Position numbers and translations under genes: made by a program
In this document: positions 1 through 64,000 of the stretch, piece after piece
Numbering within the stretch: the stretch's first letter is position 1
Layout of the letters: every line of letters begins with the position of its first letter
The notes under the pieces: generated by a model
What the model was told of the DNA's origin: nothing
The model's database searches: none
What the model saw: the letters and a program-made list of their open reading frames with translations, nothing else
Source of the DNA: Intestinibacillus sp. Marseille-P6563
GTDB taxonomy: Bacteria; Bacillota; Clostridia; Oscillospirales; Butyricicoccaceae
DNA: 64,000 nucleotides
NCBI RefSeq assembly: GCF_900604335.1
Contig: NZ_UWOD01000002.1
Coordinates: 1,178,001 to 1,242,000, forward strand
Direction: 5' to 3'

Positions 1-2996
1 CTGGTAACAGTGTAGGAAGAATCGCCTGCAGTGAACATAGAAGCATCAATTTCCTTCACCTTGGTGGTGTCTCCAGTTACCGTGCCACTAAAGGTCGGTG
101 CAGCAGACGTGCTTGCATCCTTCGGAAGAACTGCAAAGGTATCGGTCAGCAGAACGGTGTCGCCAGCCTTAACGGTAATCGTATAAGTGTCAATATTTGC
201 AGTAGCGTCGAACTGTACAGTTACATCCTGGGAACCGTTGTTTTTCACTTCGAAGTCAACAGTACCGTTGGTAATACCAGTAGTGTTGTCATCACCGCCA
301 GAAACGGTTGCCGTCAGCGTCTGCTTTGCAGCATCAGATGCGTAGTTGACAGCAGTAGCAGTATAGGTCAACGTAACCGTAGAATCACCAAACTTCATGG
401 ACTCTGCATTACCGCTCTTTTCAGCTGCAGTGATCTTCGGAGCATTTACATCATCCAGTTCAAAGCCATCAAATGCACCGGTGGAGTCGATAACCAGGAC
501 TTCGATATCGGTATCGTCAGAACCATCGCTGCTACCGTTTTCATCCATAATCCAGAACGCATTGACCAGATACTTGTCAACGTCGCCTTCCTTGTACTTG
601 GAAGCCTGCGGCAGCTTATCGCCATAGGTGTAGTTCAGACCAATCTTGTTGTCATCACTTGCCTTGGAGTCAACAAGCAGGACGGTGGTGTCTGCTGTTA
701 CATTCAGCTGGATGTTGTCAATAGCAATGTAGCCAGAAGCATTGGACTCGTTGCCGCCACGATACATGTCGGAGTTGTTCATGTTCGATACAGCATCCTT
801 AGCCTTTTCGATGGTGCCGTAAGCCTTAACGTCGTTGATAACGCCATCGCTAATGCTGGAGTAACCAACGAGCATACCCTTAACACGATCACCCTTGCTG
901 TAAGAAGTATCCTCGGTGACGGTTACATTCTCAGAACCAGTCCAGATGGTGTACTTCACATTGCCGTTCGAGGTACGGCTGCCGTCGGTAACAATATAGC
1001 CATAATTGTCAGAAGACTCACCAATCAGGTCGGTGCTGCTGACCTGGATAGCTGCCAGACGTACACGAGTCAGACCGCTGGTTTCCTTGGTAAATACCGA
1101 AGTTGCAACACCAGTGGTACCTGCAAGGCCATCCGTGCTGTTGGACAGCGCGTTGTACTGCTTGCCAGAAATCTCCTTGGATACGCCGTTGCCAGCCCAA
1201 AGAATAACAACTGCATCGTCGGCAACCTTTACGCCGTTAATCATATCATCGTCTGGTGCAATGTTGCCTGCAGCGGTCTCGCTGCCGATGGTAGCGGTAA
1301 AGCCATTGTACTTGGTATTCGCCTTGGTATGCTCAAAGTTCATATCAGAATCCGAGCCAGAAACCTTGTATGCACGGCCTACAACCGGAGTTACGTCACT
1401 GTCGTCAGCAATGGTAACGGTCTTGGTCGTACCGTCAAAGTAACGCAGCTTGACCTGGTCACCATCCAAACCGCTGGTGCCCTTGCCAACTACAACTGCA
1501 ATGTTAGACGGTACAGCACCGGTGCCGTCGTCGGTGTCAAGGTCGAGTACAACTCCGTTGTAAACATATGCCTTAACGGTGTCGCCGGTGGTGACGTCGG
1601 TATCCTCGGCCGCCATGTTGTACCAGGAGCCGTCCAGCTCATACTGAACATAGCCATCCTTTTCCTTGTAACCGGTCAGCTCGGTGGTCAGGATGTCGGC
1701 ACGGACGATTTCATTGCAGTCGTCGTACAGGTTCTTGGACAGAACCGCGTAGTCGTCCTTAACAAGCTCTTCGTCGATGTTGTCGTCGCTCATGTCGTAG
1801 GTCTTACCGTCAAAGGTAATCTTATCCGAACCAACATAAGTAACTTCACCACCGGTGTAGGTGGTAACAATCGCGGTGTCAATCTTGCCATTCTCGTCCT
1901 GATCGACAAAGGTAACCGTATTCATGGAAACCTTGTTGCTAGCCGTGTCGGCAAAGTAAGAGATGTTCTCCTTTGTGGCAGTAGCGCCGTCTTTAATGAC
2001 GTTGATCTGGACTCCTGCAGCACTATCTGCATCGTCAATCGTGTAGGACTTGCCGTCGAACTTAATCTTGTCGCCGTCCAGCTCGGTCGCGTTCAGGTAA
2101 GTCTCATAAACCACCGTGCTCTCGGCCGGATAAACGCCAATAACGTCGTTGGTCTTCTCGTCGCGGAACATAACCTTGACCTTACGGCCCAGCAGGCTCG
2201 AGTAGTCCTGGGACAGCTTGGTGAAGTCAACATGTGTAGTGTCAGAATCTGCCTTATCGCTATCCGTCTGGCTGATGGACAGGTTCTGGCCGTTGATCGA
2301 GGTCAGAGTACCAACGTTGGTATACAGCTTCAGATACTTTACGCCGACGGTATCCAGATCGCCGCCATTATCGTTCTTATCACTGTAACCATCACGGTCG
2401 GTAGACCATTCAACCGTATTTGCGCCGATGGTGTTGTACATCAGCTGAGCCGCCCACTGACGCGGGCAATCAGCAGTGATGGTGGTGTTGACATTCTTCA
2501 GAATGCCAGCTTCGGTTGCCAGAGAAATGGTCTTGGTAGACCAGGTCGAGCCGCCGATGTCAGCACGAGCCGGATCATAACCAATGACACGCAGGCACAT
2601 CAGAGCCAATTCTACGCCAGTTACATTCGAATTGGGGTCAAAAATGGTTGCGGACTTACCGGATACAATACCGGCAGCCTGGCAGTGCTTTACATAGCCA
2701 GCGTACCAAGCATCAGCCGGTACGTCCGTAAAAGTGGTCTGCATATCTGCATATGCAGACGCATCGTCGCTGTTCGTACGAATCGAGTAGATCATACGAC
2801 AAGCCTCGGCACGAGTAATGGTGTCGTTGGGACGGAAAGAGCCGTCACCATCGCCAGACATAATGCCGAGCGCTGAGAGCATTTCCACGGCTTCGGTCGC
2901 TTGAATGTCGGCCTGGTCCGTGTATGCCGCGCCAGCTGTCGCCATCATGGTGAACGCCATGGCGAACGCCAGTACCAGCGCGAGAACCTTTTTGAC
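1..2996 (-). CDS. Silent S-layer (SLH) cassette, copy 1, 3' end outside window
   Basis: The minus-strand reading frame is open from the GTC codon at 2996 to the window edge, about 998 residues. It begins with the hydrophobic signal segment common to all six copies (VKKVLALVLAFAMAFTMMA, cleavage near AGAA), followed by SLH motifs (DGSFRPNDTITRAE; AWYAGYVKHCQ; a third divergent repeat) in about the first 200 residues. These domains normally bind cell-wall polymers and anchor surface-layer proteins. The rest is an acidic, Thr/Val/Asp-rich array typical of S-layer proteins. There is no in-frame ATG, GTG or TTG with a ribosome site before the GTC: the frame meets TAA within a few codons upstream. 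The ATG overlapping the shared sequence is out of frame. I read it as a promoterless, start-less donor cassette. Its partner fibre gene would lie left of the window. Confidence 0.85.
2926..2993 (-). repeat. Shared 68-bp crossover sequence, copy 1
   Basis: The 68-bp stretch encoding KKVLALVLAF and the rest of the signal peptide is identical by eye to copies 2, 3 and 6. Sequence similarity stops abruptly on the upstream side, at ATGTCAAAAAGG. This is the likely recombination region. Confidence 0.75.
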
Positions 2997-3667
2997 ATAG
3001 CTTTCAAGTGCATTTTAAAGCACTATATAACCAGATTTCATCAAAACAAGTGTTTTTTTTGCGTCTGTTTTTCTATTTTCAATAATGATCTATGCAGTTA
3101 GTATTTATGTCTCTTTTCCATACCTGACTTTATTCGGATTTTTTATACATTAATCCAAAATCAGTATATCAGTTAACATATAGGCTGTATGAAATTTTCA
3201 TGGGGTTTTATGCTTCTATCTCATGATTGGGCACGCCAATTATCTGGCTCGGGTTAATTTCTATTCCTAAATATTTTCAAATTCTTGCAAGTTCACACGT
3301 TATAAAGGTGTAGTTTAGATAAAGAGCTATCTCGTTATCAAGATATTTTATGCTTTTCTTCTAGATTATATTTGCAGCACAACATACCTATATCGAATTT
3401 GGTATATCTTGTGTATATCCTACGGAGCGAATGTCCCCTTTCGAGTAGGATGTAATGATATGGAAATATGTTAAAATGTTTATAGCGTTACGCATAATAC
3501 ATTATGATGATGTTTCGCTTTGCCTTAACAGCTATGAGTCTGAAATTATATTGTTCCATATCACTTATATGGCACACAGACTAAAGAATCTCAAAAACGT
3601 TTCATATTCCGCTAAATTTAAAAAAGAACACGATAAATGCTGGTCTTGTAGTATTGATTTACTAAAT
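2997..3667. other. AT-rich spacer between two divergent silent cassettes
   Basis: This 670-bp stretch is much richer in A+T than the flanking coding DNA. I see no gene with a ribosome site and no clear promoter for either flanking cassette. The only structure noted is a 7-bp inverted repeat, ATCCTAC at 3417-3423 and GTAGGAT at 3445-3451. Confidence 0.6.
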
Positions 3668-6600
3668 GTCAAAAAGGTTCTCGCGCTGGTACTGGCGTTC
3701 GCCATGGCGTTCACCATGATGGCGACAGCTGGCGCGGCGTACACGGACCAGGCCGACATTCAAGCGACCGAAGCCGTTGATACGCTCACCGCGCTCAGCG
3801 TAATGGCTGGCGATCCGGACGGTTCCTTCCGCCCGAACGACACCATTACCCGCGCAGAGGCCTGCCGCATGATTTACACCATCCGTTCGGGTGGCAACGA
3901 TGATGCATCTGCTTATGCAGGTATGCAGACCACTTTTACGGACGTACCGAATGATGCTTGGTACGCTGGCTATGTTAAGCACTGCCAGTCTGTCGGCATT
4001 GTATCCGGTAAGTCCTCGACCATTTTTGACCCCAATGCAAACGTAACCGGCGTTGAGCTGGCTCTGATGTGCCTGCGTGTCATGGGTTACGACCCGGCGA
4101 AGGCTAACATTGGTGGTTCCACCTGGTCTACCACCACCATCGGTCTGGCGACCGAGGCTGGTCTGCTGGAAGACTTCAATGCAACTGTAACTAATGACTG
4201 CCCGCGTCAGTACGCAGCTCAGCTGATGTACAACATGCTGAATGCTGACACCGTTCGCTGGTCTGATGATGCTGGCGACTATGTCAAGGATGAGCAGCGT
4301 ATCTCGGGCACGACACTGACCGAGTACATCACCGTTGGTGAGAAGTACATGAGCCTGATCAAGGTTACCGGTACTCTGCAGGCTTCCGGTAAGGTTGGTC
4401 TGGACGGTGCAGGCTCTGAAGAGGCTCTGGTTCTGGATCCGAATTCGCTGAGCTCTGCCGATAAGGCTGCTGGTAAGGAAACTTCGTTCGACGATGTTAC
4501 CACTGATTATTCTGACATGATCGGCCAGACTGTACAGGTTCTGTATAAGGAAAAGAACAGCGATACCACCGTTTACGGTGTATTCGCGACCGACGACAAC
4601 AAGGTAAATATCTCTACCACGGCCAATAACCTGGAATCCCAGTCCGGCGAGGATAAGATTAAGGTTGATGGCACCAAGTATACGGTTGACTATCAGGGCA
4701 GCTACATGCCGATCTACACCGTAGCAGCTAGCGGCACCGGTGCAAGCATTACCGAAGACAAGTCGGTTACCAATGCTTCTACCCTGGAGACTAAAATCAA
4801 TGATCTGGACAACAATGGCGTTGACGTACAGGTTATCTCCAACGACGGCGACAGCAAGATCGATATGATTATCGTCTTCGACAAGACTTTTGCAAAGCTG
4901 ACGGCTACCAACAGCTCGTCTGTAACCTACCGTACTGTTAAGACCGATATGAGCGGCGACACCACCACGACTGGCGATAAGCTGGATCTGGAAGATGACG
5001 CTCCGGTTCTGTACGACGGCTATGCCAAGGATGACTATGTATTTGTATCCGCTGATCTGTACAACGATGCTGTTGTTGTAGAGAAGGCAGAAACCGTAAC
5101 CGGTACCGCTTCCGCTACCAAGGAAGATTCGATCTCGATCGGCGGCACTTGGTACGATTACTATGATACCGGTGCAAACGGCTTCAATGCCAAGGCTGGC
5201 AACGACTACACCGCATATGTGCTCAACGGTTTTGCTTACTATGTAGAAGGCGCTGCTGCAACTGACGTTGACACCCTGCTTGTGAAGTCTATTGGCGACT
5301 ACAACAAGATTAACGAAGGCGTTGAGGCTAAGGTTCTGTTCGAGGACGGCACCGAGAAGGTCATCAACGTAGAGCGTCTGGTTGTTCCGTCTGCTGGCTT
5401 CGACCAGGATAAGTTCGACGAAGATGCTAAGGCTACCGACAATAAGGCTACTGTTTACGCTGGTGCAGCTGCTGACGGCGACATCTCGATCGCATTTACA
5501 GCTGGTCTGAACGAGTTCGTCAAGCCGGCTCTGTATACCTACGATGTAGATGGCAGCGATTACACGCTGTTCCTGGTAAATGACAACTACACAAGCGGTG
5601 CTAAGATCGATGCAGTCCAGGGTGCAAATGATTACATCTCTAAGACTGAGACCATCGACAGCAAGGACATTGACGACGCAGCTGTTATTTACCTGAACTA
5701 CAACGGCGGCAGCGACTGGAAGGTCATCACCGGTTCGGCTCTGGCTTCCTATGATGATATCACTGGTGATGCAAAGTCCGCATATGTTGCAGACGACGGC
5801 ACCATCGTAGCAGCTTTCCTGTCCTCTGCAGCTAAGCTGAATACCACCGATACCCTGTATGGTGTTGTTTCCTCGTCTTACACTTCCACCAACTCGGATG
5901 GCGATCGCGTTGTATACCTCGACCTGATCACTCCGGAAGGTGCAAAGACGGTTGAAACCGAGGAAACCAAGGTTGCTAACTTCACCAAGGGCGACATCGT
6001 ATCCTTCACCGGCACTTACGAGAAGGCTGTTGGTACGGTAACTGTTGAGAGCGACACGCAGTCGACCGGTGCACAGTCCCAGGGCTACATCGCTGTTGAC
6101 CGTGTATCCTCCAACAATCTGATTACTCCGAAGTCTACCTACAATGACGGCGATGCCGAGTACACCATTGACGTGGCTGTTCCGCAGGCTGGCAAGATCG
6201 TTTCGGATACTGCTGTGATCTACATCGACGAGTCCAACAAGACTTACGAGTATGTTGAGAGCGACAGCATTGCTGAGGCAAATGAGTTTGCAACTAGCGG
6301 TATCTACGCAAATGCGTACGTAATCGTTGACGACAATGAGCTTGACCTGATCGTTTACGAAGTAAACGGCAAGCTGCGCGATGGCAACGATACTTTCAAG
6401 GTACTAAACGCTACTAAGTCGAGCGTAGTTGCAGCTAACAAGGAACAGGAAGCTAAGAATGCACTGGTTGCAACGCTGGCAGGCAACGGTAACGGCACTG
6501 GTTTCACCTATGGCTTTACTCAGGTTAGCGACTCCAATGTTTATACAATTGACACTGGTGTAGACCTTTCCAGCCTGAAGAATGTTACAACTGCAATCAC

Positions 6601-6889
6601 GGCTGACTGGGGCACTGATGTTACTGTAACTCTGAACAAGCTTGACAGTGCACCTTCTGCTGGCAATTCTGGTGACTTCCAGGATGTTAATTATAAGGCA
6701 CTGGCTAGCGAAACTGAGACAGATGTGAAGATGGATAACCGTGCAATCCAGCTGATGCAGACCGATGTTGGTACCACTACTACCAACTGGACTGCTGTCA
6801 AGGTAACCATTACTGCTGCTACTGTTGCAGATGCAACCACACCAGCAGCATCTCAGGAAATCATTCTTTGTGTAAACGGCAACACTTGA
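3668..6889 (+). CDS. Silent S-layer (SLH) cassette, copy 2
   Basis: From the GTC at 3668 the frame runs 1073 codons: signal segment, SLH repeats in about residues 25-200 (RPNDTITRAEACRMIY, DVPNDAWYAGYVKHCQ), then a long acidic Asp/Thr/Val-rich surface region with a unique C-terminus. The frame is open upstream to an ATG at 3455. That 71-residue extension is Lys/Ile-rich, lies in AT-rich DNA, has no ribosome site before any of its Met codons, and would bury the signal peptide. I therefore treat the cassette as lacking a real start. It would be expressed only after recombination at the shared sequence places it behind the promoter at 15731-15759. It is tail-to-tail with the fibre-like gene at 6949-7590. 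Confidence 0.85.
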   Translation, partial: VKKVLALVLAFAMAFTMMATAGAAYTDQADIQATEAVDTLTALSVMAGDPDGSFRPNDTITRAEACRMIYTIRSGGNDDASAYAGMQTTFTDVPNDAWYAGYVKHCQSVGIVSGKSSTIFDPNANVTGVELALMCLRVMGYDPAKANIGGSTWSTTTIGLATEAGLLEDFNATVTNDCPRQYAAQLMYNMLNADTVRWSDDAGDYVKDEQRISGTTLTEYITVGEKYMSLIKVTGTLQASGKVGLDGAGSEEALVLDPNSLSSADKAAGKETSFDDVTTDYSDMIGQTVQVLYKEKNSDTTVYGVFATDDNKVNISTTANNLESQSGEDKIKVDGTKYTVDYQGSYMPIYTVAASGTGASITEDKSVTNASTLETKINDLDNNGVDVQVISNDGDSKIDMIIVFDKTFAKLTATNSSSVTYRTVKTDMSGDTTTTGDKLDLEDDAPVLYDGYAKDDYVFVSADLYNDAVVVEKAETVTGTASATKEDSISIGGTWYDYYDTGANGFNAKAGNDYTAYVLNGFAYYVEGAAATDVDTLLVKSIGDYNKINEGVEAKVLFEDGTEKVINVERLVVPSAGFDQDKFDEDAKATDNKATVYAGAAADGDISIAFTAGLNEFVKPALYTYDVDGSDYTLFLVNDNYTSGAKIDAVQGANDYISKTETIDSKDIDDAAVIYLNYNGGSDWKVITGSALASYDDITGDAKSAYVADDGTIVAAFLSSAAKLNTTDTLYGVVSSSYTSTNSDGDRVVYLDLITPEGAKTVETEETKVANFTKGDIVSFTGTYEKAVGTVTVESDTQSTGAQSQGYIAVDRVSSNNLITPKSTYNDGDAEYTIDVAVPQAGKIVSDTAVIYIDESNKTYEYVESDSIAEANEFATSGIYANAYVIVDDNELDLIVYEVNGKLRDGNDTFKVLNATKSSVVAANKEQEAKNALVATLAGNGNGTGFTYGFTQVSDSNVYTIDTGVDLSSLKNVTTAITADWGTDVTVTLNKLDSAPSAGNSGDFQDVNYKALASETETDVKMDNRAIQLMQTDVGTTTTNWTAVKVTITAATVADATTPAASQEIILCVNGNT
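3671..3738 (+). repeat. Shared 68-bp crossover sequence, copy 2
   Basis: Identical by eye to the copies at 2926-2993, 15597-15664 and 30928-30995. It contains two tandem 12-bp near-palindromes of the form TGGCGTTCRCCA. It is inverted relative to the copy-3 sequence, so recombination between the two would invert about 12 kb. Confidence 0.75.
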
Positions 6890-6909
6890 TTTCCTATGTA
6901 AGCACAGAT

Positions 6910-6939
6910 AAAACCCCCGAGGATTTCCTCGGGGGTTTT
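6910..6939. terminator. Bidirectional terminator, S-layer copy 2 / fibre A
   Basis: Stem AAAACCCCCGAGG / CCTCGGGGGTTTT with a 4-base loop. The flanking A and T runs let it serve both converging genes. Nearly the same hairpin follows copy 5. Confidence 0.9.
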
Positions 6940-6948
6940 CCCTTTTCT

Positions 6949-7590
6949 TCACTTAAATGCAAGATAAAAATACACATGGCCGGTTGCATTGCTTTCCGCT
7001 CCCACGTGGCCGGGGCTGTGATAAAAGTCCGTCACCTGGAATCCATTGTCAACAATTTTTAACACATAATAATCGATTCCATTGATTGAAAGTATAATCG
7101 GGCCGTTTGTGATCGATAGGCCTCCATAATAGTGCCCATCAAAATGGGTCATGCCGTCAGACGTCAGCAGCAGCACTGCTTTTGGGGTGAACCCCAACGA
7201 AATGACGCGGTTTTCCGTGCCGTCGCCCGTGTAAGTGCCAAAATATGCTTCACATTTCTGCTGAAGGCTGCTTTGCAGCGCGGTATCCCCGCTGATTCGC
7301 GCGGTGATTTCGGCACGGAGTGCCGTCTGTTCAGCCTTACCGTTGATCTTTTGAGAGAGTTCTTCGTCAAACATGCTCTCGTGAATGGCTCCGGAAAAAG
7401 TTTCGGTGACAATGCCTTCGACCTTTTCATCCAGCGTTTGATGCGCTTCCGCCAGGGCGTTGTGCGCTTCCCGGACTTCATCCGCCGGGGCTTGAAACCG
7501 GCGTTTGAGTTCATCCGCGGCACACGTCGGCGTATCCGGCAGGCCGGTGATCGGCTCAGCAAATGCCGGGAGAGTGAAATTTTGATTCAT
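6949..7590 (-). CDS. Phage fibre-like protein A paired with S-layer copy 2
   Basis: A 213-residue protein with an AAAGGAGG site 7 bases before the ATG. The N-terminal 80 or so residues are shared by a family of four in this window: FAEPITGLPDTPT (about 8-20), ELKRRFQAPADEVREAHNALAEAH (28-51) and a helical KVEGIVTETF segment. LPDTPT followed by ELK..F resembles the attachment end of phage tail fibres and baseplate proteins. The C-terminal domain (about 115-213) has GTYTGDG, LGFTPKAVLLL and the aromatic end YFYLAFK, a common phage fibre tip pattern. There is no signal peptide or membrane segment. The role as a receptor-binding or fibre protein is inferred from these patterns, not from a search. 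It has its own strong promoter (7639-7668). Confidence 0.65.
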   Translation of the reverse strand: MNQNFTLPAFAEPITGLPDTPTCAADELKRRFQAPADEVREAHNALAEAHQTLDEKVEGIVTETFSGAIHESMFDEELSQKINGKAEQTALRAEITARISGDTALQSSLQQKCEAYFGTYTGDGTENRVISLGFTPKAVLLLTSDGMTHFDGHYYGGLSITNGPIILSINGIDYYVLKIVDNGFQVTDFYHSPGHVGAESNATGHVYFYLAFK

Positions 7591-7638
7591 CGCGTATCCT
7601 CCTTTGTCCCGCTAGTTCGCGGGTTTGTGATGGCGATG

Positions 7639-7706
7639 ATAATAGCCGCGGCGTTTTATTTTTGTCAAGCCATATGGAGAGGTTCATTTTTTCAGAAAAT
7701 TGCCCT
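7639..7706 (-). promoter_or_regulatory. Promoter of fibre A with conserved upstream element
   Basis: On the minus strand, TTGACA (7663-7668), 18-bp spacer and TATTAT (7639-7644) inside CGGCTATTATCA. Upstream of -35 is ATATGGC, then a partly palindromic TTTTCTGAAAA-type block (to 7706) that recurs before all five fibre genes. A 5' leader hairpin, CCCGC/GCGGG, precedes the ribosome site. Confidence 0.8.
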
Positions 7707-7720
7707 TGCATTTGGAATAC

Positions 7721-7766
7721 AAAAAACAAGGTGAGAAAAGTGGACGTTTTCCACTCTTCTCACCTG
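7721..7766 (-). terminator. Terminator of the FG-GAP/SLH gene
   Basis: Long stem AGGTGAGAAGAGTGGA paired with TCCACTTTTCTCACCT on the minus strand, followed by a T run, just after the stop at 7796. Confidence 0.85.
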
Positions 7767-7795
7767 TTTTTATCTTTCGCGTACGTTGACAGGTC

Positions 7796-9973
7796 TTATG
7801 CAGTAAACTTGGTTAACATGGTTGCAACTTCCGCACGAGTGGCGGTGCTCTGCGGATTGAGCGCGCCATCACTGCCTTGCAAAATGCCCTTTTGTACACA
7901 ATACTTCATAGCATCCAATGCCCAATCGGATACCTGGTCGCTATCCGAGAATCCAGACAGGCTGGCGGTTAAGTCACTGGGCGCGCCATCATACTGATAC
8001 AGCATGTAGGCGAGTTCTTCCCGCGTAATATTTTCATCTGGTTTGAAAGACGTGCTTTCCAAATCCTTCAGCAGGCCCTTTTCCCAGCTCCAAAGCGCGC
8101 CGCTTGCATACCACTGCGAAATATCCACATCGGTGAACGGGTTATTGCCACTGATGGAGGGGGAGCCCGCAATGCGGTACAGAACCGATGTCATCATGCC
8201 ACGGGTCATTTCCCCGTTCGGTTCAAAGGTTGTAGCACTCGTACCAGAGAGATAACCCTTTTTCACACACGTCATGACGTATTGCTTGCCCCAGTGGCCA
8301 TCCAGGTCAACAAATGGGGTATCGCGCGTCGTCGAGCCGACCAGGTCATAGGTGCATACCGAACGATAAGACGTGTTTAAGACCACTTCATACTGGCTAT
8401 CTTTATCAATGTCTGCTACAACAGGAGCCGATTTTACGCCATTGGTTTGCGCATTGGAGCCGTAATAGCCCGGATACGTTGTCGGCAGCTGCGTGCGGGT
8501 GATCAGCTTCAGATTGCTGTCGAGCACATACAGAGAACCATTCACGCCGGTATTTTCACTGGTGACATCATGTGGGCCTTCTGCACGGCTGTCCGTCCAG
8601 GAACCAAAAATGATTTCCTGTTTTCCATCGCCATTGATGTCCTTACAAACCGGCTTGGCGGCATATTCTGCCACACTGGCCGTGGTGGCCGGCAGGGTGA
8701 AGCTCTTCATCTGCTGGTCGAGCGTGAAGCAGTACAGCTTGCCGTCATAGGAGTTAAAGAGGATTTCCTTGTTGCCATCGCCATCCAGATCGGCCGTCAC
8801 CGGCTCGGACATGACAAAAGAAGCAACTGAGTTGGTCGCGTCTTTGAGCCGGCCGCCCAGACCGCTGGGGAAGGACGTCCAGTCAAAGCCCTTTTCCGGA
8901 TTGACATAGCGGGTACGATCGCCGTTAAAGACGCAAACGGTCATATACTGGCTCTTGAGCCAGAACATATTCGCCACATCCTGGGTGTCCATGACAATAC
9001 CTGTCACAACGATTTCCATGTCGCCATCGCCATCCAGGTCATCGATCACCGAGCCAGCATGACCAAATTCCATGCACAGGCGTTCGGTCAGCGAAGTTTT
9101 ATTCTGGTCGGTATCCCAGCCGCGCTGTGCAACCATCCGCTCGTGACCATAGTCCAGATAGGTTCTCACATATCCCCAGGGATGCGCGTCTCCAAATTCA
9201 GACGCATTGGCCATGACAAGCGAACCGTCGATCTCATAGGCCTGAATGCAGCGGTTATCCGTAGGAACGATGATTTCCGGCAAGTTATCACCGTCAATAT
9301 CGCCGGTGGAAATGCCATTGCCAAATACACCATAGCTTTCTGCTATATCGATCTGAGAGCCCGAAAGCTGCGGCCAGCCGGGAAGCTGGTTGCCACGGCA
9401 ATCATACGCCCAAACGCTGGTTTCCGATGCGACACCGCAGCCTACGATGATCTCATCGGTGCCATCCCCGTAAAAATCGCCGATTGCTACCGAGCGGATG
9501 GAACCATCCATGCTGATGTACTTGGGCCAGCCGGGTTTAAAATAACCGGTGTAGTCCAGCACCGAAATACAGTTTTTATGGACGGAAATGATTTCTTTCC
9601 AGCCATCGTTATCGATGTCGTCTACGATTGCATCGCACCAGGCACCGCCGACATTCCCGTACGTTTCGGGCTCATAGGACGAGGTGCGATCCTTTCCCGA
9701 GTTCACACGCCACTTGGTTTGACCGGTTGTGGCATCGGTCACGGTAATAGCGGACGAGACACTAATCACTTCATCTTTTCCGTCGTTGTTCAGATCGGTC
9801 ACAATCGGCGCACAATAATAGGCTTCATTCGTGTATTTTGTGTGGGATGCTCCCGAATACAGATATTTTGCTTGTGCTGAGATAGATGCTGCCTGCGCGG
9901 GCAAAGGGCATAGGCTGAGTGTCAGTGCCATCGCACTCAAGCAGGCAATTCCTTTGCGCATGGACAATTTCAT
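7796..9973 (-). CDS. Secreted FG-GAP/VCBS-repeat protein with C-terminal SLH domains
   Basis: A 725-residue protein with a CAGGAGGA site before the ATG. The Sec signal is MRKGIACLSAMALTLSLCPLPAQA. Residues about 50-540 hold at least eight calcium-binding FG-GAP/VCBS motifs (DLNNDGKDEV, DIDNDGWKEI, DIDGDNLPEI, DLDGDGDMEI, DLDGDGNKEI, DINGDGKQEI), predicted to fold as an integrin-type beta-propeller. Residues about 545-725 are three SLH repeats (VDLDGHWGKQYV, FTDVDISQWYASGALW, FSDSDQVSDWALDAMKYC) that should anchor it to the wall. SLH domains are at the C-terminus here, unlike the S-layer genes around it, and it lacks the shared crossover sequence, so it is a fixed rather than switchable surface protein. 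It may have adhesive or ligand-binding function; the substrate is unknown. Confidence 0.85.
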   Translation of the reverse strand: MKLSMRKGIACLSAMALTLSLCPLPAQAASISAQAKYLYSGASHTKYTNEAYYCAPIVTDLNNDGKDEVISVSSAITVTDATTGQTKWRVNSGKDRTSSYEPETYGNVGGAWCDAIVDDIDNDGWKEIISVHKNCISVLDYTGYFKPGWPKYISMDGSIRSVAIGDFYGDGTDEIIVGCGVASETSVWAYDCRGNQLPGWPQLSGSQIDIAESYGVFGNGISTGDIDGDNLPEIIVPTDNRCIQAYEIDGSLVMANASEFGDAHPWGYVRTYLDYGHERMVAQRGWDTDQNKTSLTERLCMEFGHAGSVIDDLDGDGDMEIVVTGIVMDTQDVANMFWLKSQYMTVCVFNGDRTRYVNPEKGFDWTSFPSGLGGRLKDATNSVASFVMSEPVTADLDGDGNKEILFNSYDGKLYCFTLDQQMKSFTLPATTASVAEYAAKPVCKDINGDGKQEIIFGSWTDSRAEGPHDVTSENTGVNGSLYVLDSNLKLITRTQLPTTYPGYYGSNAQTNGVKSAPVVADIDKDSQYEVVLNTSYRSVCTYDLVGSTTRDTPFVDLDGHWGKQYVMTCVKKGYLSGTSATTFEPNGEMTRGMMTSVLYRIAGSPSISGNNPFTDVDISQWYASGALWSWEKGLLKDLESTSFKPDENITREELAYMLYQYDGAPSDLTASLSGFSDSDQVSDWALDAMKYCVQKGILQGSDGALNPQSTATRAEVATMLTKFTA

Positions 9974-10091
9974 AACGATTCCTCCTGATTCTCAACAGTC
10001 TGCCGGGATATAGTTTACAACAGATGATTGTTGCATTGCACAAGTTGTGTTTTAAAAATACATCTCCTTTCATCCAAAATGCACTATTTTT

Positions 10092-10121
10092 ATTTTAGCG
10101 TGTTACCAGATGCTCTGTCAA
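10092..10121 (-). promoter_or_regulatory. Promoter of the FG-GAP/SLH gene
   Basis: Minus-strand TTGACA (10116-10121), 18-bp spacer, TAAAAT (10092-10097), leaving a leader of about 110 bases before the ATG at 9973. Confidence 0.7.
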
Positions 10122-10218
10122 TCAATTCAAGGAAATATTTTCTTAAAAAGACAATGCTTTTGAGTTTCCCGGGAAATAAACCGGGATGTAACGCAATCGC
10201 GCATGAAGATTGGGACAT

Positions 10219-10260
10219 AAAAAAAGAACTGCACACCTTTACAGGTTGCAGTTCTTTTTT
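10219..10260 (-). terminator. Terminator of the HExxH-protein gene
   Basis: Inverted repeat AAAGAACTGCA (10223-10233) and TGCAGTTCTTT (10247-10257) with a T run on the minus strand, directly after the stop at 10272. Confidence 0.85.
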
Positions 10261-10271
10261 GAAATAACCGG

Positions 10272-10937
10272 TTAGGCAGCCCCATTAAACAGGCTGGTCG
10301 TGGGTTCTGGCTGCTGGAACAGCTTTGCGGCATTGTCCTGGTTTGCACGGGTTGTCGTACGAGTCGTACCTCCCGAAACATATACCTTGCCGCACTCCGG
10401 GCAAATATCGGTATAAAGCGTAACCGATTGGCTGACGACCTCACGGTTTTCCTGCTTTGCCTGGGACTGCTCACGCATGACATGTTCCTGTTCATGTCCG
10501 CGTACCGCAGCAGCAGCCTGCGAAGGGTCAATATTCGTCGGCGTTTTGTAAGAAACCCCCGGATCATCCGAGCCGTCTTGATATTTACGCTCCTTACAGG
10601 TCTGGCATTCGCTTTCTTCCATCACTTCCTGCGCAGACTTCATTTCACTTTGTGCTGCGTTTTCTGCACTGTTATCCTCTTGTCCGAGATATTGGATGCG
10701 ATTACGTACTGCCATCTCGGTCGGGTCCACACCTTCTCGGACGGTAGGAAGCTCTGGCTCCCCGAAAGACGGGGTAGTGCCATACTGTACCGTAGGCACA
10801 GCTGTGACGGGCGGCACGGGTGTACTTTGTGCAGCCGCTATCCGTCCAATTCCATCCACACGGCTGGCGCTATTCGATTGATAGGATGTATTGAAACGAT
10901 AGGTATAGGCACGTTCTGCACCAATCAAATTGATCAA
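10272..10937 (-). CDS. Putative HExxH metallopeptidase-like protein (SprA-related type)
   Basis: About 221 residues from a TTG at 10937, chosen because AAAGGGTGAG precedes it; the frame stays open a further 12 codons upstream to another TTG (10973). The N-terminal half is low-complexity, Pro/Ser-rich (TPVPPVTAVPTVQYGTTP). The C-terminal half has CQTCKER, then RGHEQEHVMREQ, an HExxH zinc-site pattern in the setting seen in SprA-related proteins, then CPECGKVYVSGGTTRT. Two CxxC pairs suggest a structural metal. No signal peptide is visible. Function is unknown; SprA-related assignment is by motif memory only. It is a single gene with its own promoter and terminator, lying between fibre B and the FG-GAP gene. 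Confidence 0.55.
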   Translation of the reverse strand: MINLIGAERAYTYRFNTSYQSNSASRVDGIGRIAAAQSTPVPPVTAVPTVQYGTTPSFGEPELPTVREGVDPTEMAVRNRIQYLGQEDNSAENAAQSEMKSAQEVMEESECQTCKERKYQDGSDDPGVSYKTPTNIDPSQAAAAVRGHEQEHVMREQSQAKQENREVVSQSVTLYTDICPECGKVYVSGGTTRTTTRANQDNAAKLFQQPEPTTSLFNGAA

Positions 10938-10997
10938 CGTTCTCACCCTTTCTGTCTTTTGAAATCTTATCAAAGACCGTTCTTCTGATTACCTTTA

Positions 10998-11033
10998 TTG
11001 TACCCTGCTCTGGGAGGTTTCTCAAGAGAAACT
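10998..11033 (-). promoter_or_regulatory. Promoter with palindromic operator before the HExxH gene
   Basis: Minus-strand TTGAGA (11021-11026), 17-bp spacer, TACAAT (10998-11003). An inverted repeat, GTTTCTC-AA-GAGAAAC (11018-11033), covers the -35 box, so a repressor could block it. Confidence 0.65.
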
Positions 11034-11049
11034 TTGTGTTGCATAAATG

Positions 11050-11118
11050 AAAGGCAATTTTCCCCAAAAAGGAACCCTGCAATATGGCTTGACATAGGGT
11101 AAACGCCGCGGCTATTAT
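11050..11118 (+). promoter_or_regulatory. Promoter of fibre B with conserved upstream element
   Basis: TTGACA (11089-11094), 18-bp spacer, TATTAT (11113-11118) within CGGCTATTATCA, preceded by AATATGGC and a TTTTCCCC/AAAAAGGAA block. A CCCGC/GCGGG leader hairpin precedes AAAGGAGG. Confidence 0.8.
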
Positions 11119-11166
11119 CATCGCCATCACAAACCCGCCAGAAAGCGGGACAAAGGAGGATACGCG

Positions 11167-11778
11167 ATGAACAAGAATTTTACCATTCCGGCGTTTGCCG
11201 AACCAATCACGGGCCTACCGGATACGCCGACCTGCGCCGCTAATGAACTCAAACGCCGGTTCCAGGCCCCGGCAGATGAAGTCCGCACGGCGCACAATGC
11301 CCTGGCCGAAGCGCACGAAACGCTGGGCGCCAAAGTCGAAGGCATTGTCGCCGAGACCTTTGCCGGAGCCATTCACGAGAATATGTTCGACGAAGAACTC
11401 GCCGAAAAACTCAACGGTAAGGCAGACGAAACTAGTGTTACCGAACAGATGGCAGCAGAGGCAACCGCCCGCGAGGCATTGGAAAACGCGAACAGCAATG
11501 CACATAGTTCTTTGCAGCGCGATATTGCGGCCAAATGTACGATTGCCACCGGGACGTTTACCGCGACTGGCGACACCATGGAAATTACCTTGCCATTCAC
11601 ACCTACGGCAGTCGTGCTTTCGTCGGAAAGCTATGACACGTTTATGGTGCCACAGGGCTATAAATCCAATTACAATAGCGTTATCGCTGCTGAACTACGT
11701 GGGAATAAAGTCATCATGCACAGTACCCCGCTTTTGAATACCGCGGGCCGTCTTTGTTACTATCTCGCGTTGCAATGA
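11167..11778 (+). CDS. Phage fibre-like protein B paired with S-layer copy 3
   Basis: A 203-residue protein with AAAGGAGG before the ATG. The N-terminal half is nearly the same as fibre A (FAEPITGLPDTPT, ELKRRFQAPADEVR, KVEGIVAETFAGAIHENMFDEELAEKLNGKA). A short Ala-rich helical stretch (about 92-120) is followed by a divergent tip domain, GTFTATGDTMEITLPFTPTAVVLSS, ending CYYLALQ. The tip differs from the other copies much more than the stem does, as expected of receptor-binding modules. It converges on the expressed S-layer gene across a 56-bp gap with a shared terminator. Confidence 0.65.
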   Translation: MNKNFTIPAFAEPITGLPDTPTCAANELKRRFQAPADEVRTAHNALAEAHETLGAKVEGIVAETFAGAIHENMFDEELAEKLNGKADETSVTEQMAAEATAREALENANSNAHSSLQRDIAAKCTIATGTFTATGDTMEITLPFTPTAVVLSSESYDTFMVPQGYKSNYNSVIAAELRGNKVIMHSTPLLNTAGRLCYYLALQ

Positions 11779-11794
11779 AAAAGGAAAACCCCCT

Positions 11795-11820
11795 CGAAAG
11801 AGGGGGTTTTCGATTGTACT
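11795..11820. terminator. Bidirectional terminator, fibre B / S-layer copy 3
   Basis: Perfect stem AAAACCCCCTC / GAGGGGGTTTT with a GAAA tetraloop. The identical hairpin is found between fibre E and copy 6. Confidence 0.95.
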
Positions 11821-11833
11821 GAGACCGAATTAC

Positions 11834-14800
11834 TTATGCAGCAATCGTCAGAGTACCAGCGCCAGTTACCGTAAATACGTTAGCGGCATTATTATTGGAG
11901 ATAGCCGAACCGCTGGTAACAGAGGAGGTCATTCCAGTATAAGTCGCGTCATACGTATCGGTAGATGCACTCTGGGTAACAGTGATCTTGGTGCCTACAG
12001 GAACCTTTACCGTTACTTCCGTATCGTCAGCAACCGTGATGGCCTGATCTCTCGTACCGTCGCCCAGCTTGAAAGTAATGGTATCCGTACCCTGGGTACC
12101 CTTCAGAACAACATTTACAAACGCAGTGTCAGCAGCAACTACGCTGTAATCCGCACCAACGTAGAAGGTATAGTCAGCAGCAGCAGCCGAATCCGCTGTT
12201 GCAATACCGCTAACAACAACCTTGGCGCCCGGAACCATCTTGGTATTAGAAGACAGATCCATGGTATACAGGTAGGAACCAACATCCGTCAAGGCAGTGC
12301 TGCTGAATGCTGTCTCTTTATTCGTTGCATCCGGAGCATATACTGTTGCCTTACCTACATTGGTCTGTACAGCCTTATCCAGCTGGATGTTGAACTTGCC
12401 AGCAGCAGCGCCCTTGGTCACGTTAGAGATAACCGGAGCGGCAGCCTTGGTGTCTGCAGATACACCAGCAACCGTGATAGCATTGTTAGTGCCATCCGCC
12501 TTGCCTGCAAATGTTACGGTCTGAGCGGCGCCCTTCTTCAGTTCGCCAGCCGGGAAAGTAACAACTGCGGTATCATCCTTATCCAGATTGGATGGAGTCA
12601 AAGTAATGGTTGCACCCTTGGTCAGGGTAGCATCCGAACCGGTGTACTCAACTTTTGCAGTGACAGCTTCACCCTTAGCGTATACGTCCTTGGTCGTGGT
12701 GATCTTGAAGTCACCAATCGTAGACACACCGGTAGCGGTACCAGTTACTGCAGTGCCAGGAGCTACAATACCAGCCTGACCAACAACAAAGGTTACAGTA
12801 CCCTGTGCACCATTTGCCAGAACTTCGAGGGTGTAGGTACCCGGGGTGACACCGGTGCTGCCAGTTGCAATCGTCACGCTCTGGGATTCACCAGCACCAA
12901 ATACACTTACTTGAATCGTCGCAGTGCTCTGAGTAACAGTGGCCTTGGTGGAATCCAGTACACGAATCAGATTATTCGATACCAGGTTGCCCGTCGAAGC
13001 CGGCAGATCGCTCACTGTAAAGGTAACAGAATCGCTCTTGCTTGCCAGCATATCGATGGTACCAAACTTAATGTTGCCGGTAACTTCACCGCCAGTGTTG
13101 CCGCCGGTGCTACCGCCGCCCGTGGTAGTGTCTTCCATGCCGTCGAATACGCCGGTGGAGTCGATAACCAGAACTTCGATATCAACATCGTCAGAACCAG
13201 CTTCATTCATCAGCCAGAATGCGTTAACAACCCAAGTGCCGTCCGCCTTCTCCTCTGCCTGCGGCAGCTTATCGCCGTAGGTGTAAGTCAGGCCAATCTT
13301 GTTGTCGTTATCCGCCTTGGAGTCAACCAGCAGAACGGTGGTATCTGCGGTTACATTGAACTGATTGCCATTTACTGCGATGTACTTAGTCGCTTCCTTC
13401 GCTTCGTTACCTGCACGGTACAGCGAAGTCGTGTTCAGGGAGCCGGTTGCATTCGTTGCATCCTCAACGGTACCGTACTTGGTAACATCGTTAATGACGC
13501 CGTTGGTGATGGTCGAGTAACCAATCAGGGTGCCCTTTGCACGGTCGCCCTTGGAGTACGAGGTGTTCTCGGTAACGGTTACATTTTCAGAGCCAGTCCA
13601 AATGGTGTACTGGGTATCGCCGGAAGAGGTGCGAGAACCGTCGGTTACGATGTAGCCGTAGTTGTCGCTGGACTTGCCGGTGATGCTGGTGCTATTAACC
13701 AGAACAGACGCCATCATGACGCGGGTCAGGCCGTTGCTCTCCTTGGTGAAGGAAGCATAAACATGACCTACACCGTTATCGCCCAGGTCTGTATCGCTAT
13801 TTACCATAGCGTTGAACTGCTTACCGGTGATTTGCTTGGAGCGGCCGTTGTTATCGAACAGCACGATCGCTGCGTTGTCATCAACCTTGATACCGCCGAT
13901 CTTGTCGTTGGACGGATCTGCATCCAGCTTCTTATTAGAAGTCTGGGAAGCTGCATTGGTAACATCCGTGATGACTGCCTGATAGCCGTTGTACTTCTTG
14001 GCTTCCAGCTTTTCAATCTTAAAGGAGTTGTCCGAACCAGAGGACTTGTAAGCTACGCCAACAACCGGCTTGAAGTTTACATCATCGTCCAGGGTAACGG
14101 TCTTGGAAGAGCCATCGAAGTAGCGAACCTTAATCTGGTCGCCGTTCAGGGAGTCGCCAGAGCCAGCAACACCAGTTACAACAACGATGTTGCCCGGGAA
14201 GGAGCCAGTGCCGTCGTCAGTATCCAGATCCAGAACGACGCCATTGAATACGTAAGCCTTAACGGTATCGCCAGTGCTAACGTCGGTATCTTCGGTCGCC
14301 ATATTGTACCAGTTACCGTTTAGTTCGTACTGTACATAGTCGTCCTTTTCCTTGTAGCCGGTCAACTCGCCCGTGATGACCTCAGCCTTTACGATGTCCT
14401 TGCAGCTATCGTACAGGTTTTCGGAAATAACAGCGTAGTCGTCCTTTGCCAGGTTTTCGTCGATGTTCTCTTCGTCCATGTCGTAGGACTTGCCACCAGC
14501 AGTGATCTTATCCGAACCAACATAGGTGACTTCTGCATCGGTGTAGGTGGTTACGATAGCGGTATCGATCTTGCCGTTCTCGTCGGTATCAACGAAGGTA
14601 ACGGTATTCATCGAAACCTTGTTAGCAGCCGTGTCATCGAAGTAATCCAGCGACTTGCTTACCGCGGTAGCGCCATCGATGATGGTTGCGATCTTGTTTG
14701 CGTCATCTACGGTGTAGCTCTTGCCGTCAAACTTGATCTTATCGCCATCGCGCTCGGTCTGGTTCAGACGGGTGTTGTAAACTGCGTCTTCGCCGATCGG

Positions 14801-15676
14801 GTAAACACCGATTACGTCGTTGGTCTTCTGATCGCGGAACATGACCTTAACCTTGTGACCCAGCAGATCCGAATAGTTCTTCGGGAGCTTGGTGAAGGAA
14901 ACATCCGTAGTATCGGAATCTTCCTTGTCGCTTGCGCTCTGGCTGATGGTCAGGTTCTGGCCGTTAATGGTAGACAGAGTACCAATGTTTACGTACAGCT
15001 TGAGGTACTTAACACCAACGGTGTCATAGTCCTTGCCAACCAGGTTCTGATCGGAGTAGCCGTTCTTGTCGTCCGACCACTGAACTGTGTTTGCCTGGAT
15101 CATGTTGTACATGAGCTGGGCAGCCCACTGACGCGGGCAAGCAGCGGTGATGGTGGTGTTAACGCCATCCAGGATGCCAGCTTCGGTAGCGATCGAGATG
15201 GTCTTGGTGGACCAGGTCGAGCCGCCGATGTCAGCCTTGGCCGGGTCATAACCCATCACGCGCAGGCACATCAGAGCCAGCTCTACGCCGGTTACGTCAC
15301 GGTTCGGCTCAAAAGTAGTAGCCGAAGTACCGGATACAATACCAGCAGCCTGGCAGTGCTTTACATAGCCAGCGTACCAAGCGTCAGCCGGTACATCCTT
15401 GAAAGTAGTCTGCATATCCTTGTATGCATCTGCATTGTCGCTATTCGTACGGATCGAGTAGATCATACGGCAAGCTTCCGCACGGGTAATGGTGTCGTTC
15501 GGGCGGAAGGAACCGTCCGGATCGCCAGCCATAATGCCGAGCGTAGAGAGCATATCAACAGCTTCGGTTGCCTGGATGTCAGCCGAATCTGTGTATGCCG
15601 CGCCAGCTGTCGCCATCATGGTGAACGCCATGGCGAACGCCAGTACCAGCGCGAGAACCTTTTTCAGATTCTTCAT
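11834..15676 (-). CDS. Expressed S-layer protein with SLH domains, copy 3
   Basis: A 1280-residue secreted protein and the only copy with a full expression setup: promoter 15731-15759, leader hairpin 15702-15716, and GGAGG 9 bases before the ATG. Signal peptide residues 1-27 (MKNLKKVLALVLAF...AGAA). Three SLH-type repeats in about 28-200 (GDPDGSFRPNDTITRAE; FKDVPADAWYAGYVKHCQ; CPRQWAAQLMYNM) should bind a wall polymer. The middle part (about 200-870) has Asp-rich beta segments shared with the other copies (DENGKIDTAIVTTYTD, VRYFDGSSKTVTLD, NYGYIVTDGSRT). The last 400 residues, after a TTTGGGSTGGNTGG linker, are unique and Thr/Val/Ala-rich, probably Ig-like. Only the first four codons (MKNL) differ from the silent cassettes, which places the crossover just after them. 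Likely a major surface protein. Confidence 0.88.
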   Translation of the reverse strand: MKNLKKVLALVLAFAMAFTMMATAGAAYTDSADIQATEAVDMLSTLGIMAGDPDGSFRPNDTITRAEACRMIYSIRTNSDNADAYKDMQTTFKDVPADAWYAGYVKHCQAAGIVSGTSATTFEPNRDVTGVELALMCLRVMGYDPAKADIGGSTWSTKTISIATEAGILDGVNTTITAACPRQWAAQLMYNMIQANTVQWSDDKNGYSDQNLVGKDYDTVGVKYLKLYVNIGTLSTINGQNLTISQSASDKEDSDTTDVSFTKLPKNYSDLLGHKVKVMFRDQKTNDVIGVYPIGEDAVYNTRLNQTERDGDKIKFDGKSYTVDDANKIATIIDGATAVSKSLDYFDDTAANKVSMNTVTFVDTDENGKIDTAIVTTYTDAEVTYVGSDKITAGGKSYDMDEENIDENLAKDDYAVISENLYDSCKDIVKAEVITGELTGYKEKDDYVQYELNGNWYNMATEDTDVSTGDTVKAYVFNGVVLDLDTDDGTGSFPGNIVVVTGVAGSGDSLNGDQIKVRYFDGSSKTVTLDDDVNFKPVVGVAYKSSGSDNSFKIEKLEAKKYNGYQAVITDVTNAASQTSNKKLDADPSNDKIGGIKVDDNAAIVLFDNNGRSKQITGKQFNAMVNSDTDLGDNGVGHVYASFTKESNGLTRVMMASVLVNSTSITGKSSDNYGYIVTDGSRTSSGDTQYTIWTGSENVTVTENTSYSKGDRAKGTLIGYSTITNGVINDVTKYGTVEDATNATGSLNTTSLYRAGNEAKEATKYIAVNGNQFNVTADTTVLLVDSKADNDNKIGLTYTYGDKLPQAEEKADGTWVVNAFWLMNEAGSDDVDIEVLVIDSTGVFDGMEDTTTGGGSTGGNTGGEVTGNIKFGTIDMLASKSDSVTFTVSDLPASTGNLVSNNLIRVLDSTKATVTQSTATIQVSVFGAGESQSVTIATGSTGVTPGTYTLEVLANGAQGTVTFVVGQAGIVAPGTAVTGTATGVSTIGDFKITTTKDVYAKGEAVTAKVEYTGSDATLTKGATITLTPSNLDKDDTAVVTFPAGELKKGAAQTVTFAGKADGTNNAITVAGVSADTKAAAPVISNVTKGAAAGKFNIQLDKAVQTNVGKATVYAPDATNKETAFSSTALTDVGSYLYTMDLSSNTKMVPGAKVVVSGIATADSAAAADYTFYVGADYSVVAADTAFVNVVLKGTQGTDTITFKLGDGTRDQAITVADDTEVTVKVPVGTKITVTQSASTDTYDATYTGMTSSVTSGSAISNNNAANVFTVTGAGTLTIAA
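15597..15664 (-). repeat. Shared 68-bp crossover sequence at the expression site (copy 3)
   Basis: Same 68 bp as copies 1, 2 and 6. Here it is preceded by ATGAAGAATCTG instead of ATGTC, so this end supplies the start codon. It is inverted relative to copies 2, 4 and 5 and direct relative to copies 1 and 6. Confidence 0.75.
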
Positions 15677-15701
15677 AGGTTTTTTCCTCCTTTTTATTTT
15701 C

Positions 15702-15716
15702 GGGGCGGGGAGCCCC
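15702..15716 (-). promoter_or_regulatory. GC-rich hairpin in the S-layer mRNA leader
   Basis: On the minus strand GGGGC-TCCCC-GCCCC, just upstream of the AGGAGG site. S-layer mRNAs often carry stabilising leader hairpins; that role here is inference. Confidence 0.5.
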
Positions 15717-15730
15717 TTTGTTCGAGAACT

Positions 15731-15759
15731 AGTTTACCACCCGTTTTCGCCCGCGTCAA
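15731..15759 (-). promoter_or_regulatory. S-layer expression promoter P1
   Basis: Minus-strand TTGACG (15754-15759), exactly 17-bp spacer, TAAACT (15731-15736). It drives copy 3 and would drive whichever cassette is recombined behind it. Two near-consensus DnaA-box-like sequences lie about 70 bp upstream (15829-15837 and 15841-15849). Confidence 0.75.
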
Positions 15760-15922
15760 CGGATTTAAAGGAGGTGTAACACAGGTGTAATATTGCGGCG
15801 TGCATTTCCCTTTACAGGGCATATATGTTGTGGAAAAGACTGTGGATAGCACAAAAACCGCGTAAATTCGGCGGCTTTCATGGAAAGGAAATGTGTTACA
15901 TCCAGAGGCTGCTTTTGTTTCC

Positions 15923-16972
15923 TTAGATGTCGCTGATCTCAAGCAAGCCGCCCATGCGCCGGGCCATGCTGACCTTGTCGCTGTATTGCACATGGGCATA
16001 AATGTTGGCGGTGGTACTGATGTCAGCATGGCCGAGCCATTCCTGAATCTGCCGCAGAGAAAATCCTTCGCGGAGTAATAAGGTTGCCGCCGAATGGCGC
16101 AGGTCGTGCAGCCGGATGTGCGGCAGGCCGGCCCGGCGGCAGACTTTGGTAAATTCCTGGGATATGTAATCGGGCCGCAGGGGGGTGCCATCGTCACGGG
16201 TGCAGATATAATCACTTTTTTGATAATTTTTTCCGTAAACACGCTTCATATCCTTCTGATGACGGCGTAATTCGCTCAAATAGCGCCGCATATCCGGGGT
16301 GAGCGGCAAGGTACGGTAACTGGACTTGGTTTTGACCTGATCGCTGTAAATCACATGGCCGCGGGTGGAAACCGCCGTATGATTGATGGTAATGGTACGG
16401 GCTTTGAAATCCACCGCGCTCCAGCGTAGACCGACGGCTTCGCTCCGGCGCAATCCATAGGTTGCGGCCAAAACAAAGGCCGGTTCGGCCGGAGAATTGC
16501 GCGCTTCTTTGAGAAAACGGTTGAGTTGGGACAAATCATAGACTTTTCCGATGAATTTTGTCCGTTTGGGCAGCAGGACGTTATCGGATGGATTGTGGGT
16601 GATCAGCTGCATGGTGACCGCATATTTCAGACATTTGTGGACGATCGAATGAAATTTGACGATGGAAGTGGGGGAATAGCCTTCTTCATACTTCAAATTT
16701 GCGAAATTTTGAAAATCCGATGGCCGGGCATTATTCAGGGTGATGCCATGGGTGCGGTAATACGGTTCAATATGTTTGCGGAACATATACCAATAGCTGT
16801 CCAGGGTATTGGTTCGAACCTGGCTCTTCATCATCCCCAGCCAGCTTTCCATGAAATCGGCAAGCAGAATATCTCCATCCACTGGGGGAGCTTGATCCGA
16901 TTTTACCGGCTGCGTGTCCTGAAAACACACATGCAGACATCCGTTTTCTTCAAAATATTCTGGCTTTTTCAT
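15923..16972 (-). CDS. Tyrosine recombinase, candidate S-layer switch enzyme
   Basis: A 349-residue tyrosine recombinase, full length for the phage integrase/XerC-D fold. SAM-like core-binding domain about 34-130 (DFMESWLGMMKSQVRTNTLDSY). The catalytic domain has Arg175 (TYGLRRSEAVGLRW), a beta-hairpin Lys214 or 216 (KTKSSYRTLPL), His289-x-x-Arg292 (LHDLRHSAATLL), His315 (WLGHADIST) and nucleophile Tyr325 (ANIYAHV): all key residues present. AAAAGGAG lies before the ATG. It sits alone between two divergent S-layer genes, with the expression promoter just downstream and a second promoter just upstream, and no excisionase or phage module beside it. This position and the intact active site make it the best candidate for inverting S-layer cassettes. 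The alternative is the integrase of a lost element. Confidence 0.88.
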   Translation of the reverse strand: MKKPEYFEENGCLHVCFQDTQPVKSDQAPPVDGDILLADFMESWLGMMKSQVRTNTLDSYWYMFRKHIEPYYRTHGITLNNARPSDFQNFANLKYEEGYSPTSIVKFHSIVHKCLKYAVTMQLITHNPSDNVLLPKRTKFIGKVYDLSQLNRFLKEARNSPAEPAFVLAATYGLRRSEAVGLRWSAVDFKARTITINHTAVSTRGHVIYSDQVKTKSSYRTLPLTPDMRRYLSELRRHQKDMKRVYGKNYQKSDYICTRDDGTPLRPDYISQEFTKVCRRAGLPHIRLHDLRHSAATLLLREGFSLRQIQEWLGHADISTTANIYAHVQYSDKVSMARRMGGLLEISDI

Positions 16973-17038
16973 GAATGCAACTCCTTTTCCTTTGGCTTCA
17001 ATGAATATAGTAAAAATATAGCATGAATTTCGTTGGAT

Positions 17039-17060
17039 AAATTCGACGAAATTCGACGAA
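17039..17060. repeat. Tandem 10-bp repeat upstream of the recombinase
   Basis: AAATTCGACG occurs twice in tandem (17039-17048 and 17049-17058), followed by AA. Each unit contains the near-palindrome TTCGACGAA. The one-helical-turn spacing suggests a protein-binding site, either an operator for the recombinase gene or an arm site. Confidence 0.5.
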
Positions 17061-17089
17061 TATTTTTTCTCCCCTTTCTGGAATGCCGC

Positions 17090-17118
17090 TTGACAAGCGA
17101 AATTTTCTCGGCTATTAT
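17090..17118 (+). promoter_or_regulatory. Promoter P2 before S-layer copy 4
   Basis: TTGACA (17090-17095), exactly 17-bp spacer, TATTAT (17113-17118) within CGGCTATTATCA, the same extended -10 as the fibre genes and the phage packaging operon, and unlike P1. Confidence 0.75.
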
Positions 17119-17221
17119 CATGGGAAAAATCAAACGAAACCGAAAATTTGAAACGATCGGTTTTTCAAAAAAGTTTGGGAAACAATAATAGATGTCATGA
17201 AAATCAGGACGGGAAATAAAA

Positions 17222-20200
17222 ATGCTTGCTTTCAACACTCATGTGAAAAAGGTTCTTGCGCTGGTACTGGCGTTCGCCATGGCATTCACCATGATGGCGA
17301 CAGCCGGCGCAGCATACACGGACCAGGCCGACATTGAAGCGACCGAAGCCGTGGAAATGCTCAATGCGCTCGGCGTAATGACCGGCGATCCGGATGGCTC
17401 CTTCCGTCCGAACGACACCATTACCCGCGCAGAAGCTTGCCGTATGATCTACACGATCCGTACGAATAGCGACGACGCATCTGCATATGCAAACATGCAG
17501 ACCACTTTCAAGGATGTACCGGCTGACGCTTGGTACGCTGGCTATGTTAAGCATTGCCAGGCTGCTAACATTGTATCCGGTACTTCGGCTACTACTTTTG
17601 AGCCGAACCGTGATGTAACTGGCGTAGAACTGGCTCTGATGTGCCTGCGCGTGATGGGTTACGACCCGGCCAAGGCTGACATCGGTGGCTCGACCTGGTC
17701 CACCAAGACCATCGGTCTGGCAACCGAGGCTGGCATCCTGGACGGTGTCAACACCACCATCACCGCTGCTTGCCCGCGTCAGTGGGCTGCTCAGCTGATG
17801 TATAACACCATCGGCGCTCCGACCGTTCAGTGGTCTACCGACTCGAATTCTTACAGCAAGTACTTCGAAGATGGTACTGAGCGTGACTCGGTTGGCAAGG
17901 AGTACCTCAAGCTGTGGACCAATGTTGGTACGCTGGAAAAGGTAGAAGATGACAACCTGTGGATCTCGCAGGATGCCAGCGATGTTGCAGACAGCGATAA
18001 CGAAAAGACCTCGTTCACCAAGCTGAGCCAGGATTACACCTCTCTGCTGGGCCAGAAGGTCAAGGTTATGTTCCGCGACAACAAGACCAACAGCGTAATC
18101 GGCGTTTATGCTCTGGCAGACAACGCATCTTACACGGTTAACCTGAAGGACATTGAGAAGGACGGCGACAAGGTTAAGTTCGACGGCAAGTCTTACGCAT
18201 TTGAAAATGGTAAGAAGATCAATGTTCAGACCGTAACCGAAGATGGTACATTCTCTGAGGATGGCCTGACTTGGACTTCTGCAAACTTTGATAAGTATGC
18301 AACCGACGCAACTGACACCAAGGTCAATCCGGCAACCGTTACCTTTGTAGATAGCGATGGCAATGGCAAGCTGGATCGTGCATATGTAACTTACTACAAG
18401 ACTGCAGAAGTTACTTATGTTGGTTCTGACCGTATCGTTGCAGGCACCACCTACAACATGGATGACGAAAACATCGCTGACGACATCGAAGCGGATGATT
18501 TCGTTGCAATCTCGTACAACCGCTACGACGACTGCCGCGACATCGTAAAGGCTGAGGTTGTTACCGATACCCTGAACTCCAGCAAGGACAAGACCGATTA
18601 TCAGCAGTTCCAGATTGGCGATACCTGGTACAACATTGCTGATAACAAGGCAAGCGAAGTTTCGGTTGGCGATACCGTAAAGGCTTACATTGTTGCTGGT
18701 GTTATTGTTGACATCGAGACCAACGACGGTGCAGCTCTGCCGTCCAACATCGCAGTTGTTGTTGGTACCGGTAGCGGCGACACTCTGAACGGCGACCAGG
18801 TTAAGCTCCGTTACTTCGACGGCACCCTGAAGACCGTTACCCTGTCTGACAACACCACTGTACCGATGGTAGAGGGCCGCGCTTATAAGGTATCTGGCTC
18901 GGATAGCAACACCACTCTGAAGGATGTAGAAGAGAATCAGAAGTACAACGGCTTCTCCTCTCTGGTATTCCCGACGTCCTATACCCCGGCTACTGTTTCT
19001 GTTTCTGCTTCCACCATCGATGGCAAGGCTGTAGCAGATGATGCTGCAATCGTTGTTTATGACAAGGATGGCCGTTCTAAGGTAATCACCGGTAAGCAGT
19101 TCAACGATCTGTCTGCAACTGCTCCGATTGAAAGCAATGGACAGGCTGCATTTGTTAAGGAGTCTGGCGGTCTGAACCGTATCCGCCTGGCTTCGATCGA
19201 AGTAACCTCTGGCAAGACGATCAGTGATGTAACTGGTACCTCGAACGATAACTACGGCTACATCATCGACGGTGCTAAGGTAGTAGCTGGCGACGACATC
19301 CAGTACACCATCTGGAATGGTTCTGGCGATCCGATCGTTGTGAAGGAAGAAGGCGTAACCGTTTCTGAACGTCAGGAAGACATGGTAATCGGTTACTCTG
19401 GCGTTGACGCAGACGGCTACATCCAGGATGTTGATGATGACATCATCGATCTGTCCGCCAAGATCAGCACCGGCTTTAACGCTAGCAGCGATGGTTCGAA
19501 TACCAGCAAGGCATTTGTTGGTTCCAACGCTGCAGCAGAAAAGAGCTATGTTTCGGTTGACAACACCAAGCTGAATGTCACTGCGGATACCAAGGTTATT
19601 CTGGTTGACACCAGCAAGAGCGGCAACGACATGGCTATCCCGTACTCCTACAACTCCACCACCCTGACCAAGGCAGCTTCTTCTGACAAGATGAACGTTG
19701 CGTTTATCCTGGACGAGGCAGTTAGCAACGGTTCGGCAGATCTGGAGATGCTGGTTGTTGATGTAAACGGCGAATTCGACGGCTGGTATGAAGATACCAC
19801 TGGCGACGACACCGAGGAAACTCCGGACGGCACTGAGTATGCAGACGATGCTGCTCTGAAGGCTGCTCTGAAGAAGGGTGATGTTGTTGCAACCGGTGTA
19901 ATTCCGGCTGGCACCTACGCTTCTAACTCTGAACTGACCCTGAACAATGCCGTTCTGGACGGTAAGGTTACTAAGACTGGTGATGTAACGCTGGCTGGTG
20001 AAACTCAGTTCGTTAGTGAAGGCGCTCTGGAAGTAACCGGTACTCTGACCATCAAGAGTGATGCAAAGGTTGATCTGTCTAAGGTTACAGCAAAGGGTGC
20101 TATTGTTGATGAGCGTGCAGAAACTGCTACTTCTGATGTAGTCGCTCTGTTGAAGAACTCTTCGGACGTAACCGTTCAGAAGGCTACTGTTGACAACACT

Positions 20201-20860
20201 GTTACTGTAACTGGCAAGAAGCTGACCGTCGTTGGCGTACTGACTACTGGCACCACTCTGCCGACTGCAACCGCAACTGAAATCAGCGCAGCAAGTGTTG
20301 ATGCTTCTGCCGCAACTTCTGTAGATGCAGATGCACTGACGAAGCTGCTTGGATGGGCTAAGGCAGTAACTGTCGACGATGTAACCGTAGGTTCCTCGGT
20401 TACCGTTGATGAAGGCAAGACTCTCGTTGTAAACGGCGACATCACTTCTCTCACCAATCTGTCTGGTAAGGGTAATGTGACCTACAAGAACGTTACTATG
20501 ACAGCCGACGAACTGAAGGCTGCTCCGGTAGTAACCAATGTTGCAGTTGATAAGTTCGAAGTAGGAGCTAAGGTTGTTCTGACTTTCAGCAAGCCGCTGG
20601 ATAAGACTACTGCTGAAACCACGAGCAACTATACCTTTGCTGACGGCACAAGCCAGCCGACTGTAGCAAGTGCAGAACTGAGTGAGGATGGCAAGACCGT
20701 TACGATCACTACTGCGACGAATGCGATCGAGGGTAGTGCAACCACTCTGACTGTTGGTACGAGTGTTAAGGACTTTGCCGATGTTGTTTTCACTACGACT
20801 AATGCAAAGGTAAGCTTTGGCGCAACCTATGATGCTGAGCACACTATCGGTAATGCTTGA
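17222..20860 (+). CDS. S-layer (SLH) protein copy 4, independently promoted
   Basis: A 1212-residue protein starting ATG CTT GCT TTC AAC ACT CAT GTG AAA AAG. Promoter P2 lies about 100 bp upstream, but the ribosome site is poor (only AGGA, about 12 bases away), so expression may be low. Signal peptide and SLH repeats (about 35-205) as in copy 3, then the shared Asp-rich region. The C-terminal portion has a segment related to copy 6 (GDVVATGVIPAGTYASNSELTL), then VTFSKPLDKTTAETTSNYTF, which resembles Ig-like bacterial surface repeats. Its version of the crossover sequence carries several synonymous changes, so it may recombine less well than the others. Tail-to-tail with fibre C. Confidence 0.85.
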   Translation: MLAFNTHVKKVLALVLAFAMAFTMMATAGAAYTDQADIEATEAVEMLNALGVMTGDPDGSFRPNDTITRAEACRMIYTIRTNSDDASAYANMQTTFKDVPADAWYAGYVKHCQAANIVSGTSATTFEPNRDVTGVELALMCLRVMGYDPAKADIGGSTWSTKTIGLATEAGILDGVNTTITAACPRQWAAQLMYNTIGAPTVQWSTDSNSYSKYFEDGTERDSVGKEYLKLWTNVGTLEKVEDDNLWISQDASDVADSDNEKTSFTKLSQDYTSLLGQKVKVMFRDNKTNSVIGVYALADNASYTVNLKDIEKDGDKVKFDGKSYAFENGKKINVQTVTEDGTFSEDGLTWTSANFDKYATDATDTKVNPATVTFVDSDGNGKLDRAYVTYYKTAEVTYVGSDRIVAGTTYNMDDENIADDIEADDFVAISYNRYDDCRDIVKAEVVTDTLNSSKDKTDYQQFQIGDTWYNIADNKASEVSVGDTVKAYIVAGVIVDIETNDGAALPSNIAVVVGTGSGDTLNGDQVKLRYFDGTLKTVTLSDNTTVPMVEGRAYKVSGSDSNTTLKDVEENQKYNGFSSLVFPTSYTPATVSVSASTIDGKAVADDAAIVVYDKDGRSKVITGKQFNDLSATAPIESNGQAAFVKESGGLNRIRLASIEVTSGKTISDVTGTSNDNYGYIIDGAKVVAGDDIQYTIWNGSGDPIVVKEEGVTVSERQEDMVIGYSGVDADGYIQDVDDDIIDLSAKISTGFNASSDGSNTSKAFVGSNAAAEKSYVSVDNTKLNVTADTKVILVDTSKSGNDMAIPYSYNSTTLTKAASSDKMNVAFILDEAVSNGSADLEMLVVDVNGEFDGWYEDTTGDDTEETPDGTEYADDAALKAALKKGDVVATGVIPAGTYASNSELTLNNAVLDGKVTKTGDVTLAGETQFVSEGALEVTGTLTIKSDAKVDLSKVTAKGAIVDERAETATSDVVALLKNSSDVTVQKATVDNTVTVTGKKLTVVGVLTTGTTLPTATATEISAASVDASAATSVDADALTKLLGWAKAVTVDDVTVGSSVTVDEGKTLVVNGDITSLTNLSGKGNVTYKNVTMTADELKAAPVVTNVAVDKFEVGAKVVLTFSKPLDKTTAETTSNYTFADGTSQPTVASAELSEDGKTVTITTATNAIEGSATTLTVGTSVKDFADVVFTTTNAKVSFGATYDAEHTIGNA
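17246..17313 (+). repeat. Diverged crossover sequence, copy 4
   Basis: Aligned to the 68-bp sequence, it has four synonymous differences by eye (for example CTT for CTC and GCA for GCG). With the inverted copy at 15597-15664 it brackets the recombinase and both promoters. Confidence 0.7.
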
Positions 20861-20889
20861 TTAATGGCGACTAAATGAAGCTATTTAAG

Positions 20890-20921
20890 AAAATCCCCCG
20901 AGAGAAATCTCGGGGGATTTT
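20890..20921. terminator. Bidirectional terminator, S-layer copy 4 / fibre C
   Basis: Stem AAAATCCCCCGAGA / TCTCGGGGGATTTT with a GAAA loop between the two converging stop codons. Confidence 0.9.
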
Positions 20922-20927
20922 CTATTT

Positions 20928-21554
20928 TTATCGAAACGCAATGTAACGAAAGATGGTTTCATCCATGTTGCCGGCGCTGTTAACGTTAAAATATAGTTTT
21001 GCTTCAAATCCATTGGATGTAATGCAGATATTATCTGCATCCATGCCATCTATGGCTAGATTCATCATCTGCGGATCGTAATAGTTGCCGCTCCAGCGTG
21101 CGCTAGCTACCAATACTGCCTTTGGCCGAAACCCCAGAGAGATCGTCTGTGTTTTATCAAGGCCAGTGCCTGTATAAGTGCCTGTTACAATGGCGCATTT
21201 GGCTGCAATTTGCGTTTGTAGTACATTATCTGCCTTCATACGATTGGATTCCTCCGTAGAAAGTGCCTGAATCTGCGCATCCAGTGCAGTTTGATCGGCC
21301 TTCCCATTGAGCTTCTCTGTGAGGTCTCCATCCAACATGCTCTCATGGATCGCGCCGACAAATGCTTGGGTTACAATGCCTTCTACCTTTATATCCAATG
21401 CTTCATGTGCTTGGGCCAAGGCGTTGTGCGCCTCGCGGACTTCATCCGCTGGCGCTTGGAAACGGCGTTTGAGTTCAGCTGCTTCACAGGTCGGCGTATC
21501 CGGTAGACTGGTAATTGGCTCGGCAAATGCTGGAACAGTAAAGTTTTGATTCAT
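20928..21554 (-). CDS. Phage fibre-like protein C paired with S-layer copy 4
   Basis: A 208-residue protein with a GGAAAGGAGG site. The conserved attachment half reads FAEPITSLPDTPT, ELKRRFQAPADEVREAHNALAQAH, KVEGIVTQAFVGAIHESM. A predicted coiled coil (about 88-120) leads to the tip domain GTYTGTGLDKTQTISLGFRPKAVLVAS, ending FRYIAFR. No export signal. Same family, promoter and position as fibres A, B and E; the tip again diverges. Confidence 0.65.
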   Translation of the reverse strand: MNQNFTVPAFAEPITSLPDTPTCEAAELKRRFQAPADEVREAHNALAQAHEALDIKVEGIVTQAFVGAIHESMLDGDLTEKLNGKADQTALDAQIQALSTEESNRMKADNVLQTQIAAKCAIVTGTYTGTGLDKTQTISLGFRPKAVLVASARWSGNYYDPQMMNLAIDGMDADNICITSNGFEAKLYFNVNSAGNMDETIFRYIAFR

Positions 21555-21600
21555 CGTTTATCCTCCTTTCCCCGCTTTAAACAGGGATATGATGACGATG

Positions 21601-21670
21601 ATAATAGCCGTAATTTTTTATTTTTGTCAAGCCATATTCGGTAGGTTCATTTTCTATGGAAATTGACCTG
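21601..21670 (-). promoter_or_regulatory. Promoter of fibre C with conserved upstream element
   Basis: Minus-strand TTGACA (21625-21630), 18-bp spacer, TATTAT (21601-21606) within ACGGCTATTATCAT, preceded by ATATGGC and a TTTCC-ATA-GAAAA block. The leader hairpin here is CCCTG/CGGGG, different bases but still able to pair. Confidence 0.8.
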
Positions 21671-22097
21671 CTGCTTGCAGGATGCGAAATAGGGAATATA
21701 TGAATCCTAACTTCATAAGCTAATCGTCTGCAATAGATATATACTATATAATAAGGGAATCATGTAACCGTCATTGAGGGAGATTAACTGGTATCTTGTT
21801 TCAGATATAACATCACGACAATTCCAAAGCAAGAATTTCCATCATGATTTAATTCCGTATACGGCAGATGCAAAATTGTTACCGCTAGCGAATATGGAAA
21901 TTATTTAAATTTTATGATTTATTTTTCAACAAGTTGGAATATATGCATTCCAATATTTTCAAAAATGTAAGGAATATCACATTAAAAACAGATGTTTTTT
22001 TAAAGAGAAAAAAACATTATTCAAAAAAATTCGGTATTTTATCCATTTTCAATTAAAAAGAGTATCCATCTCTTCGAAAAACGCATACTTGGCACAT
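21671..22097. other. AT-rich spacer before silent copy 5
   Basis: About 430 bp of AT-rich DNA with no gene, no ribosome site before the copy-5 frame and no convincing promoter. Nothing further recognised. Confidence 0.6.
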
Positions 22098-25000
22098 GTC
22101 AAAAAGGTTCTCGCGCTGGTACTGGCATTCGCCATGGCGTTCACCATGATGGCGACAGCTGGCGCGGCATACACGGACCAGGCCGACATTGAAGCGACCG
22201 AAGCCGTGGAGATGCTCAACGCGATCGGTGTAATGACCGGCGATCCGGACGGCTCCTTCCGCCCGAACGACACCATTACCCGCGCAGAAGCTTGCCGTAT
22301 GATCTACACGATCCGTACGAATAGCGACAATGCAGATGCATACAAGAATATGCAGACCACTTTTAAGGATGTACCGTCTGATGCTTGGTACGCTGGCTAT
22401 GTAAAGCATTGCCAGGCTGCTGGTATCGTATCCGGTACCTCGGCTACCACTTTTGAGCCGAACCGTGACGTAACCGGCGTAGAACTGGCTCTGATGTGCC
22501 TGCGTGTTATGGGCTACGACCCGGCCAAGGCTGACATCGGCGGCTCGACCTGGTCTACCAAGACCATTGGCCTGGCAACCGAAGCTGGCATCCTGGAAGA
22601 TGTAAACACCACCATCACCGATGCTTGCCCGCGTCAGTGGGCTGCACAGATCATGTACAACACCATCGACGCTCGCACCGTTCGTTGGTCTAACGACTCC
22701 GAGACCTACACCGATCTGGACATGGGCGGCAATCCGCTGGATCGCGTTGGTAAGAAGTACATGAAGCTGTACGTAAACATTGGTACTCTGACCACCGTTA
22801 GCAAGCAGGATCTGACCATTTCTATGAGCAAGAGCGATGAAGCTGACAGCGATGATTCGACCATCAAGTCCTTCACCAAGCTGGGTCAGAACTACTCCTC
22901 GCTGCTGGGTCAGAAGGTTAAGGTTCTGTACCGCGATAACAAGCCCAACGATGTCATCGGCGTTTATGCAACCGAAGAAAATCAGACTTACGAAACCGTT
23001 ATGAACGCTGTTTCGGAAGATGCTGGCAAGGTTAAGTTTGACAGCAAGACCTACTCGGTTGAGAACACCGGTATCGCTGTTTATGTAGACGGCGTTCGCA
23101 TTGCACCGTCGTCCAGCGACCAGACTGGCAACTTCAAGGCAACTGACTTTGCTGATACCGCTTCGCTGCTGAACGGTTCCCGCGTTAAGTATGGTACGGC
23201 CGACACCATCGCTCGCACCATTGCTAACAATGTTTCGGCTGATGAAGTGAAGTTCGTAGACTCTGACGACAACAGCAAGATCGATACCGCAATCGTAACC
23301 ACTGTTGAGGTTAAGAAGGCTTCCTACGTATCTTCTGACGAGATCGTAGCTGGCGGCGAGACCTACAAGTACGAAGATCACAACATCTCTGAGGATGTAA
23401 AGAAGAACGACTATGTTGTTATTCGTGCAAACCTCTTTGATGATTGCAAGGACATCACTCCTGCTCAGAAGCTGAGCGGCGTGAAGGTAACTGGTACCAA
23501 GGAAAGCCCGACGAAGTACCTCATCGACGGCACCTGGTATGTAGAAGGCGTAGGCGCTGAAATGAACAGCGTGAAGTCCGGCGATACCGTTGACGCTTAC
23601 GTTGTAAACGGCGCTGTATTCTACGCAAAGCGTTCCTCTGGCGAAAATGCAACTCTGTCTGACGTGGCAATCGTTCTTTCGATTGGTACCGATATCCAGG
23701 GCGACAAGGTTAAGATCCTGAAGCTCGATAGCAACACCACCGAAATCGTTGACATCGACAACGATCCGGGCAGCGACTACGTTGCAAAGGACAAGTTGGT
23801 TGCGGGTGCTGTTTATGAATACTCTGTAAAGAGCAGCAAGTACCGCTTCAAGACTCTGGATAAGACTGCTGATTACTTTGGCGACTACACTTCTCTGAAT
23901 GACGGCGCTCCGGCTACCGTTACCGCTTCTGATGGTCTGCTGGTAGAAGGTGCTGCTGGCGCAGACAAGACCATCGGCGGTGTAACCGTTGCGGATTCTG
24001 CTAAGGTTGTCCTGATTGACAATTATAAGAAGGCTGTTCCGACCAAGGATGTTGATTACAAGATCATCAATGGTAAGCAGTTCAAGTCCCTGACCGTAGG
24101 CTCTTCTACCGACAATGTTTACACCAACGGCGGTATCGCAGCATTCACCTCTAAGGTTGACGGCGTGAAGCGCGTAACCTACGCAGTAGTAGGCGTTAAT
24201 GGTATTGCGGATAACTTCGTAACCAACGACAACTACGGCTACGTTGTAGAGGATTCCTACAAGTCGGATAACGGCTACGTAGTATACACCATCTGGAATG
24301 GTACTGAAAATGTAAAGGTTCAGGAGAAGGGCAGCACGACTCGTCAGAAGGGCAAAGTTCTGGGCTACTCCAAGGTTACCACCGAAGAAGGTCTGGCTGA
24401 CGGCGTTGTTGGCACCATCGAGGATGTTGATGACAGCTTCGGTCTGCAGGACGGTACCGTTTATGGCGTAAATGATGCACAGACCAAGATTTCTCTGGAT
24501 GGCAAGAACCAGAACGAGATTACTTCGGATACCGTAGTTCTGTACGTAGATACCAAGGACCACAAGGGTTATGCAAACGGAGAGATCCAGGAAGCTGATG
24601 AATTCAATGACGTCAAGATTACAAACGTTATGTACAAGTTGGATGGTACTACCGCAGATGCAGATGTATCTGTCCTGATTGTTGACGTAAAGAACAATCT
24701 GCGTGGTGAGTTCAAGTACAACTTCGGTGCAGGTTCTACGGCTGACGACATCAACAAGGCTCTGACCAAGGGCGACGTTACCATCAACGGCGCTCTGGAT
24801 GCAATGACCCTGGATGTTCCAAAGGGTAACACACTGTCTATTACTGCTACGCAGACTTCTGCCTTGACAATTAATGTAGAAGATGGCGCAAAGCTGCAGA
24901 TTTCTGCAGATGCTGCTGTGGCAGAAAATTCCACCCTGACGGCTAAGCCGGGCGCATCGGTTGTCGTTGCAGGCACTCGAGAAATGGTTGGCCCGAATAG

Positions 25001-25292
25001 CCTGTCCTCTGCGGGCAACATTTCTCTGAAGGTTCTGGCTGACAATAAAATGGAATATACCCTGACGGCTGATGCTGTTGTTGCTGGTAATATGGAGATT
25101 GCTGGCGGCGACCTGCTCAAGGGTGCATTCAATGTCACTGGTAAGGATGGCGCTAAGATTACAGTTTACAAAAGCGCTACTCTGACCACTAATGAGTGGA
25201 AGCTGAATGTGAATAGTGAAGGTGTAACACAGGTAGTAGCTAACAATAGCTATATTTGGGGTGGCAGCGACTGGACTAAGGCTAGTCTCTAA
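22098..25292 (+). CDS. Silent S-layer (SLH) cassette, copy 5
   Basis: The frame from the GTC at 22098 encodes 1064 residues. A TTG three codons upstream (22089) could formally start it but has no ribosome site. Shared signal segment, SLH repeats in about the first 200 residues (TFKDVPSDAWYAGYVKHCQ; CPRQWAAQIMYNT), the Asp-rich middle (DSDDNSKIDTAIVTTVEV), then a distinct C-terminus with DVTINGALDAMTLDVPKGN and a stacked-repeat-like run ending in Trp-rich SYIWGGSDWTKASL. Its crossover sequence differs from copy 3 at one base and is inverted relative to it. Tail-to-tail with fibre D. Confidence 0.85.
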   Translation, partial: VKKVLALVLAFAMAFTMMATAGAAYTDQADIEATEAVEMLNAIGVMTGDPDGSFRPNDTITRAEACRMIYTIRTNSDNADAYKNMQTTFKDVPSDAWYAGYVKHCQAAGIVSGTSATTFEPNRDVTGVELALMCLRVMGYDPAKADIGGSTWSTKTIGLATEAGILEDVNTTITDACPRQWAAQIMYNTIDARTVRWSNDSETYTDLDMGGNPLDRVGKKYMKLYVNIGTLTTVSKQDLTISMSKSDEADSDDSTIKSFTKLGQNYSSLLGQKVKVLYRDNKPNDVIGVYATEENQTYETVMNAVSEDAGKVKFDSKTYSVENTGIAVYVDGVRIAPSSSDQTGNFKATDFADTASLLNGSRVKYGTADTIARTIANNVSADEVKFVDSDDNSKIDTAIVTTVEVKKASYVSSDEIVAGGETYKYEDHNISEDVKKNDYVVIRANLFDDCKDITPAQKLSGVKVTGTKESPTKYLIDGTWYVEGVGAEMNSVKSGDTVDAYVVNGAVFYAKRSSGENATLSDVAIVLSIGTDIQGDKVKILKLDSNTTEIVDIDNDPGSDYVAKDKLVAGAVYEYSVKSSKYRFKTLDKTADYFGDYTSLNDGAPATVTASDGLLVEGAAGADKTIGGVTVADSAKVVLIDNYKKAVPTKDVDYKIINGKQFKSLTVGSSTDNVYTNGGIAAFTSKVDGVKRVTYAVVGVNGIADNFVTNDNYGYVVEDSYKSDNGYVVYTIWNGTENVKVQEKGSTTRQKGKVLGYSKVTTEEGLADGVVGTIEDVDDSFGLQDGTVYGVNDAQTKISLDGKNQNEITSDTVVLYVDTKDHKGYANGEIQEADEFNDVKITNVMYKLDGTTADADVSVLIVDVKNNLRGEFKYNFGAGSTADDINKALTKGDVTINGALDAMTLDVPKGNTLSITATQTSALTINVEDGAKLQISADAAVAENSTLTAKPGASVVVAGTREMVGPNSLSSAGNISLKVLADNKMEYTLTADAVVAGNMEIAGGDLLKGAFNVTGKDGAKITVYKSATLTTNEWKLNVNSEGVTQVVANNSYIWGGSDWTKASL
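22101..22168 (+). repeat. Shared crossover sequence, copy 5
   Basis: Matches the 68-bp sequence except for one synonymous change (GCA for GCG). Inverted relative to copy 3; recombination between them would flip 15.6-22.1 kb, including the recombinase and both promoters. Confidence 0.75.
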
Positions 25293-25308
25293 TCTTTCTA
25301 TCACGTCC

Positions 25309-25340
25309 AAAACCCCCGAGGATTTCTCCTCGGGGGTTTT
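25309..25340. terminator. Bidirectional terminator, S-layer copy 5 / fibre D
   Basis: Stem AAAACCCCCGAGGA / TCCTCGGGGGTTTT between the converging genes. Confidence 0.9.
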
Positions 25341-25345
25341 CCCTT

Positions 25346-25936
25346 TTACTTAAACGCAATATAGCGGTACGGCGCAGCATCCGCCGAGTCGCGGTAGTCA
25401 TTGTAGGCCACGGAGAACCCTTTCTCGTAGATGCTCAGATCATAATGCGGCACATCCGGCAACGCTAAGCGGATGGGAGAAACATAATTCCCCTCCGGCA
25501 GACGCGCCAGCAGCAGGACCGCCTTAGGCTGAAATCCCAACTCCACATAGTCGGTTTCTTCGGTTTTGCTGGGCGTATAAGTGCCAAAATAAAGTTCGCA
25601 TTTCTGGGCTGTCTGTGTTTCAGCCGTTGTCAGGCGGCTGTCCAGAGCTTCATGTGCGGCCGTATTTTCTTTTTGATCGGCTTTGCTATCCAGTTCCTCT
25701 CGCACCGCAAGAGCCAGCATATCGCGCGTGATTTCGCCTGTGAAGGTCTGCGCACGGTATTCATCCATGCGATCCTCCAGGATTTTGCCGTCGTCGCATA
25801 TGCCGTTGAGAGATTCTCGGAGCTCTTCCGGACAGGCATCAAACCGGGCTTTGAGCTCAGATGCTGTCAACGTCGGTGTATCCGGCAAGTCGGAAATACG
25901 GTTTTGAAAGGCAGAGATTTTTCGTTCGGTGAACAT
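25346..25936 (-). CDS. Phage fibre-like protein D, divergent, paired with S-layer copy 5
   Basis: A 196-residue protein from the ATG at 25936, chosen because AAAGGAGG lies 10 bases upstream; the frame is open further but has no better start. It is the most diverged family member: FQNRISDLPDTPTLTASELKARF and CPEELRESLNGICDD keep the LPDTPT...ELK..F pattern in the form most like classical phage fibre or baseplate N-termini. A heptad-like stretch (about 85-118) leads to YFGTYTPSKTEETDYVELGFQPKAVLLLA, ending YRYIAFK. Its -10 region departs most from the shared motif. Confidence 0.65.
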   Translation of the reverse strand: MFTERKISAFQNRISDLPDTPTLTASELKARFDACPEELRESLNGICDDGKILEDRMDEYRAQTFTGEITRDMLALAVREELDSKADQKENTAAHEALDSRLTTAETQTAQKCELYFGTYTPSKTEETDYVELGFQPKAVLLLARLPEGNYVSPIRLALPDVPHYDLSIYEKGFSVAYNDYRDSADAAPYRYIAFK

Positions 25937-25973
25937 ATTGATGAGTCCTCCTTTGATTTGGGATTTGCCGCTC

Positions 25974-26003
25974 ATAATAGCTTCCAAATTTGCAAGATGT
26001 CAA
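25974..26003 (-). promoter_or_regulatory. Promoter of fibre D
   Basis: Minus-strand TTGACA (25998-26003), 18-bp spacer, TATTAT (25974-25979) in AAGCTATTATGA. It shares one upstream palindrome, TTTCCTGGGAAA (26022-26033), with the divergent fibre E promoter. Confidence 0.8.
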
Positions 26004-26052
26004 GCCATATTGCAGGGATCATTTCCTGGGAAAATTGCCCTCTCGATATGGC

Positions 26053-26082
26053 TTGACAAAGATGAAACGCCGCGGCTATTAT
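26053..26082 (+). promoter_or_regulatory. Promoter of fibre E
   Basis: TTGACA (26053-26058), 18-bp spacer, TATTAT (26077-26082) in CGGCTATTATCA; CCCGC/GCGGG leader hairpin, then AAAGGAGG. Divergent from the fibre D promoter around the palindrome at 26022-26033. Confidence 0.8.
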
Positions 26083-26130
26083 CATCGCCATCATGAACCC
26101 GCCACAAAGCGGGACAAAGGAGGATATGCG

Positions 26131-26796
26131 ATGAATACAAACTACACCATTCCGGCGTTTACCGAGCCGATTACCAGCTTGCCAGACACACCGACCTGCG
26201 AAGCGGCCGAACTGAAGCGCCGGTTCCAGGCCCCGGCGGATGAAGTGCGCGAGGCGCATAACGCTCTGGCCGAAGCGCATGAAAAACTGGATGAAAAGGT
26301 CGAAGGTATTGTCACAGAGACCTTTACCGGCGCCATTCATGAGAACATGTTCGACGAAGAACTCGCCGAAAAGCTCAATGGAAAGGCCGATGAAGAGTCA
26401 AACCAAGAGGCTCACATGGCATTGGACACCCGTTTGAAAACTGCAGAAACCAAACTAACCGTACAATCTGGCCAGATATCGCAAAAATCCGAAGTATATT
26501 TTGGCACCTATACCGGTACGGCCGATCCACATACTGGCATCGGCAACCAAGTCATAACATTGGGGTTTACTCCCAAAGCCATTTTGGTGCTGCGCCACGG
26601 TGTGGATATTCAAGAAGATACCTGGTCATACGGTGGAATGGCTTTGACCGGACACCCCGCAATGCGGGGACAAGACCCTGCGTTGGAAATCGTAACCAAT
26701 GGATTCAAGGCCTATTCGGGCAATAACAGCACCAGCAGTACACGAATTCGTCTGAACGATGACAGCGACCAATATTACTATTTTGCATTTAAGTAA
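26131..26796 (+). CDS. Phage fibre-like protein E paired with S-layer copy 6
   Basis: A 221-residue protein; the ATG at 26131 has AAAGGAGG 7 bases upstream, so the longer frame is not used. Conserved attachment half (FTEPITSLPDTPT, ELKRRFQAPADEVREAHNALAEAH, KVEGIVTETFTGAIHENMFDEELAEKLNGKA), a heptad-patterned linker (MALDTRLKTAETKLTVQSGQ) and a longer tip domain with GTYTGTADPHTG, TLGFTPKAILVLRHG and YYYFAFK at the end. Same arrangement as the other four pairs. Confidence 0.65.
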   Translation: MNTNYTIPAFTEPITSLPDTPTCEAAELKRRFQAPADEVREAHNALAEAHEKLDEKVEGIVTETFTGAIHENMFDEELAEKLNGKADEESNQEAHMALDTRLKTAETKLTVQSGQISQKSEVYFGTYTGTADPHTGIGNQVITLGFTPKAILVLRHGVDIQEDTWSYGGMALTGHPAMRGQDPALEIVTNGFKAYSGNNSTSSTRIRLNDDSDQYYYFAFK

Positions 26797-26810
26797 TAGC
26801 ATAAAAAGGG

Positions 26811-26836
26811 AAAACCCCCTCGAAAGAGGGGGTTTT
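26811..26836. terminator. Bidirectional terminator, fibre E / S-layer copy 6
   Basis: Stem AAAACCCCCTC / GAGGGGGTTTT with GAAA loop, identical to the hairpin at 11795-11820. Confidence 0.95.
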
Positions 26837-26867
26837 CGTAATGCGGTGGTATCAAGTTGATACAGGC

Positions 26868-29800
26868 TTAGGCCTTCATTGCGCCTACCCAGCCGATCGA
26901 ACCAGCAGAAGTACCGCAGCTAGACGTAGCTACATACTCAACGTTAGTCTGAATCTTACCAGCATCCGTGATAACAGTGGTCAGAGCACCAGTAGCATAG
27001 AAGCCACCAGCAGTATTATCGCTCGTCTCGATCTGAGTCGGAGCCACCAGGAACTTCAGAGTCGTACCAGCAGCAGTCGGAGCTGCCAGCTTGGACTTGT
27101 CATCCATCTGGTAGTTGATGATGATCTTGCTGTTACTTGCGAAAGAAGTCATCGCAGCAGCAGGGGCAGCATCGAACTGGAAGGTACCCTGTGCCAGAGC
27201 CAGCGCAGTCTGCGCACCCTTGAAGGTGATCTTCGCATCAGCGCCGCCCGTTGCAGCCGTACCGGACATAATAGCAATAGTCAGGTCGGTCTTGTCGGTC
27301 AGAGTTGCATAAGTGCCAACCGTTGCGCCCGCTGCAACCAGCTTCGTGGTACCAGTAGAACCAGCGTTAGTGGTCAGCGTGGTGATAGCAGTAACCGAAT
27401 CCGGCAGGGTTACGCTTGCATCTGCACCCATGGTCAGAGCATAAACGGTATTAGCAGCGGAAGTTTCAACCGAAGTATTAACATTCAGTGCACCATTAAC
27501 CGTCAGCAAAGTAGCAGCGCCCTTCAGAGAACCAACAGTCCAATCGCCGTTCAGCGTAGAGCTTGCACCCAGCGTTGCAGTACCGCCAACGTTTACCGTG
27601 GTATCAGCATCAGAAGCCGCAGTACCCAGATTAACATCCTTGGTAACATTCAGGGTCTTCTTCGCCATAGTGGCGGTTACCGTACCAGAAACATCCTGTA
27701 CCGTGATATCGCTGGACTTCGTCAGCATGGTATCAACGTCAGCAGCCGTCGTGGTAGCACGGTTATCAACAATCTTGTTCGCTGCAACCAGCTTGCTCAT
27801 GTTGTTGATGGTGGTAGCTACCGGGGTGCTATCCGTGGTCTCCTTGGTGATGTTCAGCGTGCCCAGAACTTCCAGAGAACCATTCGAACCAAACAGCGTG
27901 GTGCCATCCAGCGTTACATCGCCGGAAGTAATAACATCACTAGTAATGGTTGCATTCTTCAGGGTCAGGGGGTTCGTGGTGGTGTAGGTGCCGGTCGGAA
28001 TTGCACCAGTAGCAACTACAGGACCATTGTCAAGAGCCTTTTGCAGATCAGCCGCAGAGGAGTAAGTGCCGCCTACAGCCGGAGTTGCACCCGTAGATAC
28101 ATTTACAGCGCCAACGATCTTGATGCTCTCGAACTCGCGGGTTTCGCCAGCAGCCAGCGTGTAGTTCACAACGTCAACGCCGTTCACAGTCACAGTAAGT
28201 TCGCAAGCATTGCGTGCAGTGACGCGCAGGTTCATGAGCGCATTGTCGTAAATGTTTGCACGTTCGCCAGCAGCCCAGGTTTCGCCGGTAGCTGCATTGG
28301 TCCATTCGATCGAGGACAGATCAGCAGGAGCAATGGTAGACGGTACCGTTACCGTGTTACCATGCGGTGCTGCATAAACCTGACCAACGATTTCGTTTGC
28401 ATCAATGATTGCAACCGAATCCTTGATATACAGGATATTGGTGCGGCCGTCCTTCGCCTCAGAAGCCTTGCCGTCTACAATCTTAGTAATGGTGTCATTG
28501 TAGGAGTTGGTGTAGATGACGGTGTTGAAGTCCTTCATCTCCAGCTCAGCGCCATTTACTACGATTACAGAGTTGTCATCCTTGACATCCGAGATGGTGC
28601 CAGCAGTTGCATTAACTACTTCAACATCGGTGATGACATTCTTGTCGTCAACCGTCTTGATGGTGGAGTAACCAACAACAGTACCCTTGATGAACTGGGT
28701 AGCGTTGGACTTGTCAGCCCAAACGGTTACAGCATCAGCAGAGGAGTCGCCGGTGAACATCTTGAACTCGATGCCGCCGTCCTTATTGACTGCATCGGAA
28801 ACGATAAAGCCGTAGTTTGCGTTGGAAACCAGACCAGTCGTATCACCAGCCCAGTCTGCACCCGTGTAGCAAACTGCTACAACAGAAGCACGCTTCAGGC
28901 CGTTTACATCCGAAGAGAATGCACCCAGAACGGTAGTGCCCAGGTTGGACACATTCAGCTTACCGCCGTTGCTCTTCAGCTGCTTGCCGGTGATGTGCAT
29001 GATCTCGTAGCCCTTAATATCAAGCGGATTGGATTCGTAAGAGCCGCTATTAGCAGCATCCAGCGGAGCGTACAGGATGATGTCTGCGGAATCAGCGATT
29101 TCTGCTACACCTGCTACAAATTCCGGAGCTTCCGTGCCAGTGATGATATCGCTGGTCGTAGCGGTTGCATTCAGCGTATGGCCGGTAGTACCTTCATAGG
29201 TGTAGTCGCCGTAGTAATCCTTGTGATCCTTGTTCGCTACTGCATCGGCCGCTGCCGTCTTATTCGCATCGTACTCACGTACCGGGAACAGTTCGTACTC
29301 GTCGCCAGACTTGTTGAACTCGTAGAACTGACCAGCAACGATCTGAGCTTCCTTGGTGCCATCTGCGCTGTTATCAGCGTTGTAGTACTTGTCCTTCAGG
29401 GTAACGGTGCTCTTGGTGCCGTCAGGCATCATGACAACAGCCTTGTCGCTGGACAGACCATCCTGGCCAACCAGGGCCACGAACAGAACGTCAGACAGGG
29501 TAGCCTCGCCAGTTACCTTCTTCGCGTAGAACAGAATGTTGTTGACTACAACGTACTCTGCATCGTTGCCAGCCTTTACAGAAGCATTGATTTCAGAGCG
29601 GTCGGTGTAAGCCTTGTACCAGTCTTCGCCGATCTGGTAGTCGGTGTAAGCCGAGCTTGCACCCTTGGTTGCATTTACAGTACCAGTTGCCTTTTCTGCA
29701 ACAACGATGTCCAGGTTCTCGTTGTACAGGTTCTTGGTGATGATAACGAAATCATCCTTCTCGACATCTGCTGCGATGTTTTCTTCCGCAGTCTTGTAGG

Positions 29801-30998
29801 TCATACCACCAACATTGTCGCCGAGAACGTCAGCGATAATCTGGGTGCTGGATACAAAGGAAACCTTTGCAACCTTAACGGTCTTGATAACTGCGGTGTC
29901 GATCTTGTTGTTGTTGTCCGAGTCAATCAGGGTAACAACGTCAGCCGACTGGCTGTCCTTGAAGTCAACTGCATTCCAGTTCTTCTCAGAAGCTACACCA
30001 TCAACGATGGTGATAACGCCCTTGGATTCCAGGGTGTACAGGGTGCCGTCAACCTTGATCTTTGCATTTTCGGTTTCGATCTGGTTCTTGTAAACAGTCA
30101 GGATCGAGTTCTCCGGAATTGCATATACGCCCAGAACAGCATTGGTCTTGCCGTCGCTGTACATAACCTTAACCTTCTGGCCGAGCAGAGAGGTATAATC
30201 CTGCGCAACTGCAGTGAAGCTATGTACGCCAACCTCAGTGTTGTCGCTATCCTGTGCATCGCTGGTGCTTACATTGATGGACAGATCCTTGCCATCAACC
30301 AGAGTCAGGGTACCAACATCGGTCCACAGGTCGAGATATTCACGACCAACAGACGGACGCTTCTTGCCATCATCAAAGTACTTGGTGTAAGAGTTGGTAT
30401 CCGTAGACCACTGAACGGTAGAAGCCTGAACCATGTTGTACATGAGCTGAGCAGCCCACTGACGCGGGCAAGCTGCGGTTGCCGAAGTGTTGACATCCTT
30501 CAGCAGGCCAGCTTCGGTTGCCAGACCGATGGTCTTGGTGGACCAGGTCGAGCCGCCGATGTCAGCCTTAGCCGGGTCATAACCCATCACGCGCAGGCAC
30601 ATCAGTGCCAGTTCAACCGTGGTTACATCACGATTGGGTTCGAAAGTGGTTGCCGAAGTACCGGATACAATGTTGGCAGCCTGGCAATGCTTAACATAGC
30701 CAGCGTACCAAGCATCCGCCGGTACATCCTTAAATGTAGTCTGCATATCTGCATATGCATCCGCATTGTCGCTATTCGTACGAATCGAATAGATCATGCG
30801 GCAGGCCTCCGCACGGGTAATGGTGTCGTTCGGGCGGAAGGAGCCGTCCGGATCGCCGGTCATTACACCGATCGCATTGAGCATTTCCACGGCTTCGGTC
30901 GCTTCAATGTCGGCCTGGTCCGTGTATGCCGCGCCAGCTGTCGCCATCATGGTGAACGCCATGGCGAACGCCAGTACCAGCGCGAGAACCTTTTTGAC
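26868..30998 (-). CDS. Silent S-layer (SLH) cassette, copy 6
   Basis: The longest copy, 1376 codons from the GTC at 30998. Upstream in-frame codons contain no ATG and no ribosome site. Shared signal segment, SLH repeats (about the first 205 residues), the Asp-rich middle, then a C-terminal region with ATGAIPTGTYTTTNPLTLKN (related to copy 4) and repeated Thr/Ala/Val strands with short stacked motifs (SDITVQDVSGTVTATMAKKT) suggesting a beta-solenoid. Direct orientation relative to copy 3, so a single crossover would excise rather than invert. Tail-to-tail with fibre E. Confidence 0.85.
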   Translation of the reverse strand, partial: VKKVLALVLAFAMAFTMMATAGAAYTDQADIEATEAVEMLNAIGVMTGDPDGSFRPNDTITRAEACRMIYSIRTNSDNADAYADMQTTFKDVPADAWYAGYVKHCQAANIVSGTSATTFEPNRDVTTVELALMCLRVMGYDPAKADIGGSTWSTKTIGLATEAGLLKDVNTSATAACPRQWAAQLMYNMVQASTVQWSTDTNSYTKYFDDGKKRPSVGREYLDLWTDVGTLTLVDGKDLSINVSTSDAQDSDNTEVGVHSFTAVAQDYTSLLGQKVKVMYSDGKTNAVLGVYAIPENSILTVYKNQIETENAKIKVDGTLYTLESKGVITIVDGVASEKNWNAVDFKDSQSADVVTLIDSDNNNKIDTAVIKTVKVAKVSFVSSTQIIADVLGDNVGGMTYKTAEENIAADVEKDDFVIITKNLYNENLDIVVAEKATGTVNATKGASSAYTDYQIGEDWYKAYTDRSEINASVKAGNDAEYVVVNNILFYAKKVTGEATLSDVLFVALVGQDGLSSDKAVVMMPDGTKSTVTLKDKYYNADNSADGTKEAQIVAGQFYEFNKSGDEYELFPVREYDANKTAAADAVANKDHKDYYGDYTYEGTTGHTLNATATTSDIITGTEAPEFVAGVAEIADSADIILYAPLDAANSGSYESNPLDIKGYEIMHITGKQLKSNGGKLNVSNLGTTVLGAFSSDVNGLKRASVVAVCYTGADWAGDTTGLVSNANYGFIVSDAVNKDGGIEFKMFTGDSSADAVTVWADKSNATQFIKGTVVGYSTIKTVDDKNVITDVEVVNATAGTISDVKDDNSVIVVNGAELEMKDFNTVIYTNSYNDTITKIVDGKASEAKDGRTNILYIKDSVAIIDANEIVGQVYAAPHGNTVTVPSTIAPADLSSIEWTNAATGETWAAGERANIYDNALMNLRVTARNACELTVTVNGVDVVNYTLAAGETREFESIKIVGAVNVSTGATPAVGGTYSSAADLQKALDNGPVVATGAIPTGTYTTTNPLTLKNATITSDVITSGDVTLDGTTLFGSNGSLEVLGTLNITKETTDSTPVATTINNMSKLVAANKIVDNRATTTAADVDTMLTKSSDITVQDVSGTVTATMAKKTLNVTKDVNLGTAASDADTTVNVGGTATLGASSTLNGDWTVGSLKGAATLLTVNGALNVNTSVETSAANTVYALTMGADASVTLPDSVTAITTLTTNAGSTGTTKLVAAGATVGTYATLTDKTDLTIAIMSGTAATGGADAKITFKGAQTALALAQGTFQFDAAPAAAMTSFASNSKIIINYQMDDKSKLAAPTAAGTTLKFLVAPTQIETSDNTAGGFYATGALTTVITDAGKIQTNVEYVATSSCGTSAGSIGWVGAMKA
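30928..30995 (-). repeat. Shared 68-bp crossover sequence, copy 6
   Basis: Identical by eye to copies 1, 2 and 3, preceded by ACATGTC. Upstream DNA is AT-rich and unrelated to the other copies. Confidence 0.75.
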
Positions 30999-31207
30999 AT
31001 GTACCAGAGCAATATTTATGGAAAAAGTTTTTTCGTTTTTCTGGTAAAATCCATCGAAAGATGAAATATTTTTATGCTTTTTAATTTACTCACTATATGC
31101 AAGTGATGTAGGCCATATTATAATTTCAGACGCATAGCTGTTTGAGTAAAGAGAAACATTATTATTTATAAAGTCTCATAAGCAATGCCATGGACATTTA
31201 ACATACT

Positions 31208-31244
31208 GCCATATCGGGTCGTTCATTTCTCATGGAAATTGTCC
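31208..31244 (-). promoter_or_regulatory. Orphan copy of the fibre-promoter upstream element
   Basis: GCCATAT...TTCATTT-CTCAT-GGAAATTGTCC aligns with the block upstream of fibres A-E, but no TTGACA or TATTAT follows and no fibre gene is present. Probably a relic of a lost pair or a recombination scar. The rest of 30999-31250 is AT-rich with nothing recognised. Confidence 0.5.
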
Positions 31245-31254
31245 GCTTGTTATG

Positions 31255-31288
31255 CAAAAACCCCGACTGTTCCGGAAAACAGTCGGGG
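31255..31288 (-). terminator. Terminator of citrate synthase
   Basis: Stem CCCCGACTGTT / AACAGTCGGGG with a T run on the minus strand. Confidence 0.9.
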
Positions 31289-31294
31289 GCTTGT

Positions 31295-32677
31295 TTATTC
31301 TTCGGTGCGTTTGCCGATAGGAACATATTTGCGGTCTTTGATGATGGGCTTGTACGCCGGACGGATGATCTTGCCGCCGGTCATAACTTCTTCCATCCGA
31401 TGCGCCAGCCAACCGGCGATGCGGGCCGTGGCGAACAGCGGGGTAAACATTTCACGGGGAATGCCCAGCATATGATAGACAAACCCGGAATACATATCCA
31501 CATTGGCACACATGACTTTGACATCGTCGCCGCGTACTTCGGCAAATGCCTGGGGTGTGAGCCGTTCCACCGCTTCGATGAGGGCCATTTCTTCGGTCTT
31601 GCCCAGCTTTTCCGCGAGCGGACGGGCAGCTGCCTTGAGTGCGACCGCACGCGGGTCACTCAGGGTATAGACGGCATGGCCCATACCATAAATCAGGCCC
31701 GAATGGTCGCCCGCTTCTTTATGTAAGATCTTCAGCAGATACGCATAGATCTCGTCGTCGTCCTTCCAGTCGGACACATGGGCTTTGATATCGTCGAACA
31801 TCTGGCAAACCTTGATGTTCGCGCCGCCATGCCGGGGGCCCTTGAGTGCGCCCACTGCAGCAGCAATCGCCGAATACGTATCGGTTCCCGACGAGGAAAC
31901 GACACGGGTCGCAAACGCCGAGTTGTTACCGCCGCCATGCTCGGCATGGATAATCAGGCACCGGTCGAGCAGCTTGGCTTCCGCATCGGTATAGTTGCCG
32001 TCCGGTCGGATGAGGTGCAGGATATTCTCCGCCGTCGAGCGAGCCGGGTCGGGATTGTGCAGATACATGGAATCGCCGTCGAAATAACGCCGTTTTGCTT
32101 GATAAGCATGTGAAATGATGACCGGAAACTTGGAAATTAGACTCATCGATTGGCGCATAATATTCTCCGGGGAGGTATCGTCCGGATTGGGGTCATACGA
32201 ATACAGCGCCAGCGTGGCACCGGCCAGCTTGTTCATAATGTCCCGGCTGGGGGCACGCATGATCATGTCCTCGGTGAAATTTTCGGGCAGTTCACGGGCT
32301 TTGCCGATGGCCTGCCGGAAATCAAAAAGCTGCTGCGCAGTGGGCAGTTTGCCCGAAAGCAGCAAAAAGGCCACTTCCCCAAAGCCAAACCGGTTTTCCG
32401 ATTCAAATCCATGCAGCAGGTCATACAAATCAATGCCGCGATAGCTCAACCGGCCTTGAATGGGTTCGCGCTCGCCTTCGTTGAGCAGGTAACCGTGTAC
32501 GTTACTCAGTCGGGTGATGCCGGCCAGTACGCCGGTGCCGTCGGCGTTACGCAGGCCGCGTTTGACGCCGTAGCGGGTGAACTTTTCCGGACGAATCGTG
32601 TTATACGGCTCTAAATTCGTGCATAGAGTAGAGACAACATCGGAATCGATCTCCCGCATCTGATGGTTCATAGGCAT
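31295..32677 (-). CDS. gltA: Citrate synthase
   Basis: 460 residues, typical for a bacterial citrate synthase with an N-terminal extension. It condenses acetyl-CoA and oxaloacetate to citrate; in fermenters this mainly feeds 2-oxoglutarate and glutamate synthesis. Catalytic residues visible: His283 in KGPRHGGAN, His334 in GMGHAVYTLSDPRA, and the Asp in NVDMYSGF (about 393). The oxaloacetate-region HAEHGGGNNSAF is at 244-255. The start ATG at 32677 follows AAGGAG by 9 bases. Single gene with its own terminator; it borders the S-layer array. Confidence 0.93.
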   Translation of the reverse strand: MPMNHQMREIDSDVVSTLCTNLEPYNTIRPEKFTRYGVKRGLRNADGTGVLAGITRLSNVHGYLLNEGEREPIQGRLSYRGIDLYDLLHGFESENRFGFGEVAFLLLSGKLPTAQQLFDFRQAIGKARELPENFTEDMIMRAPSRDIMNKLAGATLALYSYDPNPDDTSPENIMRQSMSLISKFPVIISHAYQAKRRYFDGDSMYLHNPDPARSTAENILHLIRPDGNYTDAEAKLLDRCLIIHAEHGGGNNSAFATRVVSSSGTDTYSAIAAAVGALKGPRHGGANIKVCQMFDDIKAHVSDWKDDDEIYAYLLKILHKEAGDHSGLIYGMGHAVYTLSDPRAVALKAAARPLAEKLGKTEEMALIEAVERLTPQAFAEVRGDDVKVMCANVDMYSGFVYHMLGIPREMFTPLFATARIAGWLAHRMEEVMTGGKIIRPAYKPIIKDRKYVPIGKRTEE

Positions 32678-32800
32678 AGGCGTACACTCCTTCTATCCGA
32701 ATCTATGAGTAATGAATTTATTTTATCGCATTCCTGCAATAAAGTCAATCTGCCTGCGCACGAAAATACCGGGAAAGCACAAAAGTCAAGGAGGATGAAA

Positions 32801-33811
32801 ATGCGAAAATTTTTGATACTTGGTCTGGTTTTGACCGGCTTTATCTATATTCTCCCGCTGGCAGCCAACCGGCTGGATGGCCAGGGGATTGGAGAGCTGG
32901 CGCAAGATGTGCTCAGCGTACATGCAGAATCTTCCGACTCTGCCGCAGCAAACGGCGAAGATGTCAAAATCACCGTCCAGGTGGACGGCAAGACGCAGGA
33001 GATGAATCTGGAGGATTATGTCGCCGGGGTAGTTGCGGCAGAGATCTCCCCCAATTTCCCGGAAGAAGCGCTCAAGGCGCAGGCGGTGGCAGCGCGGACC
33101 TATGCGGCCTACAAGCAGGCAGCCGGACGTCCGGCCGAACACGAGGATGCCGATGTGTGCGACGATTACCACCACTGCGCCGCCTACATCGACCTGGCTG
33201 CCGAGGCGAGCGGCCGCTGGGGCAGCGAAGCCGATACTTATGAGAATGCCATTTTACAGGCCGTAGAGGCTACCCGCGGACAGATCGTTTTATACGAAGA
33301 TCAACCCATCATCGCTGTGTTCTGCGCCGCAGCGGGCGAAAAAACCGAATCCTCGGCCGATGTCTGGGGTAGCGAAGTCCCCTACCTGACCAATGTGGAC
33401 AGTCCCGGCGGAGAAGAATGCCCCAAATACAAGGGCGAAGTCACCTTTACCCTGCAGGAATTTCGCGATACCATCGCCAAAGCTTTTCCCTCTGCCGACC
33501 TGACCGGCGCACCCGGAACCTGGTTTAAGGCTAGCGTCCGCTCGGCAGCAGGCGGCATCAAAACGGTCAAACTGGGCGGCGTACAGGTCACAGGTGTCGA
33601 TTTGCGCGAAACGCTGGGGCTCAACTCGACCAACTTTACCATTTCGGTGGAGGATGACAGCATCACCTTCCAAACGACCGGCTATGGCCATGGCGTGGGC
33701 CTGAGCCAATATGGCGCCAAATACATGGCCGAACAAGGCAGCACTTATGAAGAAATCCTGGCGCATTATTACACCGGCACCACGCTGGGCACCTGGTCAG
33801 GAGTATCCTGA
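32801..33811 (+). CDS. spoIID: Stage II sporulation protein D (peptidoglycan lytic transglycosylase)
   Basis: 336 residues from the ATG at 32801, chosen because AAGGAGG lies 6 bases upstream. One N-terminal membrane segment (FLILGLVLTGFIYILPLAA) followed by the SpoIID domain: MNLEDYVAGVVAAEISPNFPEEALKAQAVAARTYA with the catalytic Glu in AAEI, and the C-terminal GYGHGVGLSQYGAKYMAEQG signature. SpoIID cleaves peptidoglycan during engulfment of the forespore together with SpoIIM and SpoIIP. The downstream spoIIQ gene gives the usual clostridial order. Shows that the organism is, or descends from, a spore former. Confidence 0.93.
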   Translation: MRKFLILGLVLTGFIYILPLAANRLDGQGIGELAQDVLSVHAESSDSAAANGEDVKITVQVDGKTQEMNLEDYVAGVVAAEISPNFPEEALKAQAVAARTYAAYKQAAGRPAEHEDADVCDDYHHCAAYIDLAAEASGRWGSEADTYENAILQAVEATRGQIVLYEDQPIIAVFCAAAGEKTESSADVWGSEVPYLTNVDSPGGEECPKYKGEVTFTLQEFRDTIAKAFPSADLTGAPGTWFKASVRSAAGGIKTVKLGGVQVTGVDLRETLGLNSTNFTISVEDDSITFQTTGYGHGVGLSQYGAKYMAEQGSTYEEILAHYYTGTTLGTWSGVS

Positions 33812-33876
33812 TTTTCAAAAAAAACGCGGTATAAGCGGCAAACACCCTGTCCATACTAAGGGCGGAGGTGGAAAAT

Positions 33877-34641
33877 ATGCGAAAAGACGGAAGGCATATT
33901 GCCGCACGCGCCGCACAGGACAAGGGATTTTACATAATCCTGGTCCTTTGCGTTGCTGCAATTGTGATCTCGGGTTATGTATTGTTTTTTGCGCCGCTGA
34001 CCAACGGCGCGTCGATGGATGGTGTGGAATACACGCCGGACCTGCCCAAACAGGAGACAGCCTGGACGCCCACGGCGGGCGATGCCGAAACTGAGGACCA
34101 GACGGTCGTGGATACGGTACTGCCGGAAGCGACCGAGCCGGTCCTCGAATCCACCGAACCGGTGGAGCCGGTGGAAGAGGAAGCCCCTGCCGAGCCGGAA
34201 GAACCGGCGGAGGAATCGCAGGAAACCGCGGCGCCGGTTTGGGTCAAGCCGCTGGACGGTGAAGTCGTGCAGGCCTTTTCGGGCGACGAACTGGTCTATC
34301 AGGAAACCTTTGGCGATTGGCGCGTGCATACAGGCGCGGACTATGCCGCCTCGGCGGGCGACCGGGTCTATGCTGTTGCTGACGGCACGGTCACCGAGGT
34401 GACCGAAGATGCCCTGTGGGGCACCTGCATCACCTTACAGCTGAGCGATGGCCGCACGGCGGTCTATCGCGGCCTGGCCGAGGACCCCAAGGTCAAAAAG
34501 GACAGTTCGGTCAAGGCCGGGGATGTGCTGGGAACGCTGGCTTCGGTCGTCCCGGCCGAAACCGACCAGGGCGCCCATGTGCATCTGGAAATTCTGGATG
34601 CCGACGGTCTGCCGACCGACCCCGAACAGGCTGCCGGTTAA
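33877..34641 (+). CDS. spoIIQ: SpoIIQ-like M23 (LytM) membrane protein
   Basis: 254 residues from the ATG at 33877, which GGAGG precedes by 8 bases; a GTG three codons earlier overlaps that site. One membrane helix (GFYIILVLCVAAIVISGYVLFFA, about 18-40), a long Glu/Pro-rich linker (about 60-115), then a LytM/M23 domain. The zinc motif is intact: HTGAD and HVHLE. Clostridial SpoIIQ usually keeps these residues, whereas the Bacillus protein has lost one. It forms the forespore side of the SpoIIQ-SpoIIIAH channel. Its position 66 bp after spoIID supports the assignment. Confidence 0.88.
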   Translation: MRKDGRHIAARAAQDKGFYIILVLCVAAIVISGYVLFFAPLTNGASMDGVEYTPDLPKQETAWTPTAGDAETEDQTVVDTVLPEATEPVLESTEPVEPVEEEAPAEPEEPAEESQETAAPVWVKPLDGEVVQAFSGDELVYQETFGDWRVHTGADYAASAGDRVYAVADGTVTEVTEDALWGTCITLQLSDGRTAVYRGLAEDPKVKKDSSVKAGDVLGTLASVVPAETDQGAHVHLEILDADGLPTDPEQAAG

Positions 34642-34646
34642 ACGAG

Positions 34647-34680
34647 AAGCGCTGCGGCGAATGTGCCGCAGCGCTTTTTT
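34647..34680 (+). terminator. Terminator after spoIIQ
   Basis: Stem AAGCGCTGCGGC / GCCGCAGCGCTT followed by T6. Confidence 0.9.
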
Positions 34681-34682
34681 CG

Positions 34683-35876
34683 TTATTCGGCCAATTTGTA
34701 GATCGCGCGGATTTCTTCCTTGCCAAGCGGCAGGTAGCTCTTGACCGTCGCGGTACCGTTCTTGGTGGTCAGGTTGATGATGGCTTCGTAATCCTCGGGC
34801 TTGAGACCCAGTTCGGCCAGCGTCACCGGCATACCGATTTCGTGGAAATAGGCCTTCATGGTTTCGATGCCCTGGGCTGCGGTGCGTTCCGGGTGGTCAT
34901 AGTTCATTTCCACGCCCCAGACGCGGTTCGCCAGCTGGGCAAACTTCATGACATCAATATCCCGTTCCAGGATGAATTTGGCCCATGCCGGGAACAGAAC
35001 CGACAGGCCTGCGCCATGCGAAACCCGATCATGCAGCGCAGATACCGGATGCTCCAGCTTGTGCACCGGGAAATACCGCGGCTTGCCGCAGCCGGTCAGG
35101 TCGTTATGACTGAGCGAGGACGCCCACATCAGGGTCGCACGGGCTTCATAATCGTTCGGGTCCGCGATGGCACGGCGGCCGGCATCGCGTACCGCGATGA
35201 GCAGGCCTTCGGCCAAACGCTCGGTCAAATCACAGTCGGGCGTGCCCAGGAAATAGCGCTCCATGGTGTGCATCATAATATCCACAATGCCGCAGCCGGT
35301 CTGGAACTTGGAAACCGTGAAGGTGTTTTCCGGGTTCATAAAGGCTACGATCGGGCGCACGGTTTCCGAGGTGATGCCCTGCTTGACCCACGGGGTGACC
35401 AAGTCGTTGGTGATAACGTCGGAATTGGACATTTCACTGCCCGCAGCCGCCAGAGTCAGCACCACGCCGACCGGGAATACCTGATCGTCCTCCGGATGGG
35501 TGCCGGTCGAAGCATATTGCCAGGGGTCGTTTCCGGTGGCCAGACCAACACCAATGGCCTTGGACGAGTCGATGACACTGCCGCCGCCGACCGCCAGGAT
35601 AAAATCGACCTTCTCCTTGCGGCACAGTTCGATGCCCTGATGGATAAAGGACAGCTTGGGATTGGGCTCTACCCCGCCCAGTTCGACCCAGCTCAGGCCG
35701 GCGCTGTCCAGCGATGCGGTAACTTTATCAAACAGTCCGGTCTTTTTGACCGAGCCACCGCCATAATGGATCAAAACGCGGGTCGCGCCATATTTTTTCA
35801 ATGTCGGGCCGATCTGCGGCTCGATCTCACGGCCAAAGATGACCTTGGTTGGGGTGCAATAGATAAAGTTATTCAT
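34683..35876 (-). CDS. Iron-containing alcohol dehydrogenase (butanol dehydrogenase type)
   Basis: 397 residues from the ATG at 35876, with GGAGG 9 bases upstream; a longer open frame lacks a ribosome site. Group III alcohol dehydrogenase: N-terminal nucleotide domain with VLIHYGGGSVKKTGLFD (about 35-51) and AVGGGSVIDSSKAIG (about 95-109), and an iron site formed by the Asp of GCGIVDIMMH, its His, and the His residues of HKLEHPVSALHDRVSHGAG. Closest in pattern to NAD(P)H-dependent butanol dehydrogenases, which reduce aldehydes at the end of fermentation. The exact substrate cannot be read from sequence. Confidence 0.9.
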   Translation of the reverse strand: MNNFIYCTPTKVIFGREIEPQIGPTLKKYGATRVLIHYGGGSVKKTGLFDKVTASLDSAGLSWVELGGVEPNPKLSFIHQGIELCRKEKVDFILAVGGGSVIDSSKAIGVGLATGNDPWQYASTGTHPEDDQVFPVGVVLTLAAAGSEMSNSDVITNDLVTPWVKQGITSETVRPIVAFMNPENTFTVSKFQTGCGIVDIMMHTMERYFLGTPDCDLTERLAEGLLIAVRDAGRRAIADPNDYEARATLMWASSLSHNDLTGCGKPRYFPVHKLEHPVSALHDRVSHGAGLSVLFPAWAKFILERDIDVMKFAQLANRVWGVEMNYDHPERTAAQGIETMKAYFHEIGMPVTLAELGLKPEDYEAIINLTTKNGTATVKSYLPLGKEEIRAIYKLAE

Positions 35877-35963
35877 AGTCGCATTCCTCCTGTATTTGGT
35901 TTTATTATAGCACGCGCCCGGCCAACAAAAAACCCTTTTGCAGCCGATTGCCAATGGGTAAAG

Positions 35964-35997
35964 AAAAACGCGCAGGGCGTTGTTCCCTGCGCGTTCG
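35964..35997 (-). terminator. Terminator of the rnf operon
   Basis: Stem AACGCGCAGGG / CCCTGCGCGTT with T5 on the minus strand, directly after the rnfB stop. Confidence 0.9.
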
Positions 35998-36000
35998 TTT

Positions 36001-36906
36001 TTATGCCTTGTCTGCCGGCTTTTCAGCCTCTGCTGCCTTGGCAGCAGCTGCCTGCTTTGCCTTTTCAGCCTGTGCCTTCATCATCGCATTGAACTTTTCC
36101 TTCTCCTCTGCAGTCGGGATGGGTTCAATACAGCTGCGCGGACATGCCTTTGCACACATCTTGCAGTTCTTGCACTTATCATAATCGATGCGTGCAACGC
36201 CGCCTTCGACATGGATGGCGTCAAACTTACAGGTGTTTTCGCACTTCTTGCAGCCGATGCAGGAAACTTCACAAACCTTCATCGCTACCGGACCCTTATC
36301 CTTGTTGGTGCAGTTGACATGAACCTTCTTGGACTTGGGTACCAGATCGATCAGCTTCTTCGGGCAAACGGCAACACACTTGCCGCAAGCGACACACTTC
36401 TCCGGATCAACCAGAGCCTTGCCGTCCACGATGTGGATGGCATCAAATGCACATTCTGCCACACACGAGCCCAGGCCCATGCAGCCAAATGCACATTCCT
36501 TCGGGCCGGAAGCTACACGCATTGCTGCGTTGCAGTCCTTCAGGCCTTCGTACTTGGCCTTGTCGACTGCCTTGCAGCCGCCGGCACAATGTACATGTGC
36601 AACCTTGGGTTCCTCGGAAGAAACCTCTACGCCCATAACCTGGGCAATCTTTTCTGCTGCAGCCGCGCCGCCGACCGGGCAGCCGTTGACCGGCGCCTTG
36701 CCTTCGACAATGGCTGCTGCCAGGCCGTCACAGCCCGGATAACCGCAGCCGCCGCAGTTTGCGCCCGGCAGGCATTCACGCACCAGCGGAACGCGCTCAT
36801 CGACTTCAACAGCAAAGACCTTTGCCGCGATGCCGAGCAGGATCGCAAACAGCAAACCCATGATACTCAGGGCAGCAACTGCATAAATGATGTTCTGAAT
36901 ATCCAT
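36001..36906 (-). CDS. rnfB: Rnf complex subunit B (multi-cluster ferredoxin subunit)
   Basis: 301 residues; ATG 36906 with AAGGAGA 9 bases upstream. N-terminal membrane anchor (IIYAVAALSIMGLLFAILLGIAAKVFA), a four-Cys cluster (CLPGANCGGCGYPGCDG, about 46-62), the central Cys-rich domain (CAGGCK...CNAAM...CAFGCMGLGSC) and ferredoxin motifs CVACGKCVAVCP, CIGCKKCENTC and CKNCKMCAKACP. Takes electrons from reduced ferredoxin on the cytoplasmic side. It has the extended cluster set of clostridial RnfB and an Ala/Lys-rich C-terminal tail like that of RnfC. Last gene of the operon. Confidence 0.95.
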   Translation of the reverse strand: MDIQNIIYAVAALSIMGLLFAILLGIAAKVFAVEVDERVPLVRECLPGANCGGCGYPGCDGLAAAIVEGKAPVNGCPVGGAAAAEKIAQVMGVEVSSEEPKVAHVHCAGGCKAVDKAKYEGLKDCNAAMRVASGPKECAFGCMGLGSCVAECAFDAIHIVDGKALVDPEKCVACGKCVAVCPKKLIDLVPKSKKVHVNCTNKDKGPVAMKVCEVSCIGCKKCENTCKFDAIHVEGGVARIDYDKCKNCKMCAKACPRSCIEPIPTAEEKEKFNAMMKAQAEKAKQAAAAKAAEAEKPADKA

Positions 36907-36932
36907 TTCACACACTCTCCTTTATACAGCGC

Positions 36933-37565
36933 TTACCAAATCTTCAGACCGGAGAAGCCCATGAAGGACATCGCCAGCAGAGATGCGGAAACCAGTGCAA
37001 GCGGGAAACCTTCAAAGCACTTCGGGCACTTTGCCGTCACCGCCAGACGTTCGCGGATGGAGGCAAAGATAACGATTGCAACCGTGTAACCAACGCCAGC
37101 GAACACACCGTAAACAACCGAACCGATGAAGGAATAGCCGTTGTCGATGTTGGAGATCGCAGCACCCAGAACCGCACAGTTGGTCGTGATCAGCGGCAGG
37201 AAGATACCGAGCGCCTGATACAGCGACGGCATTGCCTTTTTCATGAACATTTCGACGAACTGTACCAGAGTTGCGATAACCAGGATGAAAGCGATGGTCT
37301 GCATGTAATCCAGACCCAGCGGGGTCAGGATGAAGTACTGCACGCACCAGGATACGATGGATGCCAGGGCCATAACGAAGATAACCGCCATGCCCATACC
37401 GATTGCGGTATCGGTCTTTTTGGATACGCCAAAGAACGAGCAGCAGCCCAGGAACTGGACTAAGATGTAGTTGTTGACGAGGACAGCCGAGATCGCAAGG
37501 AACAGAATATCAGTCAGTTCCATGCTGCCCGGCAAGCCTGCCTGTACAGCAGCAAAGTAATTCAT
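36933..37565 (-). CDS. rnfA: Rnf complex subunit A (membrane)
   Basis: 210 residues, six predicted membrane helices. Contains the conserved NNYILVQFLGCCSFFGV segment with Cys residues near the membrane iron site, and ITTNCAVLGAAI as the paired motif seen in RnfA/RnfE. With RnfE it forms the ion-conducting core that carries electrons across the membrane. The ATG begins immediately after the rnfE TAA, which indicates coupled translation. Confidence 0.94.
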   Translation of the reverse strand: MNYFAAVQAGLPGSMELTDILFLAISAVLVNNYILVQFLGCCSFFGVSKKTDTAIGMGMAVIFVMALASIVSWCVQYFILTPLGLDYMQTIAFILVIATLVQFVEMFMKKAMPSLYQALGIFLPLITTNCAVLGAAISNIDNGYSFIGSVVYGVFAGVGYTVAIVIFASIRERLAVTAKCPKCFEGFPLALVSASLLAMSFMGFSGLKIW

Positions 37566-38195
37566 TTACTTGTCCCCCTTCTTCTTATTCATGAGGTACT
37601 GGATAGCAGCAAAGATGAAGCCCATCATCAGGAAGCCGCCAGCCGGCAGGATCATCATGGTCACCGGATAGGTCGACAGGCCCGGGATCATGATGCCCAG
37701 CTTGTCAGCGCCTACATAACCGGACAGGATGGTGCCAGCGCCCAGCAGTTCGCGGGTGAAGCCCATCAGGACCAGCGCAAAGGTAAAGCCGATACCCATG
37801 CATACGCCGTCAAGCGCAGAGGGCAGCACTTTATTCTTGGAAGCATAGGCTTCCGCACGGCCCAGGATGATACAGTTTACAACGATCAGCGGCAGGAACA
37901 GACCCAGGGACGCTGCCAGGCTGGGCACGAATGCCTGCAAGGACAGATCGATGATGGTAACGAATCCTGCGATGATGGTGATGAATGCTGCGATACGGAC
38001 CTTATCCGGAATGAACTTACGCAGCAGCGAAATAACCACGTTCGAGCAGATGAGAACTACGGTTGCCGCTGCGCCCATGCCGATGGCGTTGGACAGCGAC
38101 GTCGTAGTTGCCAGCGCCGGACACAGGCCAATGGTCTGCATAAAGACCGGGTTGTCCAGGAGGACGCCGTTTTTTAACTGTTCGGTAAATTTCAT
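37566..38195 (-). CDS. rnfE: Rnf complex subunit E (membrane)
   Basis: 209 residues, six predicted helices, inverted-topology partner of RnfA. Motifs: DNPVFMQTIGLCPALATTTS near the N-terminus and LIVVNCIILGRAEAYA in the middle, each holding a Cys of the membrane [2Fe-2S] site known from Rnf/Nqr. Starts 21 bases after the rnfG stop; the ribosome site is weak (GGGGGAA), so coupling is likely. Confidence 0.94.
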   Translation of the reverse strand: MKFTEQLKNGVLLDNPVFMQTIGLCPALATTTSLSNAIGMGAAATVVLICSNVVISLLRKFIPDKVRIAAFITIIAGFVTIIDLSLQAFVPSLAASLGLFLPLIVVNCIILGRAEAYASKNKVLPSALDGVCMGIGFTFALVLMGFTRELLGAGTILSGYVGADKLGIMIPGLSTYPVTMMILPAGGFLMMGFIFAAIQYLMNKKKGDK

Positions 38196-38216
38196 TTTGA
38201 ATCGTTCCCCCTTTTC

Positions 38217-38795
38217 TTAAGCTGCCAGGCTCTGCACATAGCTTGCCGCCGTGTTGACTGCCAGGGTTACCGCACGGGAGGTAATGGTTGCACCGGTGAT
38301 GGAATTGATGGTGCCGCCATCCTTGGTAACTGCCAGCGAGCCATCTGCTGCCTGACCGGCAAACTGCACGATCCAGGTCGGGTCGGACTGTGCCTTTGCG
38401 CCCAGGCCCGGGGTCTCTGCGTGCGAGGTGACCTTTGCGCCAGCAACCGTGCCGTCGGTGTTAATGCCGACAACGACGGTCAGCGTGCCGCCGAAACCAG
38501 AGGGCAGAACTTCCATACAGTAGCCGACCGTTTCGCCGTCCTTCTGTGCTTCATAGATGTTCTGAATGGCCGGGGTTTCCTTGTCCGGAGCCGGTACTTC
38601 CGACGGCTCGGCTTCGACAAACTCTGCATCCGGAATGATCTCTGCCATAGCGGCTGCACGGGTCGCTTCGTTATTCTTGGCAATCTGGGGCGCTGTGACC
38701 TGGTTGACAAAACCGAGCAGCAGCGCAGTAATAAAGGTGATGAGGAACAACATCAGGGCAAGCATACCCATGGATTCCTTTTTCGCTTCGCTCAT
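38217..38795 (-). CDS. rnfG: Rnf complex subunit G (covalent FMN subunit)
   Basis: 192 residues from ATG 38795, chosen for AAGGAGGG upstream rather than the longer frame that overlaps rnfD. One N-terminal helix (MLALMLFLITFITALLLGFV) then an FMN-binding domain outside the membrane with GAKVTSHAETPGLGAK and the flavinylation motif SITGATIT, whose last Thr would carry FMN through a phosphoester bond. Confidence 0.93.
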   Translation of the reverse strand: MSEAKKESMGMLALMLFLITFITALLLGFVNQVTAPQIAKNNEATRAAAMAEIIPDAEFVEAEPSEVPAPDKETPAIQNIYEAQKDGETVGYCMEVLPSGFGGTLTVVVGINTDGTVAGAKVTSHAETPGLGAKAQSDPTWIVQFAGQAADGSLAVTKDGGTINSITGATITSRAVTLAVNTAASYVQSLAA

Positions 38796-38796
38796 G

Positions 38797-39807
38797 TTAC
38801 TTGCCCTCCTTCTTTGCTGCATAGCCGAACTTGCGCGGCAGGCACTTCTGGTCGATCATCCAAACGAGTGCGTTCATAATGAGGATCGAGTAGGAAACGC
38901 CTTCCGGCAGGCCGCCGAAATAACGGATAAAGACAGTCAACAGACCGCAGCCGATACCAAAGACGATCTGGCCCTTGGGGGTAACCGGGCTGGTGACATA
39001 GTCGGTTGCCATGAAGATGGCGCCGAGCAGCAGACCGCCGGACAGAACCTGGGTCAGCATCCACTGTACGCGGCTGACATCGCCCAGCGGGAACAGGAAG
39101 GTCAGGACTGCAACGGTCAGGATGTATGCTGCCGGGATATTGATGGTGATGACCTTACGCCACAGCAGATAAGCGCCGCCGGCGAGCAGTGCCAGGGCAC
39201 AGGTTTCGCCGATAACGCCGCCGTGCTGGCCAAAGAACAGGTCCATCAGGGTTTCGCTGGGCAGGGATGCGCCGCCCTCTGCCGATGCCTTCATGGAAGC
39301 CAGAGGCGTTGCGGTGGAGATAGCGTCGGTCACTTCCACGTTGCCAAACAGCGGGATGTTCTGATGGGGCTGCACCCAGGTGGTCATGAGTGCCGGCCAG
39401 GAAGCCATCATGAAGGCACGAGCGCCGAGCGCCGGGTTCATGAAGTTCTTGCCGATGCCGCCAAAGAGCATCTTTACAATAATGATCGCAAAAGCGCCGC
39501 CGATCATGGGCATCCAGATCGGAGCCGCAACCGGCACGTTAAATGCCACGAGCACACCGGTTACAACCGCCGAAAGGTCGCCGATGGTCGGAGCTTTATG
39601 TACGATTTTGCAATACAGCCACTCAAAAAATACACAGGAAATTACGGTTGCCACCGTGATCACCAGCGCGCGCCAGCCAAACGTGAAGACCGCAACAGCC
39701 AGCGCCGGAATCAGCGCCAGAACCACATCCAGCATCAGGCTTCTGGTATCGTCCTCCGCTTTGATGTGGGGCGAGGAGGTGACAACTACTTTACTCAGAT
39801 CATACAT
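38797..39807 (-). CDS. rnfD: Rnf complex subunit D (membrane, covalent FMN)
   Basis: 336 residues with about nine predicted helices, family NqrB/RnfD. The conserved N-terminal SSPHIKAEDDTRSLMLDVVLALIP and LPSETLMDLFFG are present; the latter region normally holds the flavinylated Thr (here near SLPSETLM). GGAGG precedes the ATG, 14 bases after the rnfC stop. Membrane partner in ion pumping. Confidence 0.93.
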   Translation of the reverse strand: MYDLSKVVVTSSPHIKAEDDTRSLMLDVVLALIPALAVAVFTFGWRALVITVATVISCVFFEWLYCKIVHKAPTIGDLSAVVTGVLVAFNVPVAAPIWMPMIGGAFAIIIVKMLFGGIGKNFMNPALGARAFMMASWPALMTTWVQPHQNIPLFGNVEVTDAISTATPLASMKASAEGGASLPSETLMDLFFGQHGGVIGETCALALLAGGAYLLWRKVITINIPAAYILTVAVLTFLFPLGDVSRVQWMLTQVLSGGLLLGAIFMATDYVTSPVTPKGQIVFGIGCGLLTVFIRYFGGLPEGVSYSILIMNALVWMIDQKCLPRKFGYAAKKEGK

Positions 39808-39821
39808 GCGTCCTTACCTCC

Positions 39822-41210
39822 TTACTTCTTCTCGGCCTCTGCCGCAGCTTCCGCCTTGGCCTTTTCCGCCTCTGCCTTGGCCTTAGCCGCTGCGCGCTGC
39901 GCACCCACATGGAACTTGGTCAGACGGAAACGGGCAACCAGCGGGATGCGGGCCGGGCAGACGTAAGCGCACGAGCCGCATTCGATGCAGTCCATGGCAC
40001 CCAGCTCAACGCACTGGTCGTATTCGCCGGCCTTGCCATAGGCGTTCATCATCATGGGCATCAGGTGCATCGGGCAAGCGTTGATGCACTTACCGCAGCG
40101 GATGCAGTTGGGCTCTTCGACACGCTTGTCCTCGTCGCCGCAGAAGGCCAGGAACGCATTGGTGCCCTTAAAGATCGGGATTTCCAGCGAGAACTGAGCA
40201 ACACCCATCATCGGGCCACCCATCAGCAGCTTGTTCGGAGCTTCCTTGAAGCCGCCGCAAGCATCGATGAGCTTTTCAACCTGGGTACCGATGCGGGTTT
40301 CCAGGTTCTTCGGGTTGGCGATCGCCGATCCCGAAACGGTAACAACGCGGCGTACAACCGGCATACCGGTGGTAAAGCGGCGGTAGATCGCGCCCGTGGT
40401 GTCCACGTTGAATACCGCGCAGCCAGCGTCTGCCGGCAGCTTGCCCGAGGGAACCTCGCGGCCGGTGCAGGCATTGATGAGCTGCTTTTCTGCGCCCTGC
40501 GGGTATTTACACTTCAGGGGGTAAAGCTTCAGGCGGCTGTCATCCTTGATCAGTTCTTCGATCTTGGGGAACGTGTCCGCCTTGTTTTCTTCGATCGCAA
40601 TGATCGCGTTCTGAACGCCCATGATGTCGGCCAGCATCTTCAGGCCGCCAACCACTTCTTCCGGGCGCTCCAAAAGCAAACGGTGGTCCGAGGTGATGTA
40701 CGGTTCACACTCCGCGCCGTTAACAATGATCGTATCGCACTTGCCGATACCCGACTGGATCTTGACATGCGTGGGGAACGTCGCGCCGCCGTGGCCGACC
40801 ATACCGGCCGAACGGATGCACTCAATGCGCTCCTCGTTGCTCATCGATGCGAAATCGTACGGATGGACCGACTCGTGCAGACGGTCTTCCTTGTCGTTTT
40901 CGATGACGATGCTCATGACCTTGCTGCCGTTGGGGTGCAGCCGCGGCTCTACCGCGATGACCTTACCGGAAACTGTCGCATGTACGGGGGCGGATACGAA
41001 CCCGCCTGCCTCTGCGATCATCTGGCCCATATCGACGATATCGCCGACCTTGACAATCGGCTTTGCGGGTGCGCCGATGTGCATGGAGACCGGCAGGATC
41101 ACCTGGTCGGGCGCCGGCATGGCCTCGATGGGCTTGGTGTTTGTTGCGGCCTTATACCCTGGATCGCTATGCGGACCCGGATGTATGCCGCCACGGAACG
41201 TGTACACCAT
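39822..41210 (-). CDS. rnfC: Rnf complex subunit C (NADH-side subunit)
   Basis: 462 residues from ATG 41210 (MVYTFRGGIHP), preceded by GGAGAGG; the longer open frame has no ribosome site. The N-terminal lipoyl-like barrel (LPVSMHIGAPAKPIVKVGDIVDMGQ...ISAPVHATVSG type), the NADH/FMN fold (NGAECEPYITSDHRLL), a SLBB-like segment and two [4Fe-4S] motifs, CIRCGKCINACP (about 374) and CIECGSCAYVCP (about 413). Passes electrons to NAD+ in ferredoxin:NAD+ oxidoreduction. First gene of rnfCDGEAB, the standard clostridial order. The Ala/Lys/Glu tail is unusual but common to some relatives. Confidence 0.95.
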   Translation of the reverse strand: MVYTFRGGIHPGPHSDPGYKAATNTKPIEAMPAPDQVILPVSMHIGAPAKPIVKVGDIVDMGQMIAEAGGFVSAPVHATVSGKVIAVEPRLHPNGSKVMSIVIENDKEDRLHESVHPYDFASMSNEERIECIRSAGMVGHGGATFPTHVKIQSGIGKCDTIIVNGAECEPYITSDHRLLLERPEEVVGGLKMLADIMGVQNAIIAIEENKADTFPKIEELIKDDSRLKLYPLKCKYPQGAEKQLINACTGREVPSGKLPADAGCAVFNVDTTGAIYRRFTTGMPVVRRVVTVSGSAIANPKNLETRIGTQVEKLIDACGGFKEAPNKLLMGGPMMGVAQFSLEIPIFKGTNAFLAFCGDEDKRVEEPNCIRCGKCINACPMHLMPMMMNAYGKAGEYDQCVELGAMDCIECGSCAYVCPARIPLVARFRLTKFHVGAQRAAAKAKAEAEKAKAEAAAEAEKK

Positions 41211-41354
41211 GTAATTCACCTCTCCATTTATTTTGTGTGTACCCAAATAAGCGCCGGGGCCACCGGAATGCCACGGCAGCGGGCGCCTACTTATCACTCA
41301 TCCGCACAGCCGCGCGGACGTGCAGATGGCAAAGGACACTTTGCCATACAATAA

Positions 41355-41384
41355 ATTATACTAACTTCCCCCCTCAAGAATCAA
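41355..41384 (-). promoter_or_regulatory. rnf operon promoter
   Basis: Minus-strand TTGATT (41379-41384), 18-bp spacer, TATAAT (41355-41360), giving a leader of about 140 bases. Confidence 0.75.
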
Positions 41385-41468
41385 CAGATATATGCAAAAA
41401 AAATAAAAAATATGTGGAAAATTTTTGCCCATCTTGCCAACTGGTATAGACGTTGTCTGGCAAACATC

Positions 41469-41500
41469 AAAAAAGCCCGCCTCCAAAACAGAGGCGGGCA
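41469..41500 (-). terminator. Terminator of the histidine kinase gene
   Basis: Stem GCCCGCCTC / GAGGCGGGC with T6 on the minus strand; separates the kinase from rnfC. Confidence 0.9.
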
Positions 41501-41509
41501 TCCTATTTA

Positions 41510-42625
41510 TTATAAGATAGAAAGTTCGATTTCGACCAGGTCCAGGCTGTCATCAGGCAGGCTCTGTCCCAGCTGCGGCGGGTCGGGCGGCAGATCGTCC
41601 GGGAAGGACAGACGGAACACCGTCCCCCCCTCCTGCCCTTGCTCGAGCAGGAGCGTGCCGCCATGCCATCCGGCCACCTGCCGCACCAGCGGCAGCCCCA
41701 GACCACAGGGCATGCTCTGTTCCATCCAGCCGGCTTCATCCCAGGGCCGCGCCCAATCATGATACAGCCGGCTCAGCTGCTCAGCCGGTACGCCCGGGCC
41801 ATCGTCCGCAACCACGATGCTCACCCGGCCCTGGCCATGTGTCAGCCGCACACATACCCGACTGACCTCCGGGGTGCGCAGGGCGTTGGTCAACAAATTG
41901 AGCAGCGCGCGCAGCAAAAGCGCGCGATCATACGCGACCGGACAGGCATCGGGCGCGTCCACGGTCAGTTCCACCGTTCGGCCGCGCGCCGCACAGGCAG
42001 CGCGGCAGCGCTCCACCGCACTCCGGCACAGCTCAGCCAAATCGCCCAATTCCAACTTCATTGCTTCCTCCGGGGCCGCATCGCTTTCCAAAAATTGCAG
42101 ATGCGCCAAACCACGGTAAATGCGCAGGCTGTCCCGCCGGATGCCGTCGAGCAGACGCTCACTTTTTTCGCCTTGGCTGCCCAGCATTAAATGAACGGCC
42201 GCCAAAATATGCGACAGCGAATCGACGATCTGCCGCGAGAAATTGGCCGGCAAATGCGCGGCTTGCTGCTCCATCGGCGCAAAATACAGCAACACGCCCT
42301 GCTCGACCGGGCGGACCTCCATACGGTAGGTCTTGCCGTCGATGTCTTCGTGAATGCTGGATTCTCCGCCGGTCGTCTGCACGAACTTCAGCGCCTGCGC
42401 GGCACGCTCGCTGAGCACCTCGCCCACCGGCCGCAGCGGCATGCTTTTGAGCAGCCGCCCTGCCCCGGCTGTTTGGGAAATAATGTCCCCGCCAGGGGAC
42501 ACCAGCACGAACGCCGCATCCTCTGCATCCAACATCTCCAGGGCCAGATTTGAAAGGTCGCTGCTTTGCAAATTCATAAAGTTTCTCAAAGTATGCACCG
42601 CCATCTTTTTCCCATTTGTATTCAT
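41510..42625 (-). CDS. Cytoplasmic sensor histidine kinase-like protein, no partner regulator
   Basis: 371 residues, no membrane segment. Residues about 25-125 look like a PAS-type sensor (AFVLVSPGGDIISQTAGAGRLL; MEVRPVEQGVLLYFAPM). The dimerisation helix holds a single candidate phospho-His, His139 in RQIVDSLSHILAAVHLML, not the usual SHELRTP. The ATP-binding domain is intact: N box LLNLLTNAL (241-249), G1 DDGPGV (274-279), G2 CGLGLPLV (307-314). No response regulator is nearby, so the partner is elsewhere. Its start is uncertain: ATG 42625 has no good ribosome site, and internal Met codons at about residues 8 and 17 are possible. Confidence 0.75.
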   Translation of the reverse strand: MNTNGKKMAVHTLRNFMNLQSSDLSNLALEMLDAEDAAFVLVSPGGDIISQTAGAGRLLKSMPLRPVGEVLSERAAQALKFVQTTGGESSIHEDIDGKTYRMEVRPVEQGVLLYFAPMEQQAAHLPANFSRQIVDSLSHILAAVHLMLGSQGEKSERLLDGIRRDSLRIYRGLAHLQFLESDAAPEEAMKLELGDLAELCRSAVERCRAACAARGRTVELTVDAPDACPVAYDRALLLRALLNLLTNALRTPEVSRVCVRLTHGQGRVSIVVADDGPGVPAEQLSRLYHDWARPWDEAGWMEQSMPCGLGLPLVRQVAGWHGGTLLLEQGQEGGTVFRLSFPDDLPPDPPQLGQSLPDDSLDLVEIELSIL

Positions 42626-42666
42626 CTTGTGCGTATAACTGACCAGAAAAGCGCCAAGATATTATT

Positions 42667-42696
42667 ATTATAGCATCATGGCTGTATAGTTTGCAA
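42667..42696 (-). promoter_or_regulatory. Promoter of the histidine kinase gene
   Basis: Minus-strand TTGCAA (42691-42696), 18-bp spacer, TATAAT (42667-42672). Confidence 0.65.
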
Positions 42697-42750
42697 AGAA
42701 TATTGTGGAAATGGGAGCGTAAATTTGACATTCTTTTCACAAATCCCACT

Positions 42751-42780
42751 TGCGGAAAATGCAGCAGATGCGGTATAATT
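42751..42780 (+). promoter_or_regulatory. GAPDH promoter
   Basis: TTGCGG (42751-42756), 18-bp spacer, TATAAT (42775-42780), followed by AGGAGG before the ATG at 42824. Confidence 0.7.
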
Positions 42781-42799
42781 TATTCAGCAAAGCTATTAA

Positions 42800-43852
<1,053 letters not shown>

Positions 43853-43880
43853 GTTGTTCCCCCATTAAACTCTGACTGCG

Positions 43881-43914
43881 GATCCCCCGTCCTCTCCTGG
43901 CGGGGGATCTTTCT
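43881..43914 (+). terminator. GAPDH terminator
   Basis: Stem GATCCCCCG / CGGGGGATC followed by TTTCTT. Confidence 0.85.
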
Positions 43915-43931
43915 TATTCCTCCTTTGTGCC

Positions 43932-43968
43932 ATAAAAAACACCCTGCCCGGCTGGACAGGGTGTTTTC
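43932..43968 (-). terminator. Terminator of desulfoferrodoxin
   Basis: Stem AAACACCCTG / CAGGGTGTTT with T run on the minus strand. Confidence 0.85.
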
Positions 43969-43977
43969 TTTTTCTTT

Positions 43978-44358
43978 TTATACGTTTGCCTTCCACAGGC
44001 CGTGCAGATTGCAGTAAGCATAGGCTGCAACCGGCTTGTCGCCCGCCAGAGCAAATACAGCCTTGGGCTCCTCACCCGGCTTGAGCGCCTTGCGCTGACC
44101 GCCATGCTCGGTCTGCAGATAGATCCAGCCAATGAAGTGCTCTTCTGCCATCGGATGGGCTACCGAGCCAACCGAAACAGTTACTTTATCGCCTTCCACC
44201 TGGATGACCGGCACATGCTTCTCCTGCGCCGCGTCCACGCTGCCCGGCACCAGCTCGGTCATCTTCTGGCCGCAGCACATCATGGGCACATTGGAATCGT
44301 GGATCATGCCTACCAGGTTGCCACAGTGTTCACATACAAAAAAACGGGGTTCACTCAT
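43978..44358 (-). CDS. dfx: Desulfoferrodoxin (class I superoxide reductase)
   Basis: 126 residues from ATG 44358; GAGGAGG lies upstream and the longer frame would start inside that site. N-terminal desulforedoxin-type domain with four Cys (CEHCG and MCCGQ), then the superoxide reductase domain whose square-pyramidal iron is held by His in EKHVP, AHPM and EEHFIGW and by Cys and His in YCNLHGLWK. It reduces superoxide to peroxide without producing oxygen, a standard defence of anaerobes. The length matches the two-iron form. Next to a ferritin-like gene on the same strand. Confidence 0.93.
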   Translation of the reverse strand: MSEPRFFVCEHCGNLVGMIHDSNVPMMCCGQKMTELVPGSVDAAQEKHVPVIQVEGDKVTVSVGSVAHPMAEEHFIGWIYLQTEHGGQRKALKPGEEPKAVFALAGDKPVAAYAYCNLHGLWKANV

Positions 44359-44416
44359 GGAAAACTTCCTCCTCATTCAAACAAAAGGGATATTTGTTAC
44401 ACACTCATTCATAAAT

Positions 44417-44470
44417 AGGAATCATCTTTATTCCTGTCTTTACTATACCCCACCGGCTTTGCCGCGTCAA
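44417..44470 (-). promoter_or_regulatory. dfx promoter with adjoining inverted repeat
   Basis: Minus-strand TTGACG (44465-44470), 17-bp spacer, TATAGT (44442-44447). AGGAAT-7-ATTCCT (44417-44435) lies just past the -10, at the likely transcription start, so it could be an operator or a 5' hairpin. Confidence 0.65.
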
Positions 44471-44496
44471 GTGTATTCTATGTGATTTTGTCACGA

Positions 44497-45006
44497 TTAT
44501 ACAGTTTCCCCCAGCGCGCGCTGAAACAGTTCGATGTGATGCTGCTCATCCTGAATGATACGCTCGATGAGCGCACGCGGCTGTTCGTCCATGCGCGCAG
44601 CCAGCTGGCGATACGCGCGGATGGCTTCGCGTTCCCCGGCAATGGCCTGGCGCAGCATTTTGTCCCGGTCCTTTTCATAGGACACCACACCCGACGACCA
44701 CCAGTGCGGCCGTCCGCCCGCAAAACTCAGGAGTTTGGGGTTGCCGCCATAACGCCCAATCAGCTCGCCCAACCGGCGCAGATGCAAGATTTCATTTTGC
44801 GCGATGCACGCAAACAGTTCGGCAAGGTCGGCATCTTCTTCCAGCCGCAGGCTGTTGTAGAAGTATTGCGACGCCGCGGTCAGCTCGCTGTGCGCCCCGG
44901 CATACACACCAAACAGTGCCCGCACGAGCGCCGGATTGGAGTTTTGCGCGCCCACTTTGGGCCAGGGCAGCATTAACATGTTATGCACACAGTTATTCAC
45001 AGTCAT
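44497..45006 (-). CDS. Ferritin-like di-iron protein (rubrerythrin-type)
   Basis: 169 residues from ATG 45006 (GGAGG 3 bases upstream, close). The four-helix bundle is marked by two E-x-x-H pairs: Glu in GAHSELTAASQYFYNSL with QNEILHL, and Glu in AGEREAIRAYRQLA with QDEQHHIELF. No rubredoxin tail. It belongs with the ferritin-like/rubrerythrin-type proteins that handle peroxide or iron; the alternative is a manganese-catalase relative. The neighbouring desulfoferrodoxin makes peroxide, so detoxification is a sensible job (inference). Its first dozen codons overlap two DnaA-box-like sequences. Confidence 0.75.
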   Translation of the reverse strand: MTVNNCVHNMLMLPWPKVGAQNSNPALVRALFGVYAGAHSELTAASQYFYNSLRLEEDADLAELFACIAQNEILHLRRLGELIGRYGGNPKLLSFAGGRPHWWSSGVVSYEKDRDKMLRQAIAGEREAIRAYRQLAARMDEQPRALIERIIQDEQHHIELFQRALGETV

Positions 45007-45053
45007 CCGCCTCCATTTCGTCTTTGAACAGCTTATGCACAGAGTTATCAATA
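44981..45053 (+). promoter_or_regulatory. Cluster of DnaA-box-like sequences upstream of nrdD
   Basis: TTATGCACA (44981), TTATTCACA (44993), TTATGCACA (45033) and the weaker TTATCAATA (45045), all on the plus strand. They form two pairs, each with starts 12 bp apart. Three fit TTATNCACA exactly. Confidence 0.55.
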
Positions 45054-45122
45054 GGTATATTTTTGGGTGCGAGAAAAAAAACTACAAACTTCGTTCATTC
45101 TGCCGAAAGGCTTCCGGTCGCC

Positions 45123-45151
45123 TTGACAAGGCCGGATAAACAGGCTACAAT
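45123..45151 (+). promoter_or_regulatory. nrdD promoter
   Basis: TTGACA (45123-45128), 17-bp spacer, TACAAT (45146-45151). Transcription should begin near 45158, leaving a leader of about 120 bases. Confidence 0.8.
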
Positions 45152-45156
45152 ACTAA

Positions 45157-45205
45157 GTACAGCTTGTTCTTAAGCACCATATCTTGTGCGGAGGACAAGC
45201 TGTAC
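45157..45205 (+). promoter_or_regulatory. Inverted repeat with NrdR-box-like centre in the nrdD leader
   Basis: GTACAGCTTGT (45157-45167) and ACAAGCTGTAC (45195-45205) are perfect inverted arms. Between them GCACCATATCTTGTGC (45174-45189) fits the NrdR box pattern (acaCwAtATaTwGtgt) at most positions. Either an NrdR operator or an RNA hairpin at the 5' end of the message. Confidence 0.55.
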
Positions 45206-45279
45206 CCACGAAATTTGGTAAAATGGTCGAAATCGGCTGCTTTCTGCCGGTTCCCGTCCTCTTTTGGAGAAAGTAGGCA

Positions 45280-47604
45280 ATGCACATGATAACGCAGATC
45301 GTCAAGCGCGACGGCCGCACGGTCGCCTTCGAGCTCGACAAGATCGCGGACGCGATTTTCAAGGCCGCGCAGGCTTCCGGCGGCCGGGATTATGAGATGT
45401 CCACCGAGCTGGCCAGCCAGGTCGAACAGGAGCTGGAAGCCGAATCGCTCACCTGCCCCACGGTCGAACAGGTGCAGGACGTCGTGGAAAAGGTCCTGGT
45501 CAAAAGCGGCCATGCCCGCACGGCAAAAAAATACATCCTCTACCGCAACGAGCGCACCCGCGTGCGCGAGATGAACACTCGCCTGATGAAAGTTTACGAG
45601 GACCTGACGTTCCAGTCCTCGCTCGAAAACGACGTCAAGCGTGAAAACGCCAACATCGACGGCGACACCGCCATGGGCACCATGCTCAAATACGGTTCCG
45701 AGGGCGCCAAGCAGTTCTATGACATGTTCATCCTCGACCCCGAGCATTCCAAGGCCCACCGCGAAGGCGATATCCACATCCACGACCTGGACTTTTTAAC
45801 ACTCACCACCACCTGCTGCCAGATCGATTTGCTGAAACTGTTCCAGGACGGTTTTTCCACCGGTCACGGTTTTTTGCGCGAACCCAACGATATCCGTTCG
45901 TATTCGGCACTGGCCTGCATCGCCATCCAGTCCAACCAGAACGACCAGCATGGCGGGCAGAGCGTCCCTAACTTTGACTATTCTATGGCGCCCGGCGTAA
46001 AAAAGACCTTCCGCCGCGCTTTTACCGATAATTTAACCAAAGCCCTGGAAATTTATCTCGAGCAGGAAGATGGCGAACTGATGAGCAAAGCCATCATCAG
46101 TCGCTGCGAAAAGGAGACCGGCAAATGGGCCTGCTTTGCGGGCGACAACGGCTTTGACGAAGCCGTGCGCGCCGTACTCCTCGAGCAGATGGACGAAAAG
46201 CTGGCCGATAAAATCCTGCGCTTTGTCCGCAAGTATGCGGTCAAGGAGACCCGCCGCGCGACCTATCAGGCCATGGAAGCGCTGGTACATAACCTCAACA
46301 CCATGCACTCGCGCGCCGGCGCACAGATTCCGTTCTCGTCCCTCAATTACGGCACCGATACCTCGGCCGAAGGCCGCTTGGTCATGGAATGCCTGCTGCT
46401 GGCCACCGAAGCTGGCCTTGGCAATGGGGAAACTTCGATCTTCCCCATCCACATCTTCAAGGTCAAGGATGGCATCAACTTCAACCCCGGCGAACCCAAC
46501 TATGACCTGTTCCAGCTGGCCATGCGGGTATCGGCCAAGCGTATGTTCCCGAACTTCTCGTTCCTGGACGCGCCGTTTAATCTGCAATACTACAAGCCCG
46601 GCCATCCGGAAACCGAATGTGCCTATATGGGCTGCCGCACCCGCGTCATCGGCAATGTGTACGACCCCACCCGGGAAATCGTCAATGGCCGCGGCAACCT
46701 GAGCTTTACGTCTATTAACCTGCCGCGCATCGCTATGCGGTCGCACGGCGACATCGATTTCTTCTTCGAAGATCTGGACCGCAAGATCGATCTGGTCATC
46801 GACCAGCTGCTGGCGCGCTTTAAAATCCAGTGCCAGAAGAAGGTCCGCAACTACCCCTTCCTCATGGGTGAGGGCGTATGGATCGATTCGGAAAAGCTGA
46901 ACCCCGATGATTCGGTCGCGGAGGTCCTCAAACACGGTACCCTGACCTGCGGCTTTATCGGTTTGGCCGAATGCCTGAAAGCACTTTTGGGCGTCCACCA
47001 CGGCGAAAGTGAGGAAGCACAGAACCTGGGCCTTGAGATCGTCAAGCACATGCGGGACCGCATGGACCAGGCATCGCAGGAATATCACCTCAACTTCTCG
47101 CTCATTGCGACCCCGGCCGAAGGCTTGGCCGGACGGTTTGTCAAAATCGACCGCGAGCGGTACGGCCTGATCGAAGGCGTGACCGACCGTGAGTATTACA
47201 CCAACTCGTTCCATGTTCCGGTGTATTTCCCGATCGGCGCGTTTGAGAAGATCCGCCGCGAAGCGCCCTATCATGCGCTGACCAATGGCGGTCACATCAG
47301 CTACATCGAGCTGGACGGCGATCCGACCCAGAATCTCGAAGCCTTTGAGCAGGTGGTCCGCTTCATGAAGGAAGCCGGCATCGGCTATGGTGCCATCAAC
47401 CACCCCATTGACCGTGACCCGGTTTGCGGGTATACTGGAATCATCGGCGATGTCTGCCCCCGTTGTGGGCGGCACGAGGGGGAAGGCGTCCCGCTGGCCA
47501 AGCTGCGCAAGCTTGGGCTTTACAAGAACTACAACAGTACGACCATCGGCTATCACGGCGATCCCAGCGAGGAAGCGGACCGCCGGCCGAATCCGGTCAA
47601 GTAA
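45280..47604 (+). CDS. nrdD: Anaerobic ribonucleoside-triphosphate reductase, catalytic subunit without glycyl domain
   Basis: 774 residues. N-terminal ATP-cone (ITQIVKRDGRTVAFELDKI, about 3-95), then the ten-stranded barrel: FSTGHGFLREPNDIRSYSAL, DQHGGQSVPNFDYSMAPGV, AGAQIPFSSLNYGTDTSAEGR, NLSFTSINLPRIA (thiyl-region). Near the C-terminus a metal-site remnant reads VCGYTGIIGDVCPRCG. The reading frame stops shortly after (NYNSTTIGYHGDPSEEAD) and has no R-x-x-G-Y glycyl-radical motif. That motif is found in the next small gene. Reduces NTPs to dNTPs under strict anaerobiosis. Start at 45280 or 45286; GGAGA upstream fits either. Confidence 0.92.
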   Translation: MHMITQIVKRDGRTVAFELDKIADAIFKAAQASGGRDYEMSTELASQVEQELEAESLTCPTVEQVQDVVEKVLVKSGHARTAKKYILYRNERTRVREMNTRLMKVYEDLTFQSSLENDVKRENANIDGDTAMGTMLKYGSEGAKQFYDMFILDPEHSKAHREGDIHIHDLDFLTLTTTCCQIDLLKLFQDGFSTGHGFLREPNDIRSYSALACIAIQSNQNDQHGGQSVPNFDYSMAPGVKKTFRRAFTDNLTKALEIYLEQEDGELMSKAIISRCEKETGKWACFAGDNGFDEAVRAVLLEQMDEKLADKILRFVRKYAVKETRRATYQAMEALVHNLNTMHSRAGAQIPFSSLNYGTDTSAEGRLVMECLLLATEAGLGNGETSIFPIHIFKVKDGINFNPGEPNYDLFQLAMRVSAKRMFPNFSFLDAPFNLQYYKPGHPETECAYMGCRTRVIGNVYDPTREIVNGRGNLSFTSINLPRIAMRSHGDIDFFFEDLDRKIDLVIDQLLARFKIQCQKKVRNYPFLMGEGVWIDSEKLNPDDSVAEVLKHGTLTCGFIGLAECLKALLGVHHGESEEAQNLGLEIVKHMRDRMDQASQEYHLNFSLIATPAEGLAGRFVKIDRERYGLIEGVTDREYYTNSFHVPVYFPIGAFEKIRREAPYHALTNGGHISYIELDGDPTQNLEAFEQVVRFMKEAGIGYGAINHPIDRDPVCGYTGIIGDVCPRCGRHEGEGVPLAKLRKLGLYKNYNSTTIGYHGDPSEEADRRPNPVK

Positions 47605-47638
47605 CTCTCCCGTTATATTTGGAAAGGAAGTCAGCATC

Positions 47639-47839
47639 ATGGCAAAGCAGTTTAAAGTTACCGAAGTCAACGGCGTCGAAATGGTCGGCGAAGGCATTGG
47701 TTTTGAGCGCATCCGCCGCATCACGGGTTACCTGGTTGGTACCCTGGACCGTTTCAACAACGGCAAGCGCGCCGAAGAACATGACCGCGTGAAGCATGAC
47801 GCTTCCTGCTGCTCTCTAACCGGTACTCGTAGCGCATAA
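47639..47839 (+). CDS. Separate glycyl-radical subunit of the anaerobic ribonucleotide reductase
   Basis: 66 residues, 34 bases after nrdD, with GGAAAGGAAG before the ATG. The sequence RRITGYLVGTLDRFNNGKRA (about 30-49) followed by EEHDRVKH is the canonical C-terminal glycyl-radical segment of NrdD; the Gly in ITGYL would carry the radical. Because the upstream gene ends before this motif, the two proteins together would make one complete enzyme, with the radical on a separate small subunit, somewhat like the GrcA spare part of pyruvate formate-lyase. The own start codon and ribosome site argue against a simple frameshift. nrdG begins 3 bases after its stop. Confidence 0.85.
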   Translation: MAKQFKVTEVNGVEMVGEGIGFERIRRITGYLVGTLDRFNNGKRAEEHDRVKHDASCCSLTGTRSA

Positions 47840-47842
47840 AAT

Positions 47843-48352
47843 ATGGAAGATTCTTTACGCCTGGCCGGCGTCGTCCGCGAATCGATCGTGGACGGCCCCG
47901 GTATCCGGTATACGATTTTTGTGCAGGGCTGTCCGCATAACTGCCCGGGCTGCCACAATCCGCAGACCCACGACTTTGCAGGCGGTACGGACACCCCCAT
48001 CCAAACCGTACTCGATGAGATCGACGCAAGCCCCTTTCTCAAAGGGGTCACTTTTTCGGGCGGTGAGCCGTTTTGCCAGGCGGCAGGGCTCTTACCCTTG
48101 GCCAAGGCCCTTAAAGCCCGTGGCAAGCATCTGATGGCTTATACGGGCTATACCTTTGAAGAACTGCTCTCTCTGAATGATTCGGCTGTCCGGCCCCTGC
48201 TCGAGCAACTCGACCTGCTGGTCGATGGCCGTTTTATCGAAGCCGAAAAAAGTCTGGCACTAAAATTCCGCGGCAGTTCCAACCAGCGTGTGCTGGATGT
48301 GCCCGCCTCTCTCCAGGCCAATGCTCCGGTTTGGGCAGAAGCCTATCGATAA
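47843..48352 (+). CDS. nrdG: Anaerobic ribonucleotide reductase activating enzyme (radical SAM)
   Basis: 169 residues. Radical SAM motif CPHNCPGC with Cys30, Cys34 and Cys37 and the SAM-binding GGEPF (about 73-77). It uses S-adenosylmethionine to place the radical on the glycine of NrdD, here on the separate 66-residue subunit. Overall length is normal for NrdG. Starts 3 bases after the preceding stop with a poor ribosome site, so translation is probably coupled. Confidence 0.95.
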   Translation: MEDSLRLAGVVRESIVDGPGIRYTIFVQGCPHNCPGCHNPQTHDFAGGTDTPIQTVLDEIDASPFLKGVTFSGGEPFCQAAGLLPLAKALKARGKHLMAYTGYTFEELLSLNDSAVRPLLEQLDLLVDGRFIEAEKSLALKFRGSSNQRVLDVPASLQANAPVWAEAYR

Positions 48353-48357
48353 ATACA

Positions 48358-48388
48358 AAACGCCTGCTTCCGCAGGCGCTTTTTTTAT
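48358..48388 (+). terminator. Terminator of the nrd operon
   Basis: Stem AACGCCTGC / GCAGGCGCT with TTCC loop and T7. Confidence 0.85.
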
Positions 48389-48393
48389 CATCA

Positions 48394-48426
48394 AAAAACC
48401 CCATGGTTTGAAACCATGGGGTTTTG
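48394..48426. terminator. Terminator of the DUF4914 gene
   Basis: Stem AAACCCCATGGTTT / ACCATGGGGTTT with A run on the plus strand, so it works for the minus-strand gene and probably both ways. Confidence 0.85.
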
Positions 48427-48432
48427 TATCTC

Positions 48433-50304
48433 TTAGAAGTGCATGGGGGTCAGCTTGCAGTAATCCTCGATCGTGCCGCCCTTGCGGAAGCAGTCGATGA
48501 TTTCCTTGCCCAGCGGGTCGAGTTCGTCGGTGTAGAACTTGTCGAGCTCCTTGGCAAAGAAGTCGGTCAGGATCTTTGCACCTGCATCGTAACCGTCCTC
48601 GCCCATACGGTCCTGGGTCTCAGTGCGCAGGAACTTGGAACGGATGGACTGGCCTTCGATGGTCATTTCCAGCATCGCATAGCCGAGCAGCGGGCAGCGA
48701 GCCGGCGTTACCTTGTCGCGCTTGACATGGCCATTGTGACGGCTGAGCCATTCACGGCTGAGCCATTCGGCGGCAAAACCAACGCGATATACACCGATGT
48801 GCTGATTGGGGATGAGCACATAGCGGGTGTTCGGATTATCAATGATCTGCTTAAGCAGCAGGTTTGCCTGCTTAACGCGCTTACCGGTTGCAAACGGCCA
48901 GTACGAACCAACGCCTTCGCTCTTGAGTTCGCCGCCGCCCACGATGGACGGATTCTTAAAGCCGCGCGGTGCGACCAGACGCCACATCCAAGCCAGTGCC
49001 GGCGGAATGAAGTGCAGCATACCCATGATGCCGTAGTTCGGGTTATCGCGGGTAGACGGGGGCATACGGGTACCGAACGAACGGATATCGACCTCAACCG
49101 GCTCGGTAACGATGTGCGGCACCATTTCACGCGGAACGATCGCACGGGGGTTCGGGCAGGGCTTGCCGTTGGAGTCCAGGGTGTGTTCCCAGATCAGGCT
49201 GGTCGCGCCCACGACGCCCTGAATGTTGAAGAAGCACAGCGGCTCGCTCGGCTGGGTGCAGATGCGTTCATATACCGGGTCGCAGCCATAATGGGTCACG
49301 CCGTCCATGCGCAGGAACCAGCCGTCCTCGCCATCGACCAGCGTCAGCTTGCCGCTGCCGGTCTGCAGCTTGGGATAGCAGGTCGCCATATCGTCACATA
49401 CCGGCTCGATGCGTGCCGTACGGCCCAGGTTCAGGATGGTCGGTTCGCCCGTCACAGTATTAACCGACAGCAGCACGCGGCCATCTTCGGTACGGGCAAT
49501 ATCCTGGAGCATTTCGCTCTTACCGCCGCCCGATGCGCCTTCGTGCATGATGACCAGTTCGTTATCGTACTGGGTGGTCAGACGGGCTGCCGAAGCGTGC
49601 GCGGTCACCCAGTCTTCCTGCTCACCGATGTCGAGCAGAACCGAATAAACGCCCTTCTTCGCAGACGGTCCCGGATAGAGGTTATACGAGAAGACTTCGT
49701 GGCAGTCGTCCAGACGGTTGTGTACAACGACCTGCTTGCCGTTGAAGTGGGTGTGACGGAACGGGGGCGCAACGTAAACGATTGCGCGCGGCTTGTAGCC
49801 TTCGGTTTCCTCTGCGGAAACGAAGCCCTGCAAATTCGCCATTGCAAATGCAAAAAAAGCCGCATTTCGCGGGCAGATCAGCATCGAACCATACCCATAG
49901 ATATTACCGCCCGAGTTGAAGGGCATAAAGATGAGTTCCTGTCCCTTGAGCCATTCGAGCGTCTGCTTCTTCATGTCCGCGAACGGGAAGCCATATACGT
50001 CGGCAAAGCGCGGCTTATCGGTCGGCTTATCGTCACCGATGCGCATGCAATCGGGGTCACGACGGCGCATGTAATCCTCTACATAATTGACCACAACGCC
50101 ATTTTTGGCGCGCACGACGGTCGCTTCGACGACCTCGCCGCGGCCCGGTACATCATAGACCACATCGTACTTGCCCGAGCGGCCAGTGCCGAACACCATT
50201 TCATGCAATTCCTGCTTGGTCGTCGGGATGTAAATGCCCTTGCAGTTTTCGATCACATCGACGATCTCAGGTGAAAAAGTGAATTTTTTCAGCAATCGGT
50301 TCAT
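48433..50304 (-). CDS. DUF4914 family protein (PEPCK-like P-loop)
   Basis: 623 residues; AAAAGGAGG upstream of the ATG. I recognise the family as DUF4914, of unknown function. A P-loop-like HEGASGGGKSEMLQD (about 256-270) resembles the ATP-binding loop of phosphoenolpyruvate carboxykinases, as do the flanking PPFRHTHFNGKQVV and the later GVVGATSLIWEHTLDSNGKP. No membrane segments or export signal. Ordinary codon use; monocistronic with promoter and terminator. A kinase or carboxykinase-like activity is possible but not shown. Confidence 0.8.
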   Translation of the reverse strand: MNRLLKKFTFSPEIVDVIENCKGIYIPTTKQELHEMVFGTGRSGKYDVVYDVPGRGEVVEATVVRAKNGVVVNYVEDYMRRRDPDCMRIGDDKPTDKPRFADVYGFPFADMKKQTLEWLKGQELIFMPFNSGGNIYGYGSMLICPRNAAFFAFAMANLQGFVSAEETEGYKPRAIVYVAPPFRHTHFNGKQVVVHNRLDDCHEVFSYNLYPGPSAKKGVYSVLLDIGEQEDWVTAHASAARLTTQYDNELVIMHEGASGGGKSEMLQDIARTEDGRVLLSVNTVTGEPTILNLGRTARIEPVCDDMATCYPKLQTGSGKLTLVDGEDGWFLRMDGVTHYGCDPVYERICTQPSEPLCFFNIQGVVGATSLIWEHTLDSNGKPCPNPRAIVPREMVPHIVTEPVEVDIRSFGTRMPPSTRDNPNYGIMGMLHFIPPALAWMWRLVAPRGFKNPSIVGGGELKSEGVGSYWPFATGKRVKQANLLLKQIIDNPNTRYVLIPNQHIGVYRVGFAAEWLSREWLSRHNGHVKRDKVTPARCPLLGYAMLEMTIEGQSIRSKFLRTETQDRMGEDGYDAGAKILTDFFAKELDKFYTDELDPLGKEIIDCFRKGGTIEDYCKLTPMHF

Positions 50305-50412
50305 ACAATCAGTTCCTCCTTTTCGCGGCGCACCGGTCAGACGTGGACTTTCGGGCCGCCGATTTTTGCTTGTTCCTGTGCGAGAACAAACAATCGATTT
50401 ATCACTGATTAT

Positions 50413-50441
50413 ACTATACTACGAAATTGGCCATCCGTCAA
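50413..50441 (-). promoter_or_regulatory. Promoter of the DUF4914 gene
   Basis: Minus-strand TTGACG (50436-50441), 17-bp spacer, TATAGT (50413-50418). Confidence 0.7.
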
Positions 50442-50492
50442 TCTTGCATTCTTGTGATTTGCAAGTTTTTGTTTGGTGACTTGCAGAAAATT

Positions 50493-51557
50493 TTATTTAC
50501 TGATTTGGTAATTTGTTTTGATTTGGTTGAGCTTGAGCTGCGCAGTGCGATAACTCTGGTCGGAAGTCGGCGTCCCTGCGGCTACACCCAGCAACGCCGC
50601 GTCCGCAGGCAGAACATACCCGTAGGTTTTCCAACGTTCCACCGCTCGTTCATATGCAGTCTGTTCGGCGTCAGCCTGCATCTGGCTTTGGCTCAGCGCC
50701 CAATCGGACTGCATCTGCTGGTAGGCCATCGTAGGCATACCGTTTAGATATCCGGTCAGCCCGGCCAGCGAGATCGAATAATCGCGGTCAGCATTGTACT
50801 GACTGAGCGCCGCCTGGGCCTGCTGCAAGGCTGCCGAGGCCTCGCTGTTATAATATCCGCTCAGCAGACTGGCCTCCTGATCGGCGGCCGACTGGGCGGC
50901 AGCCGACCGCGCATCCAGCCGCGCCGCGGCCAGATTATTTAGGTCACTGCGGTAGGCGTTGTCCATCGCCACCCGACTGGTTTCGGTATAGCCGGAGGTC
51001 GGCGCGCCATAGGCGCTGCCGGTACTCAGCCCCAAAGCCGCCAGTTTTTCTTCATTGCCCAGCGCCGACCGGCGGGCATTGACATCCGCCTGGGTCATCC
51101 CCTGCCGGTAACTCTGTTCAATGTCGGCATACTGGCTTTGCAGCCGCTGCCCAATGGCCTGCCGGGCGGTTTCAAACGCCTGGAGTCGCGCTTTGGCAGC
51201 GGCATCGTACAGTCCGGTCACTCCCAGCTCGCTGTCCTCTTCCCCGCTCGATATCCAATACGGCCGATAATTCTGGGTCCATACCGAAACCGCTTCGTTG
51301 CTGCCGACCTTGCCGGCCAGCCCCATGGCATCGATTTTGGCCTGCCGCTCTTTAAGCAAGCGGGCGCGTTCGGCCGCATCGGTGGTGTTGGCAATCGCTT
51401 CCGCATAGTCAAAATTGGGGTCAAAAGACACCGAACCGCTGCCCTTACTGCTGCTGGAAGAACTGCTGGAACCTCCCGAACTGCTCGGCTTTTTGCTTGC
51501 GGCACTCGCCGCGCCAATGGCTGCGCTGATCGCGCCGCTGATCATTCCTGAAAGCAT
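50493..51557 (-). CDS. Phage internal or tail-associated protein, Ala/Gln-rich
   Basis: 354 residues, last gene of the head operon. N-terminal Gly/Ala helix (MISGAISAAIGAASAAS), Ser-rich linker, then long Ala/Gln-rich helices with coiled-coil character (about 105-310: IGQRLQSQYADIEQSYRQGM; LSQYNADRDYSISLAG). The C-terminus, ERWKTYGYVLPADAALLGVAAGTPTSDQSY, is a motif I associate with Clostridia phage structural proteins. It could be an internal, ejection or tail-needle protein; no firm assignment. Ribosome site GGAGAAAG. Confidence 0.6.
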   Translation of the reverse strand: MLSGMISGAISAAIGAASAASKKPSSSGGSSSSSSSSKGSGSVSFDPNFDYAEAIANTTDAAERARLLKERQAKIDAMGLAGKVGSNEAVSVWTQNYRPYWISSGEEDSELGVTGLYDAAAKARLQAFETARQAIGQRLQSQYADIEQSYRQGMTQADVNARRSALGNEEKLAALGLSTGSAYGAPTSGYTETSRVAMDNAYRSDLNNLAAARLDARSAAAQSAADQEASLLSGYYNSEASAALQQAQAALSQYNADRDYSISLAGLTGYLNGMPTMAYQQMQSDWALSQSQMQADAEQTAYERAVERWKTYGYVLPADAALLGVAAGTPTSDQSYRTAQLKLNQIKTNYQISK

Positions 51558-51578
51558 CTTTCTCCATCCTCTCTTTCT

Positions 51579-53396
51579 TTATGATAGCCCGCGCGCGCCC
51601 AGCGTGTAGCGGATACCAAGCGCCAGCAGACCGAAGGGCTCGCCCGCCCGGTTGTTGCGGATGCGCACCCGTACCAGCCGTGCCCGGTGCAGTTTGCGCC
51701 GCACCCGCATGTTGACCGCCCCGGGCTGACAACGGAAGGTGAAACGGGAAAAGTCGAGCGTTTCAAACGAAAACAAATCCAGATTCCGGTCGAGTGCCAA
51801 AATCTCGCCTTCCCCGGTCTCATAGGTCACCCGCACGCCCGAGCGCGTATAGGCCATGAGCGTGGCCATCACTTCGCGCACATTTTTCTGCCGTCCCCAG
51901 GTACCCAGCGGCAGATCGGGCGTACACCACCAGGCGTCGATCGCCTGACCGTCATCCAAATAGGCATCCCGCTCGTCCTTATCACTCACCCGGCAGATGC
52001 GGCCATCGGTCGTACCAAACCACAGTCGCCCGTCGAGCACCATAAAGCAGACCGCCGGGAAGGAATCCCAGTAATACCATTCGGGCGAACCGTCCGACCG
52101 CGATACTCTCCCGTCGGCCACATAGCACTTGCCGTCCACAGCCAGATAATATTTGTCCTTCCACACCACAGCGCACGCATCGGCCAGCCCGTTTTCGCCC
52201 GTCAAGCGCGGATCAACCGCGCGGGACATGCGCCGGATGGCGCGCTGGGCGGTCACGGCAGTACCAAACACGCCCATCACCCCGTCGGACGATAAAAACA
52301 GCGGGGTATCGCCCAGACTGGCAAAACTGCGCGGCGCCAGCCCGCCGGCGCCCTGCGCGCCCTGCTGCAAGGGATAGGCAGCCGTCCCGTTGTCATCGAG
52401 CAAAAAGGTGCGCAGATATTGGGTCGCCTCTTGATTCCCGCCCTCTTTGATGACCAACTGGCTTTCGTATTGCCGCACATAGCCGACAATGGCCGAAGCA
52501 TCCGAACCGATTTTGGTATACCCGGTGTCGGGGAAATAGGCCGGGTCATACAGCCCACTTTGCCAGTCGCAGTTGGGCTCGTCCGGGTTGCCGGACAAAA
52601 ACACGCGGGTATCGTTTTTGCCGCCGTACAGCCCTGCAAAGCGGCATTTGTTGATCTTGTCGGCATTGCCTTTGATGGTCTTACTGAACGTAATCGTGAC
52701 ATTCGCGATGCCGTTGGCGTTGGCGGGGGGCGAACCGAGTGTCACCACGCCGGTTGCCCGGTCAACCGACGAAACGGTGACTTTATCCCCGCCCACGGTG
52801 GCGGTGACTTCGGCATCATCGATATCCTGTGCATCCAGATAAAACTGGGTAGCCGACCCGTTGCCCACAAAAGTATTGATGCGCTTGGGGGTCAGAAGAT
52901 TGACCGCTTCCAGACTGGTGCCGCCGCCGGTCGGCTCGGCGGCAATGGTCGTGGTGGGCACAAAGGCCTCATCGGCCACGGGTGCGGTTGTCCACTTGTC
53001 CTCTTTCTGAAAGACCTTGCGATAGGTCTTGCCGTCGAGCAGATAGAGGGCACCGTTCATAAAGAACCCCTGTGAATAGTCTTCGTTCATGTCGGTGCAC
53101 AGTTCAGTCAGCGCCCATTCGCCATTCATGTGCAGCAGCTTGGTGCCTGCATGCACCACCGCCCCCATCCCGCTCGGCAGGGCAAACAGTCCATAGATGA
53201 CCCCTTCGGCCTCGGCCATTCGTTTGTATCCGGTGCGCTTACTCAAAAAGTCGGTTTCTTCGGCGATCATGTTGCAGGCGTCGGGCGAATGGGCCAGATC
53301 GGCCTTGGTCGAATGCACCGAAAAATCCACACCGCCGAAGCGTTCGGCCACCACTTCGTTTTCGGCCGCATAATTTGGAAACTGATAGGCCTGCAT
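51579..53396 (-). CDS. Phage neck/nozzle-like structural protein
   Basis: 605 residues from the ATG at 53396, overlapping the previous stop as TGATG. Begins with a short virion-type N-terminus (YQFPNYAAENEVVAERFGGVDFSVHST), then many short beta repeats (GVIYGLFALPSGMGAVVHAGT; GFFMNGALYLLDGKTYRKVF; FASLGDTPLFLSSDGVMGVFG; YYLAVDGKCYVADGR) suggesting a beta-propeller, like nozzle or stopper proteins of short-tailed phages. Position after the adaptor gene supports a role below the portal. Assignment by context and repeat pattern. Confidence 0.6.
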   Translation of the reverse strand: MQAYQFPNYAAENEVVAERFGGVDFSVHSTKADLAHSPDACNMIAEETDFLSKRTGYKRMAEAEGVIYGLFALPSGMGAVVHAGTKLLHMNGEWALTELCTDMNEDYSQGFFMNGALYLLDGKTYRKVFQKEDKWTTAPVADEAFVPTTTIAAEPTGGGTSLEAVNLLTPKRINTFVGNGSATQFYLDAQDIDDAEVTATVGGDKVTVSSVDRATGVVTLGSPPANANGIANVTITFSKTIKGNADKINKCRFAGLYGGKNDTRVFLSGNPDEPNCDWQSGLYDPAYFPDTGYTKIGSDASAIVGYVRQYESQLVIKEGGNQEATQYLRTFLLDDNGTAAYPLQQGAQGAGGLAPRSFASLGDTPLFLSSDGVMGVFGTAVTAQRAIRRMSRAVDPRLTGENGLADACAVVWKDKYYLAVDGKCYVADGRVSRSDGSPEWYYWDSFPAVCFMVLDGRLWFGTTDGRICRVSDKDERDAYLDDGQAIDAWWCTPDLPLGTWGRQKNVREVMATLMAYTRSGVRVTYETGEGEILALDRNLDLFSFETLDFSRFTFRCQPGAVNMRVRRKLHRARLVRVRIRNNRAGEPFGLLALGIRYTLGARGLS

Positions 53397-53764
53397 CAAT
53401 ACAGCTCCTTAATGGCAAATTGGGCAGCCGGACAGTGCATATCCAGCCGTGCGGCAAATTCCGCGCCCAGCCAGTTGAATTTTTCGTGGTCCTCGTCGCA
53501 GATGAGCAGCGCAGCCAGCCCATAGGGGAAGCATTCGCGCACCATGGCTTCCCCGGCGTCGATTTCATCGGTCAGGGCGTCCAGCCGAGGGGCGACGCGC
53601 AGGGGTTCCTGCCCATCCGCCTGGCGCAGCGCATTGATTTCGCGCAGACAGTTGGCCAACAGCTGGTTGAGCGCCCCAAGCGCAAAGGTTTCGTAATACG
53701 CCGCCCCCTCCTCCTGTTCACTCAGCAGGTTCATGGCTGCCAAAAAGCATTCTTTTCCGGTCAT
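53396..53764 (-). CDS. Putative phage head-tail adaptor protein
   Basis: 122 residues from the ATG at 53764, chosen for AAAGGAGG upstream. All-helical, acidic (TGKECFLAAMNLLSEQEEGA; AGEAMVRECFPYGLAALLICDED), matching in size and place the helical connector proteins that bind under the portal. No specific motif recognised; function rests on its position between capsid and neck genes. Confidence 0.55.
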   Translation of the reverse strand: MTGKECFLAAMNLLSEQEEGAAYYETFALGALNQLLANCLREINALRQADGQEPLRVAPRLDALTDEIDAGEAMVRECFPYGLAALLICDEDHEKFNWLGAEFAARLDMHCPAAQFAIKELY

Positions 53765-53825
53765 CGTCGGTCCTCCTTTGTCTGGGAATGGCCGGTGCGG
53801 GCTTTGGCCCGCACCGGTTCTGGCG

Positions 53826-54851
53826 TTATACCACCTTGGACGGATATTTGCCGTCCGCGACCGCATAGGCGCGCAGCGTTTCGCCCTCCTGCACGGTCAC
53901 CTTGCTGACATATTCCTTGGCCGAATCCGAGTAGCGCGGGTCGGAGCCGTCCAGCGTGTAGCGGATAACCGCGCCGCCGTCGGCACAGGTCAGCGTACCG
54001 TCCGAGTTGACCGGGTCGGCGGTCACGGTGCCGGTGTTCACGCAGGCATAAACGCCCGCGCACTTGGCGCCGAGCACAAAGGCATCGTAATAATGGCGGC
54101 CTTCGATCAGAGCGCCGGATACACCCACCGGGTCCTCGTGCACCTTAGCATCCGCGATCTTGTACGGCATGAGCACGGCGTCCTTGTGGGTGATGAGGAA
54201 CCAGCAGTTTTCGGGCATGTAGCTTTCGGGCACGCGTACGACCTCCATACCCAGCACCTCGCCGCAGATACCCTTGGCCACCGATTTGGCGCCCAGCGGG
54301 TCAATGGCCGTGAACTCGTCGGACAGACAGATGAACTTGTGCATTTCCGAGGAAATATAGAGGTAGCGTCCATCGGGCGGCACCAGACCGTCATCGAGCG
54401 CCTGCATGCCCTCACCGATGAGCGAAATGATATTGCTCTTGGTCGGCTTATCGCTCACCGCAATGGTGCCGGCCATGTTGGCAAAGCGGCGCAGCGCATA
54501 CTTGTCCGCCGCAGGCGCCGACTTTTCTTTCAGCTGCAAGCGCAGCATGTCGGCCGCACGCTTCACGAGGTTCTGGTCCAGATTGTTGCCCTTGTCGATG
54601 GTCAGCGTAAACGCCTTATCCTGGGTCATGGTCAGTTCCTGCACGGTGTCCTGCATTTCGATCGGCGCGCCGTAGCGGCTGGAGCCTTCGCGCACATAAT
54701 CGACCTCGTCCACGGTCACGGGCGTATACACCTTGAGGGTCTTCACGCCCGTCAGGTCAAAGGTGGTCGCAGTCTTGCCCTTGATGAACGAGTCGCGGCT
54801 GAATGCGGATGCGATCTCGTCGGAATACCCGGTTGCTAAATTGATTGCCAT
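53826..54851 (-). CDS. Phage major capsid protein with C-terminal Ig-like domain
   Basis: 341 residues, GGGAGGAAAG upstream. The body (about 1-260) has HK97-type features: an N-arm (DLTGVKTLKVYTPVT), a helical spine (NLVKRAADMLRLQLKEKSAPAADKYALRRFANMAG), RYLYISSEMHKFI and MEVVRVPESYMPENCWFLITHKDAV, common to Gram-positive phage capsids. The last 65 or so residues (DGTLTCADGGAVIRYTLDGSDPRYSDSAKEYVSK...) look like a chitobiase/hexosaminidase C-terminal beta-sandwich, a fold used as surface decoration on capsids. Preceded by a scaffold gene, as expected. Confidence 0.8.
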   Translation of the reverse strand: MAINLATGYSDEIASAFSRDSFIKGKTATTFDLTGVKTLKVYTPVTVDEVDYVREGSSRYGAPIEMQDTVQELTMTQDKAFTLTIDKGNNLDQNLVKRAADMLRLQLKEKSAPAADKYALRRFANMAGTIAVSDKPTKSNIISLIGEGMQALDDGLVPPDGRYLYISSEMHKFICLSDEFTAIDPLGAKSVAKGICGEVLGMEVVRVPESYMPENCWFLITHKDAVLMPYKIADAKVHEDPVGVSGALIEGRHYYDAFVLGAKCAGVYACVNTGTVTADPVNSDGTLTCADGGAVIRYTLDGSDPRYSDSAKEYVSKVTVQEGETLRAYAVADGKYPSKVV

Positions 54852-54871
54852 ATGCTTTCCTCCCTATTCTC

Positions 54872-55333
54872 TTACATTTCTCCGCGCAGCGCGGCGATGA
54901 CGGGGTCCATCTGCGCGGGCTGGCCGTCCCCGGCGGCAGAGCCGACGGCCTGCTGGCGGTTGCGGGCGTTCTGTTCGAGCGCCTGGAGCTGCGCCTTTAA
55001 AAGCGCGATCTCATACTTGCGGTAAGCCGATACCAGACTGCCTTCGGTCTGAGCGTCCTGCCAGACCTCCTGCGGGATGTCGCCCGGCTGCACGTCCGGA
55101 TAGGCGGCAATGAAATTGGCATACACCTGGCCATTGGGCACCTGGCCGGACGCCCCGGCCATGCGGATCATCTCGCCCCGGCGGGACAGCCCGCTCACGG
55201 CCGCCTGGATAAGCTGGTCCATGGTCAGCGTGATCTGCTGCCCGTCCACAGTGAGCGTTACCGTATCGCCACTTGCCGGAGGCGCCGCTTCCCCCTCCTT
55301 AAACGGATTGGTCTGCTTGTCGGTTTTGTTCAT
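54872..55333 (-). CDS. Phage scaffold-like protein
   Basis: 153 residues from the ATG at 55333 (AGGAGG upstream). Charged N-terminus, VTLTVDGQQITLTMDQLIQAAVSGLSRR, then Gln/Ala-rich helices ending in PVIAALRGEM. Size, composition and its place between portal and capsid fit a capsid assembly scaffold. It overlaps the portal gene end by 35 bases. Confidence 0.7.
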   Translation of the reverse strand: MNKTDKQTNPFKEGEAAPPASGDTVTLTVDGQQITLTMDQLIQAAVSGLSRRGEMIRMAGASGQVPNGQVYANFIAAYPDVQPGDIPQEVWQDAQTEGSLVSAYRKYEIALLKAQLQALEQNARNRQQAVGSAAGDGQPAQMDPVIAALRGEM

Positions 55334-56852
55334 TCTGCTTTTCCTCCTCCTGTCGTTTTCTGAGCGCACGCATCAGGCCGCGTTTGCCCTTCATGTGCTG
55401 GTCGGGCACATTCTGCAAATAAAGCAGCGGGTCAGCGATCAGACCGGTTTCGACCAGCCGGTCGTTGGTCACCGTCTGCACGGTCTCCGACCAGTAGCTC
55501 GCCTCACCCACTTCGACCTTGAGTTTCATCTCCCCGCCGCGCAGCTGGTTAAAGTCAAATTCCACCTGCTGCTCGTTGCCCTCTTCGTCGGTCACGGTAT
55601 AACGGCGCACGCCGTAGTGCGCGCCCATCAAATCCAAAAACGAACGGGCCCAGTCCTCAATGAAGCGGTAAAACTCCAGCTTGACCAGTTCGAGCGGCGC
55701 GGCCGTGGCCTGCTGCACGGCCACGATGGCCGAGGTATTGGTCGGCGTGACGTTACCGAGCATGGCGTCTGACGCACCCATGAGCTCCATGGTGTCGGTC
55801 ATCATCTGCTTTAGCACGTTCAGCACCTGGCTGGAAATATCGGGGGCCTTGAAAGCAGTCAGCACGGCCTGATTGGGGTTGCCGCGCATGCCGATGGCCT
55901 TGCCGATCTCGCTCGAGTACCCGTTGGGGAAACGGGTCATGTCGTAAATGATCTTGGGAAACGCCACCTGTTTGATGCACTGCACATACATGGAGTACAG
56001 CTTGTTGATGGCGATTTGGTTGGGGATGGCCTCGGTCACGGGCGACACGCCGTGGCAGCAATTCTTGCGCCGGTCCCAACTGAGGAACGCGAGCGGATAG
56101 CGGGTATAGGGCAGCACCTTCTCACGCATCACGGTCGCGTGCCGGGTGGTTTTCTGAAAGGCCACGCCGCCCGGCACCTTGCGCATGCGCAGCAGCACGG
56201 TCACACGGCGGTCTTTTTCGTGGGGCGTCATGTTTTCGCCCTCCCCATCCGGACGGATGGCGTTGATATCCGCGCTCGGACGGCGGTTTTTGAGCGCTTC
56301 GGTCTTGACTTCATCGACATCGCGGCGCATGGCCAGGATGATGTACGGCTGCCGCTCGACCTCGTCGGACGCCGTGTTGCCAAAATAGACGTTGGTGTTG
56401 TCGATGCACTCCACACGGATGTCGCCCTTGGCATACTGCCCGGTTTCGATGTCCGGGTCAAAATGGATGTACAAGCAGCCGTCGCCGTCCACGCAAGCGT
56501 TGCGCAGCACCATGCGGTTTAAGTTCTTGACCTTGCTGCGCTCCATGGCGCTTTCAAAGGCCTGCTCGAGCACCCGCTCGGTCTGGTCGCTGTCCCTGTC
56601 GCGGGCAAAGGGGGCCGCGCTCACGGCCACGTCGTCGCTGACCATCATGGCCACAAACAAATTGACGCAGCGCCGCAGCACATTAAAAATCAACGGGTCG
56701 AGGGTATTGACGCGCAGCCCTTCCCATTGGCGGCCCTGCACGAAGTCCTCGTTCTTTTTGACCTGTTCATATAAACCGATGCTGCGCTTGTAGTCCTGCC
56801 CGCGCTCATAGGCGCGCCACACCGCGCTCGGGGATGGATCAAATTGTTTCAT
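55299..56852 (-). CDS. Phage portal protein
   Basis: 517 residues from the ATG at 56852, chosen for AAGGAGGACAAGG upstream. Recognised by pattern: FNVLRRCVNLFVAMMVSDD (N-terminal helical region), RNACVDGDGCLYIHFDPDIETGQYAKGDIRVECID, SWDRRKNCCHGVSPVTEAIPNQIAINKLYS (clip/stem), and the C-terminal NTSAIVAVQQATAAPLELVKLEFYRFIEDW. Forms the dodecameric DNA entry ring of the capsid and docks the terminase. Size is typical of short-tailed or siphovirus portals. Confidence 0.85.
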   Translation of the reverse strand: MKQFDPSPSAVWRAYERGQDYKRSIGLYEQVKKNEDFVQGRQWEGLRVNTLDPLIFNVLRRCVNLFVAMMVSDDVAVSAAPFARDRDSDQTERVLEQAFESAMERSKVKNLNRMVLRNACVDGDGCLYIHFDPDIETGQYAKGDIRVECIDNTNVYFGNTASDEVERQPYIILAMRRDVDEVKTEALKNRRPSADINAIRPDGEGENMTPHEKDRRVTVLLRMRKVPGGVAFQKTTRHATVMREKVLPYTRYPLAFLSWDRRKNCCHGVSPVTEAIPNQIAINKLYSMYVQCIKQVAFPKIIYDMTRFPNGYSSEIGKAIGMRGNPNQAVLTAFKAPDISSQVLNVLKQMMTDTMELMGASDAMLGNVTPTNTSAIVAVQQATAAPLELVKLEFYRFIEDWARSFLDLMGAHYGVRRYTVTDEEGNEQQVEFDFNQLRGGEMKLKVEVGEASYWSETVQTVTNDRLVETGLIADPLLYLQNVPDQHMKGKRGLMRALRKRQEEEKQNEQNRQADQSV

Positions 56853-57051
56853 CCTTGTCCTCCTTTTCGCCCGTGTACGCGAGCAGGGCGGCCAGATCGT
56901 CGGCGAACGCGTCGTCGGCTGCATCCGGCGGCGCTTCGCGTGCCGCCGTGTGGGCGTCCTCGTCCCGGCCATGCGGCCAGCCGCGCGCGATCAGGGCGCC
57001 GATGAGCGCCATCGCCCCCGCGCAAAGGGTCTGCAATACCATGGTTTCCAT
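56839..57051 (-). CDS. Small predicted membrane protein in the packaging operon
   Basis: 70 residues, GGGAGGAGG upstream of ATG 57051. One hydrophobic N-terminal helix (VLQTLCAGAMALIGALIARGW), then an Asp/Ala-rich acidic tail (AADDAFADDLAALLAYTGEKEDKDE). Stop overlaps the portal start. Function unknown; not convincing as a holin (single helix, wrong place). Confidence 0.6.
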   Translation of the reverse strand: METMVLQTLCAGAMALIGALIARGWPHGRDEDAHTAAREAPPDAADDAFADDLAALLAYTGEKEDKDETI

Positions 57052-57083
57052 GTTCCTGCCTCCTCCCATTGTGTGCACCCATT

Positions 57084-58415
57084 TTAGGTGCGAAACTCCA
57101 AAAACTCCCGCACTTCCCCGGCCGCCCGGTCGGGCTCGGGCTCACCGGGCTCCCATACGCTAACTGCATAGCCGCGCAGCGCGTCCGGGGCATGGGTCAG
57201 TTCATGCGGCTGCCCGGCCACATCGTTGGGATTTTTCGTGTCGTGCTGCACAGCCCCCAGCGTGCGGATCAAATTGCGGCACGTCGAAAAAATTTGCAGC
57301 CGGGCGGTCAGCCCGCCCGCTCCATCCGGGATGGGCCGCAGCAGTTCCTTGACCGCATACCAGCCGGTGACTCGCTCGTTGCCGGACGGCTCAAAATACA
57401 GCCCGCTGTCCTGCCAAATCTCGGCGGCCGATCGGCCGCTTTCCTGCCTGCGGTGGAACAGATCGGGCGGCGCCAGCCGCACATCGATAACCTCCCGGCC
57501 TTCGGCGCGCCGCACCTGTTCGGCGGCTTCGGATAAAATGAGCCCCGGCTCATACACCTCGCGGTACACATAGCTGTGGCCATCCGGAGCCTGGGCCACC
57601 CACAGAGCGGCGAACATATCCAGGCCATAGTCGACTGTCAGCCAGCGTTTCCACCCGTCGGGCACGACAAACGGCTCGACCACATGGATTTCCCGGGAAA
57701 ACTCGGAAAAATACCGGCCCTCCTGCAAATCCCAGTCTCCTTCGAGCAGGGCCTTGCGTTCGCGCGGCGGCAGGTTTTCCAGGCGCCTCACATAGCGCGG
57801 GTCGCGCTGCATCAAAAAGACGTTGTCGGTCACCCGGGCGGGCAGGAACACCCGGGTGCCGCCCTCGAACTCGGCCACGGTATCGGGCGGCATGGCGTCG
57901 ATGAAGCGTTTTTTCACCCAGTCATGCCCGGGGCCGCCCGGATTGGTGGTCGATTTGACCTGTTTGGGGTATCCATTCGCGCCGCGCACGCGGCTGATGA
58001 GATACGTATACTGATAAAAGGAAAAATGGGTCAGTTCGTCAAACCGAATCACATCATACTCAGCCGACTGGTACCGGGTCACATCGCCTTCATACTGGCA
58101 GTGCCCAAATTCGATCACCGAACCGTTCACCAGCCGCCACACCCCGTCGCTGCGCACAAACTTACCCACAACCTGTGGATAAAGCTGTTCACTCACGGCG
58201 ATGAGCGAGCGTTCAAGTTCGCGCATGGTACGCCGCAGGATGAGCTGCCGGCTGCCCGGATACTGCACGGCGAACACCAAAGCATCCACAAGCTGTGCAT
58301 AACTCTTGCCGCCGCCGGCCGCGCCGCCGAACAGGGTTTCTACGGCCGACGACCGGATAAAATCGGCCTGCCGCCGGGTGATCTCGAACCCATATCGTTT
58401 TTTACGCGCCCGCAT
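57084..58415 (-). CDS. terL: Phage terminase large subunit
   Basis: 443 residues. ATPase: Walker A GGAAGGGKS (30-38), Walker B VIRFDE with Asp126-Glu127, coupling motif STTNPGG (about 155). Nuclease (RNase H fold): Asp in LTVDYGLD (about 265), and HAPDALRGYAV near the C-terminus. Packages DNA into the prohead. All motor and nuclease residues appear intact, so it is not an obvious decayed relic. ATG overlaps the end of the small-subunit gene. Confidence 0.92.
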   Translation of the reverse strand: MRARKKRYGFEITRRQADFIRSSAVETLFGGAAGGGKSYAQLVDALVFAVQYPGSRQLILRRTMRELERSLIAVSEQLYPQVVGKFVRSDGVWRLVNGSVIEFGHCQYEGDVTRYQSAEYDVIRFDELTHFSFYQYTYLISRVRGANGYPKQVKSTTNPGGPGHDWVKKRFIDAMPPDTVAEFEGGTRVFLPARVTDNVFLMQRDPRYVRRLENLPPRERKALLEGDWDLQEGRYFSEFSREIHVVEPFVVPDGWKRWLTVDYGLDMFAALWVAQAPDGHSYVYREVYEPGLILSEAAEQVRRAEGREVIDVRLAPPDLFHRRQESGRSAAEIWQDSGLYFEPSGNERVTGWYAVKELLRPIPDGAGGLTARLQIFSTCRNLIRTLGAVQHDTKNPNDVAGQPHELTHAPDALRGYAVSVWEPGEPEPDRAAGEVREFLEFRT

Positions 58416-58626
58416 CCTCCACCACCTTCACGGTCAGTTCCACCCGCTGGGGCAGCCGCTCGCGCATCTCCTCGGCCATGGCCTTGATTTCCTTGATGGC
58501 TGATACGATGGTCGTGGGCTTGGTTTCGCCGTCCTCGGCCAGTTCGATCAGCCGGTCGATGAGCGCCGGCATTTTCTCCCACAGCCGCCTTTGCATCTCT
58601 TCTTCCTGCCGTTGCTGTCTGGTCAC
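58402..58626 (-). CDS. Small terminase-subunit-like protein
   Basis: 74 residues from a GTG at 58626 with AAAGGAGG upstream. Entirely helical and charged (LIDRLIELAEDGETKPTTIVSAIKEIKAMAEEM). First gene of the head operon and overlapping terL, the usual place for terS, though short and without a clear helix-turn-helix. Could instead be a small regulatory protein. Confidence 0.55.
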   Translation of the reverse strand: MTRQQRQEEEMQRRLWEKMPALIDRLIELAEDGETKPTTIVSAIKEIKAMAEEMRERLPQRVELTVKVVEDAGA

Positions 58627-58670
58627 AGCTCCTCCTTTCTCGAACTAATGTTCGTTTTTTGTTGCTCTTG

Positions 58671-58699
58671 ATAATAGCCGACGATTGGCGGTCTGTCAA
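58671..58699 (-). promoter_or_regulatory. Promoter of the phage packaging operon
   Basis: Minus-strand TTGACA (58694-58699), 17-bp spacer, TATTAT (58671-58676) within CGGCTATTATCA, the same extended box as the fibre genes and P2. An inverted repeat, CGAAC-ATTA-GTTCG, lies in the leader before AAAGGAGG. Confidence 0.75.
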
Positions 58700-58809
58700 G
58701 AAAAATTTTCCGGTCTACCTTGATTTTTTCCATTCTTTTCTCCACAGGATGCAAAAAATTTACAAACCAAAAAAATTTTTAAGTTTTCCATAAGATATCG
58801 AAAACCTAG

Positions 58810-58839
58810 TTGACACCACTCCCGGACAAGTTTTATACT
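58810..58839 (+). promoter_or_regulatory. Promoter of the glycosyltransferase gene
   Basis: TTGACA (58810-58815), 18-bp spacer, TATACT (58834-58839). Confidence 0.7.
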
Positions 58840-58897
58840 GTATGAAACGATGTAGTACAGTGAAGAGATTCACGGAGTTCAATTCAGGGGGTGTGTT

Positions 58898-60148
58898 ATG
58901 CGCTTTATATCGATCCTAGATACCGCGCTATGGCTTTTCAGCCTATTCCTAACCGTCTACATGTGTTATTACATCATCTTCGTGCCCCATGCCTTCACCC
59001 GCAAGCGGGTTTGGAAGGAGCACGCACCCAAATGTCGTTTTGCTGTGCTGGTGGCGGCCCGCAACGAGCAAGCGGTCATTGGGCATCTGGTGGAAAGCCT
59101 GGTGGCGCAGGACTATCCAACAGAACTGTTTGACATCTATGTCATCCCGAACAACTGCACCGACCAAACCGAGCAGGTGGCGCGTGCGGCGGGCGCGCAG
59201 ATTCTCGATTGTGCATTCCCGGTGCACAGCAAGGGCGATGTGCTGCGTCAGGTGGTTGCCACACTGAGCGCCAAGGGCGAGCATGATGCCATCTGTGTTT
59301 TCGACGCCGACAATGTCGTGGACCCGGGCTTTTTGCGGGCCATGAACAATGCCTGGTGTTCGGGCGCACGTGCTGCGCAGGGCTTCCGCGACAGCAAAAA
59401 CCCGCACGATACGGTCATCTCGGGCAACTATTCGCTGTATTACTGGATGGTCAACCGGTTTTATAGTCATGCCCGCAATTCGGCTGGCCTGTCGGCCATC
59501 GTCAACGGTTCGGGCTTCATGGCCGACCTGGGACTGTTGCAGTCCATGGGGGGCTGGAACACCCATACCATGACCGAGGACATCGAATTTACCACCAAGT
59601 GCATCCTGCGGGATGTGCGGGTCGAGTGGGTGCCGCAGGCGATCACCTACGACGAGCAGCCGCTGACCTTCCTGCAATCGTGGCGGCAGCGCTGCCGCTG
59701 GTCGACGGGTACATACCAGTGTCTGGCCCGGTATTTCATGCCGCTGGTACGCAGTCTGTTTTCCCATGGTTTCCATGGCATGCGTGCGCGGTTTGACCAG
59801 ATCGTGTTCCTGCTTGCGCCGCTGATGCAGCTTTCGTGGCTGGCGTCGCTGATTTTGGGACAACTTTTGCGCATATTGCAAGTGCATTACAACCTGTTCC
59901 CAAGCACACCGATCTTCACCCAGCTGTTCCTGTCTGTGGTGGTATCCTATGGCATCACCTTGGGCATGTCCATTCTGGTCATGATTCTGGAACGCAAACC
60001 CATGCTGCCTATGCTGCGGGGCATCCTGACCTATTGGGTCTTTATTATGAGCTGGCTGCCCATCAACGCCTATTGCCTGGTGCACCGCACCACCGAATGG
60101 AAGGCCATTGCGCACACCCGTGGCGTCAAACTCTCGCAAATCAAGTAG
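58898..60148 (+). CDS. Membrane-bound family 2 glycosyltransferase
   Basis: 416 residues. N-terminal helix (ILDTALWLFSLFLTVYMCYYIIFV), GT-A domain with VLVAARNEQAVIGHLVESL, VFDADNVVDPGF (DxD, about 136), MTEDIEF (catalytic TED) and QRCRW (acceptor/processive signature), then three to four C-terminal helices. This layout is that of processive beta-glycan synthases such as hyaluronan, poly-GlcNAc and cellulose synthase types. It could make a wall or surface polysaccharide, possibly an SLH ligand precursor (speculative). Monocistronic. Confidence 0.85.
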   Translation: MRFISILDTALWLFSLFLTVYMCYYIIFVPHAFTRKRVWKEHAPKCRFAVLVAARNEQAVIGHLVESLVAQDYPTELFDIYVIPNNCTDQTEQVARAAGAQILDCAFPVHSKGDVLRQVVATLSAKGEHDAICVFDADNVVDPGFLRAMNNAWCSGARAAQGFRDSKNPHDTVISGNYSLYYWMVNRFYSHARNSAGLSAIVNGSGFMADLGLLQSMGGWNTHTMTEDIEFTTKCILRDVRVEWVPQAITYDEQPLTFLQSWRQRCRWSTGTYQCLARYFMPLVRSLFSHGFHGMRARFDQIVFLLAPLMQLSWLASLILGQLLRILQVHYNLFPSTPIFTQLFLSVVVSYGITLGMSILVMILERKPMLPMLRGILTYWVFIMSWLPINAYCLVHRTTEWKAIAHTRGVKLSQIK

Positions 60149-60149
60149 T

Positions 60150-60188
60150 AAAAAAACCTCTCCCTTCCATTGGGAGAGGTTTTTTTGG
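60150..60188 (+). terminator. Terminator of the glycosyltransferase gene
   Basis: Stem AACCTCTCCC / GGGAGAGGTT followed by T6. Confidence 0.9.
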
Positions 60189-60217
60189 TTTTGGCAAGAT
60201 AGCTTGATAATAAGATA

Positions 60218-60246
60218 TTGCATCTCGGGTCTGTTTGTGGCATAAT
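60218..60246 (+). promoter_or_regulatory. Probable promoter of the SNF symporter gene
   Basis: TTGCAT (60218-60223), 17-bp spacer, CATAAT (60241-60246). Confidence 0.5.
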
Positions 60247-60332
60247 ATCTATATCTGTTTCCTGCGGACAGCAGAAGCGGATAAGGGAATTCGCCGCACG
60301 CTGGAGGCGGCAAAAAAGAAGGGGTAATTGAC

Positions 60333-61730
60333 GTGAAACAAGAACGTAGCAGCTTTTCCAGCCGTCTGGGCTTCGTCCTGGCGGCGGCAGGCTCCGCAGT
60401 CGGCCTTGGCAACCTGTGGCGCTTCCCATACCTTGCCGCAAAATATGGCGGCGGTATTTTCCTGTTGGTGTATCTGATTCTGGTCGTATCGTTTGGCTTT
60501 GCGCTGATGATCACCGAGATTGCAATCGGCCGTAAGACCCGTCTGTCGTGCATCGGTGCTTATAAGGCGCTCGACCGGCGGTTTGGTTTCCTCGGATGGA
60601 TTGCCGCCTTTGTACCGGTCATCATCACGCCGTATTATTGTGTCATCGGCGGCTGGGTTATGAAATATCTGTTTGAGTTTGTGTCCGGCGGCGCTATGGC
60701 TACCGCAGACGGCGGCGATTATTTCAATTCGTTCATCGGCTTTGATGCAGACTCCATCGGCAGCACCATGCTGGATTTCAGTGGCCCGACACCGTGGTTC
60801 CTGATTTTTGTACTTTTGACCGCTCTGGTCGTTATCTTTGGCGTTGAAAAGGGCATTGAACGCGCCAGCCGGTTCATGATGCCGGTTCTGGCCGTCCTGG
60901 CGATCCTCATCGCGATCTACTCGCTGACCATCGATGGCGCGATGACCGGCCTGAAATACTACCTCATGCCCGATTTCTCCAAGTTCTCGGCTTCCACCGT
61001 GCTGGGCGCACTCGGCCAGATGTTCTATTCGATGTCGCTGGCTATGGGTATCATGATCACCTATGGTTCCTATATGCAGCGTGAAAACATCCTGGAGCAC
61101 TCGGTCACCCAGATCGAAGTTTTCGACACCCTGTTCGCTTTTGTTGCCGGTCTGATGATCATCCCGGCGGTCGTTGCGTTCAACGGCGGCGATCCGTCCC
61201 AGATCAATGCGGGCCCGGGCCTGATGTTCGTCACCCTGCCGATGGTTTTCGAATCCATGGCCTTTGGTACGGTTGTCGGTGCTGTTTTCTTCCTGCTGGT
61301 GCTGTTTGCCGCACTGACTTCGTCCATTTCGCTGATGGAAACCATCGTATCGGTTGTCATGGATAAGACGCCGCTCAAGCGTCGTCCGACGACCATTTTG
61401 ATGACCGTAGTCGTTCTGCTGGTCGGCATTCCGTCCTGCCTGGGTTATGGCCCGTGGGCTGGTATCACGATCATCGGCATGCAGTTCCTGGATTTCTTCG
61501 ATTTCCTGTCCAACTCGGTTCTCATGCCCATCGTGGCGTTCCTCACCTGTATCCTCATCGGTCATGTGGTCGGTACCAAGGTCATTGCCGACGAGGTCAA
61601 GCAGGGTGCCAATGCGTTCCACCGCGAAAAGCTGCACCGCGTTATGGTGCGCTGGATCGCGCCAGTTCTGCTGATGGCGATTCTGCTCTCCGAGCTGGCC
61701 ACCAAGGTCTTTGGCCTGTTCACCATCTAA
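60333..61730 (+). CDS. Sodium-dependent transporter, neurotransmitter:sodium symporter (SNF) family
   Basis: 465 residues from a GTG with GAAGGGG upstream. The signature GSAVGLGNLWRFPYLAAKYGGG (split here: GSAVGLGNLWRFPY then LAAKYGGG) lies at about 19-40. About eleven to twelve helices, LeuT fold; a later helix has SLAMGIMITYGSYM, part of the sodium/substrate site. Imports an amino acid with Na+. An organism with Rnf may maintain a sodium gradient to power this. Substrate unknown. Confidence 0.92.
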   Translation: MKQERSSFSSRLGFVLAAAGSAVGLGNLWRFPYLAAKYGGGIFLLVYLILVVSFGFALMITEIAIGRKTRLSCIGAYKALDRRFGFLGWIAAFVPVIITPYYCVIGGWVMKYLFEFVSGGAMATADGGDYFNSFIGFDADSIGSTMLDFSGPTPWFLIFVLLTALVVIFGVEKGIERASRFMMPVLAVLAILIAIYSLTIDGAMTGLKYYLMPDFSKFSASTVLGALGQMFYSMSLAMGIMITYGSYMQRENILEHSVTQIEVFDTLFAFVAGLMIIPAVVAFNGGDPSQINAGPGLMFVTLPMVFESMAFGTVVGAVFFLLVLFAALTSSISLMETIVSVVMDKTPLKRRPTTILMTVVVLLVGIPSCLGYGPWAGITIIGMQFLDFFDFLSNSVLMPIVAFLTCILIGHVVGTKVIADEVKQGANAFHREKLHRVMVRWIAPVLLMAILLSELATKVFGLFTI

Positions 61731-61740
61731 GTCTGGTTTT

Positions 61741-61774
61741 AAAAAAAGCTGCCGTTTTATGCGGCAGCTTTTTT
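61741..61774 (+). terminator. Terminator of the symporter gene
   Basis: Stem AAAGCTGCCG / CGGCAGCTTT followed by T6. Confidence 0.9.
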
Positions 61775-61957
61775 GTTGTCCTGCGGATTGTATCGATAGG
61801 TGTTGGCGGTCAACTGTCCTTCACCCAAAGACACCGCATCCCCTTGTCCCCAGGACGTGGCCATTTTGCTTGAAAACCCGCCAAACACTGGACAAAACCG
61901 ATTTTCTGCGCCATAATAATACGCGAAATGGAAAAAAGCACAAAGGAGAACTCGCCT

Positions 61958-63163
61958 ATGAAATACGTAATCGTCTTAGGGGACGGCATGGCCGATGAAC
62001 CGATCGAAGCGCTGGGCGGCAAGACGCCGCTGGCCTTTGCCAAGACCCCGATGATCGACCAGCTGGCGCAGACGGGTGAAGTCGGCCTGGCCAAGACCAT
62101 CCCGACCGGCATGAAACCGGGCAGCGATACGGCCAACCTCGCCGTACTGGGCTATGACCCGGAGAAATATTATTCGGGCCGCTCGCCGCTCGAAGCGCTG
62201 AGTATCGGTGTGCCCATGCAGGCGACCGACATCGCCCTGCGCTGCAATACCGTCACCCTATCCGATGAACCCGGCGTTCCCTATGCCGAGCGCACCATCA
62301 TCGACCACAGCGCCGATGAAATTTCGACCGCAGACGCAGCCCAGCTCATCGAAGCCGTGCGTCCGGTGTTTGAAAATGAAACCTATCAGTTCTATGTTGG
62401 CACCAGCTACCGCCATTGCCTGATCTGGGCTGGCGGCGTCGTGCAGGACATCACGCCCCCGCATGACATCCTGGGCAAGGTCATCGGCGACTATCTGCCC
62501 GAAGATCTCAAGCTGCGCGCCATGATGGAGCAGAGCTTTGACATTCTGGACAACCATCCGTTGAACGTCGCACGTGCCAAGGCGGGCAAAAACAAGGCCA
62601 ATTCGCTCTGGTTCTGGGGCGCAGGCACCAAGCCGGCCCTGTCGTCGTTCACCGAAAAGACCGGCAAGCGCGGCGCAATGATTTCGGCCGTCGACCTGCT
62701 CAAGGGCATCGCAGTCGGCGCAGGCATGCAGGTTCTGGAGGTCGAAGGCGCCACCGGCGGCCTGACCACCAACTACGAAGGCAAGGCGGCTGCGGCGGCC
62801 AAGGCGCTGCTGGAGGACGGCAATGACTTTGCCTACATTCATGTCGAAGCGCCCGACGAAATGGGCCACCAGGGCAGCGTAGAGAACAAGGTCAAGGCCA
62901 TTGAGTATCTGGATGGCCGCGTCATCCGTCCGCTGTACGACGCGCTGACGGCCTCGGGTGAGGATTTCCGCATGCTCATCCTGCCCGACCATCCGACGCC
63001 CATCCGCCTGCGTACGCACATCGGCGACCCGGTCCCCTATCTGCTGTATGACAGCACGGCTAAGCTGGGCACCGGCGCTCTTTACAATGAAGCATCGGCG
63101 CAGCAGACCGGCGTCTATATCGAAAAGGGCTACACCCTGATCGACCATCTGTTTGAGCGGTAA
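61958..63163 (+). CDS. apgM: Cofactor-independent phosphoglycerate mutase, archaeal type
   Basis: 401 residues from the ATG at 61958, with AAAGGAGAA upstream. Alkaline-phosphatase fold: metal-binding Asp in VLGDGMADEP, catalytic Ser in KPGSDTANLAVLGYDP (about 59), HVEAPDEMGHQG and LPDHPTPIRLRTHIGDPVP. Interconverts 3- and 2-phosphoglycerate in glycolysis. This ApgM form is widespread in archaea and in a subset of Clostridia. Monocistronic. Confidence 0.93.
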   Translation: MKYVIVLGDGMADEPIEALGGKTPLAFAKTPMIDQLAQTGEVGLAKTIPTGMKPGSDTANLAVLGYDPEKYYSGRSPLEALSIGVPMQATDIALRCNTVTLSDEPGVPYAERTIIDHSADEISTADAAQLIEAVRPVFENETYQFYVGTSYRHCLIWAGGVVQDITPPHDILGKVIGDYLPEDLKLRAMMEQSFDILDNHPLNVARAKAGKNKANSLWFWGAGTKPALSSFTEKTGKRGAMISAVDLLKGIAVGAGMQVLEVEGATGGLTTNYEGKAAAAAKALLEDGNDFAYIHVEAPDEMGHQGSVENKVKAIEYLDGRVIRPLYDALTASGEDFRMLILPDHPTPIRLRTHIGDPVPYLLYDSTAKLGTGALYNEASAQQTGVYIEKGYTLIDHLFER

Positions 63164-63165
63164 CA

Positions 63166-63199
63166 CAAAAGCGGCTCCCAAGTTGGGAGCCGCTTTTTT
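63166..63199. terminator. Bidirectional terminator, apgM / desulfoferrodoxin-like remnant
   Basis: Stem AAAAGCGGCTCCCA / TGGGAGCCGCTTTT with A and T runs at both sides, between two converging stops. Confidence 0.9.
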
Positions 63200-63200
63200 C

Positions 63201-63671
63201 TCAAACCAACTGATAGAACAAACCATGCTGGCTGCAATACCAGACCAGCTTGCCGTGCCCCAGCCGGGGCAGACGGGTCTGCAAATCCCATTCGGGATAC
63301 TGCCGCCGCAGCACCAGCGCATCGCCGGTCAACAGGGCGACAAAGCTGATGTAATGGTCCTTTTCCATCGGATGCCCGGAACTGACAAAATAGTCGTTTT
63401 CAATCAGTTCCACATTTAATTTTTCCTCCGCCTTGTACGGTGTCAGCGCGGTCAGCTTCTTGCCGCAGCAGGACAAACTGGTGTCGGCCGACGCGGTCAA
63501 AATATTCCCGCATTGCGGGCATACAAAAAATTTCAGGTGTTTCATATTGCCTCCTGTCCGTTCGTTTTCGCCCAGGTCGCCGGCCAGCAGGCCTTCCAAG
63601 TCGACCCCCAGCGCCCGCGACAGGTCGGGAAGCAAAGACACGTCTGGACAGCCGCCGCCGGTTTCCCTTAG
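63201..63671 (-). pseudogene. XRE-regulator/desulfoferrodoxin fusion, 5' end removed by element insertion
   Basis: The desulfoferrodoxin-like half is whole: FFVCPQCGN and LSCCGKK form the small iron site, HPMEKDHYISF and WYCSQHGLF part of the superoxide reductase site (the first His is missing). Upstream in the same frame is CPDVSLLPDLSRALGVDLEGLLAGD, the end of an XRE helix-turn-helix (PDvsLLxxLAxxLGV...LLxG). The frame then reaches TAA at 63672-63674, before the rest of the DNA-binding domain. In Clostridia these parts form one protein. ATG 63545 has AGGAGG upstream, so a 114-residue desulfoferrodoxin-like protein (63201-63545) may still be made. The gene appears split by the adjacent element. 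Confidence 0.75.
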
Positions 63672-63702
63672 TTAAAGATATTGTTGGGTATCTCAAGATG
63701 TG
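63672..63702. other. Probable end of an integrated mobile element
   Basis: Sequence between the truncated XRE domain and the stop of a serine recombinase. It contains no gene and should hold the element's end and crossover dinucleotide. Exact position cannot be fixed from one junction. Confidence 0.5.
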
Positions 63703-64000
63703 TCATTCGATTTTGCCGATAAAGCGGTAGAAGATTTCTACCTCCCGTTCCCGGCTTCCGTCCTCACTTTTGACCGCTTCATGGACAAGGATTTTTTCAA
63801 TCAGCGTATTCAGAAGTTCAGCCGTCAATTCTGTGGGATTGACATACTGTTTCATCAGACCTATCCACTTTTCAGCGTCAACCGCTGTCTGGGCGGCGGC
63901 CTCCATCGCTTCGTGAAGCCGTTCAATTTTTGCGTCCAATTCTCGCTGTTCGCCCTGATACTTTTCGGACAGCATATTGAAATTGTATTCTGTAATGCGT
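63703..64000 (-). CDS. Large serine recombinase, C-terminal end (5' part outside window)
   Basis: About 99 in-frame codons visible, continuing past the window edge. The coiled coil KYQGEQRELDAKIERLHEAMEAA is followed by WIGLMKQYVNPTELTAELLNTLIEKILVHEAV and REREVEIFYRFIGKIE, the DUF4368-type C-terminus of large serine recombinases found at the ends of Tn4451-like transposons and related integrative elements. Catalytic domain not visible. Being the outermost gene with its stop about 30 bp from a disrupted host gene is the typical layout. Confidence 0.85.
   Translation of the reverse strand, partial: RITEYNFNMLSEKYQGEQRELDAKIERLHEAMEAAAQTAVDAEKWIGLMKQYVNPTELTAELLNTLIEKILVHEAVKSEDGSREREVEIFYRFIGKIE

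Follow-up and report, generated by a model that had tools for sequence, protein, structure and literature searches.

Gene transfer agents (GTAs) outside the Alphaproteobacteria are, to our knowledge, barely known. The alphaproteobacterial RcGTA, CcGTA, and DsGTA are siphovirus-like particles driven by CtrA/GafA, and the phage-like particle PBSX is under Xre control. The operon described here resembles the three GTAs in being a virion operon that appears to be domesticated, vertically inherited, and regulated by its host, and it differs from them in its podovirus-type portal and nozzle and in the LexA box that lies close to its promoter. With PBSX it would share a link to DNA damage, a phage-like particle, and a Gram-positive host, but PBSX is contractile-tailed and encodes a repressor of its own, whereas the present operon encodes a short-tail nozzle and has no repressor gene. 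A putative LexA site has been predicted in silico for the Dinoroseobacter GTA cluster (PMC6473078), and PBSX of Bacillus subtilis is cited in a recent report on Faecalibacterium as a DNA-damage-linked defective phage-like particle (PMC12946183). That report, of January 2026, described the first podovirus-like GTA, and its FpGTA I forms particles of ~40 nm with ~9 kb of DNA, with supporting proteomics (Borodovich et al. 2026, PMC12946183).

Judged from its published description, FpGTA I is the closest known system to the operon studied here. The features that liken the two are a gut clostridial host, a compact podovirus-like operon without replication or integration genes, a TerS without an obvious DNA-binding domain, an order of TerL, portal, scaffold, and capsid followed by short-tail proteins (the order being that described in PMC12946183), near-universal presence in its genus, and lysis and fibre genes that lie outside the operon. 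FpGTA I differs in having ten genes in 10.5 kb, compared with nine in ~8.2 kb here, and in belonging to another family; the present operon also has a LexA box, and the text of PMC12946183 makes no mention of LexA or promoters. The reading that we favor, with a probability of about two in three, is that of an SOS-controlled, podovirus-derived, gene-transfer-agent-like operon, domesticated and chromosomally inherited, as it is known here from its genes. It would place the podovirus-like GTA kind in a further family, and its selection and vertical descent are tested here. A literature search, with subscription literature and bioRxiv outside its scope, returned no earlier report of the operon, nor of any Gram-positive element of this sort with a LexA box at its promoter.

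Results

Gene content of the operon

The operon occupies 50493-58626 on the minus strand of the 64-kb window (the whole stretch of DNA that was analyzed) and comprises nine intact genes, all on that strand, with intergenic gaps of -35 to +61 nt (Table 1). A sequence-only reading of the window had described tightly packed, intact-looking virion genes, which is confirmed by agreeing coordinates and intact frames, and it had placed them directly between a DUF4914 gene and a glycosyltransferase, each with its own signals; the former is assigned with a very strong Pfam match and has a promoter-like site of its own, and the latter belongs to family 2. The end coordinate that it gave, 58699, falls on the first base of the operon promoter's -35 hexamer.

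Table 1. Features of the operon and its surroundings (positions in the window)
Feature	Position	Strand	Remarks
terS	58402-58626	-	74 aa; candidate label, from its place before terL
terL	57084-58415	-	443 aa; phrog_979, E 2.5e-53; ATPase and nuclease motifs intact
small protein	56839-57051	-	70 aa; kept at the same place in relatives
portal, podovirus/SU10 type	55299-56852	-	phrog_156, 6.3e-32, and Pfam SU10_portal
scaffold-like protein	54872-55333	-	candidate by position; weak phrog_14606 match
major capsid protein	53826-54851	-	phrog_422, 1.2e-33; C-terminal Fn3_assoc/CHB_HEX_C_1 domain
adaptor-like protein	53396-53764	-	122 aa; candidate by position between capsid and nozzle
tail nozzle	51579-53396	-	phrog_3287, 3.5e-31 (virion structural protein), and fold matches
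last gene, putatively ejection/internal-protein-like	50493-51545	-	350 aa; low-confidence prediction of a mostly helical protein
sigma-70/A-type promoter TTGACA-17-TATTAT	58671-58699	-	11/12 matches; precedes terS
LexA/SOS box GAACATTAGTTC	58642-58653	-	between -10 and terS start, 27 nt before terS
DUF4914 gene	48433-50304	-	PF16260, E 5e-302; own promoter-like site 50441-50413

The head, portal, and terminase genes are all intact, and TerL retains its Walker A (GGAAGGGKS), Walker B (VIRFDE), and nuclease (VDYG and HAPDA) motifs; the ATPase and nuclease motifs are kept in 20/20 of the type-A loci checked, where type A denotes the operon type with a terL of the window's kind (60-69% identity), and where we refer to the window's genus as g1 and to the other genera as g2, g4, and g5. 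The TerS, scaffold, adaptor, and ejection-like labels are positional. A profile search with the adaptor-like protein gave no match, and PDB sequence searches with the portal, capsid, adaptor, and nozzle returned nothing useful. The last gene is conserved in type-A loci; its structure model is too poor for a fold search, and it matched nothing when compared with phages. The AlphaFold model of the nozzle has a pLDDT of 89 (34 sequences) and matches the Pa223, SU10, P22 gp10, and T7 gp12 nozzles over almost its full length (Z 18-26, with Foldseek E values down to 1.7e-18), so that the protein is, by its predicted fold, a DNA conduit. The candidate TerS gave no match to HTH profiles at E<=0.01, and it measures 69-88 aa without an HTH in type-A loci compared with 188 aa with an HTH in the operon type of the sister species.

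None of the gene calls or profile matches in the operon corresponds to an integrase or a repressor, or to a gene for replication, lysis, or fibres. The earlier claim that lysis and fibre genes are missing thus holds for the operon but not for the cell, as conventional prophage modules are present elsewhere in the window's genome (G000), among them a myovirus-like (L139) and a siphovirus-like (L140) prophage. FpGTA I lies at 2536737-2546346 of CP030777, and FpGTA II, at 2672270-2677176, is a second operon with baseplate, fibre, receptor-binding protein, holin, and endolysin genes. A counterpart to FpGTA II was sought in G000 through the holin and amidase families; the holin/endolysin cassettes found are isolated, none outside the prophages is accompanied by fibres, and none has a LexA box. 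The two prophages, a lone lysis cassette with host genes on either side (L142), and a holin with a GH25-like lysozyme beside an IS (L145) were each considered as the partner of the operon, and none is tied to it; nor was any receptor-binding or lysis operon tied to the capsid operon found in G000. In g2 genomes a lone endolysin-like amidase occurs among host genes, and because some amidase was present in 22/22 genomes searched, we claim no link between it and the operon.

Promoter and LexA box

The LexA box of Gram-positive bacteria, GAACNNNNGTTC, is present once in the window, at the operon promoter just past the -10 element. The box is exact in 16 of the 23 type-A loci of g1, g2, and g5, and the remaining seven differ from it at a single base (AAACATTTGTTC), against a background rate of 0.012 per 520 nt, and it was found in 0/7 g4 loci and 0/6 loci of the other operon type. 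Its position varies, since in g2 the box overlaps the -35 element (GAACATTTGTTCTTGAC) and in g5 it lies in or beside the spacer; as the loci are related, the fair count of independent support is these three placements (after the -10, over the -35, and in the spacer). In a relative, G007, the same motif precedes lexA, rarA (MgsA), and ypsA, as would be expected of a LexA regulon. Genome-wide in G000, GAACATNNGTTC occurs nine times compared with five for a control, weakly above it, and the lexA gene of G000 was not located. We infer from the conserved box that LexA controls the operon, and its presence in the operon promoter suggests that the bacteria probably make their own DNA-packaging particles upon DNA damage. 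The box would then be a switch that predicts when particles are made.

SOS control suits killing as much as transfer, and a domesticated particle that delivers no DNA, namely a PBSX-like killer or a self-lysis device made upon DNA damage, is the most probable alternative. It would also account for an operon without a fibre or receptor-binding gene, and the authors of the FpGTA report could not exclude the same for their element (PMC12946183). We nevertheless judge it unlikely, because TerL and portal are intact and under purifying selection (see below), when a killer would depend less on a packaging motor, and because the nozzle has the fold of a DNA conduit.

Flanks and surroundings

G000 holds a single copy of the gene-transfer-agent-like operon. 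Att-like direct repeats were sought around it and none was found, the window contains no tRNA, and no integrase lies next to any intact type-A locus, these loci sitting between host genes. The operon is preceded immediately by ftsK in 14/14 loci (12 of g2 and 2 of g5) and is followed by the DUF4914 gene in G000, G030, G050, and G051, and the g4 neighbors, while different from those in other genera, are common to the g4 species. When the nrdDG neighborhood was compared, relatives had neither the operon nor DUF4914 there. This arrangement bears on a second alternative, in which the operon would be a phage satellite, or an element dependent on a helper, and would rely on prophages in the same cell for its fibres, lysis, and replication. 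Other prophage modules are indeed present in the genome, and fibre, lysis, and replication are exactly the functions that the operon is without. Satellites move, however, and an element with no integrase in or beside it, no att-like repeats, neighbors that are fixed within genera, and a host-congruent tree over four genera is improbable as a satellite; the same lack of integrase and att repeats, with the fixed neighbors, distinguishes the operon from PICI and cf-PICI elements.

Distribution, selection, and descent

The type-A operon was found in 37 of the 87 genomes of the family, distributed as 23/25 in g2, 11/12 in g4, 2/2 in g5, and 1/7 in g1, where G000 is the only carrier. We mapped 21 loci and compared 20 in full (G044 was mapped but is outside the tree set), and the gene order is identical in all those compared. 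At least 18 of the 20, covering four genera, are intact, a count that includes G020, in which the gene caller missed terL, yet terL aligns in full. The six g1 sister species are cleanly without the operon and hold no decaying copies, so that it is dispensable at least there; at another fixed site they carry a different compact operon, with the longer TerS noted above, in which a holin and an amidase stand in line in the two loci that were followed to their end.

Within genera, the median dN/dS was 0.125 for terL, 0.107 for portal, 0.127 for scaffold, 0.091 for capsid, 0.186 for adaptor, 0.140 for nozzle, and 0.179 for the last gene, compared with 0.138 for the host gene ftsK and 0.065 for nrdD, and the dS of the closest pairs was similar in operon and host genes. 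The sequence-only reading had proposed a domesticated particle and had pointed to the conservation and dN/dS of terL and capsid in relatives, and the values for these two genes, near that of ftsK, bear it out, as do intactness across four genera, a tree that tracks the host, purifying selection like that of host genes, and the want of mobility genes; of the forms it had offered (a GTA, a satellite, or a remnant under selection), the GTA is supported as the best fit. The opposite outcomes that it had named, a strain-specific operon decaying in sister strains and complete phage genes on its flanks, did not occur, the former because the g1 sisters are clean and the latter, for type A, because of the host genes on either side. 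A remnant of a prophage that has persisted by chance and is heading for loss would explain why the g1 sisters are without the operon and why two copies are broken, with a split capsid frame and a shortened last gene in G050, and a serine-recombinase element within the capsid gene in G044, where the nozzle lies on another contig. It is nonetheless very improbable, as dN/dS values of 0.09-0.19 hold over divergences with dS of 0.4-1.5, the great majority of frames are intact, and the promoter box is conserved.

Distances between operons followed those between the host NrdD proteins (Mantel r 0.945, p 0.0005, 19 genomes), also within g2 (r 0.775 with NrdD and r 0.886 with ftsK). In the operon tree each genus forms one clade and the branching order is that of the hosts, g4 | g5, G000, g2. 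Conservation and tree congruence together show that the operon is inherited with the chromosome, by vertical descent and under selection, and that it is no decaying prophage. Transfer of a chromosomal segment between genera in place of inheritance from a common ancestor might be suspected, as G000 is the sole g1 member found with type A, its sisters having a different operon elsewhere, and as the support for joining it to g2 or g5 is weak (77/42), but it is equally improbable, since the G000 operon is nested in no other genus and its distances to g2 and to g5 are about the same (33-36%), as are those of the host NrdD (16-19%).

Discussion

For a gene-transfer-agent-like operon under SOS control, the following course is proposed. 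At least four genera of this clostridial family would descend from an ancestor that domesticated a Pagevirus/SU10-like short-tailed phage, whose head, packaging, and nozzle genes survive as a single chromosomally inherited operon. Host LexA, acting at the conserved SOS box, would hold off transcription at the single strong promoter until DNA damage, when RecA would lift the block by LexA and allow the operon to be expressed. Because the putative TerS is without an HTH of the kind that selects pac sites, TerL would package host DNA unselectively, filling small capsids with no choice of phage DNA. Release and receptor binding would probably proceed through genes elsewhere in the genome, and the outcome would be a GTA-like particle through which damaged cells export their chromosomal DNA. 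If SOS control is true, DNA-damaging drugs would cause gut bacteria to start exporting chromosomal DNA.

Among cultured phages, the Pagevirus group of Bacillus (Page, Pony, and Pascal) is nearest. These podoviruses of ~40 kb share with the operon the order terS-terL-small protein-portal-scaffold-like-capsid, and their nozzle is homologous to that of the operon (30-31% identity over 96%). They differ in that Page has a tail spike, fibres, a holin, an endolysin, and replication and recombination genes, of which the operon has none. Related contigs of 32-43 kb are present in IMG/VR, some with a recombinase, fibres, a holin, and an endolysin, and some loci of more distant relatives (terL 51-56%) also have fibre or lysis genes; such loci and phages are the expected ancestry of a domesticated operon. 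A 9.6-kb faecal sequence deposited as 'Bacteriophage sp.' (MT836592) is a relative as well, and we rejected it as evidence of packaging.

The nozzle family extends to 76 of the 169 sampled genera. In another family of the same order (f19), nozzle profile matches were obtained in 39/42 sampled genomes, and a similar compact operon lies between other genes in 6/6 loci read, making several domestications possible. A broader reading, to which we would give slightly less than even odds, is that the operon is a core SOS function of gut clostridia through direct LexA control, by which many species in several families may package and release their chromosome in small podovirus-like particles, and that the nozzle family would point to a class of GTAs that spans the order, is largely undescribed, and arose by several independent domestications. 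Nozzle loci of other kinds also occur, with three of them in the two genomes of the genus of G448.

Capsid domain and nozzle-bearing operons in relatives

The C-terminal Fn3_assoc/CHB_HEX_C_1 domain of the capsid (RYTLDGSDPRYSDSAK) is conserved, being found in every capsid read from type-A operons, the nine-gene virion operons of the window's kind, and it is possibly a surface decoration that binds glycan or mucus. The type-A operon of one relative (G044) has been split by a serine-recombinase insertion, because its tail nozzle gene is on a different contig from the locus carrying the element.

In another family of the order (f19), the nozzle profile was matched in 39 of 42 sampled genomes, and the six loci read (L186-L191) each hold an operon of ~8 kb with the gene order of the window's operon plus two genes of ~105 aa; GAACATATGTTC lies upstream of terS in one of them, L189. 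Two sister species in the window's own genus (L087 in G006, L089 in G002) are without the window's operon and share another compact operon, which runs from a terS with an HTH to a nozzle, followed by holin, amidase, and a 458-aa protein, and which adjoins a LysR gene at a fixed site. This may be a second particle, domesticated separately.

Other loci of the window's genome

The isolated lysis cassette encodes small membrane proteins, a holin-like protein of 79 aa, and an amidase of 232 aa, and no further phage genes accompany it. Elsewhere (L345, C1:1186435), a box identical in its 12 bases to that at the window's operon, GAACATTAGTTC, lies about 26 nt upstream of a large serine recombinase gene.

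Positions 1-31000 of the window look like a shuffling surface-protein locus, in which large proteins of about 990-1360 aa with similar N-termini, S-layer-like by appearance, are arrayed on both strands and are interspersed with ~200-aa proteins of a single family (MNQNFT...AFAEPIT), with long inverted repeats of up to 696 nt that are 76-87% alike.

Positions of features in the window and in two further loci
Feature	Locus	Positions	Setting
Tyrosine recombinase	Window	15926-16972	Inside array at 1-31000
Fn3_assoc/CHB_HEX_C_1 domain	Window	53826-54040	Capsid C-terminus
Serine-recombinase element	L068 (G044)	8078-9781	Within capsid gene of type-A operon
Isolated lysis cassette	L142 (G000, the window's genome, C1:882000-901999)	9350-10785	Host genes either side
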